Positions 1 through 64,000 of a stretch of 64,000 nt of DNA are shown here, piece after piece. Origin of the DNA: Nitrospirota bacterium. GTDB taxonomy: Bacteria; Nitrospirota; Leptospirillia; Leptospirillales; Leptospirillaceae. The notes below the pieces were generated by a model that did not search any database, had not been told where the DNA came from, and saw nothing but the letters and a program-made list of their open reading frames with translations. The position numbers were made by a program, and so were the translations under genes. The stretch is taken from NCBI GenBank assembly GCA_021785195.1, contig JAJYGC010000009.1:124001-188000 (forward strand). The letters are read 5' to 3'. The first letter of the stretch is position 1. Every line of letters begins with the position of its first letter.

Positions 1-2505
1 CATCAGAAACCAGTTTCCATCCAAGGTTTCGAGTTCCCGTTCGCAAAGGATCAGGGTGTTCAGGACGGACCTTGCGTCCGAAATCAGGTCGGCATCGACC
101 AGGTTGGACTTGAAGTCGGAGAGGAGACGTCCCAGATCGGAATCGATCAGGTGATAGATCTTTTCCGATTCGCGGGAAAACCGCCGAATCCTCAAGTTTC
201 CATCCAAGAAAATTGTGCCCACATTGATGTTGTCGAGAAGGTTTTTCATATCGTTTTGCATGTTCGCCAATTCTTCGATCTTACCCTGCAAATCAATGTT
301 GATGGTGATCAGCTCCTCTTTGGAGATTTCCAGTTCCTCATTGGTGGACTGGAGCTCCTCATTGGTGGACTGGAGCTCCTCATTGGTGGACTGGAGCTCC
401 TCATTGGTGGATTTGAGTTCTTCGTTGGAAGCCTGTTGTTCCTCGATCGTAATCTGCAGGCTCTCCTTGGTGTCTGCCAGATCCCGTTCGAGCGCTTCAA
501 GGTGGCTCCGGTCTTTTTTCCTGGAACGGTGCTGCATGGGTTCGGCGCTCTCGGAGGGAGGGACGGGGATGTCCTGGAAGCTGATCAGCAAAAGGGTCTG
601 TTTTGTATCCGGGTCCGGCAATGGCCGAACGCTGAGGCTAATGTCCCGAATGCCGTTTTCAGTTTTGATCGACAAGGGTCTATCCAGGGTGGGTTCGTTG
701 AGTTTTCCTGCAGTGTACATTGCATCCCGAAGTTCCAGCTTCAGTCCGTCACGGGCCATGTCGAGGGCGTTGTTGCTGGGCTGACCTGATGCGAGTTGAA
801 GGTATTTTCCTGTTTCTCCTTGAACAAAAAGAATCTCTCCCTTCAGGTCGGTGACCACCGACGCCGGAGCGTAAGAGAGGAGTAGCGCCCGACGGGTCAA
901 CTCGGCAATGTTGTTTTCTTTGTTTTTTTGCATCGCTTCCTGCTGTGGATTTTTTTCTGTGGATGACTGGGTCCATGATAAGCCGCTTTTGATGATGGAT
1001 CGGGTGGAGTCAATGGAGGAAAGAGCCCTGTAAATTTTCATCTTCCTGTTGAGGGGGGCAAACATGTCTGCCTGATTCCCGATTGTTTCAGAAGGTGAAA
1101 GGATCAGGATCCCTCCTGGCTTGAGGGCGTAATGGAAGGCCAGGAGGAGCTGGTTCTGAAGTTCCGCCTCGAGATAGATCATGAGGTTTCGACAGCTGAG
1201 AATGTCCAGTCTGGTAAACGGGGGATCCTTGATGACGTCCTGGATCGCGAATACCACCATATCCCGGATCTCTTTCTGGACCCGAAAGGACATTTTCTCT
1301 TTGATGAAGAACCGGTTTAGCCGCTCAGGAGCCAGGTGCTGCGAGATATTGTGCGAATATATCCCGGCGCGTGCCTTGGAGATCGCTTCATCGTCCAGAT
1401 CTGTTCCGTAAATCTGAGCGGTGAATTTCTTTTGTTTTTTTTCCATGAATTCCTTGATCAGGATGGCGAGAGAATAGGCCTCTTCTCCGGTTGAGCAACC
1501 CGGAACCCAGACCCTGAGGACATAGTCTTCCGGTTTGTTCTTCATCAATCCGGGAAGAATTTCCTCCGCAAGGACCTTGAACACTGACGGATCCCGGAAG
1601 AAACTGGTGCTGTTGATCAGAAGTTCCTTGATCAGGATAGTGGCTTCGGAAGGGAATTCCTGAAGATAACGCAGATAGAGATCGGTCTGCCCAATGTCGA
1701 GTTGGGCCATGCGGCGTTTGATCCGGCGGACAATCGTGGTTTTTTTGTATTGGGAGAAATTATGCCCTGTGGTGGAGTAAACAAGTCCCAAAATCTTGTT
1801 GACCCCTGAAACCTGAGTCTGGCTGATCGGTCCCGATAGATGGACTTCCATGTGTTTTACGACTTTCTGGAGCGCTTCCGGCATCTTGTCGACAGGTAGC
1901 ACATGGGTGGGGAAAGCGTCCCGAATGGCACTTTGCGGCATTCCGTCATATTTTGCGGTGGTGGGGTCCTGGACAAAAGAGGAGCCACCCGCTTCGTGGA
2001 TTTCTCTCAACCCTTTGGTCCCATCTGTTCCTGTACCTGAAAGGATGATGCCGATTGATCTGGAGGTCCTGTCCTTGGCCAGGGAAGTCAGGAATGTGTC
2101 AATCGGCATCCGGTTTCCCCGCGGTTTCTCTGGAATGGAGAGCGTCAGGACACCCTGAGAAATGGTCATGTCTCTGTTGGGCGGGATGACATACACGCAG
2201 TTTGGTCTCACTTCCATCTTGTCTTGGGCTTCGACCACCGGCAAGATGGTGACTCTCTGCAGTATTTCCGTAAGCATGCTGATATGGCCGGGGTCAAGGT
2301 GTGAAACGAGGATGAAGGCGATGCCACTATCGGGCTTTATATGACGGAAGAGCTCTTCAAAGGCCTCAAGTCCCCCTGCGGAAGCACCGATTCCCACGAT
2401 CGGAAAACTGGTGTCTGTTTTCCGATCGTGCTTTGTTTTGGAATTATCGGCCGGTCCATCCGGGGGAGTCGTTTGGGGATCTCCAATGATTTTCCTGGGC
2501 GACAA
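1..2505 (-). CDS. CheB/CheR fusion protein (CheB methylesterase + CheR methyltransferase + coiled coil + PAS), 3' end outside window
   Basis: Manual minus-strand translation: TTG start at 2505 after AGGAGA; IVGIGASAGGLEAFEELF (CheB), ILSGTGTDG, VWVPGCSTGEEAYSLAI (CheR), ILSCRNLMIYL, ELQSTNEELQSTNEE coiled coil, then a PAS-like region. The supplied track misses it because it runs off the window edge. Confidence 0.92.
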   Translation of the reverse strand, partial: MSPRKIIGDPQTTPPDGPADNSKTKHDRKTDTSFPIVGIGASAGGLEAFEELFRHIKPDSGIAFILVSHLDPGHISMLTEILQRVTILPVVEAQDKMEVRPNCVYVIPPNRDMTISQGVLTLSIPEKPRGNRMPIDTFLTSLAKDRTSRSIGIILSGTGTDGTKGLREIHEAGGSSFVQDPTTAKYDGMPQSAIRDAFPTHVLPVDKMPEALQKVVKHMEVHLSGPISQTQVSGVNKILGLVYSTTGHNFSQYKKTTIVRRIKRRMAQLDIGQTDLYLRYLQEFPSEATILIKELLINSTSFFRDPSVFKVLAEEILPGLMKNKPEDYVLRVWVPGCSTGEEAYSLAILIKEFMEKKQKKFTAQIYGTDLDDEAISKARAGIYSHNISQHLAPERLNRFFIKEKMSFRVQKEIRDMVVFAIQDVIKDPPFTRLDILSCRNLMIYLEAELQNQLLLAFHYALKPGGILILSPSETIGNQADMFAPLNRKMKIYRALSSIDSTRSIIKSGLSWTQSSTEKNPQQEAMQKNKENNIAELTRRALLLSYAPASVVTDLKGEILFVQGETGKYLQLASGQPSNNALDMARDGLKLELRDAMYTAGKLNEPTLDRPLSIKTENGIRDISLSVRPLPDPDTKQTLLLISFQDIPVPPSESAEPMQHRSRKKDRSHLEALERDLADTKESLQITIEEQQASNEELKSTNEELQSTNEELQSTNEELQSTNEELEISKEELITINIDLQGKIEELANMQNDMKNLLDNINVGTIFLDGNLRIRRFSRESEKIYHLIDSDLGRLLSDFKSNLVDADLISDARSVLNTLILCERELETLDGNWFLM
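332..436. repeat. In-frame 21-bp tandem repeat (about 5 units, 3 near identical) encoding LQSTNEE heptads inside the CheB/CheR fusion
   Basis: ctcctcattggtggactggag repeated on the + strand; the minus strand reads LQSTNEE. Confidence 0.9.
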
Positions 2506-2899
2506 GGAATCTCCTTTATCCAAGAACGATCACTGAATCTTAAGCGCCTTCCGAAAACCAGCCCTTAATACAGAAGGCTGGCTGATGCGAGAAAGTTTGT
2601 TTCCAAGGGTTTCGATATCAATAGCCATCGATTCCTCCTGGAAGCTGCACCTGAAAATTCGATCCTATTGTGAGGACGGGGAAGGAAGAGGCGGGATACG
2701 GAAGCAGACAAGGAGCCTGATTTTCATCTCTTCGCGAGAAGTGTACAAAACCATGCGGGTAGAAGAGAAAAAGATCAGGCCAGCCCCCACGCTTCCGATT
2801 CCTTTGTTCGATGCCAAAACCCCTCACTCGATCCCTTACCCAACCCTTGCATTTGAGTATATACCCTTCGATAAATTGATCAATCCCCAGAAGGAGACT

Positions 2900-3016
2900 A
2901 TGAAAGTGAAAAAAGTGTTACGCCTTGCACCACTGTCCATGGCCTTCGGTCGGATTTTTTCAGATCAAAATGTCAGGGGATGGAAGAATTCTCGATATTC
3001 CCTAGTGAATGCATGA
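2900..3016 (+). CDS. Small ORF of unknown function (38 aa), possibly a gene remnant
   Basis: ATG preceded by aaggag; MKVKKVLRLAPLSMAFGRIFSDQNVRGWKNSRYSLVNA; no recognised domain. Confidence 0.2.
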   Translation: MKVKKVLRLAPLSMAFGRIFSDQNVRGWKNSRYSLVNA

Positions 3017-3034
3017 CAAACGATTGGGTCCAGT

Positions 3035-3568
3035 TCAACAGTCGGGATGTTCTTTTTCCGTGTCAAAGGAACGGGATCTTTCTTCAAGAATTTTTTTTTC
3101 GATCAGTGCTTTTCTCATCCGAAGGAGGAAGGACAAAAATTCTTTTTGTTCTTTTTCTGAAAAGATCGTAAATAGCTCAGAAACCCGGTCTTTGAATGGG
3201 TTGCAGCTGGATGTGAGCAACTCCTCTGCAATGGGCGAGAGCTCAATGATTGTTGCCCGTCTGTCTGTGGGATGGGGCTTGCGGTGGACCAGACCCTCTT
3301 TTTCCAGTGCGTCCACCAGAGCGGTTACGTTGGTGGCCGTCACTCCCAGACGGTCTTTCAGACTGGACATCATCATGGGTCCGTATTCATAAAGAAGGCC
3401 CATCAAATACATCCTCTTTGGCGTGAACCCGTCCTTTTCCATATGGGCCTCGGCCCAACGGATAAAGGCGGGTCCCAGCATCCAGAACAGTTTCAACAAC
3501 TGGTGCCGAACCGGATCTGTCCGGTCCTGGACTGATTTGGACTGTTGGGCTTGTGGGGTTTCTTCCAT
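3035..3568 (-). CDS. MarR-family transcriptional regulator
   Basis: LGVTATNVTALVDALEKEGLVHRKPHPTDRRATIIELS winged-helix signature; divergent from the RND operon. Confidence 0.85.
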   Translation of the reverse strand: MEETPQAQQSKSVQDRTDPVRHQLLKLFWMLGPAFIRWAEAHMEKDGFTPKRMYLMGLLYEYGPMMMSSLKDRLGVTATNVTALVDALEKEGLVHRKPHPTDRRATIIELSPIAEELLTSSCNPFKDRVSELFTIFSEKEQKEFLSFLLRMRKALIEKKILEERSRSFDTEKEHPDC

Positions 3569-3615
3569 GATTTTGTCCCTCCTTGACAAACAGCATATCA
3601 TGGAAGTCTACTAAT

Positions 3616-3649
3616 GCATAATTCATATGCTTACTATTCATAGATGAAT
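3616..3649. promoter_or_regulatory. Two inverted repeats, candidate MarR operators
   Basis: GCATA-ATTCA-TATGC (3616-3630) and ATTCAT-AG-ATGAAT (3636-3649), in the marR/RND divergent intergenic region. Confidence 0.5.
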
Positions 3650-3803
3650 GTGTGATGGGACTGAATTTGGTGATGGGTTTCGTGGGCTTAAATCATAGGC
3701 GTTCTATTGAAATGGAAAACCTGCAGGCCATCCGGATTTCAACATTGTTTCCAAGGTTCCGTTGGTGAACGAAGCCCAAGACTCCCAACACTGTCCAAAG
3801 TTC

Positions 3804-5309
3804 ATGACCCCTTTCCGAACAACATCCATTCGGTCGATCATGGCCGGGTTGCTGATCCTTTGCCTTGCGGCCTGTGCGGTCGGCCCGGATTTTCACACTC
3901 CGGCTCCCCCCAGGGTGAAAGGGTATACGGAAAAACCCTTGCAATCCAGGGCAGGATCGGCCGGAAAGGCCGGAGGGGGTATCCAGACATTTCGCTTGGA
4001 CCAGGACATTCCTGGGCAATGGTGGAAACTGTTCCATTCAAAACCCTTGAACTCCCTGATCGAGCAGGCATTGAAGGCCAATCCGAACCTTCAAGTGGCC
4101 GAAGCCTCCCTCCTCCAGGCGCTCGAAAACGTTTCAGCAGGGGAAGGGTCGTATTTCCCATCCGTCAGTGGAAGCCTTTCCACCATTCAGCAGTATTTCA
4201 ATGGGGCTGCATTCGGCGCTCCCCAGCTTTCCTCACTGTTTGTCCTCAATACAGGGTCCGTCAGTGTTTCTTATCCTTTGGACTTGTTTGGCGGAATCAG
4301 GAGGCAGGTAGAATCTCTCAAGGCACAGGCCGATTATGAGAGGTTTCAGCTTGAGGCAGCTTATCTGACCCTGACCTCCAATATTGTCCTGACAGCGATT
4401 CAGGAGGCGTCACTCCGCGCCCAAATCCAGGCCACAATGAAAATCATTGATGTCCTCCAGAATGAACTCACGATTGTCCAACGGCAATTCGATCTGGGAG
4501 CGGTGTCGAGGTCTTCTGTCCTGACCCAGTTGACGGCGCTCACCCAGGAAAAGGCAACTCTGCCGCCGCTTGAAAAGCAATTGGCCTTGGCCCGTCACCA
4601 GATGGCGGTTTATCTCGGACGATTTCCCAGCGAAAAACTCGGAGATGACTTTGATCTGGACACCTTAACCCTCCCGAAGGACCTTCCGGTCAGCCTTCCG
4701 TCCAGACTGGTCGAGCAACGTCCGGATATCCGTTCTGCCGAGGCACAGCTCCATTCCCAAAGTGCCCTGGTCGGGGTAGCCACTGCCAATATGCTTCCGC
4801 AGATTTCCCTGACAGGGCAATACGGCAGTGAAAGTACGGCCGGATATTTTACGCCGGGTAGCCAGTTTTGGAGCTATGGTCCGTCCTTGACCCAGCCCAT
4901 CTTCCAAGGGGGGACCCTTCTGCACAAAAAACGGGCGGCGGTAGCTGCGTTCAGGAAAGCCAAGGCCCAATATAAAAATGCTGTTCTCCAAGCTTTCCAG
5001 AATGTGGCGGATACTCTTCGCGCCCTGGAGTCTGACGCCGAAACCCTTGCCGCCCAGTCCGCCGCAGAAGAGGCCGCGGCCGAAAGCCTCAGGATTGCGG
5101 AACGGCAATTCAATTTTGGAGCAATCAGCTATCCCGCCCTGTTCAACGCCCAGGAGGCTTACGAGCGGTCCGTCATCAACCTTGTTCAGGCCCGGGCGGG
5201 GCGTTATTCGGACACTGTTGCGCTTTTTCAGGCGCTTGGCGGGGGATGGTGGAATTTGGCGAAGGCGACTCCAAAAGGGGTTGGGTTGGTGAAGAAGACG
5301 TCAAAATGA
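3804..5309 (+). CDS. RND efflux outer membrane lipoprotein, NodT/OprM family
   Basis: Lipobox LAAC; VGPDFHTPAPP; two TolC-like repeats; VEQRPDIRSAEAQL motif. Confidence 0.93.
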   Translation: MTPFRTTSIRSIMAGLLILCLAACAVGPDFHTPAPPRVKGYTEKPLQSRAGSAGKAGGGIQTFRLDQDIPGQWWKLFHSKPLNSLIEQALKANPNLQVAEASLLQALENVSAGEGSYFPSVSGSLSTIQQYFNGAAFGAPQLSSLFVLNTGSVSVSYPLDLFGGIRRQVESLKAQADYERFQLEAAYLTLTSNIVLTAIQEASLRAQIQATMKIIDVLQNELTIVQRQFDLGAVSRSSVLTQLTALTQEKATLPPLEKQLALARHQMAVYLGRFPSEKLGDDFDLDTLTLPKDLPVSLPSRLVEQRPDIRSAEAQLHSQSALVGVATANMLPQISLTGQYGSESTAGYFTPGSQFWSYGPSLTQPIFQGGTLLHKKRAAVAAFRKAKAQYKNAVLQAFQNVADTLRALESDAETLAAQSAAEEAAAESLRIAERQFNFGAISYPALFNAQEAYERSVINLVQARAGRYSDTVALFQALGGGWWNLAKATPKGVGLVKKTSK

Positions 5310-5364
5310 AGGTGTTCCAAGACCATTCACAGACTATTGGTTTTCAATCAGGGATCTCCCATTC

Positions 5365-8300
5365 ATGGTGAATTTTTTTCTCAAGAGACCCATTTTCGCG
5401 TCGTCGACCGCAATCATTATGGTGCTGGTTGGATTGATCGCTTTCAAGCTTCTTCCCGTCTCCCAGTTTCCGGAGATAACTCCTCCACAGGTCACTGTTT
5501 CAGCCAATTATCCCGGAGCCAGTGCTCAGGTGGTCGCGGATACCGTCACCACTCCTCTTGAGCAACAGATCAGCGGAGTGCCCGGGATGGCCTATATGTC
5601 TTCCACCAGTTCGAACGATGGTAGTTCCACGATTACGATCACCTTTAATGTAGGCTACCCCATCGATATTGCGGCAGTCGATGTTCAGAACCGCATTTCC
5701 CAGGCTATCCCGCAATTGCCAGCGATCGTGAACCAGGGCGGGATCATTGTCCAGAAGAAAAATCCGAATTTTGTCCTGATCGTCAACCTGGTCTCCCCCG
5801 ACGGCTCAATCGATCCTGTGACAATGAGCAACTACGCCTACCTGCAGATAGTGGATCCCCTGAAGCGCCTGACCGGGGTAAGCGATGTCGTCATTTTCGG
5901 AGAACGACGGTATTCGATGAGGGTCTGGCTTGATCCGGCCAAGCTGGCGAAGCTTGGGATCACGGCCATTGATGTCCAAAATGCGATCGCTGAACAAAAT
6001 GTCCAGGTGGCGGCTGGAAAGATTGGACAGTCTCCGGCCCCGGCAGGCACGGCCTTCGAGTACCAGGTGAATGCGATGGGGAGGCTCAGCACCCCTCGGG
6101 AATTCGGAAACATTATTCTTCGGGCCGGTCTCCAGAGTAATGCAATCGTTCACCTCAAGGATGTCGCACGAATCGAACTCGGTGCGCTTCAATACACCTC
6201 TTCGGCTCATCTGGACAAGAATCCAACCGTTATTCTCGGAATTTTCCAGACGCCAGGATCCAATGCCCTTGAGCTCGATCGCCAGGTGAAAGCCAAAATG
6301 GCGGAAATCTCCAAGCGCTTTCCAAAGGGAATGACCTACTCGATCAAGTACGACACGACCCAGTTTGTCTCCGCGTCCATGCATGAAGTGATTTTCACGT
6401 TGAGTGAAGCCCTTCTTCTTGTTTTCGCGGTCGTTTTCCTTTTCCTGCAGAGCTGGCGGACGATGGTCATCGCCGGAATTGCGATTCCGGTCTCCTTGAT
6501 CGGAACGCTTGCGGTCATGGAGGCTGTCGGGTTTTCACTGAACACCGTCAGTCTTCTGGGAATGGTTCTCGCGATCGGCCTTGTTGTCGATGATGCGATC
6601 GTTGTCGTCGAAAATGTTGAACGCCAGCTCGAACATGGAGTGGCCCCAATGGAAGCGGTCAAGGTTGCCATGGGAGAGGTGACGGGGCCGATTATCGCCA
6701 CATCGGCGGTTCTTGGGGCCGTTTTTGTTCCCGTGGCCTTCCTGCCGGGGATTACCGGGGAGCTTTATCGACAGTTCGCCTTGACCATTGCAATTTCCGT
6801 TGGTCTTTCGGCATTTAACTCCCTTACTTTGACTCCCGCCCTTTCCGGCTGGCTCCTGCGCTATCAGGGACCTCCCGATTTCATTGTGTTCCGAAAATTC
6901 AACGAAATTTTCGAAAGGGTGCGGAGCGGGTATGCACAACTGGTCAAAAAAGCCATCCAGGCCCGCTGGGTAGCCTTGGGACTCTTTCTGGGCGGAATTC
7001 TGATGACCTATGGCCTGTTCGTCCGTGTCCCCGAAACATTCCTGCCGGTTGAAGATCAGGGGTACTTTTTTGTCATTATCCAGCTTCCCGATGGGGCCGC
7101 TTTGCAGCGGACCGACCAGGTGGCGAAAACGGTAAGGGATATTCTCTTGTCGACGCCCGGGGTCCAGGATGTGGTTTCGATCAGCGGCTTGAACTTCCTG
7201 ACTTTTGCCAATCAGTCAAACAGTGCTGCAGAATTTGCGATCCTGAAGCCCTGGGATGTCCGAGGCCGTGGATTGACGGCTTCAATGATCGTCAATGCCG
7301 TCCGTCCCAGACTCTTGGCCATTCCTCAGGCGGTAGCACTTAGTTTTGACCCTCCGTCCATTCCGGGTCTCGGTTCCACCGGAGGGTTCGAGTTCGAACT
7401 AGAGGATCTGACCGGACGTGGGAGCCGGGACCTTGACCAAGCCACTCAGGCATTGATTGCGGAAGCCCGAAAACAGCCTGAAATTGATGGTCGCCAGGTT
7501 TTTACGACGTTCAGTACTTCGACGCCCCAGTTCAATTATGCGCTCGACCGGACGAAAGCGAAGCTTCTGGGGCTGTCTCTTCCGGATGTGTTCAACACGC
7601 TTCAAATCTACCTGGGGTCTCTTTATGTGAACGATTTCAATCTTTACGGGAGAACCTTCCGGGTGACCATCCAGGCCAAGAAGGAGGCTCGTGATAGCCC
7701 TGGAGATCTTTCCAGACTTTATGTCCGGAATACCTCCGGCAAAATGGTCCCTCTTGACACGCTTGGTCGCCTCCGACCGACGGTGGGACCGGAAACCGTT
7801 GCACATTATAATATCTACGGGTCAGCCTTGATCAACGGTGGGCCTGCTCCAGGATACAGCTCGGGCGACGCGATCAAGGCGATGGAGAGGGCTGCGAAAA
7901 AGTCCCTGACGCCGGATTTCGGATTTGAATGGACCGGAATCACCTATCAAGAACTCAAGGTGGGTTCGGTCGAGAAAATCGTGTTCGTGATCTCACTGGT
8001 GTTTGTTTTTCTCTTCCTGGCGGCACTGTATGAAAGCTGGGCGATGCCGTTCATGGTCATTCTTGCCGTTCCACTCGCAATCTTTGGAGCGATGCTGGCG
8101 ATCTGGCTTCGGGGCAAGCAGGTGGATGTCTATTCCGAGATCGGTTTTGTCATGTTAATCGGTTTGTCCGCCAAAAATGCGATCCTGATCGTCGAGTTTG
8201 CCAAGCGTCTTCGGCAAAAAGGGTTGGGGGTTGTCGAAGCCGCCATGGAGGCCGGGCGGCTTCGCCTTCGACCGATCCTGATGACGGCATTTGCGTTCAT

Positions 8301-8493
8301 TCTTGGTGTTATTCCCCTGATGGTCTCTTCCGGGGCGGGGGCAGCCAGCCGACAGTCGATCGGTACGACGGTTTTCGGCGGGATGCTGGCGGCGACCCTT
8401 TTGAGCCTTGGTTTTGTCCCGGTGTTCTATGCCGTGATCGAACGCTTCCGGTCAGGCCGGGAGGGGGACGGAGAGAGTTCGTTGTCCCCCTGA
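5365..8493 (+). CDS. RND efflux transporter, HAE1 (AcrB/MexB) family
   Basis: 1042 aa; MVNFFLKRPIFASSTAIIMVLVGLIAFKLLPVSQFPEITPPQVTVSANYPGASAQ; GLVVDDAIVVVENVER; C-terminal FVPVFY. Confidence 0.96.
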   Translation: MVNFFLKRPIFASSTAIIMVLVGLIAFKLLPVSQFPEITPPQVTVSANYPGASAQVVADTVTTPLEQQISGVPGMAYMSSTSSNDGSSTITITFNVGYPIDIAAVDVQNRISQAIPQLPAIVNQGGIIVQKKNPNFVLIVNLVSPDGSIDPVTMSNYAYLQIVDPLKRLTGVSDVVIFGERRYSMRVWLDPAKLAKLGITAIDVQNAIAEQNVQVAAGKIGQSPAPAGTAFEYQVNAMGRLSTPREFGNIILRAGLQSNAIVHLKDVARIELGALQYTSSAHLDKNPTVILGIFQTPGSNALELDRQVKAKMAEISKRFPKGMTYSIKYDTTQFVSASMHEVIFTLSEALLLVFAVVFLFLQSWRTMVIAGIAIPVSLIGTLAVMEAVGFSLNTVSLLGMVLAIGLVVDDAIVVVENVERQLEHGVAPMEAVKVAMGEVTGPIIATSAVLGAVFVPVAFLPGITGELYRQFALTIAISVGLSAFNSLTLTPALSGWLLRYQGPPDFIVFRKFNEIFERVRSGYAQLVKKAIQARWVALGLFLGGILMTYGLFVRVPETFLPVEDQGYFFVIIQLPDGAALQRTDQVAKTVRDILLSTPGVQDVVSISGLNFLTFANQSNSAAEFAILKPWDVRGRGLTASMIVNAVRPRLLAIPQAVALSFDPPSIPGLGSTGGFEFELEDLTGRGSRDLDQATQALIAEARKQPEIDGRQVFTTFSTSTPQFNYALDRTKAKLLGLSLPDVFNTLQIYLGSLYVNDFNLYGRTFRVTIQAKKEARDSPGDLSRLYVRNTSGKMVPLDTLGRLRPTVGPETVAHYNIYGSALINGGPAPGYSSGDAIKAMERAAKKSLTPDFGFEWTGITYQELKVGSVEKIVFVISLVFVFLFLAALYESWAMPFMVILAVPLAIFGAMLAIWLRGKQVDVYSEIGFVMLIGLSAKNAILIVEFAKRLRQKGLGVVEAAMEAGRLRLRPILMTAFAFILGVIPLMVSSGAGAASRQSIGTTVFGGMLAATLLSLGFVPVFYAVIERFRSGREGDGESSLSP

Positions 8494-8522
8494 TTTCCTG
8501 CTTTCTGCCAATGACCCAATGA

Positions 8523-9728
8523 ATGATGATGAAAGTGCCGATTGAGGGTTATTTAATCAGGAGCCTGCAACCGATGAAAATAAGAAAGGTTTCACCCGTT
8601 CAAATTGGATTGGCCGTATTTGGGGTGATTGCCCTGATTTTTGCGTTCGGCGGACCGAACGGATTGTTACGCTCCAGAGGGGTTTCTGCAACCCCTCCCC
8701 AAAGTGGTTTCCGAATGCCCGTTCCCGTGGTTCAGGTCATCCGGAAGACCATCCCCGTGTATAAGGAGTTTGTCGGGACGACCGAGGCGATTCGCAATGT
8801 GACTTTGCAGGCGATGGTCACGGGATATCTGATAAAACAATTTGTTCCGGACGGGACCGATGTACACAAGGGAGCGCTGATCTACCGGATTGATCCCCGG
8901 AATTTTCAGGCGTCCCTGGATCAGGCCAATGCCCAGAAAGAGCGCGATGCTGCCGTTCTGGAATACTCGAAGGTCAACCATGAGCGCAATGCGCTCATGG
9001 TTGTTCATGGAGACGTATCCAAGGATGCCTATCAATTGGCGACCAGCTCAATGCATCAGGCCGCTTCGAGCGTCCTGTTCGATAAGGCTCAAGTGGAGCT
9101 GGCTCGAATCAACCTCGGATATACCATGATCCGTGCGCCCTTTTCCGGTCGTCTCAGCCGAAGCCTTGTCTATACCGGGACATTGATCGGTACTGGAACG
9201 CAAATCAATACCCTTGTCCAACTCGATCCCATTTACGCGACTTTCAATCCCAGCGAGGCGGATCTGGCTGAAATCCAGAAATATCGGGCGAAAGGGGTCA
9301 TGGAGGCGAACGTCAATGTTTCTGGCAATCCGGCAACGGAATATAAGGGAGCCCTTACTTTCCTGGATAATTCCGTCGACCGTTCGACCGGTACGATTAC
9401 GGCGAGGGTGACCATTTCAAATCCGGACAAGGTCCTGCTTCCCGGGCAATTCGTACATGTGATGCTCCATCTTGGATATCGGAAGAACGCCCTCCTGGTT
9501 CCGCAGATCGCAATAGGCTCCAATCAAATCGGAAAATATCTTTATGTTGTGGGAAAAGGGAATGTTGTGGAAATGAGGTTCGTGGTTCTGGGAACCAAGT
9601 TTGGAAATCTGATTGAAGTGAAGCATGGCGTACGGGAAGGGGAATCCGTGATTGTGGGGAATCAGCAGAAAATTGGTCCGGGGATGCCAGTGAGGCCTTT
9701 GTTTGACAAGGGTCGTTCTGGACACTGA
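8523..9728 (+). CDS. RND efflux periplasmic adaptor (MFP) subunit
   Basis: GTDVHKGALIYRIDPRNFQASLDQANAQ; RAPFSGRLSRSLVYTGTLI. Confidence 0.93.
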   Translation: MMMKVPIEGYLIRSLQPMKIRKVSPVQIGLAVFGVIALIFAFGGPNGLLRSRGVSATPPQSGFRMPVPVVQVIRKTIPVYKEFVGTTEAIRNVTLQAMVTGYLIKQFVPDGTDVHKGALIYRIDPRNFQASLDQANAQKERDAAVLEYSKVNHERNALMVVHGDVSKDAYQLATSSMHQAASSVLFDKAQVELARINLGYTMIRAPFSGRLSRSLVYTGTLIGTGTQINTLVQLDPIYATFNPSEADLAEIQKYRAKGVMEANVNVSGNPATEYKGALTFLDNSVDRSTGTITARVTISNPDKVLLPGQFVHVMLHLGYRKNALLVPQIAIGSNQIGKYLYVVGKGNVVEMRFVVLGTKFGNLIEVKHGVREGESVIVGNQQKIGPGMPVRPLFDKGRSGH

Positions 9729-9811
9729 TTCCTCTGAATGGCGAAGAATGAGGAGGTCGTTTCCAATTTTGATGCCCCTTGATTGTCGGGTGGGGCTGGA
9801 ACATTTTTCCC

Positions 9812-9841
9812 TTGACTTGGGCAGGTGTCGCGACATATTGT
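9812..9841 (+). promoter_or_regulatory. Putative sigma70-type promoter for the metK leader
   Basis: TTGACT (9812-9817), 18 nt, TATTGT (9836-9841); would place the start site near 9848 at the edge of the aptamer. Confidence 0.5.
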
Positions 9842-9847
9842 AAATTA

Positions 9848-9905
9848 ACAGGGTGGAGTGATTTGAGGTATATTGCAACCACCTAAAAAAAGTGCTAAAA
9901 GTCCA
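9848..9905 (+). promoter_or_regulatory. SAM-II (SAM_alpha / metA motif)-like riboswitch aptamer
   Basis: GGTGGAGTGATTTGAGGTATATTGCAACCACCTAAAAAAAGTGCTAAAAGTCC: P1 GGTGG(9852-9856):CCACC(9879-9883), conserved TGATTTG, TTGCA, TAAA..AAGTGCTAAA elements recalled from the SAM-II consensus, GG/CC positions compatible with the pseudoknot; located upstream of metK. Confidence 0.82.
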
Positions 9906-9929
9906 GGCAATTTACGTATTTTGGAAAGT

Positions 9930-9961
9930 AAACCCTGTGCTTGCGCACCGGGTTTTTTTTT
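9930..9961 (+). terminator. Intrinsic terminator in the metK leader (candidate riboswitch expression platform)
   Basis: AAACCC-T-GTGC TTGC GCAC-C-GGGTTT stem (one mismatch) followed by nine T (9953-9961). Confidence 0.85.
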
Positions 9962-10000
9962 GTCTTTTTGTCTAGAATCAGCAACTCAGGAGGACCCAGC

Positions 10001-11158
10001 ATGGGCCGAGCCCCTTTCCTTTTTACCTCTGAATCTGTGACCGAAGGCCATCCGGATAAGATCTGCGATCAAATTTCTGATGGAATCCTTGATAAAATCC
10101 TGTCCCAGGATCCCATGGCCCGTGTTGCCTGCGAAACCCTGACGACAACAGGGATTGTGATGATCGCGGGGGAAATCACTGCGAATCACAATACGGCCTA
10201 TGACGATGTGGCTCGGGAAATTATCAAGGAAATCGGTTATACAGACGCCGCTTTTGGGTTTGATTACAAGACCTGTTCTGTCTTGACGGCAGTTCATTCC
10301 CAGTCTCCGGACATTTCTATGGGGGTTGATACGGGAGGAGCCGGTGATCAGGGACTGATGTTTGGAATGGCGACTGATGAGACGGAAGAGTTGATGCCGA
10401 TGCCGATCCTTTTGGCCCATCGCTTGACTCGGCAATTGAGTAATGTGCGGAAAGCCGGGATACTTCCGTATCTCCGTCCGGACGGAAAATCCCAGGTCAC
10501 CCTCAGGTATGCGGACAATGCGCCTGTTTCGGTGGATACGGTTGTCCTTTCCACCCAGCATGCTCCCGAGATCTCCCAGGAACAGATTCACAACGATATC
10601 ATCGAGAGAGTGATTCGTCCGGTACTTCCTGACCATCTGGTCGACAGCAGCAAGATCACTTACCACATTAACCCGACCGGGCGGTTCGTCATGGGTGGAC
10701 CCATGGGTGATGCGGGTCTGACAGGGCGAAAGATTATCGTGGATTCTTACGGTGGATGGGGACGCCATGGTGGGGGGGCGTTTTCGGGCAAGGATCCCAC
10801 CAAGGTTGATCGTTCTGCCTGTTATATGGCCCGGTACATTGCCAAAAATATCGTGGGAGCGGGCCTTGCGCGACGTTGTGAGGTTCAGCTTGCCTATGCG
10901 ATTGGGGTCAGGGACCCGGTATCGGTTCTGGTGGACTCCCAGGGGACATCCGTTTTGTCGGATGAGTTGATCTCGGAATGTGTCAGGGAGCTTTTTCCGA
11001 TGACCCCGTTGGGAATCATCAACCATTTGAAGCTTCGTAGGCCTATTTATCGGAAGACGGCGGCCTATGGCCATTTTGGACGAAACGAAGAGGACTTCAC
11101 CTGGGAAAAGCTGGACATGGTGGAACCCTTGAAACGGGAAGCTGAGCGCAGGGCCTGA
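10001..11158 (+). CDS. metK: S-adenosylmethionine synthetase
   Basis: [43 protein letters not shown] ribosome site before ATG 10001. Confidence 0.97.
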
Positions 11159-11193
11159 TCAGAGCCTGCGGGTATTTCCCCCGGTATCAAACC

Positions 11194-12490
<1,297 letters not shown>

Positions 12491-12494
12491 TCCC

Positions 12495-12698
12495 ATGAAA
12501 ATCCGGGTTAATGGAGTGGTGGAAGAGTGTTCTGAAGGCCAAACGCTTTCTGATTATATGAAAGTCAAGGGGTTTGATCCGGCATTGGTTTCGCTGGAAC
12601 ATAACGGACGCATTCTCGATAAGGATGACTGGTCCGGAATTACCCTTCGGGATGATGATGAAGTCGAGGTCCTTTTCTTTATGGGAGGAGGCGTGTGA
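12495..12698 (+). CDS. ThiS-type ubiquitin-like sulfur carrier protein
   Basis: 67 aa, MKIRVNG start, ends EVEVLFFMGGGV; 4 nt after ahcY stop, overlaps the next gene. Confidence 0.85.
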   Translation: MKIRVNGVVEECSEGQTLSDYMKVKGFDPALVSLEHNGRILDKDDWSGITLRDDDEVEVLFFMGGGV

Positions 12699-13633
12699 CT
12701 GCCCCTCCCGGGAAGGGAACCACGACGCTTGACCAGCTGATTGGTCGAACACCGATGGTTCCGCTCCAGCTCTTGTCCGATTCCCTCGACCGGACCATCT
12801 GGGTCAAGCTGGAGTCCAGAAACCTGGGGGGGTCCGTAAAGGATCGTCCTGCCAGATATATGATTGAACAGGCTGAACGGAATGGGGTGCTGGCTCCTGG
12901 TGGACGAATTGTGGAAGCCACGAGCGGCAATACCGGAATTGCCTTGGCCCAGATCGGGGTCCTGAAATCCTACCCGGTGGTGATTGTCATGCCGGAAGGG
13001 GTGAGCCAGGAAAGAGTCTATCATCTCAAGGCACTGGGAGCCGAAGTCGAACTGACCTCCGCGCGAGAAGGAATGGCCGGAGCGATTCGCCGGGCGGAAG
13101 AAATTCTCTCCGAACGTCCGGGTTCCTTTATGCCTCGCCAATTTGAGAATCCGGCCAATCCGGATTCTCATTACCGGACGACGGGGCCCGAGATTGTTGA
13201 ACAGTTGGGAAGAGCGCCTGATGGTTTTGTGGCAGGTGTGGGGACGGGTGGTACGGTAACGGGAGTGGGACGTTATCTGAAGTCCCGAAAGCCCGAGACC
13301 CAGGTTTGGGCGCTGGAACCGGCCTCCAGTCCAGTTCTCTCGGGGGGGGCTGCCGGGCCACATCGAATCCAGGGGATCGGCGCCGGCTTTGTCCCTAAAA
13401 TCTTTGATCGGGCGGTTTGTGATAAAATTCAGACGATCGAAGACCGTCAGGCGATCGACATGGCCCGTCACCTTTCAAGAAAAGAGGGAATCATGGCGGG
13501 ACTTTCCTCGGGGGCAAACGTTGTTGGTGCGATCTCGCTCGCAAGGACTCTCCCGGCTGGAAGTCATGTCGTCACAATCGTTTGTGACAGTTTTGAACGA
13601 TACTTCTCCATGGAAAAATATCTGGCGCTCTAG
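12695..13633 (+). CDS. PLP-dependent cysteine synthase, CysM/CysK-like
   Basis: LESRNLGGSVKDRPARYMIEQAE; VEATSGNTGIALAQIG; GTGGTVTGVGRYLK. Confidence 0.93.
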   Translation: MTAPPGKGTTTLDQLIGRTPMVPLQLLSDSLDRTIWVKLESRNLGGSVKDRPARYMIEQAERNGVLAPGGRIVEATSGNTGIALAQIGVLKSYPVVIVMPEGVSQERVYHLKALGAEVELTSAREGMAGAIRRAEEILSERPGSFMPRQFENPANPDSHYRTTGPEIVEQLGRAPDGFVAGVGTGGTVTGVGRYLKSRKPETQVWALEPASSPVLSGGAAGPHRIQGIGAGFVPKIFDRAVCDKIQTIEDRQAIDMARHLSRKEGIMAGLSSGANVVGAISLARTLPAGSHVVTIVCDSFERYFSMEKYLAL

Positions 13634-13666
13634 CGTCACGCTGGAGTCCAGCTGAAGGGGTTGGAA

Positions 13667-14479
13667 ATGGAATTGACGGAAGAGCAGGTTCTCCGTTATT
13701 CCCGTCACATTCTTTTGCCGGAGGTGGGGGGGACGGGGCAGTCCAGGCTTCTTTCATCCAGCGTTCTCGTGATCGGGGCCGGGGGATTGGGAAGTCCGGT
13801 GGCGCTTTATCTTGCCGCGGCAGGGGTAGGCCATATCGGCCTGGTCGACATGGATCAGGTGGATCTCTCGAACCTTCAGAGACAGGTAATCCATCGAACG
13901 GCTGATGTGGGTCGGATGAAAGTGTCATCGGCCAGGGACAAGATTGCCCTCCTGAACTCGGATGTCCGCGTCACCGAATACCCGTTCCCGCTGATGGCGG
14001 ACAATGCTGCCGAAATTGCCGGACAATATGATGTTCTTGTTGATGGAACGGACAACTTTGCCGCCAAGTTTTTGATCAATGATCTGGCCATCCTGACGGA
14101 CAGACCTCTTGTTCATGCCGGGATTCTTCGGTTTGTCGGGCAGGTTCTGACCATATTGCCGAGAAAGGGAGCGTGCTATCGCTGTCTTTTTCGGGAGCCA
14201 CCCCCTGTGGGTGCTGTTCCGACATGTTCCGAGGCCGGTGTATTGGGTGTTATCGCTGGAGTCATCGGAACGATACAAGCGACTGAAGTCTTGAAAATAT
14301 TGTTGAAACGCGGGGATTTGTTGGTTGACCGCCTCTTGACCTATGACGCCCTCCCAGTGTCATTCCGAAATGTCAAGGTGCGTCGGAATCCCCAATGTCC
14401 CGTCTGCGGAGATCATCCAACCATTACGGAGCTTCACGATTATGAGCAACCCGTCTGCGTCACACCGGCCATCCCCTGA
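13667..14479 (+). CDS. ThiF/MoeB-family E1-like adenylyltransferase (copy 1)
   Basis: YSRHILLPEVGGTGQSRLLSSSVLVIGAGGLGSPVALYLAAAGVG; DLSNLQRQ; CPVCGDHP zinc site. Confidence 0.93.
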   Translation: MELTEEQVLRYSRHILLPEVGGTGQSRLLSSSVLVIGAGGLGSPVALYLAAAGVGHIGLVDMDQVDLSNLQRQVIHRTADVGRMKVSSARDKIALLNSDVRVTEYPFPLMADNAAEIAGQYDVLVDGTDNFAAKFLINDLAILTDRPLVHAGILRFVGQVLTILPRKGACYRCLFREPPPVGAVPTCSEAGVLGVIAGVIGTIQATEVLKILLKRGDLLVDRLLTYDALPVSFRNVKVRRNPQCPVCGDHPTITELHDYEQPVCVTPAIP

Positions 14480-15725
14480 AGGAACCTCCCCCTCCGCTTT
14501 TCTGAAGGGGCTCAAATGCCGGGAGTGCGGCCGTCTCTACGATCTGGCCGCCATTCATGTCTGCGATTTTTGTTTTGGTCCGCTTGAGGTGGATTATGAT
14601 TACGAGGCGATTCGCCGTGTCCTGACCCGGGATGCAATCCAGAAGGGTCCGAACTCACTCTGGAGGTATAAGCACCTTTTGCCTGTCGTGAATGAGCCGA
14701 CGATTGGACTGCATGCCGGGATGACCCCTCTCCTCAAGGCAGACCGACTTGGGAAGGCGCTGGGCTTGAAGCGGCTGTACATCAAGAACGATACGGTGAA
14801 CCATCCCACCCTATCGTTCAAGGATCGGGTTGTGGCGGTGGCGATCAACCGGGCCCGCGAGTTGGGTTTCAAGACAGTTGCCTGTGCATCAACCGGAAAT
14901 CTTGCGAACTCGGTTTCCGCACATGCCGCGAGTGCAGGAATGAACTGCTTTGTGTTCATCCCCCATGACCTGGAAGCCGGTAAAATTCTGGGAAACCTGA
15001 TATACAAACCCACCGTGGTAGCCGTCAAGGGGAACTACGATGATGTGAACCGGCTTTGCAGCGAGATCGGGGCCGAATATCCATGGGCTTTCGTGAATAT
15101 CAATATTCGCCCTTACTATGCGGAAGGCTCCAAATCGATGGCCTTCGAAACAGCCGAGCAGCTGGGCTGGAGGATTCCTGACCAGGTTGTGGTTCCGATT
15201 GCTTCGGGATCTCTGTTGACCAAGATCTGGAAGGGATTTCAGGAGTTTTCCAGCCTGGGGATCGTGGATGCACATCCGGGTCTGAAGGTGAATGGAGCCC
15301 AGGCGAGTGGATGTTCTCCTGTCTATCAGGCGTTTATGGCAGGGCGCACCCAGTTTGTTCCGGTCAAGCCAAAAACAATTGCCAAGTCGTTGGCCATCGG
15401 GAATCCGGCGGATGGATATTATTCGCTGGATGTCGTCGGAAAGTCCCATGGTCAGGTGGAAGCTGCGACAGACCCTGAAATTGTCGAGGGAATGGTTCTG
15501 CTGGCAGAAACCGAAGGGGTTTTTGCTGAGACCGCCGGTGGGGTGACGGTCGCATGCCTTCGCAAGCTGGCAAAGAAAGGGGCGATCCGACCCGATGACC
15601 TGACTGTGGCCTACATTACCGGCAATGGGCTCAAAACGATGGAAGCCCTTACGGGATATCTGCCTGAGCCTGTCGGGATTGATCCGACACTGGCTTCGTT
15701 TCGGAAAATTGTAAATCCGTCTTGA
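14442..15725 (+). CDS. Threonine-synthase-like PLP enzyme
   Basis: N-terminal CRECGRLY..CDFCFGPLE zinc ribbon; NDTVNHPTLSFKDRVVAVAINRARELG; ACASTGNLANSVSAHAA. Confidence 0.88.
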   Translation: MSNPSASHRPSPEGTSPSAFLKGLKCRECGRLYDLAAIHVCDFCFGPLEVDYDYEAIRRVLTRDAIQKGPNSLWRYKHLLPVVNEPTIGLHAGMTPLLKADRLGKALGLKRLYIKNDTVNHPTLSFKDRVVAVAINRARELGFKTVACASTGNLANSVSAHAASAGMNCFVFIPHDLEAGKILGNLIYKPTVVAVKGNYDDVNRLCSEIGAEYPWAFVNINIRPYYAEGSKSMAFETAEQLGWRIPDQVVVPIASGSLLTKIWKGFQEFSSLGIVDAHPGLKVNGAQASGCSPVYQAFMAGRTQFVPVKPKTIAKSLAIGNPADGYYSLDVVGKSHGQVEAATDPEIVEGMVLLAETEGVFAETAGGVTVACLRKLAKKGAIRPDDLTVAYITGNGLKTMEALTGYLPEPVGIDPTLASFRKIVNPS

Positions 15726-15740
15726 GCAAAGGAGCTTTTG

Positions 15741-16022
15741 ATGTCTGTATTGATCCGGATTCCAACGCCGCTGAGACCATTGACCAATGGGCAGAACGAA
15801 GTCCAGGAAACCGGAGGGAACGTCAGGGAGATCCTGGACAAGTTGACGGCCCATTATCCCGGGATCGGTGAAAGGATTCTTGATGAGAAAGGGGATGTTC
15901 GCCGGTTTATCAATATCTATGTGAACGAAGAGGACATCCGTTTCCGGGAAGGGGTCCAGACGGCCTTGAAGGAGGGGGATGAGCTTTCGATCATTCCAGC
16001 CATTGCCGGAGGAAGTCGATGA
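15741..16022 (+). CDS. MoaD-type ubiquitin-like sulfur carrier with C-terminal extension (GG-SR)
   Basis: RFINIYVNEEDIRFREGVQTALKEGDELSIIPAIAGGSR. Confidence 0.9.
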   Translation: MSVLIRIPTPLRPLTNGQNEVQETGGNVREILDKLTAHYPGIGERILDEKGDVRRFINIYVNEEDIRFREGVQTALKEGDELSIIPAIAGGSR

Positions 16023-16261
16023 CACGCCTCCGCTTCCATATGACCTTTCCGGAAGAGCGTGTCAAGGAACCGATTCTCTACGAGATTTCGCAGAAGTTCC
16101 GTGTGGTTCCCAATATCCGTAGGGCAGATGTGTCGGACAGTTCCGGTTGGGTGGAGCTTGAACTCGAAGGTGAGTTGCCCGAGATTGAGCGTACGATCGA
16201 CTATCTCCGGAAAAGGGGCATTCATGTGGATCCCCTGGAAAAAACCATTCTGGAAGGGTAG
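16019..16261 (+). CDS. NIL-domain protein
   Basis: 80 aa; RLRFHMTFPEERVKEPILYEISQKFRVVPNIRRADVSDSSGWVELELEG. Confidence 0.8.
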   Translation: MTRLRFHMTFPEERVKEPILYEISQKFRVVPNIRRADVSDSSGWVELELEGELPEIERTIDYLRKRGIHVDPLEKTILEG

Positions 16262-16276
16262 GCCGGAAGGGGCATT

Positions 16277-17080
16277 ATGGAATTTCGTGAAGATCAAGTG
16301 GAGCGATACAGCCGCCACATCATCCTGAAGGAAGTCGGAGGGGCAGGGCAGAAGAAACTGCTGAATGCCCGGGTCCTTGTGATCGGCGCCGGCGGATTGG
16401 GGAGTCCTGTGGCCATGTATCTTGCCGCGGCGGGGATCGGAACAATCGGTATCGTCGACATGGATGATGTGGACCTTTCGAATCTCCAACGACAAATCCT
16501 TCATACGACAAAAACGGTCGGGAAGCCCAAGGTTCTCTCCGCTTACGAAACTCTCACCGCGATGAACCCGGATGTCCGGGTCGTTCCGATCACGGAGAAG
16601 CTGACCGCAGACAATGTCCTGGATTTATTCCGAGACTACGATGTCATTGTGGACGGGTCCGACAATTTCGGGACCAGATATGTTGTGAACGATGCGGCCT
16701 TTTTCCTCCGTAAACCATTGGTTTCCGGTTCAATTCTCAGATTCGAGGGACAGGTCATCGTGCTGGAAGGGTACAGGGAAACCCCATGCTACCGTTGCCT
16801 ATACCCTGAAGCTCCGCCTCCGGGACTGGTTCCATCCTGTTCGGAAGCCGGTGTTCTGGGGGTTCTGGCGGGAACGATCGGAACCCTGCAGGCTTCTGAA
16901 GTGGTCAAGCTGATTCTGGGAATCGGGGATCCCCTTCGGGATCGTCTCCTGATCTATGATGCACTGGCAATGACCTTCCGGAAAGTGCGGGTTCCGAAAG
17001 ACCCGAATTGCCCGTTGTGCGGAGAGAATCCCCTGATCCATTCCGTTTCCGGTTCCACCGACTGGGCATGTTCGATCTAG
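16277..17080 (+). CDS. ThiF/MoeB-family E1-like adenylyltransferase (copy 2)
   Basis: YSRHIILKEVGGAGQKKLLNARVLVIGAGGLGSPVAMYLAAAGIG; CPLCGENP. Confidence 0.93.
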   Translation: MEFREDQVERYSRHIILKEVGGAGQKKLLNARVLVIGAGGLGSPVAMYLAAAGIGTIGIVDMDDVDLSNLQRQILHTTKTVGKPKVLSAYETLTAMNPDVRVVPITEKLTADNVLDLFRDYDVIVDGSDNFGTRYVVNDAAFFLRKPLVSGSILRFEGQVIVLEGYRETPCYRCLYPEAPPPGLVPSCSEAGVLGVLAGTIGTLQASEVVKLILGIGDPLRDRLLIYDALAMTFRKVRVPKDPNCPLCGENPLIHSVSGSTDWACSI

Positions 17081-17104
17081 CCCCCTTCCAGCTGGAGCCC
17101 TAGG

Positions 17105-17536
17105 TTGAGTCCAAGCGGATGGAACGGACTGTTTCCGAAAGCCTTGTACGAAGAGATTGTTGCGCACGCTCGAAGTGTTTTCCCAGAGGAGTGTTGCGGG
17201 CTCGTCGCAGGAGATGGCAAGGGAATTCCCCTCCGGACCATTCCGATGGAAAATGCCCTCCACTCCCCAGTCCGGTATCAGATGGAGCCCAAAGAGCAGT
17301 TTCAGGTCCTGAAACGGCTTCGCTCCGAAGGACTGGAGATGTGGGGGATCTACCATTCCCATCCGGTGACGGAACCGGTTCCCTCCGATACGGATATTCG
17401 TCTCGCCTATTATCCTGAACTCGTCTACCTTCTGACTTCACTCAAGGATGCCGTTCCCCCCCTTCGCAGCTTTCTCATCCGGGATGGACACGTGAAGGAG
17501 ATTCCCCTCACATTGACAGACGGGATTGCCAAATGA
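17105..17536 (+). CDS. JAMM/MPN+ metalloprotease, Mec/HcyD-like
   Basis: EECCGLVAG and HSHPVTEPVPSDTD, an intact HxH-x7-S-x2-D JAMM motif. Confidence 0.88.
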   Translation: MSPSGWNGLFPKALYEEIVAHARSVFPEECCGLVAGDGKGIPLRTIPMENALHSPVRYQMEPKEQFQVLKRLRSEGLEMWGIYHSHPVTEPVPSDTDIRLAYYPELVYLLTSLKDAVPPLRSFLIRDGHVKEIPLTLTDGIAK

Positions 17537-18228
17537 ATCGTACGATTCTCGTAATAGAGGATGAAACGGATATTCTGACGTTGCTGAAGCATTATCTCCG
17601 GCAGGAGCACTTTGAAATCCTGACGGCCCAGAATGGGCTTGATGGACTGGCGCAGGCCAAGGCACTGCGTCCGGACCTCATTCTTTTGGATTTGATGCTT
17701 CCGGGTCTCGATGGCCTTTCTGTCAACAGGAGTCTGAAAAAGGATCCGGCGACTTCCGGAATCCCCGTTGTCATCCTGACGGCCAAGGCGGATGAGACTG
17801 ACCGGATTATTGGTCTGGAACTCGGAGCGGATGATTATATTGTCAAACCCTTCAATCCCAAGGAGCTTCTGGCAAGAATCAAGGCCATCCTTCGCCGGAT
17901 CGACCAGGAGCATCCATTGCAGACCGAACGGTACTCTTCCGGAGGGGTCGAACTGGATATTGCGCGTCATGAAGCCAGGGCGGGAAATGCTCTGCTGGAT
18001 TTGACCGCCAAGGAGTTCAGCCTTTTAATGACGTTGATCCGAAATGCCGGCAGGGTCCTGGATCGTCAGACTTTGCTTGACCTTGTCTGGGGGACGGAAT
18101 ATGAAGGAACGGACAGGACCGTCGATGTTCATATACGGCGTCTCCGAAAAAAAATGGGAGAGTATCAGGACCGGATCCTGACGGTCAAACAGATTGGTTA
18201 CAAGTTTTCTGACATAGATCCTTCCTAG
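17533..18228 (+). CDS. OmpR/PhoB-family response regulator
   Basis: ILVIEDETDILTLLKHYL; LILLDLMLPGLDG; VDVHIRRLRKKMG winged helix. Confidence 0.93.
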   Translation: MNRTILVIEDETDILTLLKHYLRQEHFEILTAQNGLDGLAQAKALRPDLILLDLMLPGLDGLSVNRSLKKDPATSGIPVVILTAKADETDRIIGLELGADDYIVKPFNPKELLARIKAILRRIDQEHPLQTERYSSGGVELDIARHEARAGNALLDLTAKEFSLLMTLIRNAGRVLDRQTLLDLVWGTEYEGTDRTVDVHIRRLRKKMGEYQDRILTVKQIGYKFSDIDPS

Positions 18229-18236
18229 GGGATTTG

Positions 18237-19583
18237 ATGGGGCTTCGTTTCTTTTTCCTGGTGGCATGCCTTCTTTCCTTTCTGGGAGGGTGGCTGGCTG
18301 CCGTCCTTCCTTCTCCCCGCGAATCCCTCCTCCTTGGCACTCTGCTGGCGGGATTCCTGTTGTTGGTTGTCCTCTGGGCGTTCAAAGAGACTGAGCGCCA
18401 GATCAGGGATTTCCTGTCCCGACCCGAATCTTCCAAGTCACTCAGTTGGTTTACCGACCTCCTTGATCCCCTTTATGAAGGGACGGTCCACCTTTTCCGC
18501 GAAAAGGAGAAAGCCCGGAACCAGGCGGAGGAGACTTCCTCACGGTTTGTGGCCGTGCTGGATCATATGGAGGAGGGTGTGGTCGTTACCGATCTGAAAG
18601 GGAAGATTCTGCTCACGAACAAAGCCTTCTCGAGATTTTTCAAGTGGGAGGGATCCGTTCGGGGAGAGTCGTTCGGCTTGTTGGCGCGGAAGGCCGGAAT
18701 AAACGATATGATCGAATCGGTTTTGGTTCAGCGGTCCAGCGTCCAGAAGGAGATTGTCTTTTCCGAAACCTCCCCCCCCAGAACATGGAGCCTCGTTGGA
18801 ACAACGGCAAAAGGGGCCGGAATGACTGATCTCTACGGGGTTTTCCTTTTGTTTGACCTGACGGAAATTCGCCACCTTGAGCGGGTCCGGAAAGATTTTG
18901 TGGCCAATGTGTCCCACGAAATCCGGACCCCGTTGACATCCATCCGGGGATTTGCCGAAGCGCTCGTTGATGGGGCGATTGACGAGCCAGGTACGGCCAG
19001 GGAGTTTGTGGGCATTATCCTGAACCATGCGCAGAGGCTCGGGGACATCGTGTCAGACCTCCTCCACCTGTCCGAACTGGAAACCGGGAAAGCTGTCCTT
19101 GACTATCGATTGGTCTCGGTAAGCAGTCAGCTGGGCCGGATTGAAGAGCTCTACCGAACGATTGCCGTGAAAAAGAATCTTCAGTTTGTCGTGGATCCCG
19201 GGCCGGAAGGGTTAACGTACGAAATCGACGAAGGGAAGATGGACCTGGTTCTGAGCAATCTTGTGGATAATGCGATCAAGTACACGGGATTTAACGGGAA
19301 GGTATCTGTTGGGGCCCATCAGGAAGGTGCGGACGTCGTCTTTGAAATCCGGGACACGGGGGTCGGAATTCCCCGAACGGATGTGGATCGGGTGTTCGAG
19401 CGGTTCTACAGGGTCGACCGGGCCCGCTCCAGGGAAATGGGGGGAACCGGCCTCGGATTGGCCATCGTCCGGCATATTGTCGAGATTCTGAAAGGCACGG
19501 TCAAGGTGCAAAGTTCCCCGGGAGAGGGGTCGGTCTTCAGTGTCAGGATTCCGCTGGTGCAGTCCCCGGAAGGGAAAAAGTAA
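18237..19583 (+). CDS. PhoR-like sensor histidine kinase
   Basis: FVANVSHEIRTPLTSIRGFAEAL H-box; NLVDNAIKYT; GGTGLGLAIVRHIVE. Confidence 0.93.
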   Translation: MGLRFFFLVACLLSFLGGWLAAVLPSPRESLLLGTLLAGFLLLVVLWAFKETERQIRDFLSRPESSKSLSWFTDLLDPLYEGTVHLFREKEKARNQAEETSSRFVAVLDHMEEGVVVTDLKGKILLTNKAFSRFFKWEGSVRGESFGLLARKAGINDMIESVLVQRSSVQKEIVFSETSPPRTWSLVGTTAKGAGMTDLYGVFLLFDLTEIRHLERVRKDFVANVSHEIRTPLTSIRGFAEALVDGAIDEPGTAREFVGIILNHAQRLGDIVSDLLHLSELETGKAVLDYRLVSVSSQLGRIEELYRTIAVKKNLQFVVDPGPEGLTYEIDEGKMDLVLSNLVDNAIKYTGFNGKVSVGAHQEGADVVFEIRDTGVGIPRTDVDRVFERFYRVDRARSREMGGTGLGLAIVRHIVEILKGTVKVQSSPGEGSVFSVRIPLVQSPEGKK

Positions 19584-19604
19584 CCGTTCCCTCAGAGGGA
19601 GGGG

Positions 19605-20573
19605 TCACAATCCCCAGCCGGCGGCACTGTCCTGGATGATCCTGTCGAGAGACGAACGCATGGGGATCCAGGGAAGATTGGTTCTGGCCTTGTTCCCGCT
19701 GGCCACCAGAATGGGCACATCTCCGGGACGCCGCTCGACGACCCGAAAGCGAACCGTTTTGCCGGTGATCTTTTCTGTGGTTCGAATGATATCCATCACC
19801 GACTGCCCCTGACCCGTTCCAAGGTTATAAATTCCCGAAATCTCCCCTTTCAGAAGGCGCTTAAGGGCGATCATGTGTGCCTCCACCAGATCCATCACGT
19901 GGATGTAGTCGCGGACACCGGTTCCATCGGTTGTTGGATAATCGTTTCCAAAAACCTTCAGTTCCGGCAGCCTTCCCGTCAGAGTGTCTAGGACGGCGGG
20001 AATGAGGTGGGACCTTGGAATGGAATGGGAGACGAGACCAAATGAGGGCTCCAGGGCGGCTGCATTGAAATATCTGAAGATCACGGAAGCCAGCCCAAAA
20101 GCCGCTCCTGCTGCGGTCACCAGCCGTTCCGCGGCTTCTTTTGTTTCTCCATAGGGATTTCCCGGCAGTAGCGGATCGTCCTCGACAAGGGGACCATGGC
20201 TTTTGGTGGCGTAGACGGCTGCGGTTGAAGAGAGGATCAGGTTACGCACCCCAAAAGATCTCATCGTTTCCAGAAGTCGAAGGGTTCCGGTCAGATTGTT
20301 GTCCCAATATTTGAGCGGATCGAGAACAGATTCACCCACCTCGATGGTGGCGGCAAAATGGATGACCGCCTCGATCGGGTAGTGGGAGAAGAGGGAAGTC
20401 AGTGCCCGGGGGTCCCTGATGTCTCCCACAACAAGTGGGGCTCCGGTCTGGTTTGCCACTTCTTTGGTCCCGTGGGACAGGTTGTCAAGGATGACGGTTT
20501 CAAAACCGTTTTGCACCAGTACCCGGACCATATGGGATCCGATATAACCTGCCCCGCCTGTTACAAGGATCAT
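19605..20573 (-). CDS. galE: UDP-glucose 4-epimerase
   Basis: MILVTGGAGYIGSHMVRVL; GVRDYIHVMDLVEAH; YNLGTGQGQSVMD. Confidence 0.93.
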   Translation of the reverse strand: MILVTGGAGYIGSHMVRVLVQNGFETVILDNLSHGTKEVANQTGAPLVVGDIRDPRALTSLFSHYPIEAVIHFAATIEVGESVLDPLKYWDNNLTGTLRLLETMRSFGVRNLILSSTAAVYATKSHGPLVEDDPLLPGNPYGETKEAAERLVTAAGAAFGLASVIFRYFNAAALEPSFGLVSHSIPRSHLIPAVLDTLTGRLPELKVFGNDYPTTDGTGVRDYIHVMDLVEAHMIALKRLLKGEISGIYNLGTGQGQSVMDIIRTTEKITGKTVRFRVVERRPGDVPILVASGNKARTNLPWIPMRSSLDRIIQDSAAGWGL

Positions 20574-20786
20574 TCTTCCTGCTTTCTAGCATTCCGGTTC
20601 AAAGACAATGCCGCTATCCTCAGTTTGTTCAGTCTTTCCGGTTCCTGTTTCTACGGAACCCGAATGAATTTCCTCAATACCGATCCTCTTGGATTATAGT
20701 GCAGGCCCGACTCCTAAATCCAATAAAATCAATGCCGGATTCATTGCCAATGATCAATTCGTATGGTAGTTTGGACCGAGTTCGGT

Positions 20787-20887
20787 GCCTCAATGTGGAA
20801 CAGGTCCCTGGTTTCGGGGCCGCGCCCGGGAAGTAACGGGACCGAGGCTCTGGAATGCGGTGTGTGATGCAGCTGTTTTCGCCGCAT
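20787..20887 (+). other. Structured intergenic element, unassigned (candidate structured RNA; strand uncertain)
   Basis: GCCTC(20787-20791)/GAGGC(20844-20848) next to GGTCCC(20803-20808)/GGGACC(20838-20843), inner GGGC/GCCC, plus ATGCGG(20855-20860)/CCGCAT(20882-20887). Confidence 0.35.
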
Positions 20888-21202
20888 GGAGTCCCCCCGG
20901 ACGCCCCGATCATCTTCTTCGACAGAAAGTTCCGGTTCCATCAACCGCGTGGCGAGGCCCAATGGTCCAACGCATGGGGGGCACCGATCGTTCCGCTAGT
21001 CCTTCACAAGGATGAGGGAGGGATTCGGTCAGGTGGGGACTGGATCCTGGCGAGATTCCGGTAAAGAATGTCAGTAGGCAAATGTGTGCCGGTCCGAGAG
21101 AATCCCATCCCATATGATGATTGTGGAGTCAGCCATTTTCTGTAATAATCCCCTTCCTTTCCCGGCCTTTCAGATTCGAAAGCCTGGCATCCGGGCTGTG
21201 CG

Positions 21203-22138
21203 GTGATTCCAGGTGTCGCCCCAGAGACCGCATGTACGGGGGTGCATGTTTCGATCCAGGGCGGGGTATCGACTGCGATCACCCGGGGTGCTGCCCTGAA
21301 CTGTCACGCGATCCAGATATTCAGTCATTCCTCCAGAACGTGGGCGGGTCCGGAAATTCCCGATGCGGAGGTAGTCCGGTTCAAAACATTGCACCGCACT
21401 TTGGGTATGGGGCCGATCCTCGTCCATGCAAGCTACCTGATCAATGCCGCCACCTGTGATCCCGACAAACGCAAAAAATCACGGAAAGCCCTTCAGGAAG
21501 ACTGGATCCTCTCGAACAGGCTCGGGGTTTCGGGGTTGGTCCTGCATCCGGGATCCTCCGCCGGGCAGTCGGTGGAGTCAGCTATTGCAAGGGTTGGGGA
21601 GATGGTTCGGGAGGTGCTGGAAACGCCGGTGGCAGGAAGGACCCGGCTTTTGCTCGAAAATACGGCGGGGGGAGGTAAAACACTGGGGCGAAACCCGGCG
21701 GAACTGGAGTCCTTGTTCAAGACCATTGGGCACCCTTCCAGAACAGGCCTTTGCCTGGATTCCTGTCATCTTTATGCGGCAGGCTTCGATATCAGTAATG
21801 AAACCGGTTATGAAAAGACCCTTCAGGACTTCTGCCGGGTGGCTCCCGGGGGGGTGTCAGCCTGGCATCTGAACGACGCGCTGTTTGGACTTGGTTCTGG
21901 CAGGGATCGCCACACCCACCTTGGTATCGGTTACATTGGACCTTGGTTCTTCTGGAAACTCCTGAAAGATCCCCGGTTCAGGGGATGTCCCATGATTTTG
22001 GAGACACCCAAAACGGATGGAGAGCGTGAAGATCGACTGAACCTTGCGACTCTTTCGATTCTCGAACAACAGCCGGAGTTTGAGGGAGATTCACCTTCTT
22101 TGAGGGCCGGTCTCTCGGCACTGGCCAGCGAACGATGA
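21203..22138 (+). CDS. nfo: Deoxyribonuclease IV (AP endonuclease, Nfo family)
   Basis: GVHVSIQGGVSTAITRGAALNCHAIQIFSHSSRTW; LLLENTAGGG; GLCLDSCHLYAAGFD; HLNDALFGLGSGRDRHTHLGIG. Confidence 0.9.
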   Translation: MIPGVAPETACTGVHVSIQGGVSTAITRGAALNCHAIQIFSHSSRTWAGPEIPDAEVVRFKTLHRTLGMGPILVHASYLINAATCDPDKRKKSRKALQEDWILSNRLGVSGLVLHPGSSAGQSVESAIARVGEMVREVLETPVAGRTRLLLENTAGGGKTLGRNPAELESLFKTIGHPSRTGLCLDSCHLYAAGFDISNETGYEKTLQDFCRVAPGGVSAWHLNDALFGLGSGRDRHTHLGIGYIGPWFFWKLLKDPRFRGCPMILETPKTDGEREDRLNLATLSILEQQPEFEGDSPSLRAGLSALASER

Positions 22139-22914
22139 AGGATTTTCTCCTGGAAAAGATCCTTCGGTTTTTTGAACCCATTGGTGCCTTTGTCCTGATG
22201 GTGTCCAAGGGGTTCCGGTACATGTTTTCAAGTTTTCGGATTGGGGATACCCTGATTCAGATGGATCTGATCGGTGTGGGCTCCATTCCGATCGTTTTTT
22301 TGGCAAGCATTTTTGCCGGGCTCGACATGGCGCTCCAGTTTGAGGTGGTCATGGCCCCTTACGGAGCCCGTGCCCTTCTGGGAAAGGTTGTCACGACCTC
22401 CATTATTCGGGATATGGGGCCTGTTCTGGCTTCTCTCGTGATGTCGGCAAGGGTGACTGCCGGCATCGCCTCCGAGCTGGGCATGATGAATGTCACCCAA
22501 CAAATCGATGCCCTCAGGGTCATGGGGGTCGATCCGGTGGACAGGCTGGTTGCTCCCAGATTGGCCGCTGGACTTGTCATGATGCCCATCCTTAGTGTCG
22601 CCGGGGATTTCTTGGCTTTGCTGGCAGGCCTTGGAATATCGGTCGCGGTGGGCCATGTCCCATCGCCCCTGTTCTGGTCGGGTGTCCGTGATGCCCTGAC
22701 AGCCCAGAATCTGACCAACGCTTTCTTGAAACCACTTTTTTTTGGATTTATCCTGACGTCGATCGGGTGCCACTACGGCATGAGGACCACGGGAGGTGCT
22801 TATGGGGTTGGGAGAAGCACCACTAAGGCGGTTGTGGCTTCCGCTGTCTGGATCCTGATCTCGAATTTTCTGATTTCCAAGCTTCTGATCAATATTTGGG
22901 GCTTGTCGTCATGA
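22135..22914 (+). CDS. MlaE-type ABC transporter permease
   Basis: MlaE family: IVFLASIFAGLDMALQFE; ASLVMSARVTAGIASELGMMNVTQQIDALRVMGVDPVDRLVAPRLAA. Confidence 0.93.
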   Translation: MKDFLLEKILRFFEPIGAFVLMVSKGFRYMFSSFRIGDTLIQMDLIGVGSIPIVFLASIFAGLDMALQFEVVMAPYGARALLGKVVTTSIIRDMGPVLASLVMSARVTAGIASELGMMNVTQQIDALRVMGVDPVDRLVAPRLAAGLVMMPILSVAGDFLALLAGLGISVAVGHVPSPLFWSGVRDALTAQNLTNAFLKPLFFGFILTSIGCHYGMRTTGGAYGVGRSTTKAVVASAVWILISNFLISKLLINIWGLSS

Positions 22915-23633
22915 TCCGCTTTGAAAATGTTTCTCTCGGATATACCGACAGGATGGTCATTCAGGGTGTGAACCTTGAAATTCCCGAAGGAAAGACGATG
23001 GTGATCCTGGGGGACAGCGGATCGGGGAAGTCCACCCTCCTGAAGGGGGTTCTCGGGATCCTGCAACCCCAGGAGGGGCGCATTGAAGTCAACGGAGCAA
23101 ACGTCGGAGATCTGGACGAGGATGACCTGCTGGGCTATCGCCAGCGGATCGGGATGGTCTTTCAGGAGGGGGCTCTCTTCGATTCCCTGACAGTTGGAGA
23201 AAATATCGGGTTCTGGCTCTGGGAACATACGGACTGGAGTGATGCTCAGATTGAGGAGCGTATTCGGACCCTCCTCAGATTTGTGGGACTTGAGGACGTG
23301 ATCGATCGTCGTCCGGACGAGCTTTCGGGAGGGATGAGACGGCGGGTGGCGATTGCCCGCGCGATGGCTCCCCAGGATCCGTTGGTAATGTTGTATGATG
23401 AACCGACAACGGGGCTTGATCCCTTCACCTCACGGTCGATTTGCGATTTGATCCGTCAGGTTCAGCGGGAGTTTCGGGTGATGAGTCTTGTGGTCACGCA
23501 TGACCTTCACGATGCATTTCGGGTCGGAGACCTTTTTTCCTTCATCCACGACTCACGGGTCATCTTGACAGGGGACCGTACGGTGATTGAGGGATCGGAC
23601 GACCCATTTATCAAGACATTCTTATCCACATGA
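22911..23633 (+). CDS. MlaF-type ABC transporter ATPase
   Basis: MVILGDSGSGKSTLLKGVLG; LSGGMRRRVAIARAMA; MLYDEPTTGLDP. Confidence 0.93.
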   Translation: MIRFENVSLGYTDRMVIQGVNLEIPEGKTMVILGDSGSGKSTLLKGVLGILQPQEGRIEVNGANVGDLDEDDLLGYRQRIGMVFQEGALFDSLTVGENIGFWLWEHTDWSDAQIEERIRTLLRFVGLEDVIDRRPDELSGGMRRRVAIARAMAPQDPLVMLYDEPTTGLDPFTSRSICDLIRQVQREFRVMSLVVTHDLHDAFRVGDLFSFIHDSRVILTGDRTVIEGSDDPFIKTFLST

Positions 23634-23676
23634 CTTCAGTCCGGGTTTTCGTCCGAAGGGAGAGCGCCCTGTGGCG

Positions 23677-24648
23677 ATGAAACGCAGTTCCAATCTGAGG
23701 CTATCCGAGATCCGGGTCGGGCTGATTGTCGGCGTCAGTTTTTTTCTAGGGGCGCTGGCCATCATCAGTTATGGGAAGGTTCAGAATCTCTTCCTGAAGC
23801 AGGTTCCCCTTACGGTTTTGTTCACCAATGTCCGGGGACTGACGGTGGGGGCACCGGTCAGAATCTCCGGAATGACCAGTGGATTTGTCAAAAGGATTCA
23901 CTTTATCCGCTATCACCAACAGCAGTACGTTCAGGTGCGCATCCGACTTTCGAAGAAAAGGCTTTCAGAGCTGTCGGAGGAGGCTACGGCGGTGATTCGG
24001 ACCCAGGGGCTGATGGGAATCAAGTACCTCGACCTGATTCCGGGGGACCTTTCGAAAGGTCCCCTGAATCCAGTCCTTCCCATCAATGGTCAGGATGCGA
24101 TGACTATCCAGTCCGTGCTCGGAAATGGAACCGATCTGGTCAAGACCCTGAATCATGTCTCGATTTCGCTGGATACCCTCTTGACGCAAGTCCGGGAAGG
24201 ACAGGGAACGATCGGGCGGGTGATGACCCGTCCCGAACTTTACGATAACCTCAACGACACCACGCGTGAAATCCGGAAGATGGCCCAAGGAATCAACGAG
24301 GGGGGCGGTCCCCTGCAGTCGGCGATCTATTCAAAAAAGATGACCCGGAAGCTGGAGCTCATTCTGGATCATCTGGATCGCCTCCTCGATGAATTGAGCG
24401 ATCCACACGGCAGCCTGGGAATGTTCACCCACGACCCCGGGACGGCTCAGGACCTCAAGGAGTCCATTCACCAGCTGTCACTCATTCTTTCTGCCATCCA
24501 ATCGGGGAAAGGTGCCGTTGGAGAGATGCTTTATGATCCCGGAATGGGAAACAAGATCAATGGGACTGTGGATAAGATCAATGCCCTGCTGGATGATATG
24601 AAAAAGGATCCCCGTAAATATTTCACGGTCAATGTTCATCTATTCTGA
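23677..24648 (+). CDS. MCE/MlaD-family substrate-binding protein
   Basis: One TM plus MCE domain: LTVLFTNVRGLTVGAPVRISGMTSGFVKRIHF. Confidence 0.9.
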   Translation: MKRSSNLRLSEIRVGLIVGVSFFLGALAIISYGKVQNLFLKQVPLTVLFTNVRGLTVGAPVRISGMTSGFVKRIHFIRYHQQQYVQVRIRLSKKRLSELSEEATAVIRTQGLMGIKYLDLIPGDLSKGPLNPVLPINGQDAMTIQSVLGNGTDLVKTLNHVSISLDTLLTQVREGQGTIGRVMTRPELYDNLNDTTREIRKMAQGINEGGGPLQSAIYSKKMTRKLELILDHLDRLLDELSDPHGSLGMFTHDPGTAQDLKESIHQLSLILSAIQSGKGAVGEMLYDPGMGNKINGTVDKINALLDDMKKDPRKYFTVNVHLF

Positions 24649-24695
24649 TTGGATCAATCATTAGAGTCCGGGTCCGCTCCTTCCTGATCCTTGTC

Positions 24696-25838
24696 ATGGG
24701 AAGTTATTCACTCATCCAGGTTGTCCTGTCCGGGTTCTTTCTCCAGAACGGACTTTCTCCCGGATTCATCGGACTCCTCCTGCTCTGTTCGTTTTCGATG
24801 CCTGTCTACCTGAACCTGTCATTTGCGAGAGGATGGACGAGGCCCCTTTGGCTCATGCCGCTCTTTTTCGGGTATTTTTTCCTGTCGTCCCTGACAGCAC
24901 TTGTTTTGGGCGTCATGTGGGGAGTCTGGTGGACGGCTCTGCACCTGAAGGTTTTTTCCAATTCCGGAAAGCCTTCCGGAATGGTCCAGTTTTATACGGT
25001 GTCTGCAACCTGGTTCATGATTTTGTTCGTTGTCCTCAAAAATCGGTTTCGGGGACCTCGCATTCGGGAAAGAGTCCTTCCGGTTGAGACACTGGCCCCA
25101 GAGCTCGAAGGGCTTAAAATCCTTCATGTTTCGGATATTCATGTGGGTATTTTTGAGTCGGACCGCTCTCTCGCCCGGCTCCGGAGCGCGATTGAATCCG
25201 TTTCGTACGACATCCTCGTATTTACGGGAGACATGATCGATCGAAAGTTATCCGAAATCGATCGATTTCTCCGTTTCTTTGGGGATCTGAAGGGCCGTTT
25301 GGGTGTTTTTTGTGTGTTGGGGAATCACGAATACTGGATTGATGGACCGGCGATCGCCTCCCGCTTGAAAGACGCAGGGTGGCCTGTCCTTGAAAACGAC
25401 TCAAGAAGGATCGCCATTGGAAATCATGCCATCACGCTGGTCGGGATTTCCGATCCGTCTGCCGAGGAGTCTGGGCTTGGAGGGCCGAATCCGGAAATGG
25501 CTTTTCGTGAGGTCTCCCGGCCCGCGGGAGATGTAGTGGTGGTATTGGCCCATCATCCCATGCTCTGGGACCTGCTCCGTTCCTACCCTGCCAATCTGAC
25601 CTTGTCTGGTCATACACATGGTGGACAAATAGGCTTGTTTCTTTCGGGCTGGACCCTCGCGTCGCCTTTTTATGCTTATGACCTCGGTTTGTTTTCGCGA
25701 ATGGGGGCTGACGGAAAGCAATGGCTTCTGGTCAATTCTGGGACCGGCTATTTTGGGGTGCCCGTCCGGATTGGCGTGCCTTCGTCACTGGAACTGGTTG
25801 TTCTTTCAGAAAAGGAATCAGGACCGAACGAGGGGTGA
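24696..25838 (+). CDS. Membrane-anchored metallophosphoesterase
   Basis: LKILHVSDIHVGIFESDRSL; VFTGDMIDR; VLGNHEYW; LSGHTHGGQIGLF. Confidence 0.9.
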   Translation: MGSYSLIQVVLSGFFLQNGLSPGFIGLLLLCSFSMPVYLNLSFARGWTRPLWLMPLFFGYFFLSSLTALVLGVMWGVWWTALHLKVFSNSGKPSGMVQFYTVSATWFMILFVVLKNRFRGPRIRERVLPVETLAPELEGLKILHVSDIHVGIFESDRSLARLRSAIESVSYDILVFTGDMIDRKLSEIDRFLRFFGDLKGRLGVFCVLGNHEYWIDGPAIASRLKDAGWPVLENDSRRIAIGNHAITLVGISDPSAEESGLGGPNPEMAFREVSRPAGDVVVVLAHHPMLWDLLRSYPANLTLSGHTHGGQIGLFLSGWTLASPFYAYDLGLFSRMGADGKQWLLVNSGTGYFGVPVRIGVPSSLELVVLSEKESGPNEG

Positions 25839-25859
25839 CAATCCCTCTGGATACGGGCC

Positions 25860-25906
25860 AAGGGGGACAAACCTGGAATGCGCTCTACGGTCCAGATTGT
25901 CCCCTT
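25860..25906. terminator. Long hairpin between convergent genes, candidate bidirectional terminator
   Basis: AAGGGGGACAA..CTGGA ... TCCAG..TTGTCCCCTT. Confidence 0.5.
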
Positions 25907-25917
25907 TGAAAGAGCCT

Positions 25918-26604
25918 CTAGAAATTGAAACCTGCAGTGACTGGAACGTAATAGAGGCCATTCTGTGGAAATCCGGCGTCTGGAATGGTTTGGGGCATGT
26001 AGGCGAGTTTGACTTCGACAAACAGGAAGTTCAGGTTAAGGCCCAGTCCTACGTCCCCATAGGTTGACCATCCGTGGTTCAGGTAGTTGGAGAGGGTCGG
26101 GGAAGATCCCGTCACGGTTTCCTCGTAGGCAGCCCCGCCATCGATCACCCCATAAAGAAAATAGTCGGGGCCTCCATAGAGTTTGGCTTCCAATCCCCCA
26201 AAGATTGGGGCGGACTGGATCGAATCTCCGGCAAGGATCCCCCCCGTTTTTCCCTGGGAGATGTTTCCCTGCACTCCCACCCGGAATGCCAGAGTGTCAT
26301 TGAACCAATAAACCACTGCCAAACCTGCCCCATATCCGGACTGGAGTGAGTCATTGAACGTGGTGGCCTTGCCGAGTGCAGTGAGTGAAGCATTATATGT
26401 GGCCGAGCTCGAGAAGTTTTCGGTGTCGATGGAGTTTGGAGCGTAGTTGCCGAACAGCAAAAGGTTCCATGTGCCGGGTCCGGAAGAGGCCGCCCTGGCG
26501 GTTTGTGTTGCCATTCCGAGAAGGATGACCAAAATCAGCGAAGAGATGATCTTCAGGAGGGGGTAGGTGCGCGTCAAGGATCCGGATGTTGTCGTGGGGT
26601 TCAT
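25918..26604 (-). CDS. Secreted/outer membrane beta-barrel-like protein of unknown function
   Basis: Signal peptide ISSLILVILLGMATQTARA; alternating beta-strand pattern ending VTAGFNF. Confidence 0.65.
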   Translation of the reverse strand: MNPTTTSGSLTRTYPLLKIISSLILVILLGMATQTARAASSGPGTWNLLLFGNYAPNSIDTENFSSSATYNASLTALGKATTFNDSLQSGYGAGLAVVYWFNDTLAFRVGVQGNISQGKTGGILAGDSIQSAPIFGGLEAKLYGGPDYFLYGVIDGGAAYEETVTGSSPTLSNYLNHGWSTYGDVGLGLNLNFLFVEVKLAYMPQTIPDAGFPQNGLYYVPVTAGFNF

Positions 26605-26741
26605 GGCAGACTCCTGCAATGGGTTTTCGTTCAACGGATGGAAAGTGCAATCCTGTAATCTACGTTTCGGAGGAAGTGAACAAAAACTTTAGGAGGGACA
26701 AAATCGATGAGGGATTTTGATTTGGGTCATTCCGGGGATCT

Positions 26742-29700
26742 TCACCCTTTACCGATATGGGATTCGATCGAGTTCAGATTTTCCAGAATGCGGTTCTTGA
26801 CGGCAAGGACAATAGGGACCAGGGCTTCGGCATCTTTCAGTCGATGTTCGAAATAAAGCTGGTAGATCCGTGTTGTCAGGGCGTGGGCCCGTTCATGGAG
26901 GACTCCTGTTTCCTGGAAGATCGGATTGTTGCCGAAGAGTTGTTCGTTCTCGCTTTTGTAGTACCACTGTCCAAATCGGCAGTTCCAGGGGTCTGCGGCC
27001 TGTTCCATGGTGTAGGGGAACGGACGGCCCCCCTGTACCATTTCCACCAGTCGCCGGATGGCCCGCTGGTGGTCCAGATAGGCCAGTAGGAACGGAAATT
27101 CCTGGATCGGGGAACCGATCTTCGGAGAATTAAGGGTGTAATGAAAATCCGAAAGGAACTCCGGGACCTCTTCAATCGTGAGCGGAGGGGAGATGATTTT
27201 CCCCTGGATATAGCGGACTCCCACCTTCTGGACCATGATGACCGTTTCGATGTCATGCAGCCCCGTCACTGAAACCTCTCTCCTGTAAACCCGCGCCATA
27301 TTCGCAAGACTGTAAAAAAGAGTGAACGACCCTGGGTCGTCGACGATTCGTGAGGTGAGAGAGTCTCCAACCTTGATTCGGTCGAGCGGCCAAATCCGAA
27401 GCAGCTCAAGGTGGTGGCTCGGGTTTGTGGTCGAGTCATGCAAATAGAGGGTAATGCCCAAAGATCGGCAGTGTTCGAGAATGTTCAGAAAGGCCGGATC
27501 CTTATCCAGCAGGGCCGTATCGGTCAGGTCAAATGCGATTGAGCCTCTGAGCTGGAGGCTGTGTTCTTCCATGATCCGGGCCACACGGGTGAGAAACAGG
27601 GGATCTTTCAGGTGCCAGCATTCGATCCGGATGCTGACTGGCAGGGACTGCCCGGATAATGAAAGTTGATGTGCCGCCCCAAGGGCCTGGGAAATGGAGT
27701 AATACCCGATTTCCTGAAGAATCCGCTTGTTTTGGAATTCAATCGGAATGTTTTTGATGTCGGTCATCTCCCCATCCCCCCCCGGTTTCCAGAGGACGGT
27801 GCCCGAGAATGAGGAAATCTGCCCTGTCGTGAGATCCACTTCGGGTTGGAACCGAAGTGATAAATCCCCGTGGGTCAGGGGTGACCCCACAAAAGTTTCT
27901 GTCATTGGGGCGTCAGGATTGTCCGAGTCTGGTGAGAAAAAGATGAAACGATTCCGGCCGGACTCTTTCGCCTGGTACATGGCGTGGTCAGCATGCCGGA
28001 TCAGAACTTCGGCCGGGGAGTTGTCACTTGGGAAAAAAGTAACTCCGATGCTGGCCGTGAGCAGAATTTCCTCACCATTGATCCTGTAGGGCTGGGAGAT
28101 TGATTCGAGAAGACGGTCGAGAAGGTTCTGAACGAAGTTGTCCTGGGTCATGTCGGTCAGAAGGAGGATGAATTCGTCACCGCCCAGACGGGCTACGGTA
28201 TCCCCCGTACGGACTGTTCGCAGCAATCGGTTGGAGACTTCCACGAGAATCCTGTCACCGATTTCGTGCCCGAACTGGTCGTTGACCGGTTTGAATCCGT
28301 CCAGATCCAGAAAGCAGAGGGCCAGGGAACTCCCGTTCCTTCGTGAGGCCCGGATGTTTTTTTCAAGGGTATCCTTGAGGTATGAGCGATTGGGCAAATG
28401 GGTCAGGGCATCGTAATTGGCTTGTTGTTTCAGTGTTTCCTCAAACAGTTTCTTGTCGGTAATATCATTCTGGGTGGCAATGTAATGGGTGATCCTGCCA
28501 TCATCAGCATAGATGGGGGTGATCCGTGTTTCACTGGTATACGGGGTCCCATCTTTGGTCCAGTCGACAATCTCTCCGAAGAAGGCGCCTTTTTCGAGAA
28601 GGGTTGTCCAGATGTCGGGTAACCCATAATGGGCGGGAGGAGGGGATAGGAATACACGGGGAACCGTGCCCTGAATTTGATCCAGCGTCTGGTCTGTTTT
28701 CTGGAGGAATGCCGGGTTTGCCCATTCGAAGCGTCCCAGATGATCGGTGATGAACATGGGAGTCGGGACTGCGTTCATGGCCGTTTTCTGGAGTCGGATC
28801 TGGGATTGTTCCTCGTGACGGGAAAACGCCATTGCAATTTTGCCGGAAAGCTCTTCAAGAAGGGGGACTGTCGTATGGGTCAGGGAGGAGAGCTCAAGAA
28901 CGGTGATGGAGAGCACTCCCCAGGGAAGGGATGTTCCTTCATGAAGAACCGGTATGGAAAGCGTTGCCTCAATCCCGAACTCTCTATTGATCATTGAAAA
29001 AATCTCGGATTGGGATCCTTCAAGGGAGGTGGTCTGGGGTTTTAGGGTTCTGAGGGCTTTCCCGACAGAGGTTTCTGCGTTCTGGGACAAATCCCATCGG
29101 ACAAGATGTTCACTTGAGGAAACTCTTTCGAGGAACAGGCTGGATTTTGCGACAGACTTGAGAATCTTGATCGACCCGTCGGGAGCGGGAGTACAGAAGT
29201 GAACGGAAAAAAAGGAATAAAGTTCGAGTACTTCTCTCAACACCAGTTCCAGAAGGGATTCAAGGGGTTTTCCTTGGAGGATCATCCGGTCCAGTTCATG
29301 AAGAATCCTGTTGACCCCTTCCTTTTCGACATCGCTCGAGATATTGCGGACCTGAACCAGAACCGCGTCCCTTCCCATGTAAGGAACCAGTGTTGCATTG
29401 GCGCTGACATGGATTTCAGTACCGGTGTTTCGGCGGTAGAGGGACCGGGAATTCAGGGAATGGCCCCCCTGAAGACGCAGGTTGTCAATGCTTTTCCGAA
29501 TTTCTTCCTCGGGAAGGGAGATGAACGTGGTGGCCTTGATTCCGATCAAGGCTTCCTTGAAATGAACCCCTATCATATCGGCAAAGATCGGATTTCCTTC
29601 AAGGACACTGAGGCTGTCAGGGTCCATGATGAAGATCCCGTCTGGGGCGTACTGGATCATTCTCCGGTATTTTTCCTCGGATTCCCGGATTCGTTTTTCC

Positions 29701-30635
29701 GATTGGGTCCGGTCGGTCAGGTCGACAAAGGATCCGATGAGCCCGGAAGTGTTTTCCGATGGACCCCATGGGGCAATGTGCATGAGGACATTATGAAGGG
29801 TTCCATCGGAAAGGAATATGGCGGTTTCTTTCCGGAAGGGCTTCTGAATGCTGCCCGGCCGGCGTTGGTCACGAAGATAGTTCTCAGCCGTTTCAGGAGA
29901 AATGATCTTTTTAAAATCTTTTCCAATCCATTCGTCCCTTCCGGACCCCATGAATTCTGAAAAGGCGTAGTTGCAGTCGAGAATGGCTCCGTCAGGTCCA
30001 CTCAGAAACACCGGATTTGGAATCGCGTCCAGAACGGATCGAAACACGTGGACCCGGGAAGATTCCGTCTCGTCTCCTTTTTGAAGCGCAATGCCCAGGA
30101 GATGCGAAAAGGGGATAAAGAAATCGGGTCCGATCCGCTGGAAATAGTCCGGCTGATCGGCAGAGAATGACAAAAGCCCATTGACTCCGGGGGATCCGAT
30201 AAGCGGGAGAAAGAGCATGCTTTTTATCCCATGGAACTCGGCCACCTTCTCCCAGGCGTGTGAATGGGCGTTTTTGGCCGGATTCTTCCAGATGACGGGT
30301 TTTTCAGTGGACATGCATTGCCGGATGGACGTTTCAATTGCCGGGTGAAATGGTCTGGAAAATACAAGGGCTGCGACGGGGGCTGAAGGTCCAGTACTGT
30401 ACCCGATGGGTCCGCTGGCATCTCCTGAGGCGTCTGGACAGTGCCAGGCGAAACGGAGATGTGGGGTGGATTTGAAAACAGGTTCAAAAAACCTTTCAGG
30501 AATAGGTTTCATGATCCTGTTTTCTGCCAAAAACCTTGTGATCTCAGAAAATGCGGAATATAGGGAGATCCGCTCTTCTGGCAGAAATGATTTTTTGAAC
30601 GGCACCGGGATTTCCTCCCCCAACCGGGAGACCAT
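26742..30635 (-). CDS. Multidomain signalling protein: GAF/PAS array, GGDEF, degenerate EAL, C-terminal CZB-like zinc-binding domain
   Basis: ARLGGDEFILLL intact; EAL-like region lacks EAL and DD motifs; C-terminal WNCRFGQWYY...LHERAHAL. Confidence 0.9.
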   Translation of the reverse strand: MVSRLGEEIPVPFKKSFLPEERISLYSAFSEITRFLAENRIMKPIPERFFEPVFKSTPHLRFAWHCPDASGDASGPIGYSTGPSAPVAALVFSRPFHPAIETSIRQCMSTEKPVIWKNPAKNAHSHAWEKVAEFHGIKSMLFLPLIGSPGVNGLLSFSADQPDYFQRIGPDFFIPFSHLLGIALQKGDETESSRVHVFRSVLDAIPNPVFLSGPDGAILDCNYAFSEFMGSGRDEWIGKDFKKIISPETAENYLRDQRRPGSIQKPFRKETAIFLSDGTLHNVLMHIAPWGPSENTSGLIGSFVDLTDRTQSEKRIRESEEKYRRMIQYAPDGIFIMDPDSLSVLEGNPIFADMIGVHFKEALIGIKATTFISLPEEEIRKSIDNLRLQGGHSLNSRSLYRRNTGTEIHVSANATLVPYMGRDAVLVQVRNISSDVEKEGVNRILHELDRMILQGKPLESLLELVLREVLELYSFFSVHFCTPAPDGSIKILKSVAKSSLFLERVSSSEHLVRWDLSQNAETSVGKALRTLKPQTTSLEGSQSEIFSMINREFGIEATLSIPVLHEGTSLPWGVLSITVLELSSLTHTTVPLLEELSGKIAMAFSRHEEQSQIRLQKTAMNAVPTPMFITDHLGRFEWANPAFLQKTDQTLDQIQGTVPRVFLSPPPAHYGLPDIWTTLLEKGAFFGEIVDWTKDGTPYTSETRITPIYADDGRITHYIATQNDITDKKLFEETLKQQANYDALTHLPNRSYLKDTLEKNIRASRRNGSSLALCFLDLDGFKPVNDQFGHEIGDRILVEVSNRLLRTVRTGDTVARLGGDEFILLLTDMTQDNFVQNLLDRLLESISQPYRINGEEILLTASIGVTFFPSDNSPAEVLIRHADHAMYQAKESGRNRFIFFSPDSDNPDAPMTETFVGSPLTHGDLSLRFQPEVDLTTGQISSFSGTVLWKPGGDGEMTDIKNIPIEFQNKRILQEIGYYSISQALGAAHQLSLSGQSLPVSIRIECWHLKDPLFLTRVARIMEEHSLQLRGSIAFDLTDTALLDKDPAFLNILEHCRSLGITLYLHDSTTNPSHHLELLRIWPLDRIKVGDSLTSRIVDDPGSFTLFYSLANMARVYRREVSVTGLHDIETVIMVQKVGVRYIQGKIISPPLTIEEVPEFLSDFHYTLNSPKIGSPIQEFPFLLAYLDHQRAIRRLVEMVQGGRPFPYTMEQAADPWNCRFGQWYYKSENEQLFGNNPIFQETGVLHERAHALTTRIYQLYFEHRLKDAEALVPIVLAVKNRILENLNSIESHIGKG

Positions 30636-30699
30636 GGAACTTCATGAAGGGTTTCGATAGTTTTCCAAAGGTCACTTTAGTGTGTTCAGAAATCAGGAT

Positions 30700-31090
30700 T
30701 CACCTCTCGATGGAAGGTTTCCAAGGATAAAAGGCTCGGCCAGTCAAACAACGGATTCCGAAAGATTCTGAAAATGTTGTCTGAGCAAGGACGCTTGAGA
30801 CTGAGAGGAGGAAAACACCAAAGATGGTGTCGAATCGCATGTCTTTGGTCCAGGATTCGTTAACGGGCCAGACTTCGGGTAAAGCCGTCACGGCAATCAT
30901 GAAAATCATTGGTATTGCCGTCGCAAACGCGTACCGCCACTTCGAGCGATTCATGAAAAGGGGTGTTCCGACAGAAAGGGCCATCATGCCAAGGATTGGG
31001 TTGGAAAGGGCGAACAGGGCCCGAATTGAGGAGACTGTGACTGGGTCAATGAGTCCGCCCCAACCGGTTCCATTGAACCGGCAATATGGA
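30700..31090 (-). pseudogene. Carbon starvation protein CstA C-terminal remnant
   Basis: Minus frame reads YCRFNGTGWGGLIDPVTVSSIRALFALSNPILGMMALSVGTPLFMNRSKWRYAFATAIPMIFMIAVTALPEVW without a plausible start; N-terminal CstA core absent. Confidence 0.55.
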
Positions 31091-31261
31091 AGAGCTTCCC
31101 AATCGACAATGCTCCGACGAATGCAAGCAGGAACAGTCCCAGCCGGTGATCTCCTTTCTCCATATTGATGTCCCCCTCCCCGAAAGGATACGAAGTTTCA
31201 TCCAATGATATAAGGTAGGTCAGGATTGCCATAAATCCTGCCGGATTTTCAGTGTTGGATA

Positions 31262-32296
31262 TTATCCTGTAGAAACCGCCTGTTTTTCAACCAGCTGGAA
31301 CGCAAGCCGGATGGCGGCGATCAGGCTGCCCGTCTGGGCGATCCCCTTGCCAACGATGTCGTAGGCCGTTCCATGATCGACCGAGGTCCGGATGATCGGA
31401 ATGCCGATGGTGACATTGATTCCCTGTCCGAAGGAAAGCATCTTGAGGGGAATCAATCCCTGGTCGTGGTATTGGGAAACGACGACATCGAAGCGGCCCT
31501 GGGCAGCCTTGGCATACAGGGTGTCCGCAGGCAACGGGCCGTCGACATCGATGCCTTCGGCGCGGGCCTCCAGTACAGCGGGAAAGATGAACCGGTTTTC
31601 TTCGTCCCCGAAGAGAGACGCCTCACCGGCGTGGGGGTTCAGTGCGGCGACGGCAATCTTGGGGGATGGGATGGAGAGCATTTCCATGGCACGGGCCGCG
31701 AGCTGGATTGTTTCCAAAACCCGTTCCTTGGTGATTTTCTGCGCGATTTCCCGAAAGGGGATGTGAGTCGTTACCAGAATGACCCGCAATGGACCGCCGA
31801 CCAGCATCATTCCGACCTTCTGGCTTCCGGTGAGGTGGGCAATGAGTTCGGTGTGGCCAGGATAGTTGAATCCGGCAGCATGGAGAACTTTCTTGTTCAG
31901 GGGAGCGGTGACAATGCCAGAAACCTTCCTTGCCATTGCAAGATCGACCCCGGTCTTGACGCAATAATAGGACCATCGACCTGCCATGACCTGGCTTGTT
32001 CCCGGGGTGACTTCCTCCAGGGGTTCGGAATGATCGGGCGGGAGAACTCCCAGGATGGAGGGGTCCCATGGGGCCTGATCCGGGGAGGAAATTTCCTGGA
32101 CGATCAGTTCCGGTGAGTATTTCTGGGCCAGATTGCGAAAAAGGTCCGGATCGCCGATGGCAATTTTCCGGATCCCCCTGATTTCGCTCTCCAGCCACCC
32201 TTTGACAATGATTTCCGGGCCGATGCCTGCGGGATCCCCCATGGTAATGGCGAGCGGTTTATCCGGGTCAGTCTGGATGATTGGTGTCATGAGCAT
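31262..32296 (-). CDS. pdxA: 4-hydroxythreonine-4-phosphate dehydrogenase
   Basis: LAITMGDPAGIGPEIIVKG; FNYPGHTELIAHLTGS; ALNPHAGEASLFGDEE; HDQGLIPLKML. Confidence 0.95.
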   Translation of the reverse strand: MLMTPIIQTDPDKPLAITMGDPAGIGPEIIVKGWLESEIRGIRKIAIGDPDLFRNLAQKYSPELIVQEISSPDQAPWDPSILGVLPPDHSEPLEEVTPGTSQVMAGRWSYYCVKTGVDLAMARKVSGIVTAPLNKKVLHAAGFNYPGHTELIAHLTGSQKVGMMLVGGPLRVILVTTHIPFREIAQKITKERVLETIQLAARAMEMLSIPSPKIAVAALNPHAGEASLFGDEENRFIFPAVLEARAEGIDVDGPLPADTLYAKAAQGRFDVVVSQYHDQGLIPLKMLSFGQGINVTIGIPIIRTSVDHGTAYDIVGKGIAQTGSLIAAIRLAFQLVEKQAVSTG

Positions 32297-33176
32297 GGCT
32301 TTTCTCCTCACAGAAAGGTTCAATATGGACAATGACCTCAATGACCGAGGGGTATTTGTTCTTGATGCGTTTTTCCACGTCGTGGGAGATTGAATGGGCG
32401 TGTACAACCGTAAGGTTGTCATTGACGTGGAGGTTCAGATCCATGTAAATCCGCGATTCAGTTCCTCGTGAGCGGACCGACCGGCAACCCAGGACGCCAG
32501 GCGTTTCCAGTGCAAGCTGGGTGATGGCTTCGGGATCCAGGGGGCTCCAGTCCGAGAGGACCCGGGTTCCATCCCTCATCAGTTCATATCCGGCCTTTCC
32601 GATCATGATGGCAATCAGGAACCCAACGATCGGATCCGCCTTGGGATATCCCAAATGGGATGCCACAAGGCCTGCGATCACCGAAAGAGATGCGAAAAGG
32701 TCGTAGCGTATATGAAGGGCATCGGCCTTGACCAAGGTATTTCGGGTTTCCCTGACGACATTCTCCTCCAGTTTGACCAAGAGGAGCTGAAGTCCCATTG
32801 ATACTACCATGACGCTGACCGAAGCAACAGAGAAGATGGAAGAAGTGGCCGATCGGTAGGATTCGTAGCTGTGGCTCAGGACTTCATAGCCGGTGAACAA
32901 CAGGAAGATTCCGACTGCGACCTGGGCCAGGGGTTCGAACTTGAAATGTCCATAAGGGTGATCCGCGTCGGGCGGTCGGCGGGCCACGGTGACTCCCCCC
33001 AGACAGATCAGATCGGAAAGGGAGTCCAGCAGTGCATGATATCCGTCTGCCAGCATCCCTGCGGAGCGGATGGAATGCCCCCACGCAATCTTCAGGATGG
33101 ACAAGGAAATGTTGACTCCAAGGGCAAAGAAGAGAATCCCTGTGGGGGTTTTGAGGGTGGATGGGATGAACCCCAT
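32268..33176 (-). CDS. Cation diffusion facilitator family transporter
   Basis: SAGMLADGYHALLDSLSDLICLGGV; DHPYGHFKFEPLAQV. Confidence 0.92.
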   Translation of the reverse strand: MGFIPSTLKTPTGILFFALGVNISLSILKIAWGHSIRSAGMLADGYHALLDSLSDLICLGGVTVARRPPDADHPYGHFKFEPLAQVAVGIFLLFTGYEVLSHSYESYRSATSSIFSVASVSVMVVSMGLQLLLVKLEENVVRETRNTLVKADALHIRYDLFASLSVIAGLVASHLGYPKADPIVGFLIAIMIGKAGYELMRDGTRVLSDWSPLDPEAITQLALETPGVLGCRSVRSRGTESRIYMDLNLHVNDNLTVVHAHSISHDVEKRIKNKYPSVIEVIVHIEPFCEEKSHAHDTNHPD

Positions 33177-35992
<2,816 letters not shown>

Positions 35993-35993
<1 letters not shown>

Positions 35994-36697
35994 CAGAATC
36001 CCCCTTTGGTGTGAAAAACGGTGGTTCCCGGGGGGAGTTGGAGTTGGAAGGACCGGTCGGAAACCTTCGAAAGGGGGTGTAGCGTTAGCAGGTTGATGGC
36101 GATCTCCGTGCCGTTGAATTCGGTAAAGGTGATGGACCGGGGAAGACCCGTTCCCATATCCACAGTGATCCGTGCGGTCGCAAGGTGACGGTCGGGTTTT
36201 CGGGGAATGAGTTCAAGTGCGTAAATTCCCTGACGTGGAACTGACCCTCCCTGTTCGGGCCGAATATAGAAAAACTTTCGGAGATGGCCCAGATTGGCGA
36301 ACAGGAGGGCTGGCGTTTCCGGAATGTTTCGGCTATGCATGGTCTTCATGAGAACCTGGTGGCTTTGCGGAACGTAGAAGGCCAGGCTGTTCCCTTCCAG
36401 TAGAAGGACCTGCCCTGCCGGATTGCGGTAACGGAGAATCATTTTACCGGGGGATTTGTAGATCAGATTACCCGTGGAGTCGATTGGATCCCCGTTCGGA
36501 ACTTTCAGCTTCTGGGAGAATCGGGATTCGAAGCCTTTTTGTTTTTCGAAGGTTTTGGAAAGCGTGATGAGGACCGATTCGGGGGTGCGTTCACCCGCAA
36601 AGGCAATCAAAAGAGGCAATGATGCAAAGAGCACCAATGACAAAGGAATCAACGCCAGGGTCCGGGATCGGATGCAGATTCTTCTGAAAGGGTTCAT
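35993..36697 (-). CDS. lolA: LolA-like outer membrane lipoprotein carrier protein
   Basis: Signal peptide; KQKGFESRFSQKLKVPNGDPIDSTGNLIYKSPGKMILRYRNP. Confidence 0.78.
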
Positions 36698-36701
36698 CTT
36701 G

Positions 36702-38768
36702 TTAAACTGGGCCATTGGGGTCGCTGCGGTCAAGAACCGGTCGTGGCCGGCTCCCTTCCTGTTGCCCGATAATGCCATCCCCTTCCATCCGTTCAATGAT
36801 GCGGGCCGCCCGGTTGTACCCAATCCTGAGGTGGCGCTGAATGAGGGAGGTTGATGCCTTGCCCTGTCGTTTGACGATTTGGACTGCCTCTGTATAAAGC
36901 TGGTCGTCGTCCTCGGATCCCTCATCTTCGCCTGATTCTCCGGATGGGTTGGGGGTGGTCGTCGAAAGACGCGAAAGAGGGTCTCCGTCCGGGGCCGAAA
37001 TGTCTGACCAGGACTCAACGATGCGGTGGACCTCTCCCTCCGAAATGAATGCTCCATGAAGGCGCCTCAGGGAGTCGGTTCCGGGAGGGCGCATCAGCAT
37101 GTCCCCGGCGCCCAGGAGGAGCTCCGCCCCTCCCTGATCCAGAATGACCCGGGAATCGATCTGAGTGGTGACCTGAAAGGCAATTTTGGTCGGAATGTTT
37201 GCCTTGATCAGGCCAGTGAGAACCTGAGCCGATGGTCTCTGTGTGGCGAGGACAAGATGGATTCCGGACGCCCTCGCCATTTGCGCCAGACGGATGATCT
37301 GGGGTTCGACATCTTTTTTGAGGCTCAACATGAGATCGGCAAGTTCATCGATCAGAATCACGATGTAGGGGAACCACTCCTTTTTTGGACGCGCTTTCCG
37401 ATATTCGCCGATGTTCCGAACTCCAGCGGCCTTCATGATGTCGTAACGCCTCAACATTTCTTCGTTCAGCAATCGGAGTTTTGTGGCGGCGATCCGCGGG
37501 TCCGTGACGACCGGTCCCAGTAAATGGGGAATTCCTTCATACGGGGCAAATTCCAGCCGTTTGGGATCGATCATCAGGAATCGGACCTCATCCGGCCCGG
37601 CATTCATGAGAATGCTGGCAATGAGGACGTTGAGGCAGACGGACTTTCCTGTTCCAGTCGCTCCGGCAATCAGTAAATGGGGCATCCGGGCCAGATCGAA
37701 GGCTACCGGTTCGCCGTTGATGTTTTTTCCCAGTGCCAGTGCAAGAGGGGATCCGATCGCCTTGAAGCTCGGGCTTTGATAGATTTCCCGGAACCCGACA
37801 ATCTGACGGCGGGGGTTGGGGACTTCCAGTCCCACGGCGGACTTGCCAGGAACCGGAACCTGTATGTGAATGTGCGGAACCTTGAGAACCAGTGACAGCT
37901 CGTTCGACAGTCCGGTCACCCGATTGACCTTGATCCCCGGAGCCGGTTGGAATTCAAAAAGGGTGACAACAGGACCTGGCTGTGAACCCGTCATCCGCCC
38001 CTGGACGCCATATGTCCGGAAAAATTCCGACAGGGTGCGTTCCGTTTCCTTCAGAAACTGGGGGGATGTTGCGTCACTGAGGGGGGGAAGGGGGTCCAGA
38101 ATCTGGTCCGGAGGGCGAAATGTGACGGGGGTTGAGGCTGCGGGGCGAGAAAAATGGGGACGTGTTCCTTCCAGTTCGTCTGAACGGGGTTCCTGAAGGG
38201 ATTTGGATTTCGTGGATTGGTCGGGCACGGGCTGGATGAAGGGAAGGGAAGGAAGATCCAGAAACTCTTCTGTCTCCAGACTCTGGGAGACGTCCCGGGA
38301 TGAAGCGAGCGGGGGCTCCTCGGACGGCAATGACGGAACGGGATCCATGGGGGCCAAGGCAGTTTCTTCCTGATGGACTTCTTTTGTTCTTTTGAGCCTT
38401 TCCTTCAGTCGTTCTTCCATCGCATGGAGATGCGGGAGAGCGACTGTCAGCAAAGCCAATGTCAGGACCGTAAGATACAGCAGGAATGCCCCACCGGGGT
38501 TTAACCTGGCCTGGGCGAACCCATAAAGGGCGCCTCCCGACGCCCCGCCGGGAAGGTAGGGGGCGCTCCACCTTTCCGGGATGGCCCCAGCCAGGAGTGC
38601 CGGAACGGAGAGAAAAACAAGGGCCCATCCCCCATAAATGCGAAGGGGGGTCTTTTCATTCTTGACCTGGATCCAAAGCAGGTGGAGCAGGAAGAGGAGC
38701 GGGAGGTAGGCTCCTGTCCCGAGAACCTCGAAAAGGAAGTCGGAAATGGTGGCCCCGACGAACCCCAT
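36702..38768 (-). CDS. ftsK: DNA translocase FtsK/SpoIIIE (real N-terminus extends upstream, see findings)
   Basis: HLLIAGATGTGKSVCLNVLIASIL; LVLATQRPSAQVLTGLIKANIPTKIAFQV; C-terminal gamma winged helix. Confidence 0.94.
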   Translation of the reverse strand: MGFVGATISDFLFEVLGTGAYLPLLFLLHLLWIQVKNEKTPLRIYGGWALVFLSVPALLAGAIPERWSAPYLPGGASGGALYGFAQARLNPGGAFLLYLTVLTLALLTVALPHLHAMEERLKERLKRTKEVHQEETALAPMDPVPSLPSEEPPLASSRDVSQSLETEEFLDLPSLPFIQPVPDQSTKSKSLQEPRSDELEGTRPHFSRPAASTPVTFRPPDQILDPLPPLSDATSPQFLKETERTLSEFFRTYGVQGRMTGSQPGPVVTLFEFQPAPGIKVNRVTGLSNELSLVLKVPHIHIQVPVPGKSAVGLEVPNPRRQIVGFREIYQSPSFKAIGSPLALALGKNINGEPVAFDLARMPHLLIAGATGTGKSVCLNVLIASILMNAGPDEVRFLMIDPKRLEFAPYEGIPHLLGPVVTDPRIAATKLRLLNEEMLRRYDIMKAAGVRNIGEYRKARPKKEWFPYIVILIDELADLMLSLKKDVEPQIIRLAQMARASGIHLVLATQRPSAQVLTGLIKANIPTKIAFQVTTQIDSRVILDQGGAELLLGAGDMLMRPPGTDSLRRLHGAFISEGEVHRIVESWSDISAPDGDPLSRLSTTTPNPSGESGEDEGSEDDDQLYTEAVQIVKRQGKASTSLIQRHLRIGYNRAARIIERMEGDGIIGQQEGSRPRPVLDRSDPNGPV

Positions 38769-38960
38769 AAGGTTCCGGTCTATCGTCTGGCTCGAAAATG
38801 TGAATAAGGACGGATCCCCAGGGTGTCCGGTAATCAGGGAGAGGAGAAGGAAAATCAGTAAGGATGTTCCGGCAGTGAGCCGAACATACCTCCCGAGTTG
38901 TTTTTCATGAACAGGCGCTGCCGTGGCTGTGAGGGGCTCCAGTGATGGACTCCGTGCGTT

Positions 38961-40655
38961 TTACATTTCAAGGAGAACGGGAATGATGACGGGGTCCCGT
39001 TCAAAGTTTTTCTTGAAGTAGCGGCGCAAATGGTTATGGACATGCGTCTTGAGGGCAGAGACCTCCTTCTTGACTTCAGGATCGAGCGTCTGGAGAAGAA
39101 TCTCAACCTGACTCCTGAGAATTGCGTTCATTTCGAGGGAGAGATCTGAAAGGACGACCCCCCTGGTCGTTACCTCGGGTCCGACCACAATTTCCCCTGT
39201 TTGTTGGGAAAGGGCAAGGATCACAGTCACAATCCCGTCGGATCCCAGTCGTTGTCGGTCACGGATGACCAGATCCTCCACATCACCGATTCCTTTCCCG
39301 TCGATGAAGACCCGGCCAGACGGAATCTTTTCCCGTATTTTCACTTCCGAGGCAGAAAGTTCCAGGACGACCCCATTTTCAATGACAAAGACCCTTTCCG
39401 GTGGAACCCCGGTCTTGATGGCCGTTTGGGCATGCTGGGTCAACTGCCGAAACTCCCCGTGCATCGGAACGAAATAGTGGGGCTTCAGCATCCGGATCAT
39501 CAGTTTCTGGTCTTCCTGGCTTGCGTGGCCCGACACGTGGATCTCGGAGATTCTCTTGTAGAAAACCTTAGCCCCCTTCCGCCCCAGAAGGTTGATGATC
39601 TTGTTGATGGCCCGTTCGTTTCCCGGAATGATCCTGGCCGAAAGAAGGATTGTGTCGCCTTGGCCGATGGAAATGTGCTTGTGGTCCCCAAGTGCCATTC
39701 GGAAAAGGGCGCTCATCGGTTCACCCTGGCTTCCAGTCGTCAGAATGGTCACTTTGTCTGGGGGGTATTGGGTGACTTGGTCAATCCGGATGATCTGGTC
39801 TGCCGGGATGGACAGGTAGCCCAGTTCAGAGGCAATTCGGGAGTTGGTCTCCATGGAGCGGCCTGTCAGGGCGATCTTGCGGCCATTTTTGATGGACACG
39901 TCGGCAACCTGCTGGAGACGGTGGATGTTGGATGAAAACGTGGCCACGATGACCCGGCCGGTCGCTCCCGCGATCATCTGATCAAGCGGTTCTGTGACCT
40001 GACGCTCTGACAGGGACAGTCCTTCCTTCTCAGAGTTTGTGCTATCGCTGATCAGGCAGAGAACACCTTCCTCCCCAAGGCTGCAGAAACGGTGCATGTC
40101 GAAATGCTCATTGTCGATCGGCGTGAGGTCAACCTTGAAGTCCCCGGTATGGAGAATGATTCCGGCATCTGTCCGGATGGCGAACGAGACCCCGTCGGCA
40201 ATGCTGTGAGTGATGCGAATGGGTTCAAATGTAAAGGGTCCCACTGTATATTTCTCGCGGGGTCGGATAGAAACGAGCCTGGGGGGAGAAAGGGACTTGT
40301 GCTGACGGACCTTTCCCTCTACGAGTCCGAGTGTCAAGGGTGTTCCGAATATGGGAACGTCGAACTCCCTCAAAAAATAGGGGATGGCACCTATGTGATC
40401 CTCATGGCCGTGGGTCAGGAAGAGGGCCAGAAGGCGGTTTCTGTTTTCTTTCAGGAAGGTCATGTCCGGAATGATCAGGTCGATTCCGAGAAGGTCGTCT
40501 TCCGGGAACAGGACGCCGCAGTCTACGACGACGATCCCTTCAGGTGTCTCGTAAGCGGTCATGTTCATCCCGATTTCACCAATCCCTCCAAGGGGGATGA
40601 TTCTTACCCACGGTTCGGGTTGGATGATTTTCTCTTTTGCTGAAGCTGTGGTCAC
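38961..40655 (-). CDS. rnj: Ribonuclease J
   Basis: IPLGGIGEIGMNMTAYE; FLTHGHEDHIGAIPYFL; HVSGHASQEDQKLMIRMLKP. Confidence 0.95.
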   Translation of the reverse strand: MTTASAKEKIIQPEPWVRIIPLGGIGEIGMNMTAYETPEGIVVVDCGVLFPEDDLLGIDLIIPDMTFLKENRNRLLALFLTHGHEDHIGAIPYFLREFDVPIFGTPLTLGLVEGKVRQHKSLSPPRLVSIRPREKYTVGPFTFEPIRITHSIADGVSFAIRTDAGIILHTGDFKVDLTPIDNEHFDMHRFCSLGEEGVLCLISDSTNSEKEGLSLSERQVTEPLDQMIAGATGRVIVATFSSNIHRLQQVADVSIKNGRKIALTGRSMETNSRIASELGYLSIPADQIIRIDQVTQYPPDKVTILTTGSQGEPMSALFRMALGDHKHISIGQGDTILLSARIIPGNERAINKIINLLGRKGAKVFYKRISEIHVSGHASQEDQKLMIRMLKPHYFVPMHGEFRQLTQHAQTAIKTGVPPERVFVIENGVVLELSASEVKIREKIPSGRVFIDGKGIGDVEDLVIRDRQRLGSDGIVTVILALSQQTGEIVVGPEVTTRGVVLSDLSLEMNAILRSQVEILLQTLDPEVKKEVSALKTHVHNHLRRYFKKNFERDPVIIPVLLEM

Positions 40656-41557
40656 GGTTTCAAGAGCTCCTTTCCCATTTGATGCATTCTATCAAAAAAG
40701 GGGGGATGATGTAGTTTGATGTCTTCAGAAAGAAGCAAAAAGTCTTCAGGGCCCAATCCATCCACTTTGCGGTCCAGTCGTCCCTCTCCTGCCAATGAAA
40801 AGAGCTGACCCGGAGACAGGTCCATATCGGGGAACGCAATTCTGAAGGCACGGGACAATGATTTCCTCCGGTAACAGAAAAGATTCCTGGAAATGGCGAT
40901 GGCCGCCCAGATGACCGCGTTTGGTGGTGTCGCACTGGGTTTGACGGTGACCACGGAAGAATGGACTTTGGGTGCAGGATGAAAGGCTCCGGGTGGCAGA
41001 TCCATCCGTTTGCGGACTTCCGCCAGATAATGGGAGACGAGGGAGAGGTGCCCATAGTCCGGGTCTTGCTGTTTTGCCACCAGACGGCGAGCGACTTCCC
41101 GTTGAAACATCAGAACCATGAAGGTCGGCGGGTGATTTGAGCCCAGGATCCGAAGGTAGAGGGGAACCGAAATGTTATATGGCAGATTGGAAACGATCAT
41201 GTAGGGGCTTTCTGTGTCTCCGAAGGGATATTCCATGGCATCCGCCTCAATGATGCGGACACGGGTTTGCCCTTCAAACTGCTGTTTCAGCGACTGAATC
41301 AATCGGGAATCCCGCTCGAGAAGACGCAGATCCTCTGTCATCCCGGCAAGCCAACCGGAAAGGATTCCCCGTCCGGGTCCGATTTCGATGATTGTTCCCG
41401 GGGCCTCCGTCGATTCCTGTGCCAGGGCAGCAATCTTCCGGGCCGTTTCAGGATCGGTCAGGAAGTTTTGTCCAAGACTTTTCCTGGGAGGGGGGAGTTC
41501 GAAACCGGTCGAACCAGTGCGGGTGGAGGTGGGGTTTCTGCGTGTTTTTAGAGGAAT
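40652..41557 (-). CDS. rsmA: 16S rRNA dimethyladenosine transferase RsmA/KsgA; start uncertain (ATT at 41557 is one option)
   Basis: Manual extension upstream of the called ATG gives PPPRKSLGQNFLTDPETARKIAALAQESTEAPGTIIEIGPGRGILSGWLAG; MIVSNLPYNISVPL. Confidence 0.88.
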   Translation of the reverse strand: MPLKTRRNPTSTRTGSTGFELPPPRKSLGQNFLTDPETARKIAALAQESTEAPGTIIEIGPGRGILSGWLAGMTEDLRLLERDSRLIQSLKQQFEGQTRVRIIEADAMEYPFGDTESPYMIVSNLPYNISVPLYLRILGSNHPPTFMVLMFQREVARRLVAKQQDPDYGHLSLVSHYLAEVRKRMDLPPGAFHPAPKVHSSVVTVKPSATPPNAVIWAAIAISRNLFCYRRKSLSRAFRIAFPDMDLSPGQLFSLAGEGRLDRKVDGLGPEDFLLLSEDIKLHHPPFFDRMHQMGKELLKP

Positions 41558-41659
41558 ATTCCGGCCGTCCTTTCTATGCCTATTTTTCTTTCAATGCCAA
41601 TCTGTTCTAAAATATCACACCTTCACCGACTAGGAAAAGAAATCCGGAAAGAGAGATTG

Positions 41660-42754
41660 ATGGAATCACGCTTCCCCTATGACAATAGCCTTCTGTTCGG
41701 CCAAGGGGAGGACTCCGAGGAAAAATGGGCGTTCCGTTGGTTTCTTCTTGTCTCATTCCTCGTCCACATCGGGGTTTTGCTCCTGTTTATCAAGAATCCC
41801 GCGGTCCGGAACGCTCTTGAAGAAATGCTCCAGGCCCATAAAAAGCCCTTGACGATGGCCCAGTTAAAGAAGCAGGAAGAGGAAAAAAAGCCTGTGTTCA
41901 TCGACTTGCTGGATCCATCAAAGGTTCCCCTGGCCAATCAGTCCATGGCTCCGCCCCTGCCCAAGGGGTACTCCCTTTCGGGCAAGCTCAATGCTCCGAA
42001 CCGAATGGAACGAAAAGCTTCTCCTTCCTCTCCGGAGGAACGTCCATCCCCTGCCCTCCAGGAAAAGACCCCTGAATCGGAATCGGCCCCGCTCCCTGTT
42101 TCACATCAGCAGAAGGCCCGTTCCTCGGATCGTCCCGGTTTCAGAAAGGTGAAGAAAAGCCAATCCGATCACAAAAGGGAAAGAACGGTCAAAAAATCCC
42201 GGAAGGTTCACAAGAAGCAAAAGGTACAGCGGGTGGCAGAAATGAAGCCGGTTCCCAAAACGGTTCCCTCTCCTTCGAAGTCCCCGGCTCAGACAACCAT
42301 TTCAAAAAGTCAGATGCAGCAAATCCTTTCCCAGGCGTCGCTGGGAACGCCGTTTACTCATCACCTCAACCTTGCCCAGGACCTTGCCCCTGCCTATTCC
42401 GACCAGTCGAATGAACTGAACAGGATCGCTGCCAACCTGGAGGACGAGACATATTCCAGCTATATCAAAAGGATTCAGGAACGATTCGAAACGATTGGCG
42501 AATACCCCCAGGAGGCCCAGCAGCGCGGAATTACGGGGAGAGCTCTTGTCACGTTCACCATCAAAAAGGATGGGACTCTGGCAAACGCACGCTTGACGGA
42601 ATCCTCGGGTTCCCGGATTCTAGATGAGGAAGCACTGAGGATTGTTCGTGTGGCGGCTCCCTATATTCCGCTTCCAAAATCATTTCACAAGCAAGAACTG
42701 ATTCTTACCTGGGCCTTTATTTTTTATAACGGGGGCTTTCATGTCATCCAGTAA
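41660..42754 (+). CDS. TonB-family energy transducer
   Basis: Single N-terminal TM, basic/Pro-rich linker, C-terminal YPQEAQQRGITGRALVTFTIKKDGTLANARLTESSGSRILDEEALRIV. Confidence 0.88.
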   Translation: MESRFPYDNSLLFGQGEDSEEKWAFRWFLLVSFLVHIGVLLLFIKNPAVRNALEEMLQAHKKPLTMAQLKKQEEEKKPVFIDLLDPSKVPLANQSMAPPLPKGYSLSGKLNAPNRMERKASPSSPEERPSPALQEKTPESESAPLPVSHQQKARSSDRPGFRKVKKSQSDHKRERTVKKSRKVHKKQKVQRVAEMKPVPKTVPSPSKSPAQTTISKSQMQQILSQASLGTPFTHHLNLAQDLAPAYSDQSNELNRIAANLEDETYSSYIKRIQERFETIGEYPQEAQQRGITGRALVTFTIKKDGTLANARLTESSGSRILDEEALRIVRVAAPYIPLPKSFHKQELILTWAFIFYNGGFHVIQ

Positions 42755-44798
42755 GGGGTGGGTTGCCAGACTTTCATTGGTGCTTGCTCTTGTGATGGCT
42801 CCATGTTTCCAAGCTTCAGGGGCTTCATCCACCGAGGACTTCAAGAAAATTGACTTGTATTCCCAAGTGATTGCTTCCGTCAATCTGGGAAATAACCGGC
42901 AGGCCAAAAGGCTTTTGTCCGACATGCGTCCGGATTTGCTTGAACGGATGCCGCCCGAATACCGAAAGCGCCTCTCCTTCCTTAAGCTCTGGTACTTCCC
43001 GACGGCAAGATTTTCGGGACCTTCTGTCCGTAACGTGAATCAGGTGGCCGGGAACCTTGGGGACGTCCTGTTCTGGAGATTTTTGAATAGTGGCAAGGTT
43101 CAGGACGCACGTTTCCCGGGGTTGAGGGAAAAACTCTCCCGAATGTTTCCCAATTCTCCGCTTTACCATGGTCCGGGGAAATTGAGTGTCCATTCAGCCA
43201 GTGCCCTTTGGCAGGAATCGCTCAGGGCGATTGATCAGGGGGACATGGAACGGGCGACCCGCCTGTGGAAGCGACTTGTTGAAAAACATCCCCTTGCCCC
43301 CGAAAGTGGTCTGGCAGTCAATAGACTTGGTCCCCGCATCATGGATGGGGGCATTCTCGTTCCAAGGTGGAGACTGCTGGTTTCGATGGGGATGGGGAAG
43401 GTGGCCGCACGGGAAGCCAGGTCCTATCTTGCCCATGCCCAGCTATTCCCCTATCGGGATTTGGCCATTCTTGTCCTCTCCCAGGCGCAAGGGAGAGAAG
43501 GAAAGGGCAGCGAGGCCCGAAAACTCATCTCTCAGGATCTTGCCCAGAAAGGAATTCACCTTGACTCCCTTCTCCTGGGAGAACGGTGTCGGCTTTTTAG
43601 CCACTTTCACAAAAAAATAGATTGTGTGGCCCAATTTCTGATCCGTTACCCAAACTCATTGGCCGGCAGGCATCTTGCCATCGAAGTCCTGAGACAGGAT
43701 CTGCTGACGGATGAAGGAACCCCCAACCCCTTATGGAAACCTCCCGCCTTCCTGCTCTTTTCGCCTACAGGACAGGATAGCCTGTGGTTGTACGGACTGG
43801 ATGCTTATTTTCGGGGAAATCGGATCGAAGCCCAGAAAGACTGGGCCCGTCTGGCAAATTATTATCACCGATCGGGGGATACCTCAGGATATCGTGCGGG
43901 AAGGGTCTATTATTTTTTGGGAAGGTTGTTTGCCCTTTCCGGCGATGGGGAAACAGCCAGGATCTGGTACCGTCGGGTGATCTCCGAATTTCCGGATTCC
44001 CCTTATGCCTTGTGGGCGGGGCTTTCCTGTGGAGGCTCATGTCCTTCTTTGCAGGTACGGCTCCATTACCCCAAGGCCATCCCCTACTTATGGCCTCAGA
44101 GTGTTCGCTCCCGGATCCTTTCATTGGTTCAAATGGGGCTATGGGGACCAGCATGGGTGCTCAGTTCCTTGCGGGACGATCCTTCCCGGATCGGCAACCG
44201 CCTGGTCCGGTATGGCGGAATGGACCTGATGGTTCCGCCAAAAAAACGCTACCAGATCATCCGTCGGGTGGCCGGGATGAAATCAACGGGCCTTTTGCTT
44301 TCCGGTAGTGAGGAAATTTCCCCGGATATCCTTCAGGGGATCCGGGAGTCAGGGGTCGATCGTGATTGGGCCCTCTCCATCGCCCGTCAGGAAAGTCGGT
44401 TTGAAGGAAGTGCCTTATCGATTGACGGGGCACTGGGCATCATGCAATTGATGCCTAGAACGGCTATTTCCACGGCCAGGAACAGCCCGGATATGAATTA
44501 CAGGCCCGTTTCCCGGAACCTTGGCCGGATCCGGTTGCCGGATGTCAACAGTTATCTGGGGGGGCGCTATCTTGGTCGGTTGTTGGCGCATTTTCCCAAA
44601 AATCCCGAACGTGCGGTAGCATCATATAATGCGGGCCTCCATTCAGTCGTAAGATGGGACCGGCTGTCTCGTGAAGATTGGGATTTTTTTGTGGAGGGAA
44701 TCCCGTTTCAGGAAACCAGACGGTATGATCGAGAGGTTCTCTGGAACTATCTCTTTATCCATAGCCAGGGTTGGAAAAAGAGCGAACAGGAGCCATAA
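42741..44798 (+). CDS. Soluble lytic murein transglycosylase (SLT)
   Basis: SIARQESRFEGSALSIDGALGIMQLMPRTA; AVASYNAGLHSVVRW. Confidence 0.92.
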   Translation: MSSSKGWVARLSLVLALVMAPCFQASGASSTEDFKKIDLYSQVIASVNLGNNRQAKRLLSDMRPDLLERMPPEYRKRLSFLKLWYFPTARFSGPSVRNVNQVAGNLGDVLFWRFLNSGKVQDARFPGLREKLSRMFPNSPLYHGPGKLSVHSASALWQESLRAIDQGDMERATRLWKRLVEKHPLAPESGLAVNRLGPRIMDGGILVPRWRLLVSMGMGKVAAREARSYLAHAQLFPYRDLAILVLSQAQGREGKGSEARKLISQDLAQKGIHLDSLLLGERCRLFSHFHKKIDCVAQFLIRYPNSLAGRHLAIEVLRQDLLTDEGTPNPLWKPPAFLLFSPTGQDSLWLYGLDAYFRGNRIEAQKDWARLANYYHRSGDTSGYRAGRVYYFLGRLFALSGDGETARIWYRRVISEFPDSPYALWAGLSCGGSCPSLQVRLHYPKAIPYLWPQSVRSRILSLVQMGLWGPAWVLSSLRDDPSRIGNRLVRYGGMDLMVPPKKRYQIIRRVAGMKSTGLLLSGSEEISPDILQGIRESGVDRDWALSIARQESRFEGSALSIDGALGIMQLMPRTAISTARNSPDMNYRPVSRNLGRIRLPDVNSYLGGRYLGRLLAHFPKNPERAVASYNAGLHSVVRWDRLSREDWDFFVEGIPFQETRRYDREVLWNYLFIHSQGWKKSEQEP

Positions 44799-45074
44799 GT
44801 GTTCCATGGAAGCCCAGAGGAATGGGATCGTGAGTGGCGCTTCAAGGAGCGCCTGCAACAGATAGAGGCGCTTCTTGTGCGACACCGGGAGATTCTGGAC
44901 GCGGCACTTGAGGAGAATCGGCAGCTTCGGAAAGAAAATCAGCGTTTGGTCAGGATGATGGCTCTCCTGAAGCGGGAAAGGGGGAGGGTAAAAGGGATCC
45001 TGCTACAGGTAGAGGCCCGCATGTTGGGGGCGATTGGAAGGGGGGAGAGGAGCGCAGGTGAGAAAGAAACCTGA
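44799..45074 (+). CDS. Small coiled-coil protein, possibly ZapB-like
   Basis: 91 aa, LEENRQLRKENQRLVRMMALLKRERGRVKGIL; directly upstream of and overlapping zapA-like gene. Confidence 0.5.
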   Translation: MFHGSPEEWDREWRFKERLQQIEALLVRHREILDAALEENRQLRKENQRLVRMMALLKRERGRVKGILLQVEARMLGAIGRGERSAGEKET

Positions 45075-45393
45075 ACAGGTCCAAGTCAGGGTGAACCGCT
45101 TCACTCTCGCGGTCAAGGGCAATTTTGACCCTGGAAAAATGGAAGAGGCCGCACGGATCCTGAGTGCCATTCTTGACCGGACAGGATCGTCTGACACCGG
45201 GAGTCCCCAGTCTATCCAATCGTTGGCCCTTCTGGCGGCGCTCGAAAAAATTTATGAGAACAAGGAACTTGAAAAAAAAATAAGGGAACTTGAGGACACG
45301 CTGGATCGTCGAGACCGGTTCATCGGGCAACTTGATTCGTCAATTGCAGAGCTGGAACAGAACGCTGAATCACTCTTGCGTGAAAAGCGATGA
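45058..45393 (+). CDS. zapA: ZapA-like cell division protein
   Basis: VQVRVNRFTLAVKGNFDPGKMEEAARILSAIL..., C-terminal coiled coil, next to 6S RNA. Confidence 0.7.
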   Translation: MRKKPEQVQVRVNRFTLAVKGNFDPGKMEEAARILSAILDRTGSSDTGSPQSIQSLALLAALEKIYENKELEKKIRELEDTLDRRDRFIGQLDSSIAELEQNAESLLREKR

Positions 45394-45409
45394 ACCGGTA
45401 GAATGTTTC

Positions 45410-45590
45410 CAACCCTGCACTGTCCGAGGCGCGGTTGAGTTTGTTACCTACATTATTTGAGAAGTGGCGTGTCAGCGCGTGTGGTGAGCATGCCCGTTTA
45501 CGGGAAGCCTGAAGCCGCCTAGAATGCCAGAAACCTGGTAACGCAGGTATCTCAAATGAAACCGTAACGGCAGGAGCGGGGTTTTTTTGT
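45410..45590 (+). ncRNA. ssrS: 6S RNA
   Basis: GTGGTGAGCATGCCCGTTTACGGGAAGCCTGAAG resembles the conserved 6S segment; long-range pairings ATTTGAGA(45455-45462)/TCTCAAAT(45550-45557) and GTTAC/GTAAC; 3' gcggggttttttt; downstream of zapA as in many bacteria. Confidence 0.85.
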
Positions 45591-45601
45591 TTCCCTCGAT
45601 G

Positions 45602-46963
45602 GGGGCAAGTTCCCGAGAACTCATGAAATCCTTGTTTGATTTCCCAGAAGAACGTCCATTTCTTTCCCGCATGATGCCGGACCAAGCTGACTCTTTTCTC
45701 GGACAGACCCATCTGATGGGATTGGGGTGTCCATTAAAAGGGCTCCTCGATGCCAAATCATTTCGATCCATGGTGATCTATGGACCTCCTGGCTGTGGAA
45801 AATCCTCTTTTGTTCACCTTTTGCAGTGTGTCAATGCATTCCGTTTTGAGGAAGTCAGGGGATCTGAAGGGACTGTCGCGGATTTAAAAAAAGCGATCGA
45901 AACCGGGAAAGACTATCGGCGTTCCGGACAAAAAACAATTCTGGTCATCGAGGAAATCGACAGGTTCACCCGAAATCAGCAGGATGTGCTGGTTCCGGCC
46001 CTTGAAAGGGGAGATGTCCTCCTGTTGGGGCTTTCGTATGAGAATCCCGCGAGAGCCCTTCTTCCTCCCCTTGTTTCCCGACTGTTGATCTTTCCATTCT
46101 ATCCCCTTTCTTCTCAGGATCTGGGAACCCTCCTTGACAGATGCCGACTTTTTCTGGAACGGGCGCAAGGCCGGAAAATCGAAGTGGATCCGGAAGCGAG
46201 AACACTGATGGTTCGTCGTTCAGGTGGGGATGCCCGAAAGCTTCTTCTCGTTTTTGAGGCCATGGTTGCCGCCCTGGGAGAGGACGTTGCAGTCCTTAGG
46301 ATAGATCGTGAAGGCGTATCCCGGTTCCTGAGCCTGCCAGGCGGGGTCGCCCGGGATCACGAGAGCCATTTTGACCTGATCTCAGCCTTTATCAAAAGTG
46401 TCCGAAACCATGAACCAGATGCTGCCCTCCATTATTTGGCCAGAATGATCGAAAGCGGTGAGGACCCGATTTATGTGGCCAGACGACTGATCGTTTTGGC
46501 GGCAGAGGATGTGGGCCTGGCCAATCCTGCCGCACTGCCCCTGACGGTGGCCTGCCTTGAGGCAATTCGGTCGATCGGGATGCCTGAAGGCAGGATTCCC
46601 CTTTCAGAAACAACCCTTTACCTCACCTTGTCACCAAAGAGCAATTCAGCTTACAGGGCAGTGGATCGGGCCATTACGGAGGTTCGGGAAGGTTTCCTTC
46701 CCCCGGTGCCAGAGTTTTTGAAGAATGTCCATCTTCCCGGTGGAACCCTCGCGGGCGATCCATCCGGGAACGAAACCTACCAATATCCTCCGGATACCCC
46801 TGAGGGAATTTCTTCCCAGAAATATTTTTCCGGAAGGAACCCGATCTACCTTCCTCCATTGAAACCGACCGGTCTGGAAGAGGAAATGGTTGACCGGCTT
46901 AAGGGTTGGGAAAAGGCCAAGGCCAAGAAATCAGGCTCTTCTCCACGAACTGAGTCAGAGTAG
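45602..46963 (+). CDS. rarA: Replication-associated recombination ATPase RarA/MgsA
   Basis: DQADSFLGQTHLMG; VIYGPPGCGKSSFVHLL; RLIVLAAEDVGLANPAAL. Confidence 0.92.
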   Translation, partial: GASSRELMKSLFDFPEERPFLSRMMPDQADSFLGQTHLMGLGCPLKGLLDAKSFRSMVIYGPPGCGKSSFVHLLQCVNAFRFEEVRGSEGTVADLKKAIETGKDYRRSGQKTILVIEEIDRFTRNQQDVLVPALERGDVLLLGLSYENPARALLPPLVSRLLIFPFYPLSSQDLGTLLDRCRLFLERAQGRKIEVDPEARTLMVRRSGGDARKLLLVFEAMVAALGEDVAVLRIDREGVSRFLSLPGGVARDHESHFDLISAFIKSVRNHEPDAALHYLARMIESGEDPIYVARRLIVLAAEDVGLANPAALPLTVACLEAIRSIGMPEGRIPLSETTLYLTLSPKSNSAYRAVDRAITEVREGFLPPVPEFLKNVHLPGGTLAGDPSGNETYQYPPDTPEGISSQKYFSGRNPIYLPPLKPTGLEEEMVDRLKGWEKAKAKKSGSSPRTESE

Positions 46964-46974
46964 CCAGGCGGCGG

Positions 46975-46988
46975 CCTCCTTCCGGAGG
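46975..46988 (+). terminator. Short GC hairpin after rarA, candidate terminator
   Basis: CCTCC-TTCC-GGAGG; only a weak downstream T-rich stretch. Confidence 0.35.
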
Positions 46989-47140
46989 GTGTCGTTGCCT
47001 TTGGTTTCTTTTGCCCTAAAAGAATGGGAACAGGTTTCTCCCGGTCATGATCTTTGGTATGATGGTACGTATTTGAAATGACAGAAGCGAAGACGGGTGC
47101 ATTGGGAATGTCGGGTGAATTCAGGTGAAAGGTCGATGAT

Positions 47141-48706
47141 ATGTTGACAGCCGTTCTGGTGGCTGGTGCCGCTTTCCTTGGGGTCCTTGCGGGAGCGTGG
47201 GGAGGGATCTTTTTGGCCAATTCCCGTGTCAATGGACAGGTGAGGGAAAAGCGACGGCTTGCAATGGAAATCATGGAAGATGCCTCTCGACAAAAAGAGT
47301 CCATGTTGAAGGAGTCCGAACTGGAAGCAAAGGAAATTGCTTTCAGGATTCGGGTTCAGGCGGAAGAGGAATCCAATCAGCGCCGACAGGAATCCATGCG
47401 TCGGGAGCAGGAGTTTCAGGGACGTCAGTCGGAACTGGAACAGGACAAGAGAAAGCTGGACCAGCAGCGACAGGAGCTTCAACGGGGTTTTCAGGACTTG
47501 AGGAACAAGGAAAAACAGATTGACCTGAAAGAGAAAGACCTTGCTGAAGCGCTGTCCATGCAACATTTGAAGCTCGAGGAAATTTCCGGCCTTTCCCTTG
47601 ATGATGCCCGGGACCGCTTGCTTCGTGAGGCGGAGGATCTCATCCGTACCGATGCTGCGCGGGCCGGACAGAAAATCGAGAGGGAGTTCCGGGAAAACGC
47701 TGTCAAGAAGGGTCGGGAGATCATGACCCTGGCCATTCAGCGCTATGCCAACGATCATGTTGCGGAAACAAGCATCTCTGTCGTCCCAATCCAATCCGAG
47801 GACGTCAAGGGCCGCATCATTGGTCGGGAGGGACGAAATATCAGGGCATTCCAGCAGGCGACCGGAGTGGACCTGATCATTGACGATACCCCGGATGCCA
47901 TCATCATCTCCGGATTTGACCCACACCGCCGGGAAGTTGCGAGACTTTCTCTTGAAAAGCTTCTCCAGGACGGGAGGGTTCACCCGGCAAGGATTGAGGA
48001 AGTGGTTGAAAAAGTGCGCCGTGAGCTTGATCAGACCCTTCTTGAGGAAGCAGAAAAGACTGCATTCGAGCTTGGAATTTCCGATATCCATCCGGAAATT
48101 CTGAAGCTTGTTGGTCGATTGAAATTTCGAACGAGCTACGGGCAGAACAATCTTCTCCACGCCAGGGAGGTCGCTTATCTCTGCTCCATGATGGCGGCTG
48201 AACTGGGTCTGAATCCCAAACTTGCAAAGCGGGCGGCCTTTCTCCACGATATCGGAAAGTCCCTCTCCCATGAAGGGGAAGGATCCCATCCCCAGCTTGG
48301 GGCGGAAGCGGCAAAGAAATACGGTGAATCTCCCGAGGTGGTGAATGCCATCCTTTCCCATCATGGTGATGTTGAGCCGATTTGTCTGGAGTCAGTGCTG
48401 GTTTCGGCTTCCGATGCGATTTCTGCGGCTCGTCCGGGGGCCAGGCGCGAAAGTATGGATGCTTACCTGAAGCGGCTTGAAAAACTTGAGAGCATCGCGA
48501 ATTCCTTCAAGGGTGTGGAAAAATCCTATGCCATTCAGGCGGGTCGGGAAATCAGGATTATCGTCCGACAGGATGAAGTGAGCGATGAGGATCTTCTGGT
48601 TGTGTCCCGCGAGATTGCCAAGAAAATTGAGGCGGAGCTGAAGTATCCAGGCCAGATCAAGGTCACTGTGATCAGGGAGAATCGGATTGTTGAGTACGCC
48701 CGCTGA
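47141..48706 (+). CDS. rny: Ribonuclease Y
   Basis: N-terminal TM, coiled coil, KGRIIGREGRNIRAFQQATGVDLIIDDTPDAIIISGFDPHRREVARLSLEKLLQDGRVHPARIEE; HD domain. Confidence 0.97.
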   Translation: MLTAVLVAGAAFLGVLAGAWGGIFLANSRVNGQVREKRRLAMEIMEDASRQKESMLKESELEAKEIAFRIRVQAEEESNQRRQESMRREQEFQGRQSELEQDKRKLDQQRQELQRGFQDLRNKEKQIDLKEKDLAEALSMQHLKLEEISGLSLDDARDRLLREAEDLIRTDAARAGQKIEREFRENAVKKGREIMTLAIQRYANDHVAETSISVVPIQSEDVKGRIIGREGRNIRAFQQATGVDLIIDDTPDAIIISGFDPHRREVARLSLEKLLQDGRVHPARIEEVVEKVRRELDQTLLEEAEKTAFELGISDIHPEILKLVGRLKFRTSYGQNNLLHAREVAYLCSMMAAELGLNPKLAKRAAFLHDIGKSLSHEGEGSHPQLGAEAAKKYGESPEVVNAILSHHGDVEPICLESVLVSASDAISAARPGARRESMDAYLKRLEKLESIANSFKGVEKSYAIQAGREIRIIVRQDEVSDEDLLVVSREIAKKIEAELKYPGQIKVTVIRENRIVEYAR

Positions 48707-49538
48707 TTTGGCGGACATTTCGGGGTTGACTCGAATCCTGTTTGTAGGAGATGTCTTTGGAAGACCTGGAAGAAAGGCGTTATCCAGGGGAATTGATCGG
48801 ATTGCCCGTTCGTTCCGTCTCGATGCCGTAATCATCAATGGGGAAAACCTTGCCGGAGGCAAAGGGTTGAACCTGAAGACGGTGTCCGAATGTTTCGGGA
48901 TGGGGGTGACCGCAGTAACCACGGGGAATCACCTTTTTGACCAGAAGGACACGGGTTTGCTTCTTGAAACGGAGAGGCGGGTTCTTCGTCCATTGAACCT
49001 TTCTCCCGAGTGCCCCGGGCAGGGAGCCTCCATCTTTACCCTTCCAAACGGAAAAACGCTTGGTGTCATCAATTTGATTGGCCGGGTTTTTATGGCACCG
49101 TCGGACTGCCCGTTTCATGCGGTGGATCGTGTATTGTCCGAATGGGAAACATCTTCCTCCATGCCAGACCTGATCGCTGTTGATTTCCATGGGGAGGCGA
49201 GCGGGGAAAAAAGGGCAATGGGATTTCATCTTGATGGTCGGGTGCACCTGGTCTACGGGACCCATACCCATGTTCAGACCAATGACCTCGAAACCCTTCC
49301 GGGGGGGACCCTTTTCCTGACCGATGTAGGATTGACGGGTCCCAGATGGTCGGTGATCGGAGTCACTCCCAAAATGGCTTTGAAGAAGTATCTTACCCAT
49401 GTTCCAGCCCCATTTGAGGTTGCAGACGGGGAGATGCTGTTTTGTGGTCTGATGGCCTGTTTTGTGGAGGATGGGGGTCGACTGGTGCTGAAGGAAGCAC
49501 GGCTGATCCGGGAAGGAGACCTTGCCGATGAGACTTGA
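48687..49538 (+). CDS. YmdB-family metallophosphoesterase
   Basis: RILFVGDVFGRPGRKAL; INGENLAGGKG; GNHLFDQKD; GTHTHVQTND; downstream of rny. Confidence 0.9.
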   Translation: MLSTPADLADISGLTRILFVGDVFGRPGRKALSRGIDRIARSFRLDAVIINGENLAGGKGLNLKTVSECFGMGVTAVTTGNHLFDQKDTGLLLETERRVLRPLNLSPECPGQGASIFTLPNGKTLGVINLIGRVFMAPSDCPFHAVDRVLSEWETSSSMPDLIAVDFHGEASGEKRAMGFHLDGRVHLVYGTHTHVQTNDLETLPGGTLFLTDVGLTGPRWSVIGVTPKMALKKYLTHVPAPFEVADGEMLFCGLMACFVEDGGRLVLKEARLIREGDLADET

Positions 49539-51042
49539 GGGAGGAATTTTCTCAGACCTCGAAATCAGGTCGGTATACACTGTTTCAGAGCTGACGGACG
49601 GAATTAGGCTGGCCTTGGAGACATCCTTTCCTGGATTTGTTCATGTCGAGGGAGAAATCTCGAATGTCAGGGAGTCCGCATCGGGTCATGTCTACTTTAC
49701 CTTGAAGGATGCCGCGGCACAAATCCGTGGTGTGTTTTTTAAAGGACATCGCCGGAGTGACAGGTTCCTTCCCGAGGAAGGCACAAAGGTTTTGGCTCAT
49801 GGTCGGATCGGGATGTATCAACCCCGGGGCGAGTATCAGCTGATTGTTCATTCCATGGAGCCGGCTGGACTGGGGAAGTTTTTCCTGGAGTTTCGGCGGG
49901 TTCGCTCAAAACTTGAGGCTGAAGGTCTTCTCGACCCTTCCAGAAAGCGCGTTCTTCCTCTCTACCCCAGAAAGGTTGCCCTGATTACTTCCCTCTCCGG
50001 TGCCGTTTTATGGGACTTTATCAGGATATCTGGCCTGAGAAGCCCAGCCATTCCCGTTGTCATTGTGCCTGTAGCTGTACAGGGCGAACGGGCGGCATCC
50101 GAGATTGTCGAGGCACTCTCGAACCGTATCCCGAGGATCAAAGATCTTGATTGTGTGGTCCTTGCACGCGGTGGTGGCTCTGTCGAGGATCTTTGGCCAT
50201 TCAACGATGAACTTCTGGCACGGGAAATGATTCGGTGTTCCGTTCCAATCGTGTCTGCGGTGGGACACGAAACAAATGTCACCATTGCGGATCTGGTCGC
50301 GGATTTTCGGGTTGCAACTCCTTCTGAAGCGGCAGAGAAGGTCTTTCCCCGGTCGTCAGAACTGCTGGGAGGAGTCCGGTCCGGACGCCTGGATATTGAG
50401 CGGAACCTTCAGAGACAGACTCTTCGTCTTTCCCAGATGCTGGTTTCCGATCGGGAGCGTCTTTTGCGCTGGCCGGAAATTCTGTACAGGAACCATCAGA
50501 CACTGGATCGGGTCGGACTGGAAGTTTCGTCTAACCTAAGGGCCCGAGTGTCAAGGGAGCTTCTGGGGTGGGAACGTACCGTGAACCGGATGGGAAAGTC
50601 TATGGGAGACTTCCTTTCAGGGAGGCGTTTGGTGGCCCAGAAATTATCGGGTGCATTGAGAAGCCCTTATTCAAGCCTTCTTCTCCGGAGAAAAAGGTGG
50701 GAAAGACTTTATCAACGGTTTTCTCCCGTGTTGAAGGATCATCTTCGAAGACGGGAATCCCAGTTGAACGAGTCTGAGAATGCGCTTTCCCGCACTTTTT
50801 CGTCGTTTTTTTCCAAAAGCCAGTGGCAATTGGAACAAAACAGGGAAAAATTAATGCGTGCAACCCCTTTCTCAGCCCTTGAAAAAGGCTTTGCCATCCT
50901 GTTTCATTCGGATACCCGAAAGCTTGTATCTCCCGCAAACCTCCCGGTGGAAGGGGAGAATGTCCTGGCTCGCATTCCCGGGTTCGAGGTCGCCCTGAAA
51001 GTCATTTCCATCCAACCTTATGAGGAGAAGAAAGCCGACTGA
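49528..51042 (+). CDS. xseA: Exodeoxyribonuclease VII large subunit
   Basis: FVHVEGEISNVRESASGHVYFTLKDAAAQIRGVFFKG; VVLARGGGSVEDLWPFNDE. Confidence 0.96.
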   Translation: MRLEGGIFSDLEIRSVYTVSELTDGIRLALETSFPGFVHVEGEISNVRESASGHVYFTLKDAAAQIRGVFFKGHRRSDRFLPEEGTKVLAHGRIGMYQPRGEYQLIVHSMEPAGLGKFFLEFRRVRSKLEAEGLLDPSRKRVLPLYPRKVALITSLSGAVLWDFIRISGLRSPAIPVVIVPVAVQGERAASEIVEALSNRIPRIKDLDCVVLARGGGSVEDLWPFNDELLAREMIRCSVPIVSAVGHETNVTIADLVADFRVATPSEAAEKVFPRSSELLGGVRSGRLDIERNLQRQTLRLSQMLVSDRERLLRWPEILYRNHQTLDRVGLEVSSNLRARVSRELLGWERTVNRMGKSMGDFLSGRRLVAQKLSGALRSPYSSLLLRRKRWERLYQRFSPVLKDHLRRRESQLNESENALSRTFSSFFSKSQWQLEQNREKLMRATPFSALEKGFAILFHSDTRKLVSPANLPVEGENVLARIPGFEVALKVISIQPYEEKKAD

Positions 51043-51326
51043 TGGGCGAGACAAGGGTTTCCCAAAAAAAAGGAGGGTCAGGACCTTTAAGCTTCGAGGA
51101 AAAAATGAGTCGACTAGAGGAGATTGTCCGCATCCTCGAAGGTGGGGACCGTCCTCTTGAAGAGTCCATGTCCCTTTTTGAGGAAGGGGTAAAGCTTTCT
51201 AATGAGTGCCGTGAGGTGCTTGAAAAAACCGAACGGAGAATCACCCTGCTTCTGAAGAACCAGGGCAGCGAGGTTCCCTTTGATGAGTCCTTGGGGACGG
51301 ACCTGGAGAAACAGGGTGACTCTTGA
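51042..51326 (+). CDS. xseB: Exodeoxyribonuclease VII small subunit
   Basis: SFEEKMSRLEEIVRILEGGDRPLEESMSLFEEGVKLSNECREVLEKTERRI. Confidence 0.93.
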   Translation: MGETRVSQKKGGSGPLSFEEKMSRLEEIVRILEGGDRPLEESMSLFEEGVKLSNECREVLEKTERRITLLLKNQGSEVPFDESLGTDLEKQGDS

Positions 51327-51342
51327 ACATTAAGGAGATTGT

Positions 51343-52257
51343 GTGTCCTTGACGCCCCCCCCAGTAGCCATTGATGAATACTTGTCCTGGTGCAAGGAAT
51401 CGATTGACCGGTTTCTTTCATCACTTTTTGAGGCTGAGGAAATTACTCCTTACAAGACCCTCGCGGAATCGATGAGATATAGCCTTTTGGCAGGAGGAAA
51501 AAGGGTTCGCCCCGTTCTTGCGATGGCGGCGATCGAGGCCATTGGAAAAGATCCGGTTCCCTTTCTGCCACTTTTGGCCCCTCTTGAGCTCATTCACACC
51601 TATTCCCTGATTCATGATGACCTGCCTGCGATGGACAATGATTCTCTCCGTCGGGGGAAGGCAACCAATCACGTGATCTATGGGGATGCAACCGCGATTC
51701 TGGCGGGCGACGCGCTTTTGACCTTTGCCTTTACCCTGTTGTCCGACCCCGTTTATGATAACCTCGCTTCGCCCGAGGTCCGGTTGAAAATTGTCTGGGA
51801 GCTTTCCAATTCGTCCGGCATTAATGGAATGGTTGGGGGGCAACAAATGGATATCGAGTCTGAGGGAAAGTCGCTGGACCTTCCCTCACTGGAGTTCCTT
51901 CACCGGCACAAGACTGGAGCGTTGATCCGGGGGGCACTCCGCATCGGGGCACTTCTTGGTGGAGCATCTGGGCCTTCTTTTGAAGCCCTTGACCGGTATG
52001 GTGCCGCAGTCGGTATCGCATTTCAGATTGCCGATGATCTTCTTGATGTTGAGGGAGACGCCATTCTTTTAGGTAAGGCAGCCCAAAAAGATCAGGGCAG
52101 AAACAAGAATACTTATCCGGGTCTCATGGGGGTTTCCGGCGCCCGTTCCATGGCAGAGGCAAAGTTGTCGGAAGCGTTGGGTGCGATTGAGCAATTCGGC
52201 GGACGCGCCACTCACTTGCGTGAGCTGGCCCGTTACATCATAGAAAGAAGGAATTGA
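51343..52257 (+). CDS. ispA: Farnesyl/geranyl diphosphate synthase
   Basis: LLAGGKRVRPVLAMAAIEAIG; HDDLPAMDNDSLRRGKATNH; IADDLLDVEGD. Confidence 0.94.
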   Translation: MSLTPPPVAIDEYLSWCKESIDRFLSSLFEAEEITPYKTLAESMRYSLLAGGKRVRPVLAMAAIEAIGKDPVPFLPLLAPLELIHTYSLIHDDLPAMDNDSLRRGKATNHVIYGDATAILAGDALLTFAFTLLSDPVYDNLASPEVRLKIVWELSNSSGINGMVGGQQMDIESEGKSLDLPSLEFLHRHKTGALIRGALRIGALLGGASGPSFEALDRYGAAVGIAFQIADDLLDVEGDAILLGKAAQKDQGRNKNTYPGLMGVSGARSMAEAKLSEALGAIEQFGGRATHLRELARYIIERRN

Positions 52258-54149
52258 TGGGGGATTTGTTGGGCCGTATTTCGGGCCCCGAAGATGTCAA
52301 GAAGCTTCCGGAAAAAGACCTGCCTCTTTTAGCACGAGAAATCAGGGAAGAAATGATTCGGGTGCTTTCGGGTATCGGAGGGCATTTTGGTGGAGGGCTC
52401 GGTGTGGTAGAGCTAACGATTGCACTCCACAGGGTATTTGATACCACCCGTGACCGGATTGTCTGGGATGTTGGTCATCAGAGCTATCCCCACAAGATGC
52501 TGACAGGAAGGCTGGATAGCTTGAGTACGATCCGTCAGTGGCAAGGGTTGGCAGGTTTCCCCAAACGGGAGGAAAGCCCTCATGACGCATTTTCTGCGGG
52601 TCATGCCGGCACCTCGATCTCTGCGGCCCTTGGAATGGTTGAGGCAAGGGATGTCAGGGGTGAAAACCACCATGTCATTGCCGTTGTCGGGGACGGATCC
52701 CTTACGGCAGGGATGGCGATGGAAGCGCTGAATCAGGCCGGGGCAAGGAAAAAGAATCTCCTGGTAATCCTGAACGACAATGAAATGTCCATTTCGGAGA
52801 ATGTGGGAGCCCTGTCAGACTATCTGGCCCGGATCACCTCCGATCCAAGATGGAGCGGTCTCAGACGGAGAACGGAAGGTCTGATGCGTGAAATCCCTGT
52901 CATTGGGGAACCGATGGTCCGGATGGCAAAGGTGGCACATGAGTCTGTCGTGGGGATGATCTCCAAGCCAGGTGTATGGTTTGAAGAAATGGGATTTCAT
53001 TATGTGGGGCCGATCGACGGACATGATCTGCCGCTTCTGCTGGAAACGATCGGGAACCTCAAAAATCAGTCTGGCCCTATTCTCCTGCATGTCCTGACTG
53101 TCAAAGGGAAGGGTTACCCTCCCGCAGAACGAAATCCCGTTGTTTTTCATGGAGTGACGCCCTTTGATATCGAGACGGGCGAGTTTCGGAAGAAGGCCAG
53201 CGGTCCTCCAGCCTATACCAAGATTTTCGGCCAGGCCATGGTTGAACTGGGGCATCGCTTCCCCTATCTTTTTGCGATCACAGCTGCGATGCCTGAAGGA
53301 ACGGGGCTGGTTGACTTCAAAAAGACTTTTCCGGATCGGTTCGTGGATGTGGGTATTGCGGAGCAGCATGCCGTGACGCTGGCGGGGGGGATGGCCGCAC
53401 AGAAGATCAAGCCTGTCGTAGCGATTTATTCCACTTTTCTTCAGCGGGCTTATGATCAATTGGTCCATGACGTTTGCTTGCAAAATCTTCCTGTCGTATT
53501 TGCCCTGGACAGGGGAGGGCTTGTTGGTGAGGATGGTCCAACGCACCACGGCGTTTTCGACATTGCCTACCTGAGGCACATTCCGAATATGGTGGTGATG
53601 GCGCCAAAGGACGAGAACGAACTGCGTCATATGTTGTTCACTGCGCTGAAGCACGATGGACCGATTGCGGTTCGCTATCCCAGAGGCGAAGGAATCGGTG
53701 TGGCTCTTGATCATGACTTCCGCGAGATTCCAATTGGAACGGCGGAAACCTTGAGGAAAGGGAAGGAGGTCTGCCTCCTGGCGTATGGATCGATGGTTCA
53801 GGTTGCCCTTGAGGCTTCCGAAATTCTTCTGGGAGAAGGCATTCAGGCCGGGGTTGTCAATATGAGGTTCGCCAAGCCCCTTGATACTGCAATGCTAACA
53901 TCGGTCATCAATCAATACAGCCACATTGTGACCATGGAGGAAGGAACCCTGATCGGGGGGGTCGGGTCAGCGGTCCTGGAATGGCTGGCCTCCTCAGAAC
54001 AACTCAACCGTGTCCATTTTCGAATGATCGGGATTCCCGATCACTATGTCGAGCATGGGTCTCCAAAGATTCTTCGTTCGTCATTGGGGCTGACTTCTCC
54101 GGATGTCGCGAAGACATTGCGCTCCTGGCTTCAGACAGCACCGGTCTGA
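52254..54149 (+). CDS. dxs: 1-deoxy-D-xylulose-5-phosphate synthase
   Basis: SGHFGGGLGVVELTIALH-like start, DVGHQSYPHKMLTGR, GDGSLTAGMAMEALNQAG, DVGIAEQHAVTLAGGMA. Confidence 0.97.
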   Translation: MMGDLLGRISGPEDVKKLPEKDLPLLAREIREEMIRVLSGIGGHFGGGLGVVELTIALHRVFDTTRDRIVWDVGHQSYPHKMLTGRLDSLSTIRQWQGLAGFPKREESPHDAFSAGHAGTSISAALGMVEARDVRGENHHVIAVVGDGSLTAGMAMEALNQAGARKKNLLVILNDNEMSISENVGALSDYLARITSDPRWSGLRRRTEGLMREIPVIGEPMVRMAKVAHESVVGMISKPGVWFEEMGFHYVGPIDGHDLPLLLETIGNLKNQSGPILLHVLTVKGKGYPPAERNPVVFHGVTPFDIETGEFRKKASGPPAYTKIFGQAMVELGHRFPYLFAITAAMPEGTGLVDFKKTFPDRFVDVGIAEQHAVTLAGGMAAQKIKPVVAIYSTFLQRAYDQLVHDVCLQNLPVVFALDRGGLVGEDGPTHHGVFDIAYLRHIPNMVVMAPKDENELRHMLFTALKHDGPIAVRYPRGEGIGVALDHDFREIPIGTAETLRKGKEVCLLAYGSMVQVALEASEILLGEGIQAGVVNMRFAKPLDTAMLTSVINQYSHIVTMEEGTLIGGVGSAVLEWLASSEQLNRVHFRMIGIPDHYVEHGSPKILRSSLGLTSPDVAKTLRSWLQTAPV

Positions 54150-54173
54150 ACGATCTTCCCGGGACCACTGTGC

Positions 54174-54926
54174 ATGAAAAGGCTTGACCAGCTTGTTGTG
54201 TTGAAAGGATGGGCACCCTCCCGGGAAAAAGCTACCCAATTGGTTCTTTCGGGCCGGGTTCTGGTGAATGGACTGGTCAGATATAAGCCGTCAACCCAGG
54301 CCCTGTATGATGCGGTGACGCTCCTCCCGGATGAAGCTGAAACAGTTTATGTCAGTCGCGGAGGCCATAAGCTGGATGGGGCACTTACCTTCTTTGGACT
54401 CGATGTGACAGGTGGTGCTTTCGTGGATCTTGGAGCCTCTACAGGTGGTTTTACCCAGTGTCTCCTGTTGAGGGGAGCGGAAAAAGTCTGGGCTGTTGAT
54501 GTGGGTTCTTCCCAGCTGGATGTTCGCCTTCGGGAGGACCCCAGGGTAATTGTTTCTGAGCGCGTCAATGTTCGATGGCCCGGTCCGTGGTGCCCGAATG
54601 TTCCATTAAGGGGGGTTGTTGCAGATCTTTCCTTTATCTCCCTCCAGAAGGTTTCAGGGACAGTGGTTGACCTCTTGAAAGGGGGAGGTTTTTTTCTCCC
54701 CCTTTTCAAACCCCAGTTCGAAGCGGGGCCCAAATTGGTGGGGAAAGGTGGTATTATCCGGGATCGGGCACTCCATCGAACCCTGTTGTCTGACTATATC
54801 CATTCAATGACCCGTCTCGGGGCAAGGGTCCTTGGGGTTTTCCCGTCTTCCTTGACCGGAAAGAAAGGGAATCAGGAGTATTTTGTGTTGTTTCGTCTGC
54901 CGGGTGTGCAAGAGGTTGGATTATGA
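54174..54926 (+). CDS. tlyA: TlyA-family rRNA 2'-O-methyltransferase
   Basis: S4 domain (KRLDQLVVLKGWAPSREKATQLVLSGRVLVNG); DLGASTGGFTQCLLLRGAEKVWAVDVG. Confidence 0.93.
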   Translation: MKRLDQLVVLKGWAPSREKATQLVLSGRVLVNGLVRYKPSTQALYDAVTLLPDEAETVYVSRGGHKLDGALTFFGLDVTGGAFVDLGASTGGFTQCLLLRGAEKVWAVDVGSSQLDVRLREDPRVIVSERVNVRWPGPWCPNVPLRGVVADLSFISLQKVSGTVVDLLKGGGFFLPLFKPQFEAGPKLVGKGGIIRDRALHRTLLSDYIHSMTRLGARVLGVFPSSLTGKKGNQEYFVLFRLPGVQEVGL

Positions 54927-55867
54927 ATCCCCTGAAGGTGATGGTTGGGGGAGGCTGCGGATTCATCGGATCCGCTCTGGTTTCCAGGATGGTTGGGGGA
55001 GGGATACACGTCATCTCTGTGGACGATCTATCTACGGGCCATCCATTGAGATTGAAGAGCGAGCGCCTCCAGTTTGAGAAGGGGGACACCGGGTCCATCC
55101 GCTTCATGTCCAAATTGCTCAGGGCTGCACGACCAGATATTTATATTCATGCTTCCGGGGTTTCTGATCCCCTCAAAGGGGAAAAGGACCCGTCGATCGA
55201 TTTGAAGGAAACCCTTCTTCCTTTTGTGGAAACATTGAGGTCCCTTGAGGAAGCATCTGTTGGACAGATCATTCTGGTTTCGACAGGAGAAGTCTTTGGT
55301 GTGAACAACGAAGGAACCCCCAACGAAGAAACAACGCCTATTCCAGACAATTCATACGGCGCATCCTATTTGGCGGCTGAGCAGTATCTGTCCCTTTTTG
55401 CCCGCAAGATTGGGGTTCCCTATTCGATCATCCGGCTTTCCCCGGTTTTTGGACCAGGGCAGTCTTTGGAGGGAGAAGCAGGGTTTGTGACCGGTTGGGC
55501 CAGAGGGCTGATCAGGAAAGACCCCACGGATATGCCGAAAATGTCTGGGAACGGGAAGCGGATCCGGGACTTCATCTATATCGACGATGTGGTGGATGGA
55601 ATCCTTTCGATCCTTCTTGAAAAGAAACACGGAGTTTTCCATCTGGGTTCAGGAAAGCCACTCTCAGAGCGGGAGTTTTTCTTCATGTTTCGGACCTTCT
55701 CTGGATTTGTTGGGGATATTGTCTATGAGGGTCAGTACCCTGCTGGGTCAATGAAGCGCATTTTAGGCCATCAGACGCTTTTGAGCGAAAGCGGATGGAC
55801 TCCTGAAACGAGCTTTGAGGATGGAGTCTCCCGAACCGTTGAATGGTTCCGGCGGTGGTTGGGATGA
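54923..55867 (+). CDS. NAD-dependent epimerase/dehydratase
   Basis: MVGGGCGFIGSALVSRM; SYGASYLAAEQY; RDFIYIDDVVDGI. Confidence 0.88.
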   Translation: MNPLKVMVGGGCGFIGSALVSRMVGGGIHVISVDDLSTGHPLRLKSERLQFEKGDTGSIRFMSKLLRAARPDIYIHASGVSDPLKGEKDPSIDLKETLLPFVETLRSLEEASVGQIILVSTGEVFGVNNEGTPNEETTPIPDNSYGASYLAAEQYLSLFARKIGVPYSIIRLSPVFGPGQSLEGEAGFVTGWARGLIRKDPTDMPKMSGNGKRIRDFIYIDDVVDGILSILLEKKHGVFHLGSGKPLSEREFFFMFRTFSGFVGDIVYEGQYPAGSMKRILGHQTLLSESGWTPETSFEDGVSRTVEWFRRWLG

Positions 55868-56196
55868 ATGTTTGCCTGCTCCTATTTTCCCATCCGGACC
55901 CGTTGGAGGCAGACCGCCTTGTCAGGACGCTGGTGTCGGAGAAACAGGTATCTTGTGGACATTTATTTCCGGTGGGAGTCTCAATTTACGAATGGGAAGG
56001 GAAACTTGTTCGGGACCAGGAGGTGAATGTCCTTCTCAAGCTTTCGGAAAGCTCCTGTGAATCTGTTACAGAGAGGATCCGTTCAATCCACCCATACACT
56101 GTTCCCGAAATCCTTTACTGGACGGTTGATGGGGGGAATCCTTCCTATCTGGAGTGGGTCATGCGTTTTGATCCCAAGAAAGATTTCCGGTCATGA
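55864..56196 (+). CDS. cutA: CutA1-like divalent cation tolerance protein
   Basis: VCLLLFSHPDPLEADRLVRTLVSEKQVSCGHLFPVGVSIYEWEGKL...IRSIHPYTVPEILYWTVDGGNPSYLEWV. Confidence 0.75.
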   Translation: MNVCLLLFSHPDPLEADRLVRTLVSEKQVSCGHLFPVGVSIYEWEGKLVRDQEVNVLLKLSESSCESVTERIRSIHPYTVPEILYWTVDGGNPSYLEWVMRFDPKKDFRS

Positions 56197-57116
56197 AACT
56201 GAGAAAGACCGTTACGGTGACGTTCATGTCAGGTCCTACCGAGAAGGCCAGGCAATGGACTGTTCCAAGATGGCTTTTTCATGCATTTTTTGTATTGGGA
56301 ATCCTCTGTGTCATTGGTGGGATCTCGTTGGGATTTTTCTATGCCTATGAAGCACAAAAGCTGGTAACCTACCATCGCCTGATCAATGAAACGAGAGAAC
56401 AGAAGGTTCACCTTGACCGATACCAGAAGGAATTGGAAAGACTTGAGGCCCAGCTTTCTGAGGTAAACCTCCTGGATGGACAGATTCGTCAGATGACCGC
56501 CGGACAGCAAAGTGCTCCGAAAGCTCCTCAAAACTCCGCTCAATCGGCTGAGCCCCAGCAGAGTTCTACTTCCACTGAGCCCTTGTCTCCTCCGGTACCA
56601 CTCCAAACTCCAGCATTGCCAAAGAAGACGACGCTGAATGGGTTGTCAGGAGTGTCTTCCCTGGAAGGACAGGAGAGCAACCCCTTCATGGCTTCTACCG
56701 GTCCAGGGGATGCAGTCTGGGACCCTCCTGTTTCAGGCTGGGAGACATCCCCTTTCGGAAACCGCAAGAGCCCATTGGGTGCTGGGGAAGAGTTTCACCC
56801 TGGGGTGGACATTGCCCAGGTTGAGGGGAAGACGATCAAGGCAGTTTCTGACGGATATGTCCTGGATGCAGGGAAAGTGTCGGATTATGGTCAGTTTGTT
56901 TTGCTGTATCACGGATTGGGTGTGACTTCCCTGTACGCCCATCTGGGAGAAGTTTTTGTTCAGGCGGGAGAACATGTTACTCGTGGTACGGCAATTGGTT
57001 CGGTCGGAATGTCCGGTCTAACAAATGGACCCCACCTTCATTTTGAGATTCGGTATTTCGGTGTTCCGGTTGATCCGGATACCGAACTTGTTCAGGGTGT
57101 GTCCGGAAAAAAATAG
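56193..57116 (+). CDS. M23-family peptidase
   Basis: GEEFHPGVDIAQVEGKTIKAVSDGYV; YAHLGEVFVQAGEHVTRGTAIGSVGMSGLTNGPHLHFEIR. Confidence 0.93.
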   Translation: MKLRKTVTVTFMSGPTEKARQWTVPRWLFHAFFVLGILCVIGGISLGFFYAYEAQKLVTYHRLINETREQKVHLDRYQKELERLEAQLSEVNLLDGQIRQMTAGQQSAPKAPQNSAQSAEPQQSSTSTEPLSPPVPLQTPALPKKTTLNGLSGVSSLEGQESNPFMASTGPGDAVWDPPVSGWETSPFGNRKSPLGAGEEFHPGVDIAQVEGKTIKAVSDGYVLDAGKVSDYGQFVLLYHGLGVTSLYAHLGEVFVQAGEHVTRGTAIGSVGMSGLTNGPHLHFEIRYFGVPVDPDTELVQGVSGKK

Positions 57117-57151
57117 GCCTGCGTATGTGCCGAACAGGATAAGGAGTTTGT

Positions 57152-59872
57152 ATGTTGAAAGGCTTGCTTTCGTCACTTTTTTCAAGCCGGAATGATCGTG
57201 AGCTGAAAAGGATGGCGGCAATTGTTGACCAAATCAATCAGTTTGAATCCATTGTGGCGACCTTGGGGGATGAGCAACTTTCCCAGAAAACCCAGGAGTT
57301 CCGGGACAGGTATGCCAAAGGAGAGGGGTTGGATGATCTTCTTCCGGAAGCGTATGCCGTTGTCCGGGAGTCAAGTCGCCGGGTTCTTGGAATGCGTCAT
57401 TTCGATGTTCAGTTGATTGGGGGGATTGTTCTTCACGAGGGTCGCATTGCCGAAATGAAAACAGGTGAGGGTAAAACCCTTGTCGCGACTCTTCCGGTTT
57501 ATTTAAACGCTTTGACCGGAAAGGGCGTTCACGTTGTAACGGTCAATGATTATTTGGCCCGTAGGGATTCGGAATGGATGGGACAACTCTACCGCTTTAT
57601 GGGTTTGACGACAGGGCTGATCCAGCATGATGTTTCGGATGAGGACAGAAAAGCCGCCTACGAAGCCGATATCACTTATGGGACAAATAATGAATTCGGC
57701 TTCGACTATCTTCGCGACAACATGAAATACGAGTCTGAGCAGTTTGTCCAGAGAGGACTTCATTATGCCATCGTGGATGAGGTCGACAGCATCCTGATTG
57801 ATGAATCCCGCACCCCCCTGATCATTTCCGGACCCTCTGAGGATTCGACTGACCTTTACTTTCGGGTAGACCGAATCATTCCCAGTCTGGATCGCGACCT
57901 TCATTTCAAAATTGATGAAAAGCTCAAGACAGTCACCCTGACAGAGGAAGGGAACAATGTTGTCGAGGAAATGCTCGGGATCGACAATCTTTATGATGTG
58001 GGGAACATCAGCTGGTTCCATCATGTGCTGCAGGCATTGAAAGCGCACCACCTTTATCGAAGAGATGTCGAATATGTAGTCAAGAACGGGGAAGTCATCA
58101 TCGTTGATGAGTTCACCGGACGTTTGATGCCAGGACGACGATGGGGTGAAGGTCTTCACCAGGCTGTGGAAGCCAAGGAAAAAGTCAAGATTGAAAATGA
58201 AAATCAGACTTTGGCCACGATCACCTTCCAGAATTATTTTCGCATGTATGAAAAGCTCTCCGGTATGACTGGAACCGCGGATACTGAAGCTCAGGAATTC
58301 CATAAGATCTACAATCTGGATGTCATCATTGTCCCTACCCATCGCTCCATGGTAAGGCTGGATCTTCCGGACCAGATCTACAGGACCCAGAAAGAAAAAT
58401 ATCAGGCAATTGTGGAAGATATCAGGGAGCGGAACAAAACCGGACAGCCGGTTCTTGTGGGGACGGTCTCTATTGAAAAATCGGAATATCTTTCTTCCTT
58501 GCTTGTGAAAGAGGCTATCCAGCACAAGGTCCTTAATGCAAAATTTCATGAGCTCGAAGCCGAAATTGTGGCTCAGGCAGGACGTTTGGGGATGGTGACA
58601 ATTGCCACGAACATGGCTGGTAGGGGAACGGACATTGTTCTGGGAGGAAATTCGGAGTTTCTTCTGAAAACGATTCTGGTGGAGCGGGAACAGAAGAAAA
58701 TGCCTTGTTCCGATGAGGATGTCATCGTTCTCAAACGAAATCTCGAAGAAAGTCTCAAGTCTGAGCGGGAACAGGTTGCCCAGGCTGGAGGACTTCACAT
58801 TATTGGTACGGAGAGGCATGAAAGCCGACGGATTGATAACCAGTTGCGGGGACGTTCCGGACGACAGGGGGACCCTGGGTCATCCCGGTTCTATCTTTCA
58901 CTGGAAGATGACCTCCTTCGAATATTTGGCGCTGATCGCATCAAGGGCTTGATGGATCGCCTCGGGGTTGAGGATGGTATCCCGATTGAACATGGATTTG
59001 TGAGCAAGGCCATCGAGAATGCCCAGAAGAAGGTTGAAGCCCACCATTTTGATGTAAGGAAGCAGCTTCTCGAATACGACGATGTCATGAACCAGCAGAG
59101 GCTGATTTTCTACGAATTAAGGAAGAAAGTTCTTCGGGGAGAAGACCTTAAAGAGTTATTGGTGGAATGGGGGCAAGAGGTACTGGAGTCGGTTGTTTCC
59201 GAGTTTGCCCCTGAGGACCAGTATCCTGAAACATGGGATTTGGAGGGTCTGGTTCAGGGTGTATTGGAAAAGTCAGGGCTCACTGTTTCCTCAGATCAAC
59301 TTCGTGACCTTGGCATTTTGGCTTTGAAAGAATCCTTGTTCCATTCATATGATTCGTTTTTGGAGAAAAAAGAGGGGGATTTTGGAACTGAAACCTTTTG
59401 GGCCATTGTCCGTTTTCTCATTCTCCAGAACCTTGACAATCAGTGGAAAGAACATCTCTTGAACATGGATCACCTGAAGGAAGGGATCGGGCTTCGGGGA
59501 TATGGTCAAAAAGATCCTCTTGTCGAGTACAGGCGTGAAGGGTTCACCCTGTTTGAACAGTTTGTCAAGGAAGTCCAGGAAAGCCTGATTCTCCTTGTGG
59601 GTAATGCGAGGGAGATGGAGGAGGCCGTTGGACTCCCCGATGAACCGGACCTTGAGGCATATCAATACCTCCATCCTGAGGATCAAGTTTATTCGGCCGA
59701 CTCTGGTCAGTTTGCTCAAGCAGAGGCTCTCCCTTTTTCGATGTCTGGGACAATCCCGATGACGATGGGAGGGAATCCATCCATGTCTGCACATTCATCC
59801 AGAAAGTTGGGGCGCAATGATCCCTGTTTTTGCGGGAGCGGAAAAAAATTCAAAAAATGTCATGGGTCTTGA
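57152..59872 (+). CDS. secA: Preprotein translocase ATPase SecA
   Basis: MRHFDVQLIGGIVLHEGRIAEMKTGEGKTLVATLP; TNMAGRGTDIVLGG; C-terminal GRNDPCFCGSGKKFKKCHG zinc motif. Confidence 0.98.
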   Translation: MLKGLLSSLFSSRNDRELKRMAAIVDQINQFESIVATLGDEQLSQKTQEFRDRYAKGEGLDDLLPEAYAVVRESSRRVLGMRHFDVQLIGGIVLHEGRIAEMKTGEGKTLVATLPVYLNALTGKGVHVVTVNDYLARRDSEWMGQLYRFMGLTTGLIQHDVSDEDRKAAYEADITYGTNNEFGFDYLRDNMKYESEQFVQRGLHYAIVDEVDSILIDESRTPLIISGPSEDSTDLYFRVDRIIPSLDRDLHFKIDEKLKTVTLTEEGNNVVEEMLGIDNLYDVGNISWFHHVLQALKAHHLYRRDVEYVVKNGEVIIVDEFTGRLMPGRRWGEGLHQAVEAKEKVKIENENQTLATITFQNYFRMYEKLSGMTGTADTEAQEFHKIYNLDVIIVPTHRSMVRLDLPDQIYRTQKEKYQAIVEDIRERNKTGQPVLVGTVSIEKSEYLSSLLVKEAIQHKVLNAKFHELEAEIVAQAGRLGMVTIATNMAGRGTDIVLGGNSEFLLKTILVEREQKKMPCSDEDVIVLKRNLEESLKSEREQVAQAGGLHIIGTERHESRRIDNQLRGRSGRQGDPGSSRFYLSLEDDLLRIFGADRIKGLMDRLGVEDGIPIEHGFVSKAIENAQKKVEAHHFDVRKQLLEYDDVMNQQRLIFYELRKKVLRGEDLKELLVEWGQEVLESVVSEFAPEDQYPETWDLEGLVQGVLEKSGLTVSSDQLRDLGILALKESLFHSYDSFLEKKEGDFGTETFWAIVRFLILQNLDNQWKEHLLNMDHLKEGIGLRGYGQKDPLVEYRREGFTLFEQFVKEVQESLILLVGNAREMEEAVGLPDEPDLEAYQYLHPEDQVYSADSGQFAQAEALPFSMSGTIPMTMGGNPSMSAHSSRKLGRNDPCFCGSGKKFKKCHGS

Positions 59873-59962
59873 GCAAGGGATTGTAACTCTCTGAAGGCAG
59901 AAAAGATTGATTTTACTAGATCTTCGGATCGTTCCAGTCCAATTGACCCATTGCCAGACTTG

Positions 59963-59991
59963 TTGACAACTTTTTCCCTGCCCCATACAAT
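59963..59991 (+). promoter_or_regulatory. Strong sigma70-type promoter upstream of nuoA
   Basis: TTGACA (59963-59968), 17 nt, TACAAT (59986-59991). Confidence 0.75.
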
Positions 59992-60055
59992 GAAGAACAC
60001 GTTTAATTCATAATGGGCGAAGATACACTAAAGAAAAAGCCTTTGGAGGCAATGG

Positions 60056-60427
60056 ATGTTCTCGCAATCTCATCCTGAACACTACATCCCTATTTTAATT
60101 TTTCTTGTGGTTGCAGTGGGTTTTGGCGCCATTTCGTTGACTGTAGGAAAGTTGATTCGACCAAAGAATCCCTACAAGGACAAGAATGCCCCTTACGAAT
60201 GTGGTGTTCCGCCGATCAATGATGCCCGGGAGCGTTTCTCCATCCGATACTATGTGATTGCGATGCTGTTTCTCGTGTTTGATGTTGAGGTGGTTTTTCT
60301 TTATCCGTGGGCGGTGGATTTTGACCGTCTGGGCCTTTTTGGTCTCGTCGAGATGATGATTTTTATTTTCATTCTACTGGTTGGATATGTCTACGCATGG
60401 AAGAAGGAGGCTCTGGAATGGGAATGA
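60056..60427 (+). CDS. nuoA: NADH-quinone oxidoreductase subunit A
   Basis: [42 protein letters not shown]. Confidence 0.96.
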
Positions 60428-60954
60428 TGCATCAGAAGGACGGAGAGCTCTCTGTTGTGACCATGCGGCTTCAGGATGCCGTTAACGAATTGCTTAACTG
60501 GTCCCGAAAATCTGCATTGTGGCCCATGACGTTCGGGTTGGCCTGCTGTGCGATCGAAATGATGGGGGCAGTGGCTTCAAGGTTTGATATAGACAGATTC
60601 GGGGCAGGGGTCTTCCGGGCATCGCCCCGTCAGTCCGACCTGATGATTGTTGCAGGGACCTTGACGCGCAAGATGGCACCCGTTGTGCGCAGGATCTACG
60701 ATCAGATGCCGGAGCCGCGGTATGTCATTGCAATGGGCTCTTGTGCCACTTCCGGAAATATTTACGATAGTTACAGCGTTGTTCAGGGTGTTGATCGCTT
60801 GATCCCGGTTGATGTCTATGTTCCCGGTTGTCCTCCACGTCCTGAAGCCCTTCTGGATGGACTGATGAAGCTGCAGGAAAAAATCATGAAGGACCGACCG
60901 GTTTTTCCCGGCAACTTTCCTGTTGGTCTTCCCTCTTCTTCGGAAGGAGTTTGA
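60418..60954 (+). CDS. nuoB: NADH-quinone oxidoreductase subunit B
   Basis: [68 protein letters not shown]. Confidence 0.97.
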
Positions 60955-60960
60955 TCCCTC

Positions 60961-61512
60961 ATGCATCCGACAGCAGAATCGCTTGAGAACAGATTTTCGG
61001 AGGTATTCCTTGCCTCTCGTGAGTCCTTGGGAGACCTGTCCATATATGTTCGCCCGGAAGGGGCGCTGGAACTTTTTCGCGCCTTACATGACATGCCTGA
61101 ATATGGGTATGATTATATCGTTGATGTGACTTCAGTTGATTATCCGATGGATCCTGAACGATTTGAGGTTGTCTATATCCTGTACTCTATTTCCCGCAGG
61201 CACCGGATTATGGTCAAGATTCGCATTCCCGAGGATAACCCCGTAGTGGATTCCGTGGTTGGGATCTGGAAAGGGGCAGAATTCATGGAACGTGAGGTCT
61301 TTGATATGATGGGTATCCAGTTCCGGGGACATCCTGATTTGCGTAGGATCTTGATGCCGGATGATTATGAAGAGGGTTATCCGTTGCGTAAAGACTTTCC
61401 TCTGGTGGGCAAAGGGTGGCGAGACAGCTTTTCTTTCGTCCCCAAATTTCAGGGGAATCCTGGGGTGATTGAGGGAAAGCCGGGTGGGGATGCTTCTTTT
61501 ATCCCTTCCTAA
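60961..61512 (+). CDS. nuoC: NADH-quinone oxidoreductase subunit C
   Basis: DVTSVDYPMDPERFEVVYILYS; EREVFDMMGIQFRGHPDLRRILMPDDYEEGYPLRKDFPL. Confidence 0.95.
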   Translation: MHPTAESLENRFSEVFLASRESLGDLSIYVRPEGALELFRALHDMPEYGYDYIVDVTSVDYPMDPERFEVVYILYSISRRHRIMVKIRIPEDNPVVDSVVGIWKGAEFMEREVFDMMGIQFRGHPDLRRILMPDDYEEGYPLRKDFPLVGKGWRDSFSFVPKFQGNPGVIEGKPGGDASFIPS

Positions 61513-61536
61513 AAAAATGCTGCTCCTTCGTTCTGT

Positions 61537-62844
61537 TTGATCAATTCGTTTAAATGTCAGGAGCTGCTGATCTTGGAAACGGAAAATTTGACAGGGGTTA
61601 CTGAGGATATCAAGCGCAAAGAGGTTGTGCTGAGCAACCTGCGTCAAGCTGTGCTCCAAAATCTTGATTCTTCGATTCAGACAGATCAGTTTCTTCTCAA
61701 TATGGGGCCCCAGCATCCGAGTACTCACGGGGTGCTCAGGGTTCTCCTCGATCTTGACGGGGAGCGGATCAAACGCTCCGTTCCTGATCTGGGATATCTC
61801 CATCGGGGTACGGAAAAGATCGCCGAGTACCGGACCTATAATCAGATCATTCCCCTTACGGACAGGCTTGATTATGTGTCTGCCATGGCCAATAACTATG
61901 CTTTTGTCAGGGCAGTGGAGAAGCTTCTCCAACTGAAGGTACCGGAGCGGGCCGAATTTATCAGGACGATTGTTGCCGAGGTCCAGAGGATCGTCAATCA
62001 CCTGTTCTGGCTTGGGACTCAGGCTCTTGATATTGGGGCAATGAGCGTATTTTTCTATACATTTCGGGAGCGGGAAGAGCTTCTGGACCTTTTTGAAATC
62101 CTCTGCGGGGCAAGGTTGACGACCAACTATTATCGGGTTGGTGGAGTGGAAAGCGATATGCCGCAGGAAGTTGTGGACCGACTTTACCGGTTTATCGAAG
62201 TCTTTGAATCAAATATCAAGGAGTATAACACTCTTCTTGAGACGAACCGGATCTGGTTGGCAAGAACGAAGAATATTGCGGTCATTACCGGAGATGATGC
62301 GGTGAATTTTGGACTTTCAGGCCCGACTTTGCGGGGATCGGGAGTCCCTTACGATCTGAGAAAGTTTGAGCCTTACGGGGCCTATGATCAGGTGGAGTTC
62401 GATGTCCCCGTTGGGAGCAACGGGGATATCTATGACCGTTACTGGATTCGGATCGAGGAAATGCGCGAAAGCTCAAAAATCATTCGCCAATGCCTCGACA
62501 AGATGCCCTCAGGACCATTCATGACGGATGACCACAAGGTGTCATTTCCAGAAAAAGGTCAGGTCATGCATAATATGGAGACTTTGATTCACCATTTTCT
62601 TTTGGTGGTTCAGGGATTCAAGGTGCCGCCCGGAGATACTTACTGCGGTACGGAGACCCCTAAGGGGGAATTGGGTTTCTACATTGTCAGTGACGGTTCC
62701 GGAAAGCCGTACCGAATGAAAATCCGGGCACCATCCTTTGTGCATATGGGGGCATTTGACCATATGGCCAAAGGATATATGATCGCAGATATTGTTACGA
62801 TATTTGGAACATATGATATCGTGATGGGTGAATGCGATCGCTGA
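61537..62844 (+). CDS. nuoD: NADH-quinone oxidoreductase subunit D
   Basis: MGPQHPSTHGVLRVLLDLDGE; LGYLHRGTEKIAE; CGTETPKGELGFYIVSDG. Confidence 0.96.
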   Translation: MINSFKCQELLILETENLTGVTEDIKRKEVVLSNLRQAVLQNLDSSIQTDQFLLNMGPQHPSTHGVLRVLLDLDGERIKRSVPDLGYLHRGTEKIAEYRTYNQIIPLTDRLDYVSAMANNYAFVRAVEKLLQLKVPERAEFIRTIVAEVQRIVNHLFWLGTQALDIGAMSVFFYTFREREELLDLFEILCGARLTTNYYRVGGVESDMPQEVVDRLYRFIEVFESNIKEYNTLLETNRIWLARTKNIAVITGDDAVNFGLSGPTLRGSGVPYDLRKFEPYGAYDQVEFDVPVGSNGDIYDRYWIRIEEMRESSKIIRQCLDKMPSGPFMTDDHKVSFPEKGQVMHNMETLIHHFLLVVQGFKVPPGDTYCGTETPKGELGFYIVSDGSGKPYRMKIRAPSFVHMGAFDHMAKGYMIADIVTIFGTYDIVMGECDR

Positions 62845-62907
62845 CCTCAGGGAGATACGGGAAGGTTTCATGAGGGACTCTCGGTCAGTATTCTGAGACA
62901 TTAGGGG

Positions 62908-62933
62908 GGCAGGGGAAGCAAGATTTTCCTGCC
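62908..62933 (+). other. Intercistronic hairpin between nuoD and nuoE
   Basis: GGCAGGGGAA-gcaaga-TTTTCCTGCC (10 bp including 2 G-T). Confidence 0.55.
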
Positions 62934-62978
62934 TCTGAAAATATATGCAAATTGGGTAATCAGGTGAGGGACTGAGCG

Positions 62979-63485
62979 ATGGCCGAGACAAAGCATGTTG
63001 AGGTAGATCTCGATGATATCGAAAAAATTTGTGAGGAGTTCGAGAATCGGGAAGGTGCTGTAGTTCAGGTGCTCCAGAAAGTTCAGGAAAAATACGGGTA
63101 TGTTCCGGCAGAGGCGCTGGAATTGGTTGGAGATGTTCTCGAAATTCCCAAAAGCAAGATGTATGGTGTTTTGACCTTCTACTCACAGTTCTACCAGGAA
63201 CCAAGAGGGAAGTTTATCCTCAAGGTTTGTGTGGGAACGGCCTGTCACGTCCGTGGAGCCGGGCTGCTGGTCGACAAGGTTCGGGAAGAGCTTCACATCG
63301 AACCGGGCGAGAATACTGAAGACATGCTGTTTACACTGGAGCCGGTGGCATGTCTGGGTTCCTGTGCTCTTGCGCCAATGGCGATGGTGAGCGGGACGGC
63401 TTATGGAAAGCTTTCAGCAGACAAGATGGTTTCCCTGATCAGGCAGCTCGAGGAAGAGACTGTCCATGAAGAAGAGACGGTCTGA
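62979..63485 (+). CDS. nuoE: NADH-quinone oxidoreductase subunit E
   Basis: VLQKVQEKYGYVPAEALELVGDVLEIPKSKMYGVLTFYSQF; CVGTACHVRGA; CLGSCALAPMAMV. Confidence 0.96.
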   Translation: MAETKHVEVDLDDIEKICEEFENREGAVVQVLQKVQEKYGYVPAEALELVGDVLEIPKSKMYGVLTFYSQFYQEPRGKFILKVCVGTACHVRGAGLLVDKVREELHIEPGENTEDMLFTLEPVACLGSCALAPMAMVSGTAYGKLSADKMVSLIRQLEEETVHEEETV

Positions 63486-63589
63486 CTGACCCGAAGTGTA
63501 CCATCGTGACCCCAACATTAATAAAAATAAAACGAACGTGAACATATATCATATGCTCCGTAAATTTCGGAGAAGAGGGATGGATTATC

Positions 63590-64000
63590 ATGTTGACCGA
63601 AGCGTTGGAAGATGTTTCTGTTGCTTCCTCTAAGTTAACAGACCTTCCTATTATCCATATCGGAATGGCGACTTGTGGCTTGGCATCTGGGGCTCGGCCT
63701 CTCCTTGAGCTGATCAAGAAAGAGGTCCAAAAGCGTCAATTGAATGTGCGAATTATTCCAACGGGGTGCATCGGGATGTGTCATAACGAACCGCTAGTGG
63801 ATGTCACAATGCCGGGGCGTTACCGTGTTTCATACAGGAATGTGAAAGCAATGACACTGACGCAGATCTTTGATTCGCATTTCACCAAGAATGAGTTTGC
63901 AAAAAAATATGCGACTTGCCAGATTCCAATGGAGGGTGCGGAGCCGTACGAAGGGCTCATCCTCATGGCCGACATGCCTTTTTTCAAGGGGCAGGTAAAG
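63590..64000 (+). CDS. nuoF: NuoF-like subunit with N-terminal thioredoxin-like [2Fe-2S] domain (partial)
   Basis: MATCGLASGARPLLELIKKEVQ...IPTGCIGMCHNEPLVDV; downstream of nuoE; runs off the window. Confidence 0.85.
   Translation, partial: MLTEALEDVSVASSKLTDLPIIHIGMATCGLASGARPLLELIKKEVQKRQLNVRIIPTGCIGMCHNEPLVDVTMPGRYRVSYRNVKAMTLTQIFDSHFTKNEFAKKYATCQIPMEGAEPYEGLILMADMPFFKGQVK

Follow-up and report, generated by a model that had tools for sequence, protein, structure and literature searches.

Locus Organization

The window, by which we mean the whole 64-kb stretch of DNA analyzed here, encodes S-adenosylmethionine synthetase (metK), recognized by three Pfam domains in agreement with the earlier note, and a SAM-II-type aptamer lies approximately 90 nt upstream of this gene (ATG at 10001). 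The closest metK relatives in named genomes belong to the Nitrospirae MAGs UBA4572 and nzgw273. These relatives assign the host to the Nitrospirota, bearing out the suspicion of a phylum other than Proteobacteria; at genus level we take it to be Leptospirillum-type. The features flanking the riboswitch are as follows:

9812..9839, + strand: sigma-70-like promoter (TTGACT 9812-9817, 16-nt spacer, CATATT 9834-9839; 9/12 matches)
9988..9993, + strand: Shine-Dalgarno sequence of metK (AGGAGG, read from the sequence), downstream of the terminator and not overlapping the aptamer
10001..11158, + strand: metK, S-adenosylmethionine synthetase, the putatively controlled gene (PF00438, PF02772, PF02773)
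11234..17536, + strand: same-strand gene run after metK (Pfam, ORFs)

Transcription is predicted to start at about 9846. Behind metK, the Pfam-based gene order is ahcY, CysK/CysM-type PALP, ThiF, threonine-synthase-like PALP, ThiS, ThiF, and JAB, and metK is possibly co-transcribed with this run (11234-17536). The genes at 12695-17536 (+), behind metK-ahcY, comprise two ThiF, ThiS, JAB, and two PLP enzymes, which suggests that cysteine or methionine is made in a sulfur-carrier-dependent manner, possibly controlled by the switch of metK. Directly upstream of the riboswitch (5365-9728, +), the ORF translations resemble those of an RND-type efflux pump with its membrane-fusion partner. No SAM-I riboswitch was found elsewhere in the host genome (64% complete).

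SAM-II Aptamer

Two Rfam matches in the 64-kb window exceed the curated cut-offs: a 6S RNA (RF00013; 45409-45586, +; 59.5 bits vs. a cut-off of 46.4) and RF01726, the "long loop" subfamily of SAM-II. The RF01726 match (cmscan) lies at 9847-9908 (+), scores 47.1 bits against a gathering score of 44, and covers the full model (1-60/60), with E = 7e-6 over the whole window and 4e-8 over 9700-10050. The proposal of a SAM-II-type aptamer is thus upheld, through a different model from the one suggested for checking it: RF00521 (SAM_alpha / SAM-II) aligns over its full length at the same site with 25.1 bits, below its cut-off of 36 bits, so that membership of RF00521 is rejected and the sister family RF01726 is the right model. 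Taken alone, this score would have refuted the proposal under the criterion set in the earlier note, an RF00521 hit above threshold, but the shortfall reflects only the choice of model. The RNA at 9847-9908 is a true member of the RF01726 family by its sequence, and we infer that it binds SAM. The aptamer and its helices comprise:

9847..9908, + strand: SAM-II riboswitch aptamer (RF01726; covariance model, 47.1 bits, full length)
9852..9856, + strand: P1 5' strand GGTGG, pairing with 9879-9883 (aligned leaders)
9879..9883, + strand: P1 3' strand CCACC (aligned leaders)
9867..9869, + strand: P2b pseudoknot 5' strand GGU, pairing with GUC 9901-9903 (candidate helix joining loop 1 to the 3' tail)
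9901..9903, + strand: P2b pseudoknot 3' strand GUC, common to the antiterminator (overlap of at least 2 nt in every copy)

The two P1 strands had been quoted correctly in the earlier note, as had ACAGGGT (9848-9854) and ACCCTGT (9932-9938), which are taken up below.

Distribution and Conservation of the Leader

RF01726 occurs in 18 of the 21 genomes of the host's family, and the three genomes that lack it are 71-80% complete. Among 396 genomes drawn from the phylum it occurs in 25, with members in four other families. We read 28 copies, of which 23 precede metK, three precede a JAB-ThiS-CysM operon, and two are orphans; 26 distinct leaders were aligned. A TTGAC motif is present at a similar distance 5' of the aptamer in most of the other copies. 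The R1 model, built on the entire leader, recovers the same set with E-values between 1e-16 and 1e-28, and otherwise yields only chance-like matches; against 80 metK loci that include other phyla, its only strong match is a Nitrospirota locus (L025). We rejected the weak R1 matches at L094, L064, and L082 (19 to 28 bits), two of which fall on the minus strand, as apparent chance terminators, and likewise those in genomes G159, G187, G191, and G195 (26-28 bits), which are without the SAM-II core pattern.

In family f7, the riboswitch precedes a JAB-ThiS-CysM cluster rather than metK (L020, L021, and L022, around 1501-2350), apparently a sulfur-carrier-type operon for cysteine or homocysteine synthesis. 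The two orphan copies of aptamer plus terminator (L023, 1501-1563; L024, 755-817) are followed by a short ORF that matches no Pfam family, with a gspC-like ORF further on and, at L024, a ThiS-like ORF on the opposite strand. Their genomes (G018 and G012) also carry a copy before metK, and the orphans are possibly small RNAs or displaced copies.

The conserved core (GAUUU, UUGCAACCAC, and GCUAA) forms invariant columns in the leader alignment, in agreement with the Rfam alignment. P1 retains 5/5 pairs in all 26 aligned leaders, and its first pair changes from G-C to C-G in f7 (one compensatory change). With the register chosen per sequence, loop 1 and the tail can form a 3-pair P2b helix in 28/28 copies. 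Sequence changes between lineages affect both of its strands: many copies have GAC/GUC, f43 has GGC/GCC, and others have different combinations. The helix is weak in the window (GGU/GUC, with one G-C pair and the two wobbles G.U and U.G) and in its nearest relatives.

Terminator and Antiterminator

The region between aptamer and metK is occupied by a compact expression platform:

9900..9907, + strand: antiterminator 5' strand AGU(C)CAGG, pairing with CCUG(U)GCU 9934-9941 (folding, leader comparison)
9911..9932, + strand: antiterminator inner stem-loop, UUUAC 9911-9915 with GUAAA 9928-9932 (folding, shuffled linkers)
9931..9961, + strand: intrinsic terminator, AACCC.GUGC 9931-9940, loop, GCAC.GGGUU 9945-9954, and U tract to 9961 (folding)

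The strong intrinsic terminator described in the earlier note is confirmed: it folds at -12.3 kcal/mol, is present in 28/28 copies, and keeps 9/9 pairs in 26/26 aligned leaders. It escaped a simple terminator scan, a failure probably due to the U9936.C9949 mismatch in the stem. Textbooks usually present SAM-II as translational control, with the ribosome-binding site hidden in P2 as in metX (PMC10907184). Here, approximately 80 nt, including the terminator, separate the aptamer from the Shine-Dalgarno sequence (9988-9993) downstream of it; occlusion at this distance is rejected, and we give translational control almost no credence.

When the platform is folded up to the end of the terminator 5' arm, a helix between 9900-9907 and 9934-9941 is the minimum free energy (MFE) fold in 27/27 cases, plus L139. 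This antiterminator has 6-7 pairs in 28/28 copies and a single architecture throughout, which loses one pair in f24 and f28: A-G-[U/C], a mismatch or bulge, and C-[A/G]-G-G, opposite CC[U/C]G-U-GC[U]. The A-U pair within CAGG/CCUG becomes G-C in f7 (CGGG/CCCG, a double change) and G.U in the orphan copies. The inner stem is always present and differs by lineage (UUUAC/GUAAA, CGAGA/UCUCG, UCGA/UCGA, GUUGC/GCGAU, and others), and in some copies the fold is extended by pairing of the core GUGC and A tract with the terminator GCAC and U tract. The outer helix is nearly invariant within the home family, so that its covariation rests on few lineages. Linker shuffling gave p = 0.02 to 0.47 per sequence; only the combined values reach significance (p = 5e-4 over nine representatives; p = 1e-3 for shuffling of the 5' strand), and these overstate the strength of the signal, as the representatives were hand-picked and are related. 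Column-shuffle controls on the MAFFT alignment (17/500 for double changes) are not decisive, partly because the P2 strand is shifted by one column outside the family in this alignment.

The terminator arm carries a further trace of double use. Across the metK leaders of the home family, a U in the terminator stem (U9936 in the window) stands opposite C or U. This flaw could easily be repaired and is plausibly kept because the antiterminator requires the U as a partner for A9905. In f7, C replaces this U in the arm, G stands in the antiterminator, and the terminator has a C-G pair. The retained mismatch and the f7 exchange together support the dual role of this arm.

In 28/28 copies, the antiterminator and P2b have at least 2 nt in common; in the copies folded with the P2 strand blocked, the antiterminator is either lost or destabilized by some 2 kcal/mol or more. 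Aptamer helix, antiterminator, and terminator offer mutually exclusive pairings, as judged from sequence and folding. The overlap weighs against a terminator that is not switched by SAM and serves as a constant attenuator or small-RNA source, since a constant attenuator would need no such overlap in every copy. A precedent has been suggested in Sinorhizobium meliloti metA, where the terminator downstream of SAM-II is not predicted to respond to SAM (PMC9373788), and the orphan copies L023 and L024 have no Pfam-recognized gene directly behind them; nevertheless, we regard a constant terminator as decidedly improbable.

The earlier note had placed the antiterminator elsewhere, between ACAGGGT, which overlaps the P1 5' strand, and ACCCTGT, which would make P1 and the antiterminator mutually exclusive. 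The complementarity itself holds: the seven pairs are exact in the window, about 1% of shuffles are as good, and in incremental folding this helix is the MFE structure at 94-95 nt of transcript (-17.9). However, once GCU of the terminator arm has emerged, the favored fold combines P1 with the pseudoknot-strand antiterminator (-20.4, MFE at 98 nt), before the terminator becomes the MFE at 110 nt. For the leader of the window, the MFE structure predicted without ligand (-18.7) likewise has P1 alongside the pseudoknot-strand antiterminator. All seven pairs of the P1-overlapping helix are found in only 3/26 leaders, confined to the host genus and a single sister genus (the leader of the window, and L007 and L006 in G001 and G004); 65% of cells are paired, with no double change and no covariation. 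This helix would also require P1 to be open without SAM, against the probing of metX SAM-II reviewed in PMC10907184. It is rejected as a general mechanism because it is not conserved, and we judge it highly improbable as the switch.

An intermediate reading is that the conserved antiterminator is supplemented by a lineage-specific extra 5' strand, with both helices acting in the host's own genus and in the sister genus. The two helices are similar in stability in the window, and the P1-overlapping strand does occur in two genera. Yet the two compete for a single terminator arm and are mutually exclusive, and the P1-overlapping helix is without covariation; we consider joint action unlikely.

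Proposed Switching Mechanism

We propose, with good confidence, that the SAM-II (RF01726) riboswitch turns metK off by premature transcription termination, with the pseudoknot strand as the switching element. Without SAM, P1 would be formed and the pseudoknot 3' strand AGUCCAGG (9900-9907) would pair with the terminator 5' arm CCUGUGCU (9934-9941); this antiterminator, enclosing the short inner stem, would keep the terminator from forming, and metK would be transcribed. With SAM, the pseudoknot helix P2 would occupy 9901-9903 and the outer helix of the antiterminator would be lost; the terminator (9931-9961) could then form, ending transcription before metK in a product feedback. P1 would be formed in both states. 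The chain from SAM through a locked P2 to termination would follow from the antiterminator 5' strand containing the P2b 3' strand. We infer SAM-dependent termination before metK in this sense: the earlier logic, in which the SAM-bound state is OFF, is supported, but it would operate via the pseudoknot strand and not via P1.

A more general proposal, which we offer tentatively and hold at somewhat less than even confidence, is that in Nitrospirota the conserved SAM-II 3' strand is itself the antiterminator, and that the imperfect pairing of the terminator arm is imposed by the need of CAGG for a U-A pair. If true, the platform would be a compact one, with the same nucleotides serving as pseudoknot strand and as switch strand.

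Comparison With Known Systems

Within the searched literature, no SAM-II riboswitch was found for Nitrospirota or Leptospirillum, which is weak evidence as subscription papers lay mostly outside the search; a platform for RF01726 in which pseudoknot strand and switch strand coincide is likewise not described in the searchable literature. The leader would thus add SAM-II control of metK to this phylum. Its expression platform is short, the cross-genome comparison points to a single switching strand, and the 28-member set with its conserved platform makes transcription control by SAM-II, so far predicted more often than measured, directly testable.

Terminator control is not in itself unusual for SAM-II (Barrick and Breaker, 2007), contrary to the earlier expectation, and SAM-II riboswitches with terminators are already known (PMC2258182). 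For S. meliloti metZ, a Rho-independent terminator is predicted to form on SAM binding (PMC9373788); that system resembles the present one in combining SAM-II with a terminator, but it precedes metZ rather than metK and belongs to the Alphaproteobacteria. RF00521 has the same overall core as the window's aptamer, which differs in scoring below the cut-off of that family. RF01726 was defined as SAM-II with long loops (Weinberg et al., 2010) and reported for Bacteroidetes and marine samples (PMC2864571); no further papers naming it were found in the searched literature. In Bacteroides ihuae, our control genome, RF01726 also scores above the cut-off, a likeness at the level of the aptamer family. 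The window's aptamer shares with RF01726 its P1, the loop GAUUUG, UUGCAACC, the A-rich stretch, and GCUAAA, and differs in its location in Nitrospirota and in its conserved antiterminator-terminator platform. Termination control by SAM-II being known, what is new here is mainly the host in which the riboswitch is located and the RNA strand that would do the switching.
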